From positions 1 to 49,404 of the forward strand of contig JANYFG010000102.1 of NCBI GenBank assembly GCA_025362815.1: DNA of 49,404 bases, read 5' to 3'. Positions 1 to 49,404 of this stretch are shown here, one piece after another (position 1 is the first letter of the stretch; every line of letters starts with the position of its first letter). The notes below the pieces were generated by a model. It was not told the origin of the DNA, did not search any database, and worked only from the letters and a program-made list of their open reading frames with translations. The position numbers and the translations under genes were made by a program. Origin of the DNA: Rhodospirillales bacterium. GTDB lineage: Bacteria; Pseudomonadota; Alphaproteobacteria; Acetobacterales; Acetobacteraceae.

Positions 1-1291
1 GATCGTCCACCCCCAGCCGCGCATCCGCCCTCGACTGGCCAAGAACATCAAGCAGCGATTCCGGCATCCCGTTCCAATCCAACGTCAGCTCGGAAAGCCC
101 CACCGTTTTGGACGGATCGTCGCCCGATACCAGCCCCGAAATATCACCGAAATACAACTTGCCGGATGCGATGTCACACGTCACATACTTGCTATCCAGC
201 GCCGGTATGGCCCGCCCATTGTAAAGAAACCCGGCACATATCGCGGCCAAATGCTGATTGTCATGATAATACTGTGCCACCGGATACAGCAGCCCCGGAT
301 CGGTTCCGGTCAGATTGAACAACGTGTGCGTGTAACCCAGCCCCAACGCCGGGTCGCGAAACGTCGCGTAGGTCCCCTCCCGCGTGGACCAGCCATAATT
401 ACCGCCCGCCACCCCGGTATCCACCTCCTCCACATGCCCCTCGCCGATGTCGTTGATGAACATCGTGCCGGCCCCGCCAATCTGCCACGAGAAACTCTGC
501 GGATTGCGCAGCCCATACGCCCACACCAGCGGCTCGGCACCCTTTGTCGAAACGAACGGATTATCCGCCGGCACCGTGTAGCTCGACGTCATCGTGGGCG
601 TCGGGTCCAGCCGCAAAACCTTGCCATACGGCACCGCCAGGTTCTGCGCATTCACGGCATAACTGCCGGCATCCCCCGTATCGCCCATCCCAATATACAG
701 CTTGTTATAATCCGCACCCCCCGGAATTGCGTTCGGGTTGAACCCAATGCTGCCGATCGTGTGCCCCTGGCTCGGCATCGACATCCGCATCACCTCGCGA
801 GACGTCCCGCTGAACACCGCAGCCTTCGGATCACCCGCCGTCCACTCGCGGATCACAATCTCGTCCACCCCTGGCACCGATGACGCAATCGGCGTGATCC
901 CACTGCCGGTGCCCGCCTGATACGCCGTGTAGAACTTGCCCGACGCCTTGAAATCCGGCGCGAACGCCAACCCCATGAACCCGCCGTCAAAACTGGTCGT
1001 GGCCGTCGCCAGATTTAAATACGGCGACCCCAACGCACCGCCCGCCGATGTCGTCAGAAACAACGATCCATTCGTGTCGTTGATCGCAAGCCTGCCCGAC
1101 CCGTCGCCCACCGGCTGAATATACTGCGGCGCCCCAACATAGTCGGTCGTAAAAGGCCTCAAGGCGACCGAAATCCCCGACACCGGATTGGCCGGCAAAG
1201 GATCAGGCACCGGCGATACCGGAACCACCACGGCCGCCAACGCCGCACGCGCCCAAACAACACCGATCACGGCAAATACGACGGTTCTCAT
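1..1291 (-). CDS. PQQ-dependent sugar dehydrogenase (glucose/sorbosone dehydrogenase family), 3' part outside window
   Basis: This gene is open from an ATG at 1291 to the left edge, 430 codons without a stop, so the C-terminus is missing. The first 19 residues (MRTVVFAVIGVVWARAALA) look like a Sec signal peptide, so the protein is probably periplasmic. The body shows the six-bladed propeller signatures of soluble PQQ sugar dehydrogenases and YliI-like aldose dehydrogenases: GFMGLAFAPDF, GLRNPQSFSW, IGEGHVEEVD and GGNYGW. Family members oxidise aldoses or related sugars with PQQ and pass electrons to the respiratory chain; the substrate cannot be read here. A GAGGGG ribosome-binding site lies about 8 bases before the ATG. 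It is transcribed in the same direction as dnaE but 345 bases downstream of it. It looks less GC-rich than the neighbouring core genes by eye. A lineage-specific propeller protein with no enzymatic role is possible. Confidence 0.85.
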   Translation of the reverse strand, partial: MRTVVFAVIGVVWARAALAAVVVPVSPVPDPLPANPVSGISVALRPFTTDYVGAPQYIQPVGDGSGRLAINDTNGSLFLTTSAGGALGSPYLNLATATTSFDGGFMGLAFAPDFKASGKFYTAYQAGTGSGITPIASSVPGVDEIVIREWTAGDPKAAVFSGTSREVMRMSMPSQGHTIGSIGFNPNAIPGGADYNKLYIGMGDTGDAGSYAVNAQNLAVPYGKVLRLDPTPTMTSSYTVPADNPFVSTKGAEPLVWAYGLRNPQSFSWQIGGAGTMFINDIGEGHVEEVDTGVAGGNYGWSTREGTYATFRDPALGLGYTHTLFNLTGTDPGLLYPVAQYYHDNQHLAAICAGFLYNGRAIPALDSKYVTCDIASGKLYFGDISGLVSGDDPSKTVGLSELTLDWNGMPESLLDVLGQSRADARLGVDD

Positions 1292-1465
1292 CGAATTCCC
1301 CTCATTCCCTGCGCACCAAGCTTAAAACCTTTCACGATCGGCTGTCTGCCCTTCGGCGATCGAAAAACGAAGCCACAGAAGCGTTCTTGTCAGAAGAAAT
1401 AATCAAATGACATTGGGATCGGCCCAGCTGGATTCTAACAATTTTGAATTAAGTAAATTCGTCAT
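1292..1465. other. non-coding stretch upstream of the sugar dehydrogenase
   Basis: This is the first part of a 345-base gap between the sugar dehydrogenase and dnaE. It is AT-richer than the flanking genes. It should contain the promoter of the leftward sugar dehydrogenase, but I could not pick a convincing -35/-10 pair. No ORF in it looks real. The rest of the gap is taken up by a palindromic repeat and a hairpin, listed separately. Confidence 0.6.
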
Positions 1466-1536
1466 GCTCTAACTTGTTGTTTTGTGTATCATGTTCATGC
1501 GTTTGGATGAAGCAACCCAGACGCATCATGATCTAG
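1466..1536. repeat. palindromic interspersed repeat, copy 1
   Basis: A 71-base element begins gctctaacttgttg and ends acgcatcatgatctag. It matches most of 27653-27722: the ends are identical and differences are scattered in the middle. Its two halves are inverted (atcatg..atgcgtttgg against cccagacgcatcatgat), so the RNA or single strand would fold into a hairpin. It lies in the gap beyond dnaE, just past the hairpin at 1551-1583. The form (short, palindromic, intergenic, ending in ctag or ctcta) fits the miniature palindromic repeats common in alphaproteobacterial genomes; the family name is not established here. Confidence 0.7.
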
Positions 1537-1550
1537 GGCAAGTCATATCG

Positions 1551-1583
1551 GACCGGCGAGCCACAAAGCGGCTCAGTCCGGTC
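1551..1583 (-). terminator. hairpin 3' of dnaE, possible terminator
   Basis: An interrupted stem (gaccgg-c-gagcc ... ggctc-agt-ccggtc, loop acaaagc) lies 54 bases beyond the dnaE stop. It could end the proS-lolC-lolD-dnaE transcript. There is no T-run after it on the minus strand, so intrinsic termination is uncertain. Confidence 0.35.
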
Positions 1584-1636
1584 GGATGTTGCTGTAGGCC
1601 AGCATTAAGTTTCTCTTTCTTCAACAAAGAAGGTCT

Positions 1637-5053
<3,417 letters not shown>

Positions 5054-5115
5054 GACGTGAGACTACCGTGTTTCGCAAAGGCGAGGGCATGGTGTTTCAT
5101 CGATCATGCGATGCT

Positions 5116-5823
5116 CTACACGGTGGCGATCTTGCCATCCCGCAACGTGACGGTCCGGTCCATCCGCGCGGCCAGATCCGGGTTATGCGTGGCGATCAGC
5201 GCCGCCAGCCCGTGATCGCGCACGATATGCATCAGCTCGTCGAACACCACCGTCGCGGTGGCGACATCCAGGTTGCCGGTGGGCTCGTCGGCCAGCAACA
5301 ATTTCGGCGCGTTGGCCAGGGCGCGCGCGATGGCCACGCGCTGCTGTTCGCCGCCGGACAGCTTGCCGGGGTGGTGGCGCGCGCGGGCGGCAAGGCCGAA
5401 GCCGGTAAGCAGCGCCATGGCCCGCTCCTCCGCCGCACGCCGCGCCACGCCCTTGATCATCTGGGGCAGCACCACGTTTTCGAGCGCGGTGAACTCCGGC
5501 AGCAGATGGTGGAACTGATAGACGAACCCGATGCTGTCGCGGCGGATGGCGGTGCGCTCGGCGTCGGCCAGCTGGCTGGCATCGCGGCCATCGATCAGCA
5601 CCTGGCCGCCATCGGGGCGTTCGAGCACGCCGGCCAGATGCAGCAACGTGGATTTCCCGGTGCCCGACGGCGCCATCAAGGCCACGATCTCGCCGGCCCG
5701 GATGGACAGATCGACGCCGCGCAGAACGGCAAGACGGCCGGCGCCGGAGGCGTAGGTGCGCATCACGCCCCGCATCTCAAGAGGGGGCATCTCAAGGGGA
5801 GGCATTTCGAGCGGATCACTCAT
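5116..5823 (-). CDS. lolD: lipoprotein-releasing ABC transporter, ATP-binding protein
   Basis: LolD is the ATPase of the LolCDE complex, which extracts outer-membrane lipoproteins from the inner membrane and passes them to LolA. The sequence has a Walker A motif (APSGTGKST), a Q-loop near [17 protein letters not shown], the signature [15 protein letters not shown], Walker [13 protein letters not shown] and the switch histidine in IATHNPD. The chosen ATG at 5823 overlaps the lolC stop by 8 bases and gives 235 residues. The N-terminus is odd: LEMPP occurs twice in tandem before [10 protein letters not shown], leaving three further in-frame ATG codons, so the true start may be 15-40 bases further in. 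The cytoplasmic ATPase should dimerise on the LolC-type permease encoded immediately upstream. Confidence 0.95.
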
Positions 5824-7069
5824 TGCGCAGCGCCTCCACCGGGTCGGTCTTGGCCGCACGCCAGCTCGGGTAGATCGTGGCGATCAGCGAAATACCGATC
5901 GCCATCCCCACCACCTGGCCCACCTCGCCCCACTTCAGCACCGCGGGCAGGCGCGACAGGAAATAGACCTCGGGATTGAACAGGTTGGTGCCGGACAGGC
6001 TTTCGATGGCGTGGCGGATGGTTTCGATGTTGAGGCAGAACACCACGCCGAGCAGCGTGCCCAGCAAGGTGCCGGCCACCCCCACGAACGCGCCGCACAT
6101 GAGGAAGATGCGCAGGATGGAGCCGGACCCGGCGCCGATGGTGCGCAGCACCGCGATGTCGCGCGTTTTGTCTTTCACCATCATGATCAGCGAGCTCACG
6201 ATGTTGAACGCGGCCACCAGGATGATGAGCGTGAGGATGAGGAACATGACGTTTCGCTCCACCTCCACGGCGGCGAAGAACGCGTTGTTGTTCTGCGTCC
6301 AGTCCACCACCCGCACCGGGGTGCCGGCAAGCGCCGAGCGGATACGGCGGCCGATGGCCACGGCCTGGTCGGGGTCGATGGTCGTGACCTCGATCTGGCT
6401 CACCGCGTTCGGCATGCGGAACAGAACCTGGGCGGCCTGCATCGGCATGAAGATGAAACCGTTATCAGCCTCGCTGAACCCCACCTGGAAGATCGCCACC
6501 ACGGTGTAGGCCCGGCCGCGCGGGATGGAGCCGAACGGCGTGGCCGTCATATCCGGCGCATACACCTGCAGCCGGCCCCCGACGCCCAGCCCGGCCCTGG
6601 CCGCAAGACCTGCCCCGATGACGATGGCGTCATCGCCCTCGAACCGGTCCAGGCTGCCCGCGCCGATGGTGCTGGCCACCACCTTCAGCTTGCGCAGGTC
6701 TTCGAGCGTGATGCCCCGCACCAGCCCCGCGCTGTAGTTGCCGCCCTGTTCCGGCTTCAGCCCCGCCGGACGCTCGACCACGGCGGTGGCGGACACCACA
6801 CCGGGCACGGCGCGCACCTTGGCGGTAACCTCGGCGTAATCCGTGAAGGTCTGCCCCGCCGCATAGATGCCGAGATCGCCGTTGAGACCGAGGATCTTGC
6901 TCAGAAGCTCCTGGCGGAACCCGTTCATGACGGACATCACGATGATCAACGTGGCCACGCCGAGGGCGATGCCCACGAGGGAGAAGATCGCGATGATCGA
7001 GACGAACCGTTCGCCCTTGCGGGCGCGCAGGTAGCGGCCCGCCACGGTGCGTTCGAACGCGTTGAACAT
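5816..7069 (-). CDS. lolC: lipoprotein-releasing ABC transporter permease LolC/LolE family
   Basis: This inner-membrane permease has 417 residues. The first transmembrane helix is in [30 protein letters not shown] (about residues 22-51), followed by a large periplasmic domain of about 220 residues, then three C-terminal helices, including [19 protein letters not shown]. This is the MacB/FtsX-like LolC/E fold. As in many alphaproteobacteria there is one permease gene rather than separate lolC and lolE, so it probably acts as a homodimer with LolD. The start codon shares one base with the proS stop (TGATG), and the stop overlaps lolD. Co-transcription with proS is conserved in the class, although the functions are unrelated. 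Confidence 0.95.
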
Positions 7070-8373
7070 CAGCCGATTTTCGCCAGCGCGTCGGCCAGCG
7101 AGAGCTCCAGCTTCTCACCGGTGGCGCGCCGCTTCAGCTCCACCATGCCGGCCTTGGCGCCGCGTGGGCCGACCACGATCTGCCAGGGATGGCCCATCAG
7201 ATCGGCATCGGCGAACTTGGCCCCGGCCCGGTCGTCCCGGTCGTCGTACAACGCCTCGCCCTTGAATGCCGCGTAGGCCGCCTCGCACAACGCGTCGCAG
7301 CCGGCATCGCCGACCTTGAGGTTGAGGATGACGGCTTTGAACGGCGCCACGCTGTCCGGCCAGATGATGCCGGCCTCGTCGTGATGCGCCTCGATCAACG
7401 CGCCGACGAGACGCGAGACGCCCACGCCGTAGCTGCCCATATGGGGGATGACGGACGTGCCGTCGCGGCCGGCCACGGTAAGGCCCATCGGTTCGGCGTA
7501 TTTGGTGCCGAAGTAGAAAATATGGCCGACCTCGATGCCACGGCCCTCGCGCTGGTTCGCCACCTTCGCCCACACCGGCTCGTCGTGCTTTTCATCGGTG
7601 GCGGCGTAGTGATGCGTCACCTCGTTGAAGAAACGTTCGAGGTCGGCGGGCGCGTTGTGGTCCACCGCCTCCTTGGTGAAATCCATGTCGTCATACGCGG
7701 CATCGTAGAACACCTGGCTCTCGCCGGTGGGTGCCAGGATGATGAACTCATGGCTGAGATCGCCGCCGATCGGGCCGGTGTCGGCCACCATCGGGATGGC
7801 CTTCACGCCCAGGCGCTGGAAGGTGCGCATATAGGCCAGCATCATCTTGCGGTAGCTGACGACGGCGCCCTCGTAGTCGAGATCGAACGAATAGGCGTCC
7901 TTCATCAGGAATTCGCGGCCGCGCATCACGCCGAAGCGCGGGCGCATCTCATCGCGGAACTTCCATTGGATGTGGAACAGGATCTGCGGCAGGTCGCGGT
8001 AGGATTTCACGGACTGCCGGACGAGATCTGTCAGCATTTCCTCATTGGTGGGGCCGTAGAGCAACTCGCGCCCGTGGCGGTCGGCGAGGCGCAGCATTTC
8101 CGGGCCGTACGCGTCATAGCGTCCGGACTGTTTCCACAAGTCGGCGGATTGAATGGTGGGCATCAGCATCGCCTGGGCGCCCACCGCCTCCTGCTCCTCC
8201 GCCACGATGCGGGCGATGTTCTGCAACACCTTCCACCCGGCCGGCAGCCACGCATAGATGCCCGATGCCGTCTGGCGCACCAGGCCCGCGCGCAGCATCA
8301 GCCGGTGTGACGCGATCTGCGCCTCCGCGGGGTTTTCCTTCATGGTGGGAATGAGGCTGCGGGACAGGCGCAT
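7069..8373 (-). CDS. proS: prolyl-tRNA synthetase (short alphaproteobacterial form)
   Basis: ProS charges tRNA-Pro in the cytoplasm. I set the start at the ATG at 8373 ([19 protein letters not shown]), which matches family N-termini and gives 434 residues. An open frame runs upstream to 8490, but that extension is arginine-rich and lies over the probable promoter. Class II motifs are visible: motif 1 region [14 protein letters not shown], motif 2 [28 protein letters not shown], and motif 3 near [13 protein letters not shown]. The short length without the large editing insertion is the form typical of alphaproteobacteria. It is the first gene of proS-lolC-lolD-dnaE. Confidence 0.96.
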
Positions 8374-8411
8374 GTAGCGGATCCAGTGCGGTCGAAGGGG
8401 CGAGAACGCGG

Positions 8412-8439
8412 ACCCTAGAACACGCCGCCGCCAATGCAA
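8412..8439 (-). promoter_or_regulatory. candidate sigma-70 promoter of proS
   Basis: On the minus strand TTGCAT (8434-8439) is followed after 16 bases by TAGGGT (8412-8417), about 39 bases before the proS ATG. Placement is good but both hexamers are imperfect. A perfect TTGACA also occurs further upstream, near 8595-8602, without a clear -10 box. Confidence 0.4.
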
Positions 8440-8644
8440 ACCAAGCGAGGCCGCGCAACCCGCGATCGTTGAGAACTTTGCCTGCAACACCGTGCTGTGA
8501 TGTCACACCGGGTCCCGATTGGTTGAACGTCGCCGATCGCCCCTAAAAGATTGGTGCGTCGCACCATCGCCAGACGAAAGAATCTGCCGAATTTCTGTCA
8601 AATCTCATACGAAAATGCGTGACAAGATGAAGACGACCCATTAA

Positions 8645-8796
8645 CAAAAAGAGGCCCGCGTGCCTCTAGGCACCGCGGGCCAAGTTTAGGGAGGAAACGC
8701 CAGTCACACGGCGGATAGAAGGAAAGTCCTTCGTCCGAGGTGAAGATTGAGCCCTGGAAATCGTGGCGTCTATGCAAAAGCGACATCTAAAAACTT
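8645..8796 (-). ncRNA. candidate structured small RNA ending in an intrinsic terminator
   Basis: Read on the minus strand, this region folds as a nested rod. The outer stem is AAGTTTTTAG (about 8787-8796) with CTAAACTT (8682-8689). The next is ACGCCA (8764-8769) with TGGCGT (8697-8702). Inside are TCAC/GTGA, CGGA/TCCG and finally GAAGGA-CTT-TCCTTC. A GC-rich hairpin with a T-run follows at once (8646-8681). The single-stranded segment TTTCCTCCCT is complementary to a Shine-Dalgarno sequence. The region sits between a terminator at 8797-8833 and proS, so it is isolated as its own unit. I do not recognise an Rfam family. It could instead be an attenuating leader of proS, or simply a long operon 3' end. 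No clear promoter was found. Confidence 0.45.
8646..8681 (-). terminator. intrinsic terminator with T-run
   Basis: On the minus strand the stem GGCCCGCG (8674-8681) pairs with CGCGGGCC (8653-8660), with an inner TGCC-TAGA-GGCA extension, and is followed by CTCTTTTTGTT. This is a classic Rho-independent terminator at the end of the candidate small RNA and about 270 bases before proS. Confidence 0.8.
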
Positions 8797-8833
8797 AAAA
8801 ATGGTGCGAAGAGACACTCTTTGCACCATTTTT
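8797..8833. terminator. bidirectional intrinsic terminator after the nuo-rnj operon
   Basis: AAAAATGGTGC (8797-8807) and GCACCATTTTT (8823-8833) form a nearly perfect stem, extended by the inner GAAGAG/CTCTTT pairing around a short loop. It has A-runs and T-runs on the correct sides for both strands. It lies 32 bases beyond the stop of the DUF1467 gene, so it should end the long leftward operon. Confidence 0.8.
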
Positions 8834-8865
8834 GTGCGCGGCTTGCCCAAACCGCAAGCAACCGC

Positions 8866-9135
8866 TTAAAAGTCAGGCATTGACAGCCAGCCGGTGCGAA
8901 AACTCAACCAGCCCGATGCCTGCACGGCCAGAATGGCAAACCATACCACAAGCGCGATCGCCGTGGTCCAAACCACCTTGCGCCCGATCCGCGGTTGCGC
9001 CGGCGCGCCGCGCCAGCCCGTGGCCTGATCGGGATCGGCCACCGGCCGCGTGCCGATGGGCAGCACGGCGAACAGAACCGTCCACCACACGATCACATAC
9101 AGCACGAAGGCGGTGAACCAGTTGATTCCCAACAT
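8866..9135 (-). CDS. DUF1467 family small membrane protein
   Basis: This 89-residue protein has two predicted transmembrane helices, INWFTAFVLYVIVWWTVLFAVL at about residues 4-25 and VVWTTAIALVVWFAILAV at about 54-71. They are separated by a loop with the family-like segment LPIGTRP. It matches the DUF1467 pattern of short alphaproteobacterial proteins encoded directly after the RNase J gene. It starts 9 bases after rnj and is the last gene before the terminator at 8797-8833. No function is known; an inner-membrane location is inferred from the helices. Confidence 0.85.
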   Translation of the reverse strand: MLGINWFTAFVLYVIVWWTVLFAVLPIGTRPVADPDQATGWRGAPAQPRIGRKVVWTTAIALVVWFAILAVQASGWLSFRTGWLSMPDF

Positions 9136-9144
9136 GGCGACGAC

Positions 9145-10791
9145 TCAGATGCGCATGAGATGCACGTCCACCATCGGCCGTTTCGCCAAACGCTTGCCGA
9201 GCGCGCGGCGCAAGGCGGCCTTGGTGGCGTCCAGCATCGCTGAATCGTCACGCCGGATCGGCGCCGGCACGTCGTTCAGGCCGGAGACGAGTTCGCGGCT
9301 GACGCGTTCGAGCTCCGGATCCTCCGGCTCGAACAGACCAGGCGCGCTGATCTTGGGCTGGCCCCGCACCTGGCCCTGCGCGTCCACCACAACCGAGGCG
9401 ATCACCACGCCGTTGAACAGCATGCGCCGGCGCGCACCCATCACGCCGCCCTGCAGCGGCACGAGACGCGTGCCGTCCAGCACCAGCTTGCCCACGGGCG
9501 CGGAATCGACCACCTCGGGCACGCCGGGGAACAGGCTGAGAATGTCGCCGTCCTCCATCAGGATCGGCTTCACCTGAAGCTCCTGCGCCAGCGCCGCATG
9601 GGCGGACAGGTGGCGCCACTCGCCGTGCACAGGCACCGAATATTTCGGCCGGATCAGCGCGTAGAGCCGCTTCAGCTCATCGCGCGCGGGATGGCCGGAC
9701 ACATGCGTGAGATGGTCCTTGTCGGTGATGAGCGTCACGCCGCGACGCACCAGATTGTCCTGCACCGTGCCGATCGCGCGCTCGTTGCCCGGGATCATGC
9801 GGCTGGAGAACACCACCGTGTCCCCCTCGCCCAGTTCGATCCGAGGATGCTGATCGGCGGCGATGCGAGCCAGGGCCGAGCGCGGCTCACCCTGGCTGCC
9901 GGTGCAGATCATCAGCAGGTTGTCGTCTGGAATGTCCTGCGCGTCGTCCTCGCTGGCGAACGGCGGAATGCCCTTGAGGTAGCCGCATTCGCGCGCGGAC
10001 GCATCGATGTTGCGCAACGAACGCCCCACCAGGGCCACGCTGCGCCCGCAATCCAACGCCGCCAGCGCGATCGATTCGAAACGCGCCACGTTGGAGGCAA
10101 AGCACGTGACGGCCACGCGGCCCTTCAGGCCCTTGATGAGATCGGACAGCGAGCGGCGCACGTCGCCCTCGGAGCCAGATTCGCCGTCCACCATCGCGTT
10201 GGTGCTGTCGCACACCATCGCCAGCACGCCCTCATCTCCCAGCGCGCGCAACGCGGCTTCGTCGGCACGCGGGCCGATCAGCGGCTCGGCGTCGAATTTC
10301 CAGTCGCCGGTGTGGAACACGATTCCCGCCTTGGTGCGGATCACCAGCGCCTGGCTCTCGGGGATCGAGTGCGCCATCTGCATGAATTGCAGGCCGAACG
10401 GGCCGATCTCGAACGACCCACCGGGCTTGATGGTGTGGATCTTGACCTCCTGCTGCAGGCCAACCTCGCCCAGCTTGCGGCGCAGCACGGAGGCCGCGAA
10501 CGGCGTGGCCCAGATCGGGCAGCGCATCTGCCGCCACAGGTGCGCGACCGCGCCGACATGGTCCTCATGCGCGTGCGTGATCACCAGGCCGAGCAGTTTG
10601 TCCCGGCGTTCGGCGATGAAGGCCGGGTCCGGCATCATCACTTCCACTTCCGGATGCGCCGCACCGCCGAAGCCGATGCCGCAATCGATCGCGATATACT
10701 GTCCACCCGACCGGTAAAGATTCAGGTTCATTCCAATCTCGCCCGTCCCGCCCAAAGGCAGGAAAGACAGATCACCGCTGCTTGCGTTCAT
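9145..10791 (-). CDS. rnj: ribonuclease J
   Basis: RNase J is a metallo-beta-lactamase/beta-CASP ribonuclease with endonuclease and 5'-3' exonuclease activity, used in rRNA maturation and mRNA turnover. The zinc-binding motif HAHEDH is at residues 73-78, after the N-terminal LPLGGTGEIGMN segment. Other beta-lactamase-fold motifs are HTGDWKFD and the beta-CASP segments MICTGSQGEPRSAL and VHVSGHPARDELK. The 548-residue length fits alphaproteobacterial RNase J. It lies 129 bases downstream of coaX and just before the DUF1467 gene. The gap could hold its own promoter (a TATAAC lies in it), but I saw no good -35 partner. Confidence 0.95.
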   Translation of the reverse strand: MNASSGDLSFLPLGGTGEIGMNLNLYRSGGQYIAIDCGIGFGGAAHPEVEVMMPDPAFIAERRDKLLGLVITHAHEDHVGAVAHLWRQMRCPIWATPFAASVLRRKLGEVGLQQEVKIHTIKPGGSFEIGPFGLQFMQMAHSIPESQALVIRTKAGIVFHTGDWKFDAEPLIGPRADEAALRALGDEGVLAMVCDSTNAMVDGESGSEGDVRRSLSDLIKGLKGRVAVTCFASNVARFESIALAALDCGRSVALVGRSLRNIDASARECGYLKGIPPFASEDDAQDIPDDNLLMICTGSQGEPRSALARIAADQHPRIELGEGDTVVFSSRMIPGNERAIGTVQDNLVRRGVTLITDKDHLTHVSGHPARDELKRLYALIRPKYSVPVHGEWRHLSAHAALAQELQVKPILMEDGDILSLFPGVPEVVDSAPVGKLVLDGTRLVPLQGGVMGARRRMLFNGVVIASVVVDAQGQVRGQPKISAPGLFEPEDPELERVSRELVSGLNDVPAPIRRDDSAMLDATKAALRRALGKRLAKRPMVDVHLMRI

Positions 10792-10920
10792 TATTCACTT
10801 TCATATGCGGGCCATTGGCGCCGCGATCCCTCAAAATGCAGCCCATGGGGGCCACCGCCGTCGTTCACAGTTATAACCGTCCCAAATCAGATTGGACGCC
10901 GAGGACAAGTCGGTCGAAAA

Positions 10921-11730
10921 TCAATCGCTGTCCGTCAGGCGACCGCGTTCCTTACTCAATGTGGGTGCGACATTGCGCAACGCCAACAGGCGAAGACCGT
11001 CCAACGTCAGATCGGGGTCGATCTTCTCGATCACGGTGGTGCCTTCCGCCAGAAGCGGCGCCAGCCCACCGGTCGCGATCACTTTGAGGTGCTCTCCATA
11101 CTCTGCCTGGATCCGCGCGACCAGCCCCTCGATCAGCCCCACATAGCCCCAGTAGATCCCGGACTGCATGGCAGGCACGGTGGAGCGGCCGATCACCGCC
11201 TGCGGCCGGCCGATGCCGATGCGCGGCAGGCGGGCGGCGGCCTTGTGCAGCGCCTCGATCGACAGGTTGATGCCGGGTGCGATGATGCCCCCCAGATACG
11301 CCCCATCGGCTCCCACCACATCGAAGGTGGTGGCGGTGCCGAAGTCGATCACCACCAGGGGGCCACCATAGGCCTGATGCGCGGCGAGCGAGTTCAAAAG
11401 CCGGTCCGCCCCCACCTCATCAGGGTTGTCGATCCGGATGTCGAAGCCCCAGTCCAGCCTGGCGCGCGCCACCAGCGGCTCGGTGTCGAACCATTCGCGG
11501 CACAGGCGGCGGAGATGATAAAGTGCCGCGGGCACCACGGTGCCGATCACGGTGCGGCTGATGCGCTCCCGCTTCAGGCCCACAAGGTTGAACAGGCTGA
11601 GCAGCCAGACGGCGTATTCGTCGGATGTGCGCTGATCGTCGGTCGCGATGCGCCATGTGCCCACCCAGCTGTCGCCGTCATGCACGGCGAAGACGATGTT
11701 CGTGTTGCCGGCGTCCACCACCATCAGCAT
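10921..11730 (-). CDS. coaX: type III pantothenate kinase
   Basis: CoaX phosphorylates pantothenate, the first step of coenzyme A synthesis, and needs a monovalent cation. The N-terminus [16 protein letters not shown] carries the ASKHA phosphate-binding motif DAGNTN. Further conserved parts are [26 protein letters not shown] and GGIIAPG, and the C-terminal ATGGLAPLL. The ATG at 11730 gives 269 residues; an internal ATG at 11724 (MVVDAGNT) is equally plausible and would give a TGATG junction with birA. The open frame upstream of this is an overlap with birA. It is encoded between birA and rnj, a conserved alphaproteobacterial order that groups two cofactor genes. Confidence 0.95.
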
Positions 11731-12467
11731 GCGATCTGCTCCCGGGTCTGGGCGGGCGACCAGATTTCGCCCGTGGCGAAAGCCTGCACGCGGCCATCCG
11801 TTTCCAGCAAGAGGCTGCCATCGGCGCCAAGCCCGGCAAAGCGCCCCTCGATGACCCGATCGTGCTGTCGCCACGTCATCACGCCGCCCACCGGCAGCGC
11901 ATGCGAGAGCCACGCCGCCCGGATCGGCGCCCAGCCCTGGCCGGCACGGAGATCCCGCAACGCCGAGATCTCAGCCAGAATGGCACGCCCGAGCAGGTCG
12001 GGGTCGGTGGTTTCAGCCAACGCGTCGATCTCCCGGCCTTCGATACGGGGGGCCGTGCTCAGATTGAGGCCGACGCCGATCACCAGCCAGTCCAGCCCGC
12101 CTTTTGCACCCACCTGGCTTTCCAGCAGAATACCGCCGAGTTTCTTACCATTTCGTAAAATATCGTTGGGCCATTTCAAGGCGATATCGGCCCGCCCCAG
12201 CGCCCGCGCCACGGCCACCCCCGCCAAAAGCGCCCACAGGCCAGCCTCGGCCGCCGGATCCGACGGGCGCAGCAGCAGCGACAAAAACAGGTTTCCATGC
12301 TCGGACAGCCATTCACGCCCGCGGCTGCCGCGCCCGGCGGTCTGCCAGCCGGCGCGTATGGCAAGGCCCTCGGGCTCGCCCAGCGCCGCGCGCTCCCGGC
12401 AGATATCGGAGGTGGACCCAACGCTTTCGAGAAACTCCAGCCGCCACGAGGCGGCGTGGCCTGTCAC
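11724..12467 (-). CDS. birA: biotin-[acetyl-CoA-carboxylase] ligase
   Basis: BirA activates biotin with ATP and attaches it to the biotin carboxyl carrier protein. I chose the GTG at 12467, which shares GTGA with the nuoN stop, giving 247 residues. The open frame continues upstream only as a shadow of nuoN. Family motifs are [12 protein letters not shown], the biotinyl-AMP loop GRGSRGREW (about residues 46-53), LKWPNDIL (about 97-104) and GGILLE. There is no N-terminal DNA-binding domain, so this is a ligase-only form with no repressor function. Translational coupling to nuoN places it in the complex I transcript. Confidence 0.94.
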
Positions 12468-13885
12468 CCGAACAGCACCTTCGCCGCCGCCTCCGCCGCC
12501 GCCACAACGGGGGCCGGGAAGATGAAGAACACGGTGGTGAACAACGCGCCCGCACCGGCCACCACCGACAGCGACGACGGTCGCGCGTCGAACGCGGCTT
12601 CCGGCGCATCGAAATACATCACCTTGATGATGCGAATATAATAGAACGCCGAGATGGCCGAGGCGACCATGCCGATCACCGCCAAGGTCCACAGCCCGGT
12701 GTTCACCGCCGCCACGAACACGAAGTATTTGCCGATGAAACCAGCAAACGGCGGGATGCCGGCCATCGAGAACAGAAAGATCGTCAGCGCCGCCGCCATG
12801 CCCGGATCGGTCTTGCCCAGGCCGCCGAGATCGGCGATCCGCTCCACCGCGCGCCCCCGCCGGCGCATGGCCACGAGACAGGCGAACATGCCGGCATTGG
12901 TAAACACGTAGGTGACGAGATAGATCAGCACGCCGCGCACGCCCACCTGGGTGCCGGCGGCCAGACCCACCAGAATATAGCCCATATGGCCGATGGACGA
13001 ATACGCCATCAGACGCTTGATGTTGCCCTGGCCGATGGCGGCCAGCGCCCCCAACGCCATCGAGCCGATCGAGACCAGCACGATCAGCTGCTGCCACTGC
13101 GACACCAGATGGCCGAACGGGCCGATCATCACCCGCACGAACAACGCCACCGCCGCCACCTTCGGCGCCGTCGCCATGAACGCGGTCACCGGCGTGGGCG
13201 CGCCCTCATACACATCCGGCGTCCACATATGGAACGGCACGGCGGAGATCTTGAACGCCAGCCCCGCCACCACGAACACGATGCCCACCACCAGACCCGC
13301 GGACGCGCGGGACGGATCGGCCAGCACAAAGGCCAGATGATCGAACGCCATCGACCCCGAGAAGCCATAGACCAGCGAGATGCCATACAGCAGCAGGCCC
13401 GATGCGAGCGCGCCGAGCACGAAATACTTCAGCCCGGCCTCGGAGCTGCGCAGATCGTCCCGCGCGAACGCGGCCAGCACGTAGATCGCCAGCGACTGCA
13501 GCTCCACGCCCATATAAAGCGACATCATGTTGGACGCCGATGCCATGATCATCATGCCAACGGTTGCAAACAGCATCAGCACCGGGAACTCGAACCGCCG
13601 CAGGTTCTCATGCTCGTTGTAATCGAGCGACACCACGATCCCGAGCACGGAGGCCGCCAGCACCAGCAGTTTCACATACACCGCGTAGCTATCGGCCAGG
13701 AACAACCCGCTATAGCCAAGGCCGGACGCGCCGGACACCACCAGCACCATGGTGAAGATGAGTGCCCCCACCGTCAGCATCGAACACATATGAAACGTGT
13801 TGCGCTTCTGCAGCACGCCGAAGATCAGAATACCCATGCCCAGCAGCGACAGGACGATCTCGGGGATCGCGATTGTCCAGTTCAT
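12464..13885 (-). CDS. nuoN: NADH-quinone oxidoreductase subunit N
   Basis: NuoN is one of the three antiporter-like membrane subunits of complex I that drive proton translocation. The 473-residue sequence is almost wholly hydrophobic and contains the proton-channel segments typical of the family, such as YMGVELQSLAIYVLAAF (conserved helix-5 glutamate), SSEAGLKYFVLGALASGLLLYG and KRLMAYSSIGHMGYILVGLA. It starts on the base that ends nuoM (TGATG), and its stop overlaps birA. It is the last nuo gene. Confidence 0.98.
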   Translation of the reverse strand: MNWTIAIPEIVLSLLGMGILIFGVLQKRNTFHMCSMLTVGALIFTMVLVVSGASGLGYSGLFLADSYAVYVKLLVLAASVLGIVVSLDYNEHENLRRFEFPVLMLFATVGMMIMASASNMMSLYMGVELQSLAIYVLAAFARDDLRSSEAGLKYFVLGALASGLLLYGISLVYGFSGSMAFDHLAFVLADPSRASAGLVVGIVFVVAGLAFKISAVPFHMWTPDVYEGAPTPVTAFMATAPKVAAVALFVRVMIGPFGHLVSQWQQLIVLVSIGSMALGALAAIGQGNIKRLMAYSSIGHMGYILVGLAAGTQVGVRGVLIYLVTYVFTNAGMFACLVAMRRRGRAVERIADLGGLGKTDPGMAAALTIFLFSMAGIPPFAGFIGKYFVFVAAVNTGLWTLAVIGMVASAISAFYYIRIIKVMYFDAPEAAFDARPSSLSVVAGAGALFTTVFFIFPAPVVAAAEAAAKVLFG

Positions 13886-15405
13886 CAGCGGATCACCCCG
13901 GCAAGCTTGGTTGCGGCCGCGATCGCCGCCTGGTGGTGATCCACCATGGCGCCAACCGAGGCATCGAAGAACTGCGTGAAGCTGGAGGGATATACCCCCA
14001 TCCAGATCGTGACGATCACCAGCGGCACGAAGATGGCCACCTCGCGCGGCGACAGATCCAGAATGCCCTTCAGATCAGCCCGCTGCAGCGCCCCGAAAAC
14101 GATGCGCCGGTAAAGATAGAGCATGTAGATCGCACCCAGGATCATGCCCATGCCGCCGAGGAAGGCGAGCCAGATGTTGACCTTGAACGAACCGATCAGC
14201 ACCAGGAACTCACCGGCGAAACCCGCCGTGCCGGGCAGGCCCACGCTGGCCATGGTGAAGATCATGAACGTCAACGCATAAGCCGGCATGCGATGCGCCA
14301 GCCCGCCGTAACGCGCGATTTCGCGGGTGTGCATCCGGTCGTAGATCACGCCCACGCAAAGGAACAACGCTGCCGCCACAATGCCGTGCGACAGCATCTG
14401 GAACAGCGCGCCCGACATGCCCTGCGCATTGAACGTGAAGATGCCGATCGTGACCACGCCCATATGCGCCACGGATGAATAGGCGATCAGCTTCTTCATA
14501 TCGGTCTGCGCCAACGCCACGAGCGAGGTGTAGATCACCGCCACCACCGACAGCGTATAGATGTAAGGCGCGAAATACGCGGCGGCGTCCGGCAGCATCG
14601 GCACCGAGAAGCGCAGAAATCCGTAGGCGCCCATTTTCAGCAGCACGCCCGCCAGAATGACGGAGCCGGCGGTCGGCGCCTCCACATGCGCGTCCGGCAG
14701 CCAGGTATGCACCGGCCACATCGGCACCTTCACCGCGAACGACGCGAAGAACGCCACGAACAGCCACATCTGCATGCGCGGCGCAAACACCGTGTGCATC
14801 AGCACCGCGATATCCGTGGTGCCCGCCTGGTTCCACATCGCGAGCAGCGCCAGCAGCATCAGCAGCGAACCGGCCAGCGTGTACAGGAAGAACTTCAGCG
14901 CCGCATAAACCCGGCGCGGCCCGCCCCAGATGCCGATGATGAGATACATCGGGATCAGCACGCCCTCGAAGAACATGTAGAACACCAGGAAATCCAGCGC
15001 CGAGAACATGCCCACCATCATGGTTTCCAGCACCAGGAAGGCGATCATGTATTCACGCACGCGGGTGGTGATGCTCTCCCAGCTCGCCAGAATGCAGATC
15101 GGCGTCAGCGCGGTCGCCAGCAGCACGAACAGCACCGAAATGCCGTCCACCCCCATCTTGTAGGTCAGCCCCACCTGCGGCAGCCACGACGCGCTTTCCA
15201 CGAACTGAAAGCCGGGATCGGCGAGGTCGAACTTCGCCCACAGCACCAGCGACATCACGAAGATGACCAGCGATGTCCACAACGCCATCCAGCGCGCGTT
15301 CGCGGCCACCACCGCCTCGTCGCCGCGCACGGTGAGAATGATGGCCACCCCCACCAGCGGCAGGAAGGTGAGAAGGGTGAGGATGGGGAAGCCCGCGGCG
15401 TTCAT
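13885..15405 (-). CDS. nuoM: NADH-quinone oxidoreductase subunit M
   Basis: NuoM is an antiporter-like proton-pumping subunit of complex I. The ATG at 15405 ([19 protein letters not shown]) gives 506 residues; the frame open to 15648 is a shadow of nuoL. Visible motifs are [20 protein letters not shown]-like [14 protein letters not shown] (conserved helix-5 glutamate), [20 protein letters not shown] and [13 protein letters not shown]. It lies 5 bases after nuoL and shares one base with nuoN. Confidence 0.98.
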
Positions 15406-15410
15406 GCTGG

Positions 15411-17336
15411 TCACCCGAAGATCAGAAAGACGCTGACCAGGGCCACGACCCCGATGAGCATGACGAAGGCGTACTGCGCGATGGAGCCGGTCTGCAGCCG
15501 CACGATCTGGCCGGAGCCCGCGGCGGTGAGCGACGCCACGCCGTTCGGCAGCCCGTCGATGACCTCGCCGTCCACCCGCCACAGCCGGCGCGCCAGGCGT
15601 GCCATCGGCTGGACGAAGATCGCGTCGTACAGCTCGTCGAAATACCACTTGTTTAACAGGAACCGGTAGACGCCGCCGAAGCGCGCAGCCAGGGCCACGG
15701 GGATGCCCGGGCGGAACATGTAGAACAGATAGGCCAAGGCGATGCCGAGCACGCCGAGCACGGTGGGGGCGAACGCCACCAGCGCCGGCACCTCTTCCAT
15801 GTCGTGCAGGATGTGATTGCCGGGCGCCACCATGATGGCGTCGCCCCAGAAGGCCTTCCAGTCCGCGCCCAGCAGCTGCTCGTGGAACACGAAGCCGGCG
15901 AGCACCGCGCCACAGGCCAGCACCATCAGCGGGCCGGTCATCACCAGCGGGCTTTCATGGACATGCTCCATGGTGTGATGGTCGGCGCGTGCGGTGCCGT
16001 GGAATGTCATGATCATCAGGCGCCACGAGTAGAACGCGGTCAGGAACGCCGCCGCCAGCCCGCACCAGAAGCCGTAATGGCCGACCACGGAATGGCTGGC
16101 CCAGGCGGCCTCCAGAATGGCGTCCTTCGAGTAATAGCCGGCAAACGGCGGAATGCCGGCGAGCGCCAGGTTGCCGATCCAGAACATGCCGTAGGTCAGC
16201 GGGATCAGCTTCCAGATGCCACCCATGCGGCGCATGTCCTGCTCGTCCGACATCGCGTGGATCACCGAACCGGCGCCGAGGAACAGCAGGGCCTTGAAGA
16301 AGGCATGCGTGAGAAGATGAAAGATCGACGCCTGGTAGGCGCCCACGCCGGCGGCCACGAACATGTAGCCGAGCTGCGAGCAGGTGGAATAGGCGATCAC
16401 CCGCTTGATGTCGTTCTGCGTGCACGCAACGGTTGCGGCGAACAACGCGGTCGAGGCGCCCATGAACGTCACGAAGCCCATGGCACCCGGCGCGTAATCC
16501 AACAGCGGCGACATGCGCGACATCAGGAACACGCCGGCCGTCACCATCGTGGCGGCATGGATCAGCGCCGAGACGGGCGTGGGGCCTTCCATCGCATCCG
16601 GCAGCCAGACATGCAGGCCGAGCTGCGCGGATTTGCCCATGGCGCCGATGAACAGCAGAACGCCGATCACCTCATAGGCCCGGAAGTCGCTGCCCAGCAC
16701 ATGATACAGGTCGTTCTGGTGCTTGCCGATCGCGGCGAAGATGTCGGAAAATTCGATGCTGCCGAACAGGAAAAACACCAGCGCGATGCCCACGGCGAAC
16801 CCGAGATCGCCGATGCGGTTGACCACGAAAGCCTTCATCGCAGCCGCGCACGCGGCCGGCCGGTCGTACCAGAAGCCGATCAGAAGATACGAGGCAAGGC
16901 CCACCCCTTCCCAGCCGAAGAACAGCTGCAGCAGGTTGTCGGACGTCACCAGCATCAACATGGCGAAGGTGAACAGCGACAGATACGAGAAGAAACGCCA
17001 GATCGCCCGGTCGTGGCTCATATAGCCGACGCTGTAGATATGGATCAGCGTCGCCACGCAGGTGACCATCGCCACCATCGCCACCGACAGCGTGTCGAAC
17101 CGCAGCGCCCAGGCCACGTTGAAGTCGCCGGCCGAAAGCCAGGTGCCGAGCGACACCACGCCCTCCGTCGCGTCCCCGTAGACGAGGTCGATGAACGAAT
17201 AGACGCCGCACACCGAGGCGAGCCCCATGCACAGGATGGTGACGGCCTGCGCGGCGCGATCGCCGATGGCACGGCCGAGCAGGCCCGCGATCAGCGCGCC
17301 GAAAAGCGGGGCGAAAACCGCAACTGCGAGCAACAT
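15411..17336 (-). CDS. nuoL: NADH-quinone oxidoreductase subunit L
   Basis: NuoL is the most distal antiporter-like subunit of complex I and carries the long lateral helix that runs along the membrane arm. The 641-residue protein shows [39 protein letters not shown] and [18 protein letters not shown], and ends in a transmembrane helix ([20 protein letters not shown]). The length fits the family. It begins 4 bases after nuoK. A potential His-rich loop ([18 protein letters not shown]) lies near residue 440. Confidence 0.98.
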
Positions 17337-17340
17337 CAGC

Positions 17341-17652
17341 TCAGCCCTTCATCAGATTGACGTCTTCGACTTCGATCGACCCGCGATTGCGGAAATAGAT
17401 CACCACGATCGCAAGCCCGATCGCCGCCTCGGCCGCCGCCACCGTCAACACGAACATGGCGAAGACCTGGCCCACGAGGTCGCCCAGCGAGGCCGAGAAC
17501 GCGACGAGGTTGACGTTGACGGCGAGCAGGATCAGCTCCACCGACATCAGAATGACGATCACGTTCTTGCGGTTCATGAAGATGCCGAAGATGCCGAGCA
17601 CCAGCAGAATGGCGGATACCGCGAGGTAATGGCCGAGGCCGACAGCCATCAT
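17341..17652 (-). CDS. nuoK: NADH-quinone oxidoreductase subunit K
   Basis: NuoK is a small complex I membrane subunit, 103 residues with three transmembrane helices. The conserved membrane glutamates are present in [14 protein letters not shown] and in [15 protein letters not shown], which form part of the proton path. It begins one base after the nuoJ stop; a second ATG follows the first directly, so the start may shift by one codon. Confidence 0.97.
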
Positions 17653-17653
17653 C

Positions 17654-18364
17654 TCAATGCTCTCCGTGCGCGGCTTCGTGGGGCGCGTGCGTGTTGTGTT
17701 CGATGATCTCGGCCGGCTCGACCTTGAGCGGCTTCAGATACGCGCCGGTCGGCCCACCCGTCGGCACATGCAGCATGACCAGCGTGTCCTGCGGCATACG
17801 GGCAATCTGGGTCGCGATATCCTGGCGGCGCGAGGCGTGGGTGCCGAGCCCGCCGCGATCGCGCAGCGTGAGCACGATGGCGCCGATCATGGCCACCAGC
17901 AGAACAAGCCCGGAGGTTTGGAACAGCAGGATATAGTCGGTGTAGATCAACCGCCCGAGCTGTGCGGTGTTGCTCACATTGGCCGCATTCGGCGCGAACC
18001 GCAGCGACTGCGCGCCATCGGCGAATTTCCAGCCGCCAAGCACGAAACCCAGCTCGATCAGCAGCACCAGGCCCACGGCGGCCCCCACCGGGGCGTAACG
18101 CTGCACGCCCTCGCGCAACGCCGAGAAGTTGATGTCCAGCATCATCACCACGAACAGGAACAGCACGGCGACCGCGCCGACATAGACGATGATGAGAATC
18201 ATCGCCAGAAACTCGGCCCCCGCCAGCACGAACAACGCCGACGCGTTGAAGAACGCCAGGATCAGGAACAGCACGGCATGAACGGGATTGCGGGCGCTGA
18301 CCACCATCGCTGCGGACGCGATCAGAATGGCGGCAAACACATAGAATGCGACGGCGGCGATCAT
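17654..18364 (-). CDS. nuoJ: NADH-quinone oxidoreductase subunit J
   Basis: NuoJ is a five-helix membrane subunit of complex I, near the quinone site and involved in coupling. The family segment [19 protein letters not shown] is at about residues 57-75. At 236 residues it is somewhat long because of a polar C-terminal tail of about 65 residues that ends in a histidine-rich stretch ([15 protein letters not shown]). That tail should be outside the membrane; its role is unknown. The gene lies 10 bases after nuoI. Confidence 0.97.
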
Positions 18365-18374
18365 GTGCGGGCCC

Positions 18375-18863
18375 TCACCGGTACGGCGCGTCGAGTTCGA
18401 GGCGGCGGGCCAGTTCCGGCTCCCAGCGATCGCCGTTGTCCAGCAGCTTGGCCTTGTCGTACATCAGCTCTTCGCGGGTTTCGGTGGCGAATTCGAAGTT
18501 GGGACCCTCGACGATGGCATCCACTGGGCAGGCCTCCTCGCACAGGCCGCAATAGATGCACTTGGTCATGTCGATGTCGTAGCGCGTGGTCCGGCGCGAC
18601 CCGTCATCGCGCGGCTCGGCCTCGATGGTGATGGCTTGGGCCGGGCACACCGCCTCGCACAGCTTGCATGCGATGCAACGCTCCTCGCCGTTGGGGTAGC
18701 GGCGCAGCGCGTGCTCGCCCTTGAAACGCGGGCTGATCGGGCCGCGCTCGTAGGGATAGTTGATGGTCTTCTTCGGCTTGAAGAAATACTTCAACGTCAG
18801 CGCCATACCGCCGACGAGCTCGCTGAGCAGAAAGCTCCGCGCGGTGCGATCGAGGAATGCCAT
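18375..18863 (-). CDS. nuoI: NADH-quinone oxidoreductase subunit I
   Basis: NuoI is the peripheral-arm ferredoxin-like subunit that carries two [4Fe-4S] clusters (N6a and N6b) and passes electrons towards NuoB. Both binding motifs are intact: [12 protein letters not shown] and [12 protein letters not shown], the latter followed by [12 protein letters not shown]. The ATG at 18863 ([16 protein letters not shown]) gives 162 residues, the standard alphaproteobacterial length. The frame open further upstream is a shadow of nuoH. Confidence 0.98.
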
Positions 18864-18874
18864 GTCAGATTTCC

Positions 18875-19912
18875 TTACGCGGCATGGGGCAGCCAGCCCA
18901 TGACCAGCAACACGCCCGCGACCAGCACGAGGTAAAACAGGGAGAACGGCAGGAAGATCTTCCAGCCCAGCCGCATCAGCTGGTCGTAGCGAAAGCGCGG
19001 GAAGGTGGCGCGCGTCCACAGGAAGAAGAACAGCACGAACATGATCTTGCCGATGAACCAGATCGGCCCGGGAATCCAGGTGAACAGGAAGCCCACCGAC
19101 GTGTCCGCAAACGGCGCCAGCCAGCCGCCGAGGAACAGGATCGACGTCATCGCCGACATCAGGATCATGTTCGTGTATTCGCCGAGGAAGAACAGCGCGA
19201 ACGTCATCGCGGAATATTCCACGAAGAACCCGGCCACGATCTCCGACTCACCCTCCGGCAGGTCGAACGGCGAGCGGTTGGTCTCGGCCAAGGTGGAGAT
19301 GAAGAAGATCACGAACATCGGGAACAGCGGGATGGCGAACCAAACATTTCGTTGGGCCAGCACCACATCGTTGAGGTTCAGGCTGCCGACGCACAGCAGC
19401 ACCGTCACCATCACGAAGCCCATCGAGACCTCGTAGGACACCATCTGCGCGGCCGAGCGAAGGGCGCCGAGAAAGGCGTATTTCGAGTTCGACGCCCAGC
19501 CCGCGATGATCACGCCGTATACGCCAAGCGAGCTGATCGCGAACAGGTACAGCACGCCCACGTTGATGTTGGCGATGGCCCAGCCGTCGTTCACCGGGAT
19601 CACCGCCCAGGCGATCACCGCCAGCGAGAAGGTGAGCATCGGCGCCAGGATGAACAGCAGCCGCGAGGCGCCGGAAGGAATGATGGTCTCCTTCGTCATC
19701 ATCTTGATGGCGTCGGCGAAGGGCTGGAACAGGCCGAACGGGCCCACCACGTTCGGCCCGCGCCGAAGCTGCATCGCGGCGAGCACCTTGCGCTCGGCAT
19801 ACGTCAGATACGCCATGCCGATCAGCACCGGCACGATGATGCCGAGCGATTTCAGCATGGTGATCACGAGGATGCCGAAATCGCTGGCGAGAAAAGCGGT
19901 CATTCCGGTCAC
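18875..19912 (-). CDS. nuoH: NADH-quinone oxidoreductase subunit H
   Basis: NuoH is the complex I membrane subunit that forms the quinone-binding chamber and joins the two arms. The 345 residues have about eight helices. Typical cytoplasmic-loop motifs are [20 protein letters not shown] near the N-terminus and [20 protein letters not shown] in the central acidic loop, with [18 protein letters not shown] near the end. Its start overlaps the nuoG stop by four bases (ATGA). Confidence 0.98.
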
Positions 19913-21956
19913 TCCGCCGCGATCGAGGTGATGGGCGCGTGCGCCGCGGTGCAGGCGGCCATCGTGGCGCTGGCGCGGCTGATCGGGTCGGTCATGTAGT
20001 AGTTGGCCACCACGGGGGCGAACGGCGCGGACCCGATGTCCCCCCCGACGGCCGGGCCGCTCGTCTCGCCGGCGCCGAACCGCGGCAAGGCGTCGATCAC
20101 CGAAAACACCGGATTGACGGCAGCCAGGCGCGCCCGAACCGCATCCAGCGTGTCATACGGCAAAGGCTTGCCGATCATCGCCGAGAACGCCCGCAGGATC
20201 TTCCAATCCTCCTTTGCCTCGCCGGGCGGAAACAGCGCCATGGCACCGCGCTGCACGCGACCTTCGGTGCTGACGTAGGTGCCGTCCTTTTCGGTGTAGG
20301 CGGCACCTGGCAGGATCACGTCCGCCCGCGCCGCGCCGCGATCGCCGTGATGGCCCTGATAGACCACGAAGGTGGAAGGCGGGATCTGTGCCGCGTCGAA
20401 CTCATCGGCGCCCAGCAGCCACAGCACGTCCACGCCACCCCGCGCCATGTGCGCCAACGTCTTGCCGGTGGCAAAACCGAGATCCAGCGCACCCACGCGG
20501 GCGGCGGCGGTGTGCAGCACGTTGAACCCGTGCCAATCCGGTGTGAGCATGTTCGCCTGCGCGGCCAGCTTCCAGCATTCCGCCAGGATCGCAGCGCCAT
20601 CGGCCCGCGTGAGCGCCCCCTGCCCCACGATGATCATCGGCTTTTTCGCCGTCTCCAGCGCCTTCGCGAACGCATGCGAGCCCTCGATCAAGGAGCCGAG
20701 GTCGCCGGGCTGGGTGCCGAGATGGGCATAGTCATAGGTGAGGTCCGCCGCCGCACCCACCAGCGCCACCGGGAAGTTGCCCATCAGCACGCGCTTGCGG
20801 ATGCGGGCATTGATCAGCGGGGCTTCCGTGCGCGGATTGGCGCCCACGATCAGCAGCGCATCCGCTTCCTCAATGCCGGCGATGGACGTGTTGAACAGAT
20901 AGAATTCCCGGCGCGACGCATCGATCGCCGCCCCGTCCTGCCGGCAATCGAGGTTGGTGGAGCCGAGTGACGCCATCACATCCTTCAACGCCACCATGCT
21001 CTCGGCGTCGCAGAGATCTCCGGCGACGGCCCCGATCCGCTCGCCCGAAACGCCCCTGAGACGATCCTCGATCGCAGCGAACGCCTCCGGCCAGGAGGCC
21101 CGAACCAGCCTGCCGTCGCGCTTGATCCAGGGCGTGTCGAGACGCCGGCGCTTCAGACCGTCGAGCGCGAAGCGCGACTTGTCGGCCAGCCATTCCTCGT
21201 TCACGTCCTCGTTGATGCGCGGCAAAATCCGCAGAACCTCGGCGCCGCGCGTGTCCACCCGAATGGCCGAACCCACGGCATCCAACACGTCCACGCTGTC
21301 GGTTTTCTTCAACTCCCACGGCCGCGCCACGAAGGCATAGGGCTTGGACGTCAGCGCGCCGACCGGACAGATATCGATGAGGTTGCCGGACAACTCGGAG
21401 CTCAGCGCCTTCTCCACATAGGTGCCGACCGCCATGCTCTCGCCGCGCGAGGTGGCGCCCATTTCAGACACGCCGGCGATCTCGGTGGAGAAGCGGATGC
21501 AGCGCGTGCAATGGATGCAGCGCGTCATGATCGTTTTCACCAGCGGCCCCAGATCGGGGTTCACCACGGCGCGCTTGCTCTCGTGGTAGCGCGAATGATC
21601 GCCGCCATAGCCCACGGCCTGGTCCTGCAGGTCGCACTCGCCGCCCTGGTCGCAGATCGGGCAATCCAGCGGATGATTGATGAGCAGGAACTCCATCACG
21701 CCACGCCGCGCCGCGCGCACCATCGGCGTATCGGTGTGCACCACCATGCCGTCGGCCACGGGATAGGCGCAGGAGGCGAACGGCTTGGGCGGCGCCTTTT
21801 CGATCTCGACCAGGCACATGCGGCAGTTGCCCGCCACCGACAGCCGCTCATGGTAGCAGAACCGCGGGATCTCCTTGCCGGCGGCCTCGCAGGCCTGCAG
21901 CACGTTCGAGCCGTTGGGAACCTCAACCTCGATGCCGTCGACGGTGACCTTTGCCA

Positions 21957-21960
<4 letters not shown>
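19909..21960 (-). CDS. nuoG: NADH-quinone oxidoreductase subunit G
   Basis: NuoG is the large iron-sulfur subunit of the NADH module. All ligands of three clusters are visible: [2Fe-2S] at C35, C46, C49 and C64; [4Fe-4S] N5 at H96, C100, C103 and C109 ([19 protein letters not shown]); and [4Fe-4S] N4 at C148, C151, C154 and C198 ([17 protein letters not shown]). The rest is a degenerate molybdopterin-oxidoreductase domain. The 683-residue length is typical of alphaproteobacteria, and there is no sign of the extra N7 cluster motif. It overlaps nuoF by four bases (ATGA). Confidence 0.98.
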
Positions 21961-23252
<1,292 letters not shown>

Positions 23253-23256
23253 GCGC

Positions 23257-23922
23257 TCACTCCGCCTTTTCAGGTTCAACGTTGGATGCCGAAGGCACCC
23301 GGATTGGATCGGATGTCAACGTGACGGGCCCGCCTGTGGGCGCCGAGCCGATGCGGCCGATGGTGGAGCCGCGCGCGGGTTTTTCGCCACGTTTCAACGA
23401 TTCGAGCAGCGCTTTGGTGCGCTCGTAGTCCATGTCTTCGTAGTAGTCGTCATCGACCTGCAGAATGGGCGCATTCACGCAGCCGCCGAGGCATTCCACC
23501 TCGGACATCGTGAACAGCCCATCCGCGGAGCTCTCGCCGTAGCCCTTCATGCCGCCGACATCGCGGCATGCGCGCGCCACCTCGTCGGACCCGCGCAGCC
23601 AGCACGGCGTGGTGCCGCACACCTGCAGGTGATAGCGGCCGATCGGCTTGGTGTTGAACATCAGGTAGAAGGTGGCGATTTCATAAACGCGGATCGGCGG
23701 CATCGACAGCGCCTGGGCGACCGCGTCCATTGCAACGGTCGGGATCCAGGCCGAACCGGTGGTGCGGCCCATCTGCCGCTGCGCGATGTCCAGCAGGGGA
23801 AGGACCGCGCTGGCCTGCTTGCCTGGCGGGTATTTCGCAATCGCCACGTCGATGGCGGCGTGGCTGTGGTCGTCGAACGCAAAGCTCGTGGGTTCGACCC
23901 GGTCGGAGGGCGCGGCGCTCAA
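23257..23922 (-). CDS. nuoE: NADH-quinone oxidoreductase subunit E
   Basis: NuoE is the thioredoxin-fold subunit with the [2Fe-2S] cluster N1a; ligands are in [12 protein letters not shown] and [10 protein letters not shown]. The best start is the TTG at 23922 (reads [15 protein letters not shown]), which overlaps the nuoD stop as TTGA, in line with the other junctions of this operon. It gives 221 residues. Earlier starts would lie deep in nuoD. The C-terminal tail after GEKPARGS is rich in proline and glycine and probably disordered. Confidence 0.94.
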
Positions 23923-25145
23923 CGGTCGATCTCCCCGAACACGATATCCAGCGATCCGATGATGGCCACGGCATCGGCCAGCATGTGCCGCTTGCTCATC
24001 ACCTCGATCGCCTGCAGATGCGCGAACCCTGTCGAGCGAATTTTGCACCGATACGGCCGGTTGGTGCCATCGGCCACCAGATACACGCCGAACTCGCCCT
24101 TCGGCGCCTCGACGGCGGTGTAGGTGGCGCCGGCGGGCACGTGAAATCCCTCGGTGTAAAGCTTGAAGTGATGGATCAAGGCCTCCATCGACCGCTTCAT
24201 CTCGGCGCGCGACGGCGGCGAGATCTTGTTGTCCGACAGTTTCACCGGGCCGGGCTTCATCTTGGCCAGACACTGCTTGATCATCGAAACGCTCTCACGC
24301 ATTTCGCCCATCCGCATCAGATATCGATCATAGCAATCGCCGTTGCGGCCCACGGCGATGCGAAAATCGAGCTCGCTGTATTTCTCGTAAGGCTGGGACT
24401 TCCGCAGGTCCCACGGCACGCCGGACGCCCGCAGGCACGGCCCCGTGAAACCCCATGCCAGCGCCATCTCGGCCGGAACGATTCCGATATCCACGGTGCG
24501 CTGCTTCCAGATGCGGTTGCCCGTGAGCAGGGTTTCCAGATCGTCGATAAACTTTGGAAACGTCTCGGCCCAGGCCGCGATCTTGTCCTCAAGACCCGCC
24601 GGGAGGTCCTTGGCCACGCCGCCGGGCCGAAAATAATTGGCATGCAGCCGCGCGCCGGAGGCCTGCTCATGAAACTCCATGAGCGTCTCACGCTCCTCGA
24701 AACCCCAAAGGCTCGGCGTGATGGCGCCCACATCGAGCGCATAGGTCGTCACGTTCAGCAGATGGTTCAGCACGCGGGTGATCTCGCTGAACAGCGTGCG
24801 GATCCACTGCGCCCGCTCCGGCACGACCACGCCGAGCAGCTTCTCGGTGGCCAGAGCGAAGGCGTGCTCCTGGCACATGGGGCTCACGTAATCGAGGCGG
24901 TCGAAATACGGCACCGCCTGGATGTAGCTTTTATATTCGATCAGCTTCTCGGTGCCGCGATGCAACAGGCCGATATGCGGGTCGGCACGCTCCACAACCT
25001 CGCCGTCCATCTCCAGGATCAGCCGCAGCACGCCGTGCGCGGCGGGGTGCTGGGGGCCGAAATTGATCGAATGGCTGTCGATCTCCACGGTCTGCGTCGT
25101 CTTGGCGGGAAGATCGGCGGTGGCCTGGCCAATCACATCATTCAT
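23919..25145 (-). CDS. nuoD: NADH-quinone oxidoreductase subunit D
   Basis: NuoD is the 49-kDa-type subunit, related to the large subunit of NiFe hydrogenases, that forms the quinone site with NuoB. The start at 25145 ([13 protein letters not shown]) overlaps the nuoC stop by ATGA and gives 408 residues. Family segments are [15 protein letters not shown], the quinone-site [14 protein letters not shown], and the C-terminal [12 protein letters not shown]. The frame stays open upstream to 25658, but that part is a shadow of nuoC, not a NuoCD fusion. Confidence 0.98.
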
Positions 25146-25726
25146 GAGCGATGCGCCTTCTCGTCGCCGGGCAGCGTGGTCATGGCCTCCCACGGCGACA
25201 CGAAATCGAAGTTGCGGAAATCCTGGGCCAGCTTCACCGGCTCGTACACCACCTGCTTGCGCTCCTCGTCGTAGCGCACCTCCACATACCCGGTCAGCGG
25301 GAAATCCTTGCGCAGCGGATGCCCCTCGAAGCCGTAATCGGTCAGGATGCGGCGCAGGTCCGGCTGGCCGGAGAAGGCGATGCCGAACATGTCGTAGGCC
25401 TCGCGCTCCCACCAGGTCGCCACCGGCCATACGCCATGCACGGACGGCACGGCCTCGGTCTCGGTGGTCTCGACGATGAGGCGGATGCGCTGGTTGAGGC
25501 TGACGGACAGCAGGTTGTAGACCACCTCGAAGCGCTTCTCGCGGGTGGGCCAGTCGAGCCCCGCGATGTCCATCAGCTGCTCGAACGCCAGCAGCGGATG
25601 ATCGCGCAAGGCCACGCAGAGGTCGGCGATCGCGGCACACTCGACATGCGCCACCCATTCGCCCAGCTCCACCCGCGTGGCGGTCACGCCCGGGAAGGAG
25701 GCCACGACGTCCAGCACCTCAGCCAC
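25142..25726 (-). CDS. nuoC: NADH-quinone oxidoreductase subunit C
   Basis: NuoC is the 30-kDa-type subunit of the complex I peripheral arm. The signature [11 protein letters not shown]-like [16 protein letters not shown] and the C-terminal [15 protein letters not shown] are clear. The start is uncertain: the frame has no ATG near the end of nuoB. A GTG at 25726 ([14 protein letters not shown], 194 residues) overlaps nuoB by 8 bases, and a GTG at 25717 would begin just after the nuoB stop. I use the longer one. Confidence 0.93.
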
Positions 25727-26285
25727 GGAGAATGGTCCCCGTGCGGCGGATTTTTTTCTGCAGCTGCATGATCCCATACACCAGCGCCTCGGCCGTGGGC
25801 GGGCAGCCCGGCACGTAGATATCCACCGGCACCACGCGGTCGCAGCCGCGCACCACCGAATAGGAATAATGGTAGTAGCCGCCGCCATTGGCGCAGCTTC
25901 CCATCGAGATCACCCAGCGCGGCTCCGGCATCTGGTCGTAAACCTTGCGCAAGGCGGGCGCCATTTTGTTGGTCAACGTGCCGGCCACGATCATCACGTC
26001 GGACTGGCGGGGCGAGGCACGGGGGATGATGCCCAGCCGGTCGAGGTCGTAGCGCGGCATGTATGCGTGGATCATCTCCACGGCGCAGCAGGCCAGCCCG
26101 AACGTCATCGGCCACAGGCTGCCGGTGCGCGCCCAGTTGACGAGCTTGTCCACGTTGGCGACGACGAAGCCCTTATCGGTGATCTCGCCGGTGATGCCGC
26201 GGATCACGGCGTCCTGCTCGGGGCCGGGCGGCAGGGCGGTCTGATTGAAGGCGATGTCGGTGGTGGTGGCGGGCATGGATGTCAT
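25719..26285 (-). CDS. nuoB: NADH-quinone oxidoreductase subunit B
   Basis: NuoB carries cluster N2, the last iron-sulfur centre before quinone. The ligands are visible in [10 protein letters not shown] (the tandem cysteines), [10 protein letters not shown] and [11 protein letters not shown]. The ATG at 26285 ([13 protein letters not shown]) overlaps the nuoA stop as ATGA and gives 188 residues; a second ATG at 26276 is also possible. Confidence 0.97.
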
Positions 26286-26647
26286 TCCCAATCCAGGGCT
26301 CCCTTGTTCCACTCGTATATGAACCCGATGGTCAGAACCGCCAGGAAGCCGAGCATGGACAGGAAGCCGAAAATGCCGATTTCGGCGAGGCTGACAGCCC
26401 AAGGAAACAGGAACGCCACCTCGAGGTCGAAAATGATGAACAGGATGGCGACGAGGTAGAAACGCACATCGAACTTGCGGCGCGCGTCATCGAACGCCTC
26501 GAAACCGCATTCGTAGGCCGAGAGTTTCTCGGCATAGGGCTTCTGATGGGCGGCGAACTGCGAGCCCACCACCATCGCGGTGGCGATCAGGCCGGCGATC
26601 ACCAGGAAGACCAGGATCGGAAAATAATCGGCCAGGATGGGTGCCAT
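26282..26647 (-). CDS. nuoA: NADH-quinone oxidoreductase subunit A
   Basis: NuoA is a three-helix membrane subunit of complex I and the first gene of the operon. The conserved loop [20 protein letters not shown] lies between helix 1 and helix 2, with the membrane acidic residues in [14 protein letters not shown]. The ATG at 26647 ([12 protein letters not shown]) gives 121 residues, the family length, and follows an AAAGGG ribosome-binding site. The 143 bases between it and tRNA-Asp should contain the nuo promoter, but I could not identify one. Confidence 0.97.
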
Positions 26648-26790
26648 CGTCGTCTGCCCTTTATGCCGCATCGCAACGCGGCGGACCTTAGGCCGATGTT
26701 GTGCGGGATTCCATAGGGAGAAAGCCGGCCCTTCGCTGGTGCGATGCCAATTCCCCCGCATCCATTTTAAGAAGTAACTTCCTGCGCTGC

Positions 26791-26867
<77 letters not shown>

Positions 26868-26882
26868 AGCGGCAGGGCGCTC

Positions 26883-26911
26883 GATCTAGAGCGGACCGGA
26901 TGCCGCGTCAA
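26883..26911 (-). promoter_or_regulatory. sigma-70-type promoter of tRNA-Asp
   Basis: On the minus strand TTGACG (26906-26911) and TAGATC (26883-26888) are separated by exactly 17 bases, and the tRNA-Asp 5' end follows 15 bases after the -10 box. Spacing and position are nearly ideal. Confidence 0.7.
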
Positions 26912-26969
26912 GGGCCGGTCCGCCGATCGGTGTGATTTCGGGGTGGTTGCGTGAGGAACGGGCGCGGAA

Positions 26970-27041
26970 TGGGCGGTGACGGGATCGAACCGCCGGCCAA
27001 CTCGGTGTAAACGAGCCGCTCTACCGCTGAGCTAACCGCCC
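26970..27041 (-). tRNA. tRNA-Val (anticodon UAC)
   Basis: The minus strand gives a 72-base cloverleaf with acceptor stem GGGCGGT/ACCGCCC, discriminator A, anticodon loop TTTACAC (UAC) and T arm GGTTCGATCC. The CCA end is not encoded (the next bases are TTC), unlike the other two tRNA genes here. Confidence 0.96.
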
Positions 27042-27123
27042 ATGGGAACCCCCGCCTGGGGAACATGATACGTTTGAACGTGCCGTCCGAACGCATCAGC
27101 TTGAATGGTAAATCAACAAGTTA

Positions 27124-27161
27124 GAGGACGGCGATTTCGTCCACGTAAAATCGCCGTCCTC
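27124..27161 (-). terminator. probable terminator of hup
   Basis: GAGGACGGCGATTT and AAAATCGCCGTCCTC form a 14-base stem 37 bases beyond the hup stop. The minus strand continues with TAACTTGTTGATTT, a weak T-rich tail. Confidence 0.6.
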
Positions 27162-27198
27162 CTTGTCGCTCCCAGCCCGTGGGGGCAGGCGGGTTAAA

Positions 27199-27471
27199 TC
27201 AGTTCACGGCGTCTTTGAGTGCCTTGCCCGGCTTGAAGCGCACCGATGTGCTCTCCGGAATGTCGATCTCGACGCCGGTCTGCGGGTTGCGGCCCTTGGA
27301 CGCCTTGCGAACGGCGGTGGCAAACGAGCCGAAGCCCACGAGCCTTACTTCGTCCTTCTTCTTCAACGCACCTTCGATCGCGCTGAACACGGCGTCGACC
27401 ACTTCGGTGGCCTTCGCCTTGGGCAGGTCGGCGTGCTCCGCCACGGCGGAAATCAGATCCATTTTATTCAC
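27199..27471 (-). CDS. hup: DNA-binding protein HU
   Basis: HU is a small nucleoid protein that binds and bends DNA as a dimer. The GTG at 27471 gives a 90-residue protein, VNKMDLISAVAEHADL..., the exact HU-beta length, and follows an AGGAGA ribosome-binding site. The HU signature is in GFGSFATAVRKASKGRNPQTG, and the DNA-binding arm ends in FKPGKALKDAVN. The frame open further upstream has no HU similarity and lies over the promoter. It is the last member of the conserved tig-clpP-clpX-lon-hup order, but has its own promoter. Confidence 0.96.
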   Translation of the reverse strand: MNKMDLISAVAEHADLPKAKATEVVDAVFSAIEGALKKKDEVRLVGFGSFATAVRKASKGRNPQTGVEIDIPESTSVRFKPGKALKDAVN

Positions 27472-27539
27472 GCTGGCATCTCCTGGAAAATATTCTGTGG
27501 CAACCCATTCGCCCGAATCCGAGGCGGTCGCTGCGCCCG

Positions 27540-27569
27540 ACACTAGGAGGGGTTTTTCGCAAACGTCAA
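27540..27569 (-). promoter_or_regulatory. sigma-70-type promoter of hup
   Basis: TTGACG (27564-27569) and TAGTGT (27540-27545) on the minus strand are 18 bases apart. The -10 box lies about 70 bases before the hup GTG. Confidence 0.6.
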
Positions 27570-27615
27570 CGCGCGAGAGCGGCAAAAAACGCGGATTTCT
27601 GCGGTGTTCGTGATT

Positions 27616-27722
27616 TAGAGCGTGATGACTATGAGCAGGACAAAATCATCGCGCTCTAACTTATTGTTTATAGATCATGTTTATGCGCTTCGGTTCAGCG
27701 ACCCAAACGCATCATGATCTAG
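27616..27722. repeat. palindromic interspersed repeat, copy 2 (composite)
   Basis: The part at 27653-27722 is the second copy of the element at 1466-1536. It also shows an upstream module: TAGAGCGTGATGA (27616-27628) pairs with TCATCGCGCTCTA (27646-27658), sharing the gctcta end with the second hairpin. The whole is about 107 bases with two hairpins. It lies between the lon terminator and the hup promoter. Confidence 0.7.
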
Positions 27723-27729
27723 AACAGAA

Positions 27730-27762
27730 ATCGGCCCGCCAACTTTGGGCGGGCGAGCCGAT
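27730..27762 (-). terminator. intrinsic terminator of lon
   Basis: On the minus strand ATCGGC..CCCGCC pairs with GGCGGG..CCGAT around a CAAAGTT-type loop and is followed by TTTCTGTTCT. It lies 20 bases beyond the lon stop. Confidence 0.7.
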
Positions 27763-27782
27763 ATCTCAAAGCGCCAGCCGCC

Positions 27783-30203
<2,421 letters not shown>

Positions 30204-30409
30204 AATGACCTCTTGAAAGACAGTCTATCGTGGTCCGCCCGAATACACAGCGCGGACATGTGGACATAAAAGCCGAATACGTTTGGCCTCTCATGCATCG
30301 ATATAGTTCGGCACGGCGGCGCCATCCCGCAAGGACGTGGCCACTTCTTCATGACCGATTCGTGACGGCCGCTTGCCGCACGGATCGGTCAAACGGGCAG
30401 ACAGCGCGG

Positions 30410-31666
30410 TCAGGCAGTGTTTTCGGAACGCTCTTTGCCGTGGATGAACAACGGATTGGCACGACTTTCCGCCACTTCGCGGTTGATCACCACTTCCTCG
30501 ACACCGTCCAGGCCCGGCAGGTCGAACATGGTCGTCAGCAAGATCGCCTCCATGATCGATCGCAGGCCACGGGCGCCGGTCTTGCGGGCGATGGCACGCC
30601 GCGCGACAGACGCCATGGCGTCTTCGGTGAAAGTCAGCTTGACGCCTTCCATCTCGAACAGGCGGCCATACTGCTTGACCAACGCGTTCTTCGGCTTGGT
30701 CAGGATCTCGATCAGCGCCGCCTCGTCCAGATCTTCCAAGGTGGCGACCACCGGCAGGCGGCCGATGAACTCCGGGATCAGGCCGAAGCGCAGAAGATCC
30801 TCGGGCTCCACTTCCCGCAGGATGGCACCCGTCCGACGCTCGTCCGGGCTGCGGACCTCGGCGCCGTAGCCGATGCCCGACCCCTTGCCGCGGGCGGAGA
30901 TGATCTTTTCCAAACCCGAAAAGGCGCCGCCGCAGATGAACAGGATGTTGGTGGTGTCCACCTGCAGGAATTCCTGCTGCGGATGTTTGCGCCCGCCCTG
31001 CGGCGGCACAGAGGCCACGGTGCCTTCCATGATCTTCAGCAAGGCCTGCTGCACGCCCTCGCCGCTGACGTCGCGGGTGATCGAGGGGTTGTCGGACTTC
31101 CGGCTGATCTTATCGACCTCGTCGATATAGACGATGCCGCGCTGGGCGCGTTCCACGTTGTAGTCCGCCGCCTGGAGCAGCTTGAGGATGATGTTCTCAA
31201 CATCCTCACCGACATAGCCGGCCTCGGTCAGCGTGGTGGCGTCGGCCATCGTGAACGGCACATCGAGGATGCGGGCCAGCGTCTGCGCCAGAAGCGTCTT
31301 GCCGGAACCCGTCGGGCCCACGAGCATGATGTTGGATTTGGCGATCTCGACGTCGTTGTTCTTCGCACCATGCGCGAGGCGCTTGTAGTGGTTGTGCACC
31401 GCGACGCTGAGGACCTTCTTGGCGTGCGACTGGCCGATCACGTAATCGTCCAGAACCTTGCAGATCTCCTTCGGCGTCGGCACCCCATCGCGTGATTTCA
31501 CGAGATGCGTCTTATGCTCCTCACGGATGATGTCCATGCAGAGTTCGACGCATTCATCGCAGATGAAGACGGTGGGGCCGGCAATGAGCTTGCGAACCTC
31601 ATGCTGCGATTTGCCGCAGAAGGAGCAGTAGAGTGTGTTCTTCGAATCGCCGGACTTGCTGCTCAT
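30410..31666 (-). CDS. clpX: ATP-dependent Clp protease, ATP-binding subunit ClpX
   Basis: ClpX is the AAA+ unfoldase that recognises substrates such as ssrA-tagged proteins and feeds them to ClpP. The N-terminal zinc-binding domain has C14, C17, C36 and C39. Walker A GPTGSGKT is at 117-124, Walker B is in [10 protein letters not shown], the pore loop contains GYVGED, and an IGF-type ClpP-binding loop ([13 protein letters not shown]) is visible. The length of 418 residues is typical. It follows clpP by 160 bases. Confidence 0.98.
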
Positions 31667-31705
31667 GCGCGCTCCTGCCCCGGATCAACGGGGCCTAATC
31701 CCGAA

Positions 31706-31735
31706 ACTCTAGACCCCGCTTTGCAGCCGGGACAA
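31706..31735 (-). promoter_or_regulatory. candidate clpX promoter
   Basis: TTGTCC (31730-31735) and TAGAGT (31706-31711) on the minus strand are 18 bases apart and lie about 40 bases before the clpX ATG. A perfect TTGACA slightly further upstream has no good -10 partner. Confidence 0.4.
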
Positions 31736-31826
31736 GAACCGCAGGGGCCTGCATCCGCCCGATCGGCCGGCGAATGCATGTCAAATACGTCATTATTCGA
31801 CGGAAAATCCGCCGAACTCAATCAAT

Positions 31827-32471
31827 TCAGCTCTTTGCATCGGGGTCGACCGGCAACGGCCGATTTTCCACCACTTGGTCCACCAAACCGAAATTGCGGG
31901 CCTCCTCGGCCGACATGTAGGAGTCACGCTCCATCTTCCGCTCGATCGCCTCGATCGGCTGGCCGGTGTGGCGGACATAGATGCCGTTCAGCAACTCGCG
32001 GGTTTTGAGAATTTCACGCGCCTGAATCTCGATGTCCGTCGCCTGGCCTTGGGCGCCGCCGCTGGGCTGGTGCACCATGATGCGGGCATACGGCAGGGCG
32101 TAGCGCTTGCCCGGCGCGCCGGCCGCCAGCAAAAGGCTGCCGGCGGATGCCGCCTGCCCGATGCACACGGTGGAAACCGGGCTGCGGATATATTGCATCG
32201 TGTCATACATCGCGAGCGCGGCACTCACCACGCCGCCGGGGCTGTTGATGTAGAACGAGATATCCTTATTCGGATTCTCACTCTCCAGAAACAGCAGCTG
32301 CGCGCAGATCAGCGAGCTCACCTGGTCGTAGACCTGGCCCGTGAGAAAGATGATCCGCTCTTTCAGAAGCCGCGAGTCGATGTCGTAAGACCGCTCACCA
32401 CGCGCCGTCTGCTCGACCACCATCGGCACCAGATTATTGGCGTAAACCTCAACCGGATCGCGGTCCAACAT
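31827..32471 (-). CDS. clpP: ATP-dependent Clp protease, proteolytic subunit ClpP
   Basis: ClpP forms the tetradecameric serine-protease chamber used with ClpX. The 214 residues carry the catalytic triad S109 (GQAASAGS), H134 (MVHQPSGG) and D183 ([11 protein letters not shown]), with the usual spacing. The handle region [17 protein letters not shown] is intact. It lies between tig and clpX, the common gene order. Confidence 0.98.
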
Positions 32472-32588
32472 CGTTCTATCCCCTGCTCACTCGCCCCGGC
32501 CTGCGAGCATTTGGCCATGATCGCCGGAAATCGTTAGCAATCGCTTAACGCTGGACCAGAAAAGTCCTCACACCAAGATAGGGGCAAA

Positions 32589-32610
32589 CCGGGCTGCCAC
32601 CAGCGCCCGG
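32589..32610 (-). terminator. possible terminator or attenuator between tig and clpP
   Basis: On the minus strand CCGGGC pairs with GCCCGG around a 10-base loop and is followed by TTTGCCCC, 17 bases beyond the tig stop. The stem is short and the T tract is poor. Confidence 0.35.
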
Positions 32611-32626
32611 CCGCCATCCCGGTCAA

Positions 32627-33970
32627 TCAGCCGATGGCGCCGGGCGCGTCCGGCTCCTGCGCCAGCTCCTCCGGAGTCACGGTTTTGTCAGTCACTTCAG
32701 CCAGTTCGAGCACGTAATCGACCACTTTCTCCTCAAAGATCGGCCCGCGCAGCGATTCAGCGGCCTGCGGATTCTTGCGGAAGAAATCGATGACCATCTG
32801 CTCCTGGCCCTGATAACGCTGCGCCTCGCGCGCCATGGCGCGGGTCATCTCGTCCTGGCCCACGCTGATATTGTTCACCCGGCCGATCTCGGACAGCAGC
32901 AGCCCCAGGCGCACGCGACGCTCCGCGATGGCGCGGTATTCGGCCTTCAGCGTGTCCTCGTCCTTGCCGGCATCCTCGGCGTCCGCCTCGCCCTTGGCCT
33001 TGTCGGCCTCGATGCGCTGCCAGATTTGCTCGAATTCCGAGGCCACCATGCTCTCGGGCACCGGGAAGTCCACGATCTTGGCGAGCGCGTCCAGCAGCTC
33101 GCGCTTGATGCGCAGGCGTGACAGCTGGTCGTATTCACGCTGCATCGAGCTGGAAATGGCCTTGCGCACGTCTTCGAGGCTGTCGAAACCAAGCTTGGAG
33201 GCGAGTTCGTCGTTCAGCTCGGGATTGATCGCCTTTTTCAGCGCCTTGGCCGTGATGTCGAACGTGGCGGCCTTGCCGGCGAGATCCTTGGAGCCGTATT
33301 CCGCCGGAAAGGTCACGTCGATCACGCGGGCATCGCCCGGCTTCATGCCAACCATCTGCTCGGCAAAGCCCGGGATGAAGCCGGTGCCGCCCAGTTCCAC
33401 GTCCATATCCGTGCCGGTGCCGCCTTCGAACGGCACGCCGTCCACCTTGCCGAGGAAATCGACCGTCATGACATGACCGATCTCGGCCGCCACCACATCA
33501 TCGCCCTCGAGCGTGACCAGCTCGCGCTGGCGCGTGGCGATCTCGCCCAGGGTTTTGTCGATGGCCTCAGGCGAGGCCTCCGCCTTCGGGCGGGTTAGCT
33601 TGATGCTGGCGAAATCCGGCATCGTAATTTCGGGCAGCAGCTCCACCTCGATCTTGAATTCGAGGTCCTTGCCTTCCTCGAGGGTGATGATCTCCACCTT
33701 CGGCTGGCTGGCCGAGCGCAGGCCGCGGTCCTGCATCACCTTGGTGGTGGCCTCGTTCACCGATTCTTCCAGCACTTCGGCGGTCACCGCGCCGGCGTAG
33801 CGCTTCTTGACGACGCCCATCGGCACCTTGCCGGGGCGAAAGCCCGGAATGTTCACGGTCTTGGCGACCTCGGCCAGGCGCTTCTCGCGCTTCGCATCCG
33901 TGTCGGACACCGGCAAAACAACGTTGTATGCGCGCTTCAGCCCGTCGGAGAGCGTCTCGGTGACCTGCAT
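32627..33970 (-). CDS. tig: trigger factor
   Basis: Trigger factor is the ribosome-bound chaperone with peptidyl-prolyl isomerase activity. The ATG at 33970 (MQVTETLSDGLKRAYNV) gives 447 residues. The ribosome-docking segment GFRPGKVPMGVVKKRY is near residues 45-60. The FKBP-type domain spans about 160-245 (VDFLGKVDGVPFEGGTGTD, GFIPGFAEQMVGM). The C-terminal domain is helical. It begins 43 bases after the 3' end of tRNA-Leu. Confidence 0.97.
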   Translation of the reverse strand: MQVTETLSDGLKRAYNVVLPVSDTDAKREKRLAEVAKTVNIPGFRPGKVPMGVVKKRYAGAVTAEVLEESVNEATTKVMQDRGLRSASQPKVEIITLEEGKDLEFKIEVELLPEITMPDFASIKLTRPKAEASPEAIDKTLGEIATRQRELVTLEGDDVVAAEIGHVMTVDFLGKVDGVPFEGGTGTDMDVELGGTGFIPGFAEQMVGMKPGDARVIDVTFPAEYGSKDLAGKAATFDITAKALKKAINPELNDELASKLGFDSLEDVRKAISSSMQREYDQLSRLRIKRELLDALAKIVDFPVPESMVASEFEQIWQRIEADKAKGEADAEDAGKDEDTLKAEYRAIAERRVRLGLLLSEIGRVNNISVGQDEMTRAMAREAQRYQGQEQMVIDFFRKNPQAAESLRGPIFEEKVVDYVLELAEVTDKTVTPEELAQEPDAPGAIG

Positions 33971-34013
33971 GTGCGGAAAATCCCTGTATCTCAACCTGGC
34001 ACAGACGGCGCGG

Positions 34014-34097
34014 TGGTGCGGGCGAGAGGACTTGAACCTCCACGACTTGCGCCACCAGAACCTAAATCTGGCGTGTCTACCATTTCACCACGCCCGC
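34014..34097 (-). tRNA. tRNA-Leu (anticodon UAG)
   Basis: The minus strand folds into an 84-base class II tRNA with acceptor stem GCGGGCG/CGCCCGC, anticodon loop TTTAGGT (UAG), a long variable arm (TGGCGCAAGTCGT), T arm GGTTCAAGTCC and encoded CCA. It lies directly upstream of tig. Confidence 0.96.
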
Positions 34098-34169
34098 AAC
34101 CACGCGCACGCGAGGGCGGGGTGGTAGCGCAAGCCGCGTTGGCCGGCAAGGGCCGCGGCGGTCCGCACG

Positions 34170-36290
34170 TCACGGCGCGCTGCGCACACCCTTGTCCGCG
34201 GCCTCGCCGATCACGCGCCTGGCGTCGTCCGGCAGCATCATGCGCCCCGCCACCAGGGCATCGGCCGCCTTGGTGACGGCGGCGACATACGCGTCCTTCG
34301 AGGGGTAACGCTCCTCGAGCGACGGGCGCGGATCGGCGGCCGCCACCCTGTCCGCCTTGGTGGCGGCGAACGGGATGAAGCTGCCGGAGAAGTTGCAGAA
34401 CCCGGCATCGAACAGATCCGGGCGGAAGCTGTTCCAGCCGGTATAGGTGCCGATCGGCGCGCCCAGATACACGTTGCGCACGCCGCCGATGTCGATCCCG
34501 TCGGCATCCACCTGCGGCACGAGAATGCCGTAGCTGGCCGTGCCCGCCACCGGCGGCTCGCGGGTGATCACGCCGGAACTGTCGCCGCCACGGTATCCGG
34601 GGCCAAAATCGAGCACATGCAGCGTGCTGATCGCGCTGGTGTAACGCGGTGCGGGGCGCTCGGTGCCGTAGTTCGTCGCCGGAATGGCCGGGAAATGCAC
34701 GCGGTCCGCCGGCACCAGCGTGCCGGCCGCGATGCTCGGCTTCATCGATGCCGGCGGCGCCTTGCCGTCCCGCACCCAGCCGATCATGTTGGAGAACGCG
34801 GCGCGCAGGGTCCAGGTATGCGGGTTGGGGTTGGACTGCTGCTGGCACAGGCCGAACGGCGCGCGGGCCGGCAACGGCAGGCCGGGCGGGGCGTGCTGGG
34901 TGCTCGCCAGAATATAGGTACGCACGCCGGCGGGCTCCTTCGCATCGCGCAGGCCGAGCGGATCGGTCAGGCCCAACGACTGGCGGCCCTCCCAGATCTC
35001 CAGCGCGGTGGCGGTGTGAAAGATCAAGGGACAGGTGCGGCTGGCCTCGCAGCGGTCGAGCAGCCCCTGGGTTCGCCCGGTCAACGGGTCGGTCTCCCGC
35101 GCATAGGTGAAGGGGAAGTCATACGCCGGATAATCGTGATCGACCTGCTGGCCCCAGGCGCGACCGGGCTGCGAGAAGCGCAGGTTCAGCGGCATCAGCC
35201 CGCCGCCGATATGCGGCATGGCGGCATCGAACACCTGTTTGCCGTCCTCGCCCTTGTTGAAGCCCAGCGCCACGAAGCTGCGGATGAAACGGCCGCTTTG
35301 GGATTGACCGAACACGATGGATTTCGTCTTGGGGCCGTGCACCACCGGGTTGGCCGTGCCTGACGCATCGCGATCGGCGTGTTGGAAGAAGGCGGCGGTG
35401 TCACGCGCGATCGCAAAGCCGATGCCCATCACCTGGGGGTCGCGCGCGCGGTAGATGACCTCGTAGAGCTTGCCCGGCTGGAAGCCCGCGGGCAGGCAGA
35501 TCTGGGTGTCGTTCGCCTTGTCGCAGGCGCCGAAACGCCAGGAGGCGGCGGGGATCACCTCGCGCGGCGCGTTCTCGCGGGCGCGGACGGTGAGGGTGGG
35601 AGCGAAACCGTCCGGCAGCGGCTTGGTGTTGTCGGTGGCCACGGTGGGATAGGCGGCATGGGTCATGCCGGTGAACCAGCCGGACGACAGGTTGAGCGTG
35701 GTGGTGGCAGCCGAGGTGGTCAGCTCGCTGCGGACCACGCCCGTGACCGGCGAGCCGTCTCGGTTGCGGGCCACGGGAAGGGTGGGGCCCATCCGCCCGT
35801 CGCCCGGCAGGATGTCGCCCTGCCAGCCGAACCAGATCATGGTGGTGCCGAGCTTTTGCAGCCAGCCGTCGCCGGCGCTTTCAAGGTTGTTCACCTGGGC
35901 CTGGGTGCCGGTGATGTCCGCGTTGAAAAGGGCATTCAGTCGTTTGCTGCCGCGATTGACCACGTCGAAAAACAGGATGTTGTTGCTCTTCGCGGGGTTG
36001 GCGGGGCGCGCGATCTCGATTTGGGTGGTGTATTCCACCATGCCACGGGCGTTGCGCGGCGCCAGGCCGAGGTCCTGTATCACGGCGTTGGCGGGCGTGC
36101 CGGGGTCGAGCTCCCCATGCGCGCGGGCCACGACGCGTTCGTAGGCCCCCGTGTCGCCGAATGCGGCGCCGCCATAGGCCGGCTCGGTGCGCAGGATTTC
36201 GAGGCGCACAATCCGGGCGTCCGCCGGCAGGATCGGCGAGAGGGCAGCCAGCGCGGTGGCGGCGAGCGCCAGGGTTCGAATGTTCAGCAT
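34170..36290 (-). CDS. secreted alpha/beta hydrolase domain-containing protein (Abhydrolase_10-like)
   Basis: This is a 706-residue protein starting at the ATG at 36290 (MLNIRTLALAATALAALSP), with a clear signal peptide probably cleaved after ADA near residue 27. The frame is open further upstream, but that part is arginine-rich and non-coding in character. The likely nucleophile elbow is FGQSQSGRFIR (GxSxSG) in the middle of the protein. The alternating Tyr/Pro/Gly-rich sequence and length fit a family of large periplasmic alpha/beta hydrolases with no defined substrate. It stands alone, between tRNA-Leu and the E1-like gene, 116 bases from the latter. It may be an esterase or lactonase; function is not established. 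Confidence 0.8.
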   Translation of the reverse strand: MLNIRTLALAATALAALSPILPADARIVRLEILRTEPAYGGAAFGDTGAYERVVARAHGELDPGTPANAVIQDLGLAPRNARGMVEYTTQIEIARPANPAKSNNILFFDVVNRGSKRLNALFNADITGTQAQVNNLESAGDGWLQKLGTTMIWFGWQGDILPGDGRMGPTLPVARNRDGSPVTGVVRSELTTSAATTTLNLSSGWFTGMTHAAYPTVATDNTKPLPDGFAPTLTVRARENAPREVIPAASWRFGACDKANDTQICLPAGFQPGKLYEVIYRARDPQVMGIGFAIARDTAAFFQHADRDASGTANPVVHGPKTKSIVFGQSQSGRFIRSFVALGFNKGEDGKQVFDAAMPHIGGGLMPLNLRFSQPGRAWGQQVDHDYPAYDFPFTYARETDPLTGRTQGLLDRCEASRTCPLIFHTATALEIWEGRQSLGLTDPLGLRDAKEPAGVRTYILASTQHAPPGLPLPARAPFGLCQQQSNPNPHTWTLRAAFSNMIGWVRDGKAPPASMKPSIAAGTLVPADRVHFPAIPATNYGTERPAPRYTSAISTLHVLDFGPGYRGGDSSGVITREPPVAGTASYGILVPQVDADGIDIGGVRNVYLGAPIGTYTGWNSFRPDLFDAGFCNFSGSFIPFAATKADRVAAADPRPSLEERYPSKDAYVAAVTKAADALVAGRMMLPDDARRVIGEAADKGVRSAP

Positions 36291-36406
36291 GGCCGGATTT
36301 CCTCTGCAGAATGCCGCGACTGTACCATCGCTTGGCGGCCGCAGACTGGCGGGATGCGAACGCCGGGGCAAGGGCCTCCAGCCCCCGCGGAAGGCCGAAA
36401 GCCGCT

Positions 36407-38797
36407 TTAACCCAGCAGAGCCTGGGCGCACGCGTCCAGGATGGCGGACACGTCCAGCCCGTATTCTCGATACAGATCCGGGAGGTCTCCGGCCTGGCCG
36501 AAATGATCGGGGCCAAGAGGCACCACGCGCTGGCCGCGCACCGCCCCCAGCCAGGCATGGGCGGCGGGGTGGCCGTCCAGCACCGTCACGAGCGCGGCAC
36601 CGGGGGCAAGCGGCGCCAGAATGGTTTCGATATGGCACGTCGCCGCCCGGTTTCCGGCGCGGCGGGCGCGGGCGGCGGCAAGCCAGCCGGCGTGCAGGCG
36701 GTCCGGACTGGTGATGGCGAGCAGGCCGGCGCCGGGTTCTTCCGTGATGAGCTCGTCGAACGCCTCGAACACCTCGGGCGCGATCGGGCCTTGGTAGGCC
36801 ATCGCGATACGCGCACCGGGAGCGGGTTTCACCTGCCAGTGGGCGCCGGCGATCACGGAAGCGGGGTTGAGCGTGCGCACCGGCTGGGCGATCTGGCGTG
36901 TGGACAGGCGCAGCCAGACCGCGGAGCCATCGGGCTGCTGCATGTGGTGAAAGGCGTGGCGCAGCAGGATGGCGAGCTCATCCACATGCGTGGGCTCGTA
37001 GCTCGCGAGCCGGTCCGCCGCCATGCCGATCAGCGGCGTGTTGATCGACTGGTGCTGACCGCCTTCGGGCGCCAGTGTGATGCCCGAAGGCGTGGAAACG
37101 AGCAGAAACCGGGCGTCCTGGTAGCAAGCATAGATCAGCGCATCGAGGCCGCGATTGACGAACGGATCATACACGGTGCCGATCGGCAGCAGCCGCGCGC
37201 CGTGCAGCGCATGCGACAGGCCGGCGGCGCCGAGCAGCAGAAACAGGTTCTGTTCGGCGATGCCGAGCTCGATGTGCTGTCCGCTGGGGGTCATGCCCCA
37301 ACGCTGGGCGGAGGCGAGCTTGGCGTCGCGAAACACGTCGTTGCGGGTGTGCCGGTCGAACACGCCGCGGCGGTTCACCCAGGGGCCGAGATTGGTGGAG
37401 ACCGTCACATCGGGGCTGGTGGTCATGATCCGGGCGGCGAGGTCTTTGCAGGCGCCCTGCCCTCGCCCGATCTCGGCCAGGATCTCGCCGAAACCGCCTT
37501 GGGTCGCCATCTTCCGGCCGGCCGAATCCGGGGCCGGCAGCAGGTCGGGCACATGGATCAGCGGCGATGACAGCGCCCGGCCCTGCGGTGTCAGCGTTTC
37601 GGCGAACGGCCGGCTGGCGACGAAGGCGGCCAGTTCCTCGGGCGTGGCGTCCAGCCCCTCGAACAGGTCGAACTCGTGGCCGGGGCGAATGCCCATCTGC
37701 TCGCGAAAAAGCGCCATCTGCTCCTTCGTCATCAGGCCGGAATGGTTGTCCTTGTGGCCGGCGAACGGCAGGCCCATGCCCTTGATGGTGTAGGCGATGA
37801 AGCAGGTCGGCTGGTCGCCGGCCGCGTCGGCGAGGAGAAGCTGCTCGATGATGCTCTCGATGTCGTGGCCGCCGAGATTCATCATGAGTTCGGCGAGTTC
37901 GAGATCCGTCATCGGGTCGATGATGGCGCGCACGCCTTCCTCGCGGCCAAGATCGGTGAGCAGGGTCTGGCGCCAGGCCGCACCGCCCTGGAAGGTCAGC
38001 GCGGAATAAAGGCTGTTCGGGCAGTCGTCGATCCAGCGGCGCAATGCCTCGCCGCCGCGGCGCTGGAAGACGGCTTCCAGCTTGCGGCCATATTTCAGCG
38101 TGACGACGTTCCAGCCCATGTCGCGGAACAGGCCTTCGATGCGCCCGAACAGACGGTCCGGCACCACGCTGTCCAGGCTTTGGCGGTTGTAGTCGATGAT
38201 CCACCAGACATTGCGGACATCGTGCTTCCAGCCTTCGAGCAGCGCCTCGTAGATGTTGCCCTCGTCGAGCTCGGCATCGCCCGCGATGGCGATATGGCGC
38301 CCGGCCGGGATGTCGTCGCGCCCGAGCCCGTGCAGGCGGACATAATCGGAGATCAACGCCGAAAAGCTGGTCAGCGCCACGCCGAGACCCACCGAGCCGG
38401 TGGAGAAATCGACCTCCGCGCCGTCCTTCACCCGGCTGGGATAAGGCTGCACGCCGCCGAACTGGCGCAGGCCGGCCATCTTTTCCGGTGTCTGCCTGCC
38501 ATAGAGCAGGTTCATGGCGTGAAACACCGGCCCCGCATGCGGCTTCACCGCCACCCGGTCCTGCGGCCGCAGCACCTCGAAATACAGCGCCGTCATGATC
38601 GAGATCACCGAGGCGCAGGACGCCTGATGGCCCCCCACCTTCAGCCCGTCCCGGTTGGGGCGGATGTGGTTGGCATTGTGGATCATCCACGCCGAGAGCC
38701 ACAGCAGCTTGCGCTCAATCTGATGCAGAAGTGCCACGCGTCGCGCGTCGAGGCGGGTGGAAGGCGGGTTCACAACGGGGGCGTCCATTCCGTTCAC
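36407..38797 (-). CDS. homodimeric 2-oxoacid dehydrogenase E1-like protein (AceE/MdeB/transketolase superfamily)
   Basis: This is a 796-residue thiamine-diphosphate enzyme. The TPP/Mg2+ motif begins GDAELDEGN at residues 173-181 and ends IDYNRQ at 201-206, with the AceE-like preceding part GVQPYPSRVKDGAEVDFSTGSVGLGVA and IRPNRDGLKVGGHQAS. The pyrimidine-binding half contains IELGIAEQNLFLLLGAAGL and LAPEGGQHQSINTP. This pattern fits homodimeric pyruvate dehydrogenase E1 (AceE), and in particular the shorter MdeB-like members, better than true transketolase. No E2 or E3 gene is nearby. It overlaps the malonyl-CoA decarboxylase gene by ATGA, so the two are co-translated. The substrate is unknown; pyruvate or 2-oxobutyrate are guesses. 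Confidence 0.85.
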   Translation of the reverse strand: MNGMDAPVVNPPSTRLDARRVALLHQIERKLLWLSAWMIHNANHIRPNRDGLKVGGHQASCASVISIMTALYFEVLRPQDRVAVKPHAGPVFHAMNLLYGRQTPEKMAGLRQFGGVQPYPSRVKDGAEVDFSTGSVGLGVALTSFSALISDYVRLHGLGRDDIPAGRHIAIAGDAELDEGNIYEALLEGWKHDVRNVWWIIDYNRQSLDSVVPDRLFGRIEGLFRDMGWNVVTLKYGRKLEAVFQRRGGEALRRWIDDCPNSLYSALTFQGGAAWRQTLLTDLGREEGVRAIIDPMTDLELAELMMNLGGHDIESIIEQLLLADAAGDQPTCFIAYTIKGMGLPFAGHKDNHSGLMTKEQMALFREQMGIRPGHEFDLFEGLDATPEELAAFVASRPFAETLTPQGRALSSPLIHVPDLLPAPDSAGRKMATQGGFGEILAEIGRGQGACKDLAARIMTTSPDVTVSTNLGPWVNRRGVFDRHTRNDVFRDAKLASAQRWGMTPSGQHIELGIAEQNLFLLLGAAGLSHALHGARLLPIGTVYDPFVNRGLDALIYACYQDARFLLVSTPSGITLAPEGGQHQSINTPLIGMAADRLASYEPTHVDELAILLRHAFHHMQQPDGSAVWLRLSTRQIAQPVRTLNPASVIAGAHWQVKPAPGARIAMAYQGPIAPEVFEAFDELITEEPGAGLLAITSPDRLHAGWLAAARARRAGNRAATCHIETILAPLAPGAALVTVLDGHPAAHAWLGAVRGQRVVPLGPDHFGQAGDLPDLYREYGLDVSAILDACAQALLG

Positions 38798-40260
38798 GCC
38801 CGGCCGCGCGCGAGTTTGCGCACCATGGCGGAGGCCTGGCGCTTGCCCTCCCCGGCATATTCCTCGTGGTTGCTCTCGATCTTGTCGGGGGCATAGAGGT
38901 AGTTGACCATCAGGGCCGCACTCTCCTTGACGCCTTTTTCCGACGTATCGGCCAGGGCGATGATGCGCTCGACGCGGGCGCCGTTGGACAGGTGGAAATG
39001 CGCCACCGGGTCGGCCGCCCGTTTGCCGTTCGATTCAGCCAGCAGATAGCGGGCGCCAAGCCGCACGAGGATCGGCTCCAGCGGTTTCGCCACGGCCGCA
39101 TCCCGCACCCAGTGGCGGCGCGACAGCAGTGCTGCAAGTGCGGCGGCGCCGGACTCCGCGGGCTCCATCGCCAGCAGCGCCTTGGTTTCGTCCTCGGCGA
39201 GCAAGGTGGTGTCATCCTCGCGGATCTGCTTGTCGAGCCAGCGACGGAAGCCGGGAATGGGGCTGAGCGTGGCAAAGGTCTTGATGTTCGCAAACTCGGC
39301 CGACAACTCCACCACCACGCGCTTGATGAGAAAGTTGCCGAAGCTGATGCCGGCCAGGCCGCGCTGGCAGTTGCTGATGGAATAAAAGATGGCGGCATCC
39401 GCCTCCTTCGGGTTCTGCACCGGCGCCTTCTGGTCGAGCAGGCGCTGCACGCTGGACGCCAGACCCTGCACCAGGGCCACCTCCACGAAGATCAGTGGCT
39501 CGTCCGGCATGCGGGGATGGAAGAACGCGTAACAGCGGCGATCGCTGTCCAGACGGTTCTTCAGGTCCCGCCAGGAGCGGATTTGGTGCACCGCCTCGTA
39601 GCCCACGAGTTTTTCGAGCAGGGCGGCCGGGCTGGTCCAGTCGATGCGCTTGAGTTCGAGGAAGCCGACATCGAACCAGTTGGCCAGCAGATTGCGCATG
39701 TCGGCTTCCAGCGCCGTCAGATGCGGGTCGCCTTTCATGATGCCGAGCAGGGTGGCCCGCAGCTCCACGATGAACTTCATGCCGTCGGGGATGGTGGTGA
39801 ACTGGGTCAGCAACCGCACCCGCGGCGGCTCCAGCGCCCGGCGCAGGGCGGATTTGGCGGCCGCGCTCTGGGCCTCGTCCCGTGCGGCCTGCAGCTTGGC
39901 GTAGGCCGCGGCGATCGCCGTTGCATCGGAATCGAAATCCGACAGTGTGCGCAGGAAGGCGCGCTGGCCGGCCTGGTCCAGCGAGGCATAGGTTTCAGCG
40001 AGTTTGGCGGCGCGGTTGCGGGCCGACACCTCTCCACCGCGGCCGGACAGGCAGGCGCGGATCTGCGCCTCCACCCCGTCATCCTCCGTGCTGGACACGC
40101 TGGACGCCATGTCCCGCCATACGCCGGTGATCCGGCGCAGCGCGCGGTCGAACAGGCCGGGGCCCGCGGGCGCGGACGGCACCCCCAGCGACGCCGACGC
40201 CACCAGCGACGCCGGCGGCACCATGATCAGATCGGTTCCCGGGGTCGCCGTCTCGCTCAT
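38794..40260 (-). CDS. matA: malonyl-CoA decarboxylase
   Basis: The enzyme converts malonyl-CoA to acetyl-CoA and CO2. The start ATG at 40260 (MSETATPGTDLIM) gives 488 residues, close to bacterial MatA proteins. The N-terminal half is helical. The acyltransferase-like C-terminal half has family motifs AFFHPRMPDEPLIFVEVAL, SISNCQRGLAGISFGN, FATLSPIPGFRRWL and HFHLSNGARVERI, which include the expected catalytic Ser and His. There is no malonyl-CoA synthetase or malonate transporter beside it; instead its stop overlaps the start of the E1-like gene. It is divergent from the ParA-like gene, 130 bases away. Confidence 0.92.
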   Translation of the reverse strand: MSETATPGTDLIMVPPASLVASASLGVPSAPAGPGLFDRALRRITGVWRDMASSVSSTEDDGVEAQIRACLSGRGGEVSARNRAAKLAETYASLDQAGQRAFLRTLSDFDSDATAIAAAYAKLQAARDEAQSAAAKSALRRALEPPRVRLLTQFTTIPDGMKFIVELRATLLGIMKGDPHLTALEADMRNLLANWFDVGFLELKRIDWTSPAALLEKLVGYEAVHQIRSWRDLKNRLDSDRRCYAFFHPRMPDEPLIFVEVALVQGLASSVQRLLDQKAPVQNPKEADAAIFYSISNCQRGLAGISFGNFLIKRVVVELSAEFANIKTFATLSPIPGFRRWLDKQIREDDTTLLAEDETKALLAMEPAESGAAALAALLSRRHWVRDAAVAKPLEPILVRLGARYLLAESNGKRAADPVAHFHLSNGARVERIIALADTSEKGVKESAALMVNYLYAPDKIESNHEEYAGEGKRQASAMVRKLARGRA

Positions 40261-40390
40261 GCGTCTTCTCCTCGTTACGACCAGAGTAGCGCAATCAGCG
40301 GGCGAAACCACGGGCCTGAATCAAAGCCCGTGTTTGCGCAGAGGGGGTCAGCCATGCGACTCACAGAAAGCCATTTTCCCAGGGGGCGGC

Positions 40391-41023
40391 ATGCCATTCG
40401 TGATCACGGTCGCCCAGCAAAAAGGCGGGGCCGGCAAAACAACGCTGGCGGCGAACCTGGCGGCGGGGTGGGCGTCCGGCGGGGCGCGCGTGGCGCTGTT
40501 GGATATCGACCCGCAGCGCAGCCTGTCGCGCTGGCACGCCCTTCGCGCGGGAAACGCCAAGGCCACCGGCGCCATTCATCTGAGCGAGGTGGCCGGATGG
40601 CGGCTGGCGGCCGAGCTCGACCGGCTGCGCAAAAATCACGACATCGTGATCATCGACAGTCCGCCGCAGATCGACACCGATGCGCGCCTCGCCATTCGCA
40701 GCGCCGATCTGGTGTTGATCCCGATCCAGCCCAGCCTGCCGGATCTGTGGGCGGCGGAGGGCACCTTGACCCTCGCCAAGGCGGAAAAGCGCACGGTGCG
40801 CGTGGTGCTCAACCGCGCCCCGGCATCCGGCGCGCTGCTGGGCCAGGTGACGACCGAGATCGCGGCGCGGGGCGTGGTGCAGCTTCAGTCCCGGCTCGGG
40901 AATCGCGTGGGTTTCGCCACCGCCTTCGCGCTGGGGCTTGGCGTTAGCGAAACGGCACCGAAATCAGTGGCGGCCATCGAATTGATGACGCTGCTCGCCG
41001 AGATCGACGCCGGCCGAGGCTGA
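40391..41023 (+). CDS. ParA-family P-loop ATPase, orphan
   Basis: This is a 210-residue protein from the ATG at 40391, preceded by AGGGGG. It has a deviant Walker A KGGAGKTT at residues 11-18, ALLDIDPQRSLSRW (A'), VIIDSPPQIDTDAR (Walker B) and the segment VLIPIQPSLPDLWA, all typical of ParA-like proteins, which move or position cargo by ATP-dependent dimerisation. No parB or parS-like sequence is visible, so a role in plasmid or chromosome segregation is not supported. It ends 16 bases before the binding protein of an ABC importer, close enough for one transcript. The frame open upstream to 40004 overlaps the decarboxylase gene in antisense and is not real. Confidence 0.88.
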   Translation: MPFVITVAQQKGGAGKTTLAANLAAGWASGGARVALLDIDPQRSLSRWHALRAGNAKATGAIHLSEVAGWRLAAELDRLRKNHDIVIIDSPPQIDTDARLAIRSADLVLIPIQPSLPDLWAAEGTLTLAKAEKRTVRVVLNRAPASGALLGQVTTEIAARGVVQLQSRLGNRVGFATAFALGLGVSETAPKSVAAIELMTLLAEIDAGRG

Positions 41024-41039
41024 ATGGGGAGGTGCAGGC

Positions 41040-42038
41040 ATGCTGAAACATCTGATGGTTCTGGCGTGGCTGGTGATGGCTGGCGTGCCCGGGTACGCGC
41101 AGCCTCTGACGAAAGTCACCTTCGGCACTGATTGGCTGGCCGAGGCGGAGCATGGCGGCTTCTACGAGGCGCTGGCGATGGGCCTGTATAAGCAGCGCGG
41201 GCTGGACGTGACCATCAAGATGGGCGGCCCGCAGACCAACGGCAACGCGGCCATCGCCACCGGGCAGGTGGATTTCATGCTGTCCTCCGGCAGTTTCGCA
41301 GCACTGAGCATGGTGGAGCAGTCGATCCCCGTGATAGCCGTGGCGGCGTTCTTCCAAAAAGACCCGCAGGTGATGATCACCCATCCCGGCATGGGGTTGG
41401 ACACGATGGCCCAGCTGAAAGGCCATCCCATCATGATCTCGGCCGGCGCGCGTTCCGGCCTGTGGTTGTTCCTCAAGGCGAAGTTTGGCTACACCGACGA
41501 CCAGATCCGCCCCTACAACTTCTCCATGGCGCCGTTCCTGCTGGACAAGAATTTGGTCATGGAGGGATTCCTGTCATCGGAGCCGTTCCAGATCGAGAAG
41601 CAGGCCGGGTTCAAACCGGTGGTGAACCTGCTGGCGGATAACGGGTTCGACAATTATTCCGACGTGATCCTGACCCAGACCAAGACCGTGCAGAACCGGC
41701 CCGAGATCGTGCGGGCCTTCGTGGAGGCGTCGGCGGAGGGCTGGTATCATTACATGTACGGCGATCCCGCGCCGGGCAATGCGCTGATCCGCGCGGCCAA
41801 CAAGGACATGACGCAGGAGATCATCGACAACGGCATCAAGGTGATGCGCGAACACGGGATCGTTGATTCCGGCGACAGCCTCACGCTGGGGATCGGCGCG
41901 ATGAGCGAGGCGCGCTGGGCGCATTTCCTCGACACGATGACGCAGGCGGGGGTCTATCCGAAAGGCCTGGATGCCAGGCGGGCCTACACGCTGGAGTTCG
42001 TGAACAAGGGCGTGGGAATGGCGCTCCGCCCGAAGTGA
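41040..42038 (+). CDS. ABC transporter substrate-binding protein (NMT1/THI5-like)
   Basis: This is a 332-residue periplasmic binding protein. A signal peptide runs to about residue 20 (MVLAWLVMAGVPGYA then QPL), with no lipobox. The NMT1/THI5 pattern is clear: VTFGTDWLAEAEHGGFYEALAMGLYKQRGLDV followed by GNAAIATGQVDFMLSSG. Relatives bind pyrimidine thiamin precursors, sulfonates, nitrate or riboflavin; the ligand cannot be read here. A strong GGGGAGG ribosome-binding site precedes the ATG. It overlaps the ATPase gene as GTGA. No TPP riboswitch fits in the 16-base gap upstream. Confidence 0.9.
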   Translation: MLKHLMVLAWLVMAGVPGYAQPLTKVTFGTDWLAEAEHGGFYEALAMGLYKQRGLDVTIKMGGPQTNGNAAIATGQVDFMLSSGSFAALSMVEQSIPVIAVAAFFQKDPQVMITHPGMGLDTMAQLKGHPIMISAGARSGLWLFLKAKFGYTDDQIRPYNFSMAPFLLDKNLVMEGFLSSEPFQIEKQAGFKPVVNLLADNGFDNYSDVILTQTKTVQNRPEIVRAFVEASAEGWYHYMYGDPAPGNALIRAANKDMTQEIIDNGIKVMREHGIVDSGDSLTLGIGAMSEARWAHFLDTMTQAGVYPKGLDARRAYTLEFVNKGVGMALRPK

Positions 42039-42790
42039 GCGTGAAGCTGGTTGCCCTGCGCCACGTTGCAAAGCGCTTCGACAACGGCACCGAGGCGCTG
42101 CGGGACCTGTCCTTCGAGATCTCGCGGGGCTCGTTCACCAGCCTGCTCGGCCCGTCCGGCTGCGGCAAATCCACCGCGTTGCGGCTCATCGCGGGCCTGG
42201 CGTCGGCGAGTGCGGGACAGGTGGAGATCAGCGACACACGGGGGTTGAGCTTCGTGTTCCAGGAGCCGGCGCTGATGCCGTGGCGCAGCGTGGCCGGCAA
42301 CGTGGCCCTTCCCCTGACATTGCAGGGCGTGCCGAAGGCGGAGATCGCATCGCGCGTGACCGCGGTTCTCGCCCAGGTCGGGCTGGCGGGATTTGCCCGC
42401 GCCTATCCGCGCCAACTCTCCGGCGGGATGAAGATGCGCGTCTCCATCGCCCGCGCCTTGGTGACGCGCCCGCTGCTGCTGCTGATGGACGAACCGTTCG
42501 CCGCGCTGGACGAGATCACCCGCGCCAAATTGAACGACGATCTTCTGGCACTGCACGCGGCCGAGCGGCTGACCATCGTTTTCGTGACGCATAGTGTGTA
42601 TGAAAGCGTGTTCCTGTCCGACCGCATCCTGGTGATGGCCCCCCGCCCGGGCCGCGTCGTGGCCGATATCGCGGTCGAGGCGCCCGCTGTACGGGATGAG
42701 ATCTTTCGCACCGGAGAGCTCTACAACCGCCAGGCCCGCGCGGTCTCCCAGGCGTTGCGCGAGGCCATGGGTGAGGCCGATGCGCGCTGA
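42035..42790 (+). CDS. ABC transporter ATP-binding protein (TauB/SsuB type)
   Basis: This is the cytoplasmic ATPase of the importer, 251 residues from a GTG at 42035 that overlaps the previous stop. It contains Walker A GPSGCGKST, the Q-loop FVFQEPALMPWRSV, the signature LSGGMKMRVSIARAL, Walker B LLLLMDEPFAALDE and the switch histidine in VFVTHSVYESVF. The family is the TauB/SsuB/NrtD group that works with NMT1-type binding proteins. Confidence 0.93.
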   Translation: MSVKLVALRHVAKRFDNGTEALRDLSFEISRGSFTSLLGPSGCGKSTALRLIAGLASASAGQVEISDTRGLSFVFQEPALMPWRSVAGNVALPLTLQGVPKAEIASRVTAVLAQVGLAGFARAYPRQLSGGMKMRVSIARALVTRPLLLLMDEPFAALDEITRAKLNDDLLALHAAERLTIVFVTHSVYESVFLSDRILVMAPRPGRVVADIAVEAPAVRDEIFRTGELYNRQARAVSQALREAMGEADAR

Positions 42791-43568
42791 CCGCCTCTGG
42801 CACGTGGCGCTCCCCCTGGTGGTGGGCCTGGTCTTTCTCGCCGGCTGGGAAACGCTGGTGCGCGTGGCCGAAATCCCCGTGTATGTGCTGCCTGGCCCGC
42901 TGCGCATCGCCACCACGCTGGTGCGCGACTGGGGCACGCTGACCGACAGCCTCGTCATCACCCTCGAAGTGACCGTGGCGGCGCTGCTGGCCGCGGTGGT
43001 GTTCGGCGGCGGACTGGCCATCCTGTTCGCGCAATCACGCTGGATCGAGGCGAGTTTGTTTCCATACGCCGTCATCCTGCAGGTGACGCCGATCGTGGCG
43101 ATCGCGCCGCTGATCCTGATCTATGTGCGCAACACCGAGGCGGCATTGCTCATCTGCGCCTGGATCGTCGCGTTCTTTCCAATCCTGTCCAACACCACGA
43201 TGGGGCTGAATTCGACCGACCCCAACTTCCTCGATCTCATGCGCCTGTATCGCGCCAACCGCTGGCAGGTGCTGTGGCATGTGCGCCTGCCGCAGGCGAT
43301 GCCGTATTTCCTGGCGGGGCTGAGGATCGCCGGCGGGCTGAGCCTGATCGGCGCCGTGGTGGCGGAATTCACGGCGGGCACGGCCACGGCTGGCACCGGA
43401 CTTGCGTATCGCATTCTGGAAAGCAGCTACCGGCTGGACATTCCGCGCATGTATGCGGCGCTGGTGCTGCTGTCGGGGTCCGGCGTGCTGATCTTCGCGG
43501 GACTGTCCTTGCTGTCATGGCTGGTGTTGCGGCGTTGGCATGAGAGTTACGCGAGGCGCGATATTTGA
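42780..43568 (+). CDS. ABC transporter permease (TauC/SsuC type)
   Basis: This is an inner-membrane permease of 262 residues with about six helices. The ATG at 42780 (MRADRLWHVALPLVV) overlaps the ATPase gene by 11 bases; the frame open further upstream is not needed. The cytoplasmic EAA-like loop is around ANRWQVLWHVRLPQAMPYFLAGLRIAGGLSLIGAVVAEF. It completes a three-gene importer. It ends 15 bases from the convergent SDR gene, with no clear terminator between them. Confidence 0.92.
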   Translation: MRADRLWHVALPLVVGLVFLAGWETLVRVAEIPVYVLPGPLRIATTLVRDWGTLTDSLVITLEVTVAALLAAVVFGGGLAILFAQSRWIEASLFPYAVILQVTPIVAIAPLILIYVRNTEAALLICAWIVAFFPILSNTTMGLNSTDPNFLDLMRLYRANRWQVLWHVRLPQAMPYFLAGLRIAGGLSLIGAVVAEFTAGTATAGTGLAYRILESSYRLDIPRMYAALVLLSGSGVLIFAGLSLLSWLVLRRWHESYARRDI

Positions 43569-43583
43569 CGTGATTTCATTCGT

Positions 43584-44291
43584 TCAGACCGGGTCCGCTT
43601 CCACCACGCTGCCGTGTTTGGTCACGTTCGGCATGCACAGATCGACGATCTGTGGCGCCACGTCGTCCGGCACCTGGAGGCTGTTCGGGTCCTCGCCAGG
43701 CATCGCGTCCGCGCGCATGCGGGTGCGAACCACGTTGGGGTCGAACAGATTGACGCGCAGATTACCGCTGCGGGTCTCCGCGGCCCACGTCAAGGCCAGG
43801 TGCTCCATGCCCGCCTTGGTGGCGCCATAAGCGCCCCAATACGCCAGCGGACGCTGCACCCGCCCGGTTGTGACAAACACGGCGCGCCCGGCCGGCGCAA
43901 TGCCCAACAACGGTCCGCAGCTGCGGATCAGATGCCAGGAAGCCGACAGATTGACGGCCACCACCTGCGCCCAGTCCTTCGGCAGAATATGCGGCACCGG
44001 GGTGAGCTTGCCGAGGGAAGCCGCGTTGGACACCAATATGTCCAGCCGCTTGAAACGTTCGAACAGGCTGGGCCCCACCCGGTCGAGCGCCTCGCCATCC
44101 GCGAGGTCGAGCGGCAGCAACGTCGCCGTGCCGCCGAGTTGCTTGATCCGGTCATCGGTTTCCTCAAGGCCACCCTGCGTGCGCGCCGAGATGACCACAT
44201 GCGCACCCCTTCGGGCCAGCTCCACGGCGGTCGCGGCACCGATACCGCGGCTTGCCCCGGTGACGAAAGCGATCTTGCCATCCAGCTTCAT
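43584..44291 (-). CDS. short-chain dehydrogenase/reductase (YciK-like)
   Basis: This is a 235-residue NAD(P)-dependent SDR. The start at 44291 (MKLDGKIAFVTGASRGIG) gives the N-terminal TGASRGIG cofactor motif; NAAS follows at about residues 88-91. The active-site YxxxK is YGATK. The position 13 residues before the tyrosine, usually serine, is threonine (VFVTTGRV). The C-terminal part VVRTRMRADAMPGEDP resembles E. coli YciK. It lies 10 bases after purF in the radA-cvpA-purF operon, a conserved alphaproteobacterial position. The substrate is unknown. Confidence 0.88.
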   Translation of the reverse strand: MKLDGKIAFVTGASRGIGAATAVELARRGAHVVISARTQGGLEETDDRIKQLGGTATLLPLDLADGEALDRVGPSLFERFKRLDILVSNAASLGKLTPVPHILPKDWAQVVAVNLSASWHLIRSCGPLLGIAPAGRAVFVTTGRVQRPLAYWGAYGATKAGMEHLALTWAAETRSGNLRVNLFDPNVVRTRMRADAMPGEDPNSLQVPDDVAPQIVDLCMPNVTKHGSVVEADPV

Positions 44292-44301
44292 GACGCCGCG
44301 A

Positions 44302-45762
44302 TCAGCTCCGCTCAAGCAATGAAAGCTGGTGCCCGTCGGTCTCACCCAGATCCGTCAAGGCAATGGGATATTCGCCCGTGAAACAGGCGTCGCAATACTG
44401 CGGCTTGGCGGTGTTGCGGCCCTCGTGATTGAGCGCGCGATACAAACCGTCGATCGAGATGAACGCAAGGCTGTCGGCGCCGATCAACCGGGCCATCTCG
44501 GCCACGTCGTGATTGGATGCCAGCAGCTTGCTGCGCTCCGGCGTGTCGATGCCGTAGAAACAGCTATGCGTGGTGGGTGGCGAGGAAATGCGCATATGCA
44601 CCTCCGCCGCGCCGGCCGCGCGCACCATTTCCACGATCTTGCGCGACGTGGTGCCGCGCACGATGCTGTCATCGACCAGGATGACGCGCTTGCCCTCCAG
44701 CGTGGGCTTGTTGGCCGAGTGCTTCAGTTTCACGCCCAGATGGCGGATGCTGTCGGTCGGCTCGATGAAGGTGCGGCCGACATAGTGGTTGCGGATGATG
44801 CCGAGCTCGAACGGAATGCCCGATTCCTTGGCATACCCCATCGCCGCCGGCACGCCGCTGTCGGGCACCGGCACGATCACGTCGGCATCGACATGGCTTT
44901 CGCGCGCCAGTTCCGCGCCGATGCGCTTGCGGGCGTCATACACCGGCATACCCTCGACCACGGAGTCGGGCCGGGCGAAATAGATGTATTCGAACACGCA
45001 GAACCGGCGTTCCTGCTTGCTGAACGGCTTGATGGAATGCACGCCGCGATCGTCGATCACCACGATCTCGCCGGGGTCCACGTCGCGGACGAATTCGGCG
45101 CCCATGATGTCCAGCGCGCAGGTTTCGCTGGCCAGCATCCAGCCGGTGGAGCCATCGGCATGCGCGAGCCGGCCGATGATGAGCGGCCGAACGCCGAGCG
45201 GGTCGCGCACGCCGAGCAGCGAATGTTCCGACAGCGCGATCAACGAATAGGCGCCCACCACCTGTTTCAGCGCGTCGATCAGCCGGTCCACCACGGTGGA
45301 ATAAAGACTGATGGCGATGAGGTGGATGAACACCTCGCTGTCCATGGTGGACTGGAACAGGCAGCCGCGGCGCACCAAGGCCCGGCGGAGCGAGCCGGCA
45401 TTGGTGAGGTTGCCGTTATGCGCCACGGCAAAGCCGCCAAACTCGAAATCGGCATAGAGCGGCTGCACGTTGCGCAACACCGTCTCGCCGGTGGTGGCGT
45501 AGCGGTTGTGGCCGATGGCCCGGCTGCCCGGCAGTTTCGCCATCACCCGCGCATCGGAGAAATTCTCGCCGACAAGCCCCAGGCCGCGCTGGGAATTGAA
45601 CCGCTGGCCGTCGAAGCACACGATACCGGTGGCTTCCTGGCCACGATGCTGCAGCGCGTGCAGACCCAGCGCGGTCAGCGCCGCCGCATCCGCGCAGTTC
45701 CACACGCCGATGACGCCACATTCCTCATGCGGTTTGTCGTCTTCAATTTCGCTCGTTTGCAT
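44302..45762 (-). CDS. purF: amidophosphoribosyltransferase
   Basis: PurF makes 5-phosphoribosylamine from PRPP and glutamine, the first committed step of purine synthesis. The 486-residue protein has a short propeptide; the catalytic N-terminal cysteine is C15 in EECGVIGVW, so cleavage to expose it is expected. The PRPP-binding motif is VILVDDSIVRGTTS. The C-terminal CDACFTGEYP and other cysteines suggest the iron-sulfur form seen in Bacillus. It lies 19 bases after cvpA and 10 before the SDR gene. Confidence 0.97.
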   Translation of the reverse strand: MQTSEIEDDKPHEECGVIGVWNCADAAALTALGLHALQHRGQEATGIVCFDGQRFNSQRGLGLVGENFSDARVMAKLPGSRAIGHNRYATTGETVLRNVQPLYADFEFGGFAVAHNGNLTNAGSLRRALVRRGCLFQSTMDSEVFIHLIAISLYSTVVDRLIDALKQVVGAYSLIALSEHSLLGVRDPLGVRPLIIGRLAHADGSTGWMLASETCALDIMGAEFVRDVDPGEIVVIDDRGVHSIKPFSKQERRFCVFEYIYFARPDSVVEGMPVYDARKRIGAELARESHVDADVIVPVPDSGVPAAMGYAKESGIPFELGIIRNHYVGRTFIEPTDSIRHLGVKLKHSANKPTLEGKRVILVDDSIVRGTTSRKIVEMVRAAGAAEVHMRISSPPTTHSCFYGIDTPERSKLLASNHDVAEMARLIGADSLAFISIDGLYRALNHEGRNTAKPQYCDACFTGEYPIALTDLGETDGHQLSLLERS

Positions 45763-45781
45763 CGGGATGCTCCTTTGCCGT

Positions 45782-46354
45782 TCAGGGTCGCGCGATGACG
45801 GCGCGGCCCTGGGGCGTGGCGTGCAACAGATCCTCGGCGCGGGTTTCGCGCCCGGCTGGGAGGTCGGTGATCTTTGGGCGGTAGTCGGGCGGCAGGTAGC
45901 TGGCGGCGATCACGGCGAAGTCATGGGCGTAAGGCAGGCTGCGCGCCTGAAGCACCGGTTCGGGCCATTTGTCGGCCGACACCACGAGGCCACCGGCGAT
46001 ATAGGCGAAAACCACCAGCGCTGCGCCGCGCAGCACGCCAAATACCATGCCCAGGGTGCGGTCGATGCCGCCCAGCATGGAGCCGCGCACCACGGCGCCG
46101 ATCATGCCGGCGATGATCGACAGGAAGATCAGCGCCACAAGGAACATGGCGCCGAAGGCGATTGGGTCGGCGATGTCGTTGTTCTGAATCCAGCCACGAA
46201 ACCGGTCCTGCACGAACGGGAAGGCCCACATGGCGAAGAAGACCGCGCCCACCCAGGCGCCGATGCTCAGGATTTCGCGCACAAAGCCGCGCATGAAGGC
46301 GAGCAGCCCCGAGAACACGATCACGGCGATGATGGTGAGATCGACCCAGTTCAC
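45782..46354 (-). CDS. cvpA: CvpA family membrane protein
   Basis: This is a 190-residue inner-membrane protein with four hydrophobic segments, beginning MNWVDLTIIAVIVFSGLLAFMRGFVREIL, the hallmark of CvpA. E. coli CvpA is needed for colicin V export and affects envelope homeostasis; the mechanism is not settled. Its position directly before purF is conserved well beyond alphaproteobacteria. The C-terminal tail is polar. Confidence 0.94.
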   Translation of the reverse strand: MNWVDLTIIAVIVFSGLLAFMRGFVREILSIGAWVGAVFFAMWAFPFVQDRFRGWIQNNDIADPIAFGAMFLVALIFLSIIAGMIGAVVRGSMLGGIDRTLGMVFGVLRGAALVVFAYIAGGLVVSADKWPEPVLQARSLPYAHDFAVIAASYLPPDYRPKITDLPAGRETRAEDLLHATPQGRAVIARP

Positions 46355-46419
46355 CCGATAATTCCCGTCTGGCTGTGCGGCCTATATCGCGCCGAATTGC
46401 GTTTGACACCACCCTGTCA

Positions 46420-47862
46420 TCAAAATGACTTGGTTGCGGTGGACGCAGGTGCGGCGGTCGCCGACGCTGGGCCTGCGAAACGCGCCACCAGATCCGACAG
46501 ATGGCCGATCTCACGCAGCACCAGCCCCGCCGGCGCCACCAGGGGGCGATTGCCCCGCGCCACCCGGCGCGGCAGGCAGGCGGCGTCGAACCCCAGTTTT
46601 TCCGCCTCCTTCAGCCGTGCATCGGACTGTGCGACCTGCCGGATCTCGCCGGACAGGCCGACTTCGCCGAAAAAAACCATGCCGGGATCGGTGGGGGTGT
46701 CATAGGCGGCCGAAACCAACGCCGCCGCCACCGCCAGATCGGCGGCAGGCTCGGAGATCCGCAGGCCACCCGCCACGTTGAGATAGACGTCGGTGGCATT
46801 GAACCGCACGCCGCAGCGGGTTTCGAGCACCGCCAGCAGCATCGAAAGCCGGCCGGAATCCCAGCCGATCACCGAGCGCCGCGGGCTGCCGCCGGGATTG
46901 GGCGCCAGCAGGCACTGGATCTCGACCAGCACGGGCCGGCTGCCTTCAAGCCCCGCGAACACGGCGGACCCCGAGATGTTGCCGCGCCGTTCGGCCAGGA
47001 ACAAGGCGGAGGGGTTGGGCACCTCGGTCAGTCCCATTTCGCCCATTTCGAACACCCCGATCTCGTCGGTGGCGCCGAAGCGGTTCTTCACGCCGCGCAG
47101 AATGCGGAACTGGTGGCCGCGATCGCCTTCGAAATACAGCACCGCGTCCACCATGTGCTCCAGCACGCGGGGCCCCGCGATGGCGCCGTCCTTGGTGACA
47201 TGGCCCACCAGAACCACCGCGAAACCGCGTGTCTTGGCCGCGCGGATCAGCTCGAACGAACAGGCGCGCACCTGGCTGACGGTGCCGGGGGCACTTTCGA
47301 TCTCGTCGAGCCACATGGTCTGGATCGAATCGATCACCACCAGAGTGGCGTCGGTGGCGGCTTCGAGGCTGCCGATGATGTCGCGCAGGTTGATGGCGGC
47401 GGCGAGCTCCATCTTGGCGCCCGAAAGGCCCAACCGGCGGGCGCGCATCCGCACTTGCTCCACCGCCTCCTCGCCCGAGATGTAGAGCACGCGTTTGCCG
47501 GAATTCGCCAGGCTGGCGGCGGCCTGCAGCAGAATGGTGGATTTGCCGATGCCGGGATCGCCGCCGAGCAGGATGGCGGAGCCCGCGACCAGGCCGCCGC
47601 CCAGCACACGGTCGAGTTCGGCAATCCCCGTCGGTGCCCGGGGCGGCGGCGCCGCGGTGCCGGCCAGATCGGTGAAGGCGATCTTCCGGTGCTTCGATTT
47701 CACGCCTTTGGCGGCGATGCCCCCCGACAATCCCGGCGCGGCCTCCTGCGGCTCCTCGCTGATGGAGTTCCAGGCGCCGCACGTCTCGCATTTGCCGCCC
47801 CATTTGGCGGTGACGGCGCCGCATTCGGCGCAAACGAAACGGGCGGTCGATCGGGCTGCCAT
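46420..47862 (-). CDS. radA: DNA repair protein RadA
   Basis: RadA is a RecA-like ATPase that extends branches during recombination and repair. From the ATG at 47862 (MAARSTARFVCAECG) it has 480 residues. It shows the zinc finger CAECG..CETCG at about residues 11-28, Walker A GGDPGIGKST near 100, the RadA-specific KNRFGATDE, and a C-terminal Lon-like domain. An ATG five codons upstream is possible. It is the first gene of radA-cvpA-purF-SDR and is divergent from ligB. Confidence 0.97.
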   Translation of the reverse strand: MAARSTARFVCAECGAVTAKWGGKCETCGAWNSISEEPQEAAPGLSGGIAAKGVKSKHRKIAFTDLAGTAAPPPRAPTGIAELDRVLGGGLVAGSAILLGGDPGIGKSTILLQAAASLANSGKRVLYISGEEAVEQVRMRARRLGLSGAKMELAAAINLRDIIGSLEAATDATLVVIDSIQTMWLDEIESAPGTVSQVRACSFELIRAAKTRGFAVVLVGHVTKDGAIAGPRVLEHMVDAVLYFEGDRGHQFRILRGVKNRFGATDEIGVFEMGEMGLTEVPNPSALFLAERRGNISGSAVFAGLEGSRPVLVEIQCLLAPNPGGSPRRSVIGWDSGRLSMLLAVLETRCGVRFNATDVYLNVAGGLRISEPAADLAVAAALVSAAYDTPTDPGMVFFGEVGLSGEIRQVAQSDARLKEAEKLGFDAACLPRRVARGNRPLVAPAGLVLREIGHLSDLVARFAGPASATAAPASTATKSF

Positions 47863-47978
47863 TCTCACTCCAAACAAGGTTTCCGGCGTGGCATGCTTGT
47901 GACACGATTCGCAGCGGCGGTCTTGCCGGGACGGGGGATGCGGTCCACCCTCGTCGGGCGAAAGACGGGGAAGCGCGC

Positions 47979-48860
47979 ATGGCCAGGATCATCGGCGGAA
48001 TCGGTACATCACATGTGCCCACGATCGGCGTGGCCTACGACAAGGGCAAGCAGTCCGACCCGGCCTGGGCGCCGCTGTTCGATGGCTACAAGCCCGTCGC
48101 CGCCTGGCTGGCCAAGCAGAAACCCGACGTTCTCGTGTTCTTCTACAACGATCACGCAACCAGCTTCTTCTTCGATCTCTACCCCACCTTCGCGCTCGGC
48201 ATCGGCGAGCGTTTCGAGGTGGCCGATGAAGGCGCGGGAAAGCGCCCCCTGCCGCCGCTGAAGGGGCATCTGGAGCTGGGCATCCATATCGCGGAATCGT
48301 TGGTCAACGACGAGTTCGACATCGCCACCTTCCAGGACAAGGCGATCGATCACGGCTGTGCCGCGCCCTTGCCGCTGCTGTGGCCGCATGAGCCGGACTG
48401 GCCCGGCGCCATCGTGCCGCTGGCCATCAACGTGCTGCAATATCCGCTGCCGACGGCCGCGCGCTGCTACAAGCTGGGCCAGGCCGTGCGCCGCGCCGTT
48501 CTGTCGTATCCAGAAGACCTCAAGGTGGTGATCGTGGGCACCGGCGGCCTGTCCCATCAGATCCACGGCGAGCGCGCCGGCTTCAACAACGAGGAATGGG
48601 ACCGTGAATTCCTCGATCTGTTCGTGCGTGACCCGGCACGCCTCGCGCGCCTGACGCATGCCGACTACGTCCGCCTGGGCGGCGCCGAGAGCGTGGAGCA
48701 GATCATGTGGCTGGCCATGCGCGGAGCCCTCGAAGGCCCGATCCGCACCTTGCATCAGACCTACTATCTCGCCACCACCACCGCGATGACGGTGGCGCTG
48801 TACGAGCCGGAGAGCATTCCGGCCTCGCAGCCCGCCGCCTCAGTGGAGGCGGTGCTGTGA
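47979..48860 (+). CDS. ligB: extradiol ring-cleavage dioxygenase beta subunit (LigB family)
   Basis: This is the catalytic subunit of a class III extradiol dioxygenase that opens protocatechuate, gallate or a related catechol, probably at the 4,5 position. In 293 residues the Fe(II) ligands are expected at H12 (IGTSHVPT), H59 (FFYNDHAT) and a glutamate in GGAESVEQIMW. The catalytic base is in GTGGLSHQIHGERAG. The overall sequence follows Sphingobium LigB closely. Its stop overlaps the alpha subunit gene (GTGA). The beta-then-alpha order is the reverse of the classical ligA-ligB order. No transporter, regulator or lower-pathway gene is visible in this window. Confidence 0.9.
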   Translation: MARIIGGIGTSHVPTIGVAYDKGKQSDPAWAPLFDGYKPVAAWLAKQKPDVLVFFYNDHATSFFFDLYPTFALGIGERFEVADEGAGKRPLPPLKGHLELGIHIAESLVNDEFDIATFQDKAIDHGCAAPLPLLWPHEPDWPGAIVPLAINVLQYPLPTAARCYKLGQAVRRAVLSYPEDLKVVIVGTGGLSHQIHGERAGFNNEEWDREFLDLFVRDPARLARLTHADYVRLGGAESVEQIMWLAMRGALEGPIRTLHQTYYLATTTAMTVALYEPESIPASQPAASVEAVL

Positions 48861-49216
48861 ACCCGCAGATCGCAGGGGTGGAGGATCTGGTCGGCACCTA
48901 TGTGTTCGACCTGCGCACCAGCCATCGCGCGTTGAAGCTCAATCGCTTCCTGTGGAGCATGATCCAGGCCACGTCCCGCGAGGGCTTCGTGGCTGACGAG
49001 GACGCGTTCATGACGGCGGCGGGGCTGAGCGAGGCTGAAAAGACCCTGCTGCGGGCGCGGGACTGGCTGGGCCTGATCCAGCACGGCGCCAGTTTCTTCG
49101 TGCTGGAAAAATTCGCCCGCGTCGCCAAAAAAACCAATCTCGAAATCTATGCCATCATGCGCGGTGAGACGTTCGACGAGTTCATGGCCACGCGGCGGGT
49201 GCCGGAATGCCGGTGA
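48857..49216 (+). CDS. ligA: extradiol dioxygenase alpha subunit (LigA family)
   Basis: This is the small, non-catalytic subunit that caps the LigB active site. It has 119 residues from a GTG at 48857 (VNPQIAGVEDLVGTYVFDL) that shares GTGA with the ligB stop. The conserved helical core has RALKLNRFLWSM, LLRARDWLGLIQHGASFFVLEK and the end segment IMRGETFDEFMATR. The frame open further upstream is a shadow of ligB. The IS481-family element begins 28 bases after the stop. Confidence 0.9.
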   Translation: MNPQIAGVEDLVGTYVFDLRTSHRALKLNRFLWSMIQATSREGFVADEDAFMTAAGLSEAEKTLLRARDWLGLIQHGASFFVLEKFARVAKKTNLEIYAIMRGETFDEFMATRRVPECR

Positions 49217-49244
49217 CGCCCGAGCGGCCGGCGGTGTTTCTGCG

Positions 49245-49404
49245 GCTAGATGTCGCTGCTATGGAGGTTGTCCCTCTGGGGCTGATTGTGGAGGCTGTGG
49301 TTACCAGGCCAACAACCCCACGCTCGGAGCCCCAGATGGACGTTCATGAGAATGCCCGCACGACGCGGCACAGTCGAATGTTGATTGTCGCACGGCTTTC
49401 CGAG
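49245..49404 (+). mobile_element. left end of an IS481-family insertion sequence
   Basis: GCTAGA at 49245-49250 fits the NCTAGN target preferred by IS481, and the next bases, TGTCGCTGCTATGG from 49251, look like a terminal repeat starting with TGT. Inside lies a transposase start at 49336. The right end is beyond the window, so neither the inverted repeat nor the second target copy can be checked. Confidence 0.65.
49336..49404 (+). CDS. IS481-family transposase, N-terminal 23 residues
   Basis: The frame from the ATG at 49336 to the window edge reads MDVHENARTTRHSRMLIVAR and continues open. This closely follows IS481-type transposase N-termini (MNVHKNARLTPHGR pattern), which lead into a helix-turn-helix and then an rve/DDE catalytic domain. 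The rest lies outside the window. It is in the same direction as ligBA. Confidence 0.75.
   Translation, partial: MDVHENARTTRHSRMLIVARLSE

Follow-up and report, generated by a model that had tools for sequence, protein, structure and literature searches.

A malonyl-CoA decarboxylase gene adjoining an AceE-like gene in Acetobacteraceae: possible neighbours from one old housekeeping block

The window, by which we mean the whole 49,404-nucleotide stretch of DNA analysed (contig JANYFG010000102.1 of a Rhodospirillales bacterium in the Acetobacteraceae, hereafter the family), carries a malonyl-CoA decarboxylase (MCD) gene adjoining a gene for a protein resembling the E1 component of 2-oxoacid dehydrogenases (E1-like). 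The preliminary description of this DNA had placed such a pair here, its second member an AceE/MdeB-like thiamine enzyme, and Pfam and NCBIfam profiles bear this out; both genes are full-length and lie on the same strand. The surroundings are given below, lon, clpX, clpP and tig, like purF elsewhere in the window, being named from sequence only.

27783-30203, minus strand: lon (open reading frame; order conserved in other loci)
30410-31666, minus strand: clpX (open reading frame; order conserved in other loci)
31827-32471, minus strand: clpP (open reading frame; order conserved in other loci)
32627-33970, minus strand: trigger factor gene tig, start of the tig-clpP-clpX-lon block (open reading frame; syntenic probe)
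34170-36290, minus strand: alpha/beta hydrolase (Abhydrolase_10, Pfam PF20091) between the E1-like gene and tig; start probable
36407-38797, minus strand: E1-like gene, predicted AceE-like enzyme dependent on ThDP, interpreted as a 2-oxoacid decarboxylase (Pfam/NCBIfam, AlphaFold2 model, active-site residues)
38794-38797, minus strand: GTGA stop/start overlap of the MCD and E1-like genes (the plus strand reads tcac)
38794-40260, minus strand: MCD, 488 aa (Pfam, PDB sequence matches, catalytic dyad)
40391-41023, plus strand: ParA-family ATPase, divergent from MCD (NCBIfam NF041546, 203 bits, cut-off 180; probe matches)

The two genes thus meet in GTGA, not in the ATGA described earlier. Read from the GTG at 38797 the E1-like protein has 796 aa; an in-frame ATG at 38788 would give 793 aa and no overlap. 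No clear Shine-Dalgarno sequence precedes the GTG in the window, and in four congener loci (L034-L037) MCD and E1 are spaced by 3 to 133 bases. Because of this alternative start, the weak start context and the spaced reading frames of the congeners, the proposal that the two products are made in fixed proportion is unsupported. The ParA gene also adjoins the pair in these four loci; in other loci nnr, a gene for NAD(P)HX repair and described in abstracts as a metabolite-repair gene, lies in between. A Pfam scan of 23 further window ORFs (one without a match; some shorter ORFs left out) revealed no E2, E3, malonyl-CoA synthetase or malonate carrier among them, in agreement with the earlier statement that lipoyl transferase, synthetase and malonate transporter are missing nearby. 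No aldehyde dehydrogenase gene stands beside the pair, and locus probes detected neither an Lrp gene nor methionine gamma-lyase next to it.

The MCD matches both the C-terminal (PF05292, 363.3 bits) and N-terminal (PF17408, 83.4 bits) domain profiles of its family above cut-off, and its sequence matches in the PDB are 4ksa, 4ks9, 4ksf and the human entries 4f0x and 2ygw. Its Ser333 and His423 align with Ser329 and His423 of the human enzyme (positions counted along the 4f0x alignment), which excerpts of PMC3701320 name as the catalytic dyad. As predicted from these features, it is a canonical malonyl-CoA decarboxylase. None of 22 family genomes (the source genome, 75.8% complete, and 21 relatives) had a MatB match (NF005702) above cut-off, as against 3 of the 14 other genomes in the same profile search, and the view that this is not the usual mat operon therefore stands. 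An MCD of 48% identity adjoins MatB in the sole case looked at (G049). Overall, this work suggests two bacterial MCD lineages, one beside MatB and the other mostly beside NAD(P)HX repair.

The AlphaFold2 model of the E1-like protein (mean pLDDT 88.6) finds its best PDB match in E. coli AceE, the homodimeric pyruvate dehydrogenase E1 (Z 43.5-43.6 over 731-736 aligned residues at 20% identity; Foldseek E 2.8e-41 for the AceE fold), followed by transketolases at Z of about 37. Its profile scores are 158 bits with TIGR00759 (curated cut-off 859.9) and 142 bits with TIGR03186 (cut-off 1408). Among the AceE residues that we take, with their numbering, to make up the active site, H106, H142, Y177, D230, E235, N260, K392, E571, E636 and H640 are invariant in 33 of 33 E1-like rows; in this low-identity alignment N258 is replaced by Asp and E522 by Val in all 33, and H407 falls in a gap near the invariant His348 and His352 of the E1-like rows. 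The presumed sugar-phosphate residues of transketolase (E. coli numbering) have been exchanged: the R358 position is variable, with Lys in 4 of 33 rows and Arg in none, S385 and H461 are Thr and Pro throughout (33/33 each), and R520 is Thr in 31 rows and Asn in 2. Excerpts of PMC6270654 describe AceE residues 1-55 as the segment that binds the peripheral subunit-binding domain (PSBD) of E2; its counterpart is absent from the E1-like model, in which residue 8 aligns to AceE 62-64; the sequence alignment pairs residues 8 and 18 with AceE 56 and 73.

The distribution of the pair was surveyed with an E1 type defined as at least 66% and an MCD type as at least 60% identical to the window proteins; gene distances run between alignment ends, genome lists and distances were copied by hand from tables, and the source genome is excluded from the counts of 149 family and 336 other genomes. 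Of the 69 family genomes that carry both genes, 44 have MCD upstream of E1 on the same strand at a distance of no more than 5 kb; this arrangement is also seen in 13 of 85 such genomes elsewhere, distributed over 12 other alphaproteobacterial families. Counted among the 44 are G024, whose MCD has an internal deletion, and G065 and G136, where a contig end truncates MCD; the gap is below 250 bases in 34 of the 44. The pair is accordingly not confined to one genome, and the recurrence of its order and strand within and beyond the family argues that the adjacency exceeds chance. The genes are apart in the other 25 of the 69, and this MCD type is missing from 22 of 91 family genomes with this E1 type. 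Both occur together in 81 of 149 family genomes and in 85 of the 336 others, where each is present in 114, counts that ignore relatedness and genome size, as does the Fisher test for PrpB-bearing family genomes (both genes in 78 of 111; odds ratio 7.4). Nothing to the point on the pair, or on this E1 family, was found in the open-licence literature. The spacers of more loosely linked loci hold ORFs that by eye appear TetR-like, EAL-like and carotenoid-oxygenase-like and, in L153 and L159, a pyridoxal-enzyme-like ORF; so assorted a set indicates no second constant partner.

A fuller order recurs in several alphaproteobacterial families, namely nnr-MCD-E1-tig-clpP-clpX-lon, with a divergent Lrp/AsnC gene between MCD and E1 in some, including 4 of 13 linked loci from other families (L151, L157, L162, L163). 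Lrp, nnr and tig were each sought with one probe (tblastn, E 1e-8), so that diverged copies can escape detection. In a quick E1 tree of 155 rows, the 74-row clade containing the window (SH-aLRT 99; Acetobacteraceae, judged by named members) has no divergent Lrp gene within 1.2 kb by this single probe, whereas 43 of the remaining 81 rows do; the tree carries long-branch warnings for L030/L162 and L130/L141, and the conclusions are independent of those joins. The tree-set loci are not all independent, since some genomes occur in both collections, and two pairs are identical (L097 and L181; L075 and L179). In the family the tie of MCD to nnr persists where the block is broken: of the 25 family genomes with the genes apart, 24 were fetched, and 21 of these have nnr immediately upstream of MCD. 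In the tree set, 44 loci have MCD linked and include 1.5 kb or more of sequence upstream of it; nnr lies no farther than 6 kb away in 38 of them. The six misses include the window and three loci of its genus (L034, L036, L037); nnr was not found in the source genome, from which, at 75.8% completeness and in a search run without a positive control, nothing follows. Of the fetched family genomes that have this MCD type and lack this E1 type, 3 of 6 show nnr upstream of MCD, as do 4 of 12 fetched loci outside the family where MCD has no E1 nearby. Two congeners (G003, G004) show the order ParA-MCD-tig, E1 having been lost and MCD kept.

The neighbours of E1 relatives bear on its substrate. Methionine gamma-lyase lies directly upstream of the E1-like gene, behind an Lrp gene, in two loci (L032, L130); threonine ammonia-lyase overlaps it in another (L139); a PDH-type E2 (442 bits, TIGR01349 cut-off 445) is directly downstream in Novosphingobium (L030); and in L060 it is accompanied by Pta and then acetate/propionate kinase. 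From these associations 2-oxobutyrate emerges as the likeliest substrate, and it is probably that of the alphaproteobacterial AceE-like family as a whole, whose known E2-docking segment is missing. In all 10 Bradyrhizobium loci surveyed, the E1-like gene is followed in the same direction by a member of the aldehyde dehydrogenase cluster (L123 was profile-checked). PrpB is present in 97 of 100 family genomes bearing E1 and in 14 of 49 lacking it, or 112 of 150 in all (108 above the curated cut-off, 4 below), and the source genome has two E2 loci. Malonyl-CoA inhibits methylmalonyl-CoA mutase; protection of this mutase by MCD was considered as a role and rejected for the family, in which the mutase family PF01642 occurs in 5 of 150 genomes and was not found in the source genome.

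The reading we favour, at a probability of roughly 0.55, is that MCD and E1 are neighbours from one old housekeeping block, kept together by history and not by feeding one another. On this reading the Lrp gene would have been lost from between them in the window's clade, and since that clade lacks it the two would have been brought into contact; in the window's genus nnr, too, is absent from the locus, which leaves the divergent ParA gene facing the pair. MCD would convert intracellular malonyl-CoA to acetyl-CoA as housekeeping control of that pool, with no part in malonate uptake, and the E1-like enzyme would use thiamine diphosphate to decarboxylate a short 2-oxoacid, the likeliest candidate being 2-oxobutyrate derived from methionine and threonine. 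Its product may become propionyl-CoA with the help of an E2 whose gene lies elsewhere, or else propionate, and propionyl-CoA could then enter the 2-methylcitrate cycle. Several observations run against this. The MCD-nnr tie is weaker outside the family, and the strong co-occurrence of E1 and MCD would fit a functional tie. The close spacing of most linked family pairs also counts against it. As aligned, the E1-like protein is also divergent at AceE Asn258 and Glu522 (Asp and Val), with His407 finding no partner, and the Bradyrhizobium pairing points toward an aldehyde product. If the favoured history holds, the gene-order series illustrates how loss of a regulator can produce an apparent two-gene operon.

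Other readings differ chiefly in what E1 makes. It could serve as an additional E1 of pyruvate dehydrogenase, working in trans with the canonical PDH E2, an idea to which we give some weight while doubting it: the AceE fold, the retention of most AceE catalytic residues, the E2 adjoining the Novosphingobium relative, and the same two E2 loci in most family genomes with and without the E1-like gene are all compatible with it, but the missing PSBD-binding segment and the 2-oxobutyrate context of the relatives are not what it would lead one to expect. The same lack of an E2-binding N-terminus, together with the Bradyrhizobium aldehyde dehydrogenases, would suit a stand-alone, non-oxidative 2-oxoacid decarboxylase releasing an aldehyde for subsequent oxidation. 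We consider this rather unlikely, as Pta and kinase (L060) and E2 (L030) require an acyl-CoA and the window pair has no adjoining aldehyde dehydrogenase. A true transketolase is highly improbable and was rejected, even though 28 of the 40 listed plasmid records of relatives bear that annotation and transketolases are the next fold matches, because the sugar-phosphate residues are replaced, AceE-specific Tyr177 and Lys392 are kept, and AceE is clearly ahead as a fold match. A widespread alphaproteobacterial family often recorded as "transketolase" is thus better read, as a prediction, as AceE-like 2-oxoacid decarboxylases.

Two further proposals give the adjacency itself a meaning. The preliminary description suggested a possible undescribed link between malonyl-CoA and 2-oxoacid metabolism, here taken as a dedicated pathway in which acetyl-CoA from MCD would meet the E1 product. 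Conserved order and strand and the co-occurrence of the genes speak for it; we nevertheless regard it as very unlikely and unsupported, given the genomes in which the genes are apart or this MCD type is missing, and given that MCD accompanies nnr, in the family even when the block breaks, and E1 relatives an Lrp/AsnC regulator. An unlikely, though somewhat likelier, possibility is propionyl-CoA proofreading: a mistaken carboxylation by acetyl-CoA carboxylase would turn some of the propionyl-CoA supplied by the E1-like enzyme into methylmalonyl-CoA, which leads nowhere in bacteria that lack the mutase; MCD would decarboxylate it back, and together with the upstream nnr the operon would be a metabolite-repair cluster. 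The rarity of the mutase beside the prevalence of PrpB, and the status of nnr as the commonest MCD neighbour in the family, favour it, and there is a mammalian precedent in ECHDC1, which according to excerpts of PMC6717113 removes methylmalonyl-CoA thought to be made by acetyl-CoA carboxylase from propionyl-CoA. ECHDC1 is, however, a different protein from MCD, excerpts of PMC3701320 state that methylmalonyl-CoA decarboxylase and the MCDs are not recognisably homologous, and activity of a bacterial MCD of this type on methylmalonyl-CoA is a prediction. The block is also present in other families. Extended to the whole nnr-MCD-E1 set of mutase-less Acetobacteraceae, it would make one metabolite-repair and propionyl-CoA unit, in which a short E1-like enzyme with no need of AceE-type E2 docking turns 2-oxobutyrate derived from methionine and threonine into propionyl units, the non-mat MCD destroys methylmalonyl-CoA and excess malonyl-CoA, and Nnr repairs NAD(P)H; this we offer as speculation with slender odds.

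Set against known systems, the window MCD belongs to the same PF05292/PF17408 family as MatA of the malonate (mat) operon and keeps the catalytic Ser and His, but it has no MatB beside it, nor does MatB reach its cut-off in the family genomes examined. In Pseudomonas putida the mde operon comprises mdeR (Lrp), mdeA (methionine gamma-lyase) and the E1-like mdeB, whose product has about 880 aa; the relatives L032 and L130 share this context, whereas the window locus has neither of the first two genes adjoining. With AceE the E1-like protein shares the fold over nearly the whole chain, the ThDP site and most catalytic residues, yet it is about 90 residues shorter, lacks the E2-binding N-terminus, has Val for Glu522 and scores far below the TIGR00759 cut-off. 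With transketolase it shares the overall fold and the cofactor site, but the sugar-phosphate residues have been lost.

The two genes of the pair lie on one strand of the window, which is contig C66 of an assembly of 3.05 Mb in 126 contigs that is 75.8% complete:

38794-40260, minus strand: malonyl-CoA decarboxylase (MCD), 488 aa, complete, both Pfam MCD domains above cut-off
36407-38797, minus strand: AceE-like protein (E1-like), 796 aa, complete, TIGR00759 at 158 bits against a cut-off of 860

They overlap by GTGA and not, as the preliminary description had it, by ATGA; a second possible start of the E1-like gene is an ATG 9 bases downstream of the GTG. MCD is the ordinary enzyme of the pair: PDB sequence matches give bacterial MCDs and human MCD as its solved relatives, and its Ser333 and His423 align with the positions of the human Ser/His dyad named in PMC3701320. 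The surroundings are housekeeping, comprising DNA polymerase III alpha, an FtsX/MacB-type permease, a class II tRNA synthetase, RNase J, pantothenate kinase, complex I subunits, lon-clpX-clpP-tig, an alpha/beta hydrolase, ParA, an NMT1-type ABC transporter, an SDR, purF, a colicin-V-production-type gene and a RadA-like ATPase (lon, clpX, clpP, tig, purF and RadA being named from sequence). The transporter (41040-43568) separates ParA from the SDR and purF genes, and is absent there in locus L036 of the same genus.

Within the family, an E1-like gene was found in 101 of 150 genomes and MCD in 88 of 150. Excluding the window's own genome, the E1 type of the window (at least 66% identity) occurs in 91/149, the matching MCD type (at least 60%) in 76/149 and both in 69/149. 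Of these 69, 44 have a same-strand MCD no more than 5 kb upstream of E1, at a spacing of at most 250 bases in 34 of the 44, and the other 25 have the two genes apart. An alphaproteobacterial sample of 337 genomes yielded E1 in 115 and MCD in 115, own genome counted; without it (n=336), 85 had both, 29 E1 only, 29 MCD only and 193 neither, and the same linkage within 5 kb recurred in 13 of the 85, from 12 families (G206, G217, G220, G233, G267, G278, G310, G334, G357, G369, G376, G380 and G383). In GTDB contigs, 14 of 80 named loci had a same-strand MCD up to 6 kb upstream, several of the 80 being cut by a contig end. The arrangement is real and conserved, linked in 44/69 family and 13/85 class-sample genomes. 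Named members of the tree clade holding the window's E1 include Rhodopila and Roseomonas, so that the family is probably Acetobacteraceae. Two contigs assigned to Nitrosovibrio and Acidobacteria MAGs (L066, L089) have E1-like genes that fall in the Acetobacteraceae clade, at 76-82% identity, and are probably misbinned.

The adjacency itself appears to have a history. At the 13 linked loci of other families, nnr (NAD(P)HX repair) is directly 5' of MCD in 10 and tig follows E1 in 11, while an Lrp/AsnC regulator gene on the opposite strand stands between MCD and E1 in four (L151, L157, L162, L163). Because a divergent Lrp gene adjoins E1 in 43 of 81 rows outside the window's clade (39 without MCD, 4 with it) versus none of 74 inside (SH-aLRT 99), the tree suggests that the clade most likely lost this gene at its base, whereupon MCD and E1 would have closed up. 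Of the 44 loci in the tree set that have MCD linked to E1 and at least 1.5 kb of upstream sequence, 38 have nnr no more than 6 kb upstream of MCD; the six without it are the window, L034, L036 and L037 (same genus as the window), L045 and L178.

In some genomes the block is broken. Where family genomes hold MCD and E1 apart, nnr is directly upstream of MCD in 21 of 24 (of the 25, G104 was left out), the exceptions being L192, with only 1.1 kb of upstream sequence, L199 and L211. Among six family loci with this MCD type but without this E1 type (a seventh genome, G121, was left out), nnr is upstream at L216, L217 and L218 and not at L213, L214 and L215. L213 and L214, in genomes G003 and G004 of the window's own genus, read ParA-MCD-tig, E1 being gone; at another locus (L064), G003 also encodes an AceE-like protein of 897 aa that is extended at its N-terminus. 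In G024 (L055, contig C243) MCD is an internally deleted remnant between nnr and an E1-like gene that runs off the contig, query residues 24-92 and 413-486 being joined in one short frame. Therefore each gene can disappear without the other, and MCD in the family stays with nnr. This tie is weaker outside the family, where nnr is upstream in 4 of 12 loci having MCD without E1 nearby (L219, L220, L222, L225). Two of these, L220 and L225 (genomes G213 and G196), read nnr-MCD-tig, as would result if only the E1-like gene had gone from the block; in G213, E1 is present on another contig. Such inheritance and breakage do not support the new link between malonyl-CoA and 2-oxoacid metabolism envisaged at the outset, though the strong co-occurrence of both genes leaves room for a looser tie.

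As suggested at first, this MCD does not belong to a mat operon: no malonyl-CoA synthetase (MatB) scored above cut-off in the own genome (75.8% complete) or in 21 family relatives. Three genomes of other families have one (G036, G042, G049), and in G049 it adjoins an MCD of 48% identity. We read the window MCD as housekeeping control of the internal malonyl-CoA pool; with lower probability it may proofread methylmalonyl-CoA, in the manner of ECHDC1 (PMC6717113).

Clues to the E1-like substrate come from relatives of 55-59% identity with telling neighbours, which are absent at many other surveyed loci. Methionine gamma-lyase, behind an Lrp gene, adjoins the relative in a Sulfitobacter plasmid (L032) and a MAG (L130), an arrangement whose gene make-up we take to be that of the P. 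putida mde operon, and a threonine ammonia-lyase gene is overlapped by the relative in L139; both lyases produce 2-oxobutyrate. An E2 of PDH type, carrying lipoyl and E3-binding domains, follows in a Novosphingobium plasmid (L030), and an aldehyde dehydrogenase-cluster gene on the same strand at ten Bradyrhizobium loci (L112, L123, L125, L126, L127, L132, L133, L134, L136, L137). In L060 (7767-12299) phosphate acetyl/butyryltransferase and then an acetate/propionate kinase gene follow, an order that would suit energy conservation from an acyl-CoA. PrpB, an enzyme of the 2-methylcitrate cycle, occurs in 97 of 100 E1-bearing family genomes versus 14 of 49 others, and 5 of the 150 family genomes have methylmalonyl-CoA mutase. 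By these associations, in which relatedness and genome size are uncontrolled, propionyl-CoA in the family would run through 2-methylcitrate. E2 loci show no clear rise with the E1-like gene among the family genomes compared, numbering mostly two in bearers (three in G021, one fragment in G009, none in G007 at 74% completeness) and two, or one in G020, in the rest.

An AlphaFold2 model of the E1-like protein from 33 aligned sequences (mean pLDDT 88.6, pTM 0.89) finds E. coli AceE entries as best PDB matches (Foldseek E 2.8e-41; Z 43.6, rmsd 3.1, 736 aligned), followed by transketolases at Z about 37. Since model residue 8 aligns with AceE 62-64, the protein has no counterpart of AceE segment 1-55, which binds the E2 PSBD according to the review PMC6270654. 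Something similar to the protein occurs in 264 plasmid records, in 171 of them across 80% or more of its length; of the 40 records listed, 28 bear the annotation transketolase. This label looks misleading. All 33 rows keep ten residues of the AceE active site and have Asp in place of AceE Asn258 and Val in place of Glu522; His407 is unaligned, although that loop holds two invariant histidines. The transketolase sugar-phosphate residues are replaced. The protein belongs to an under-described AceE-like family.
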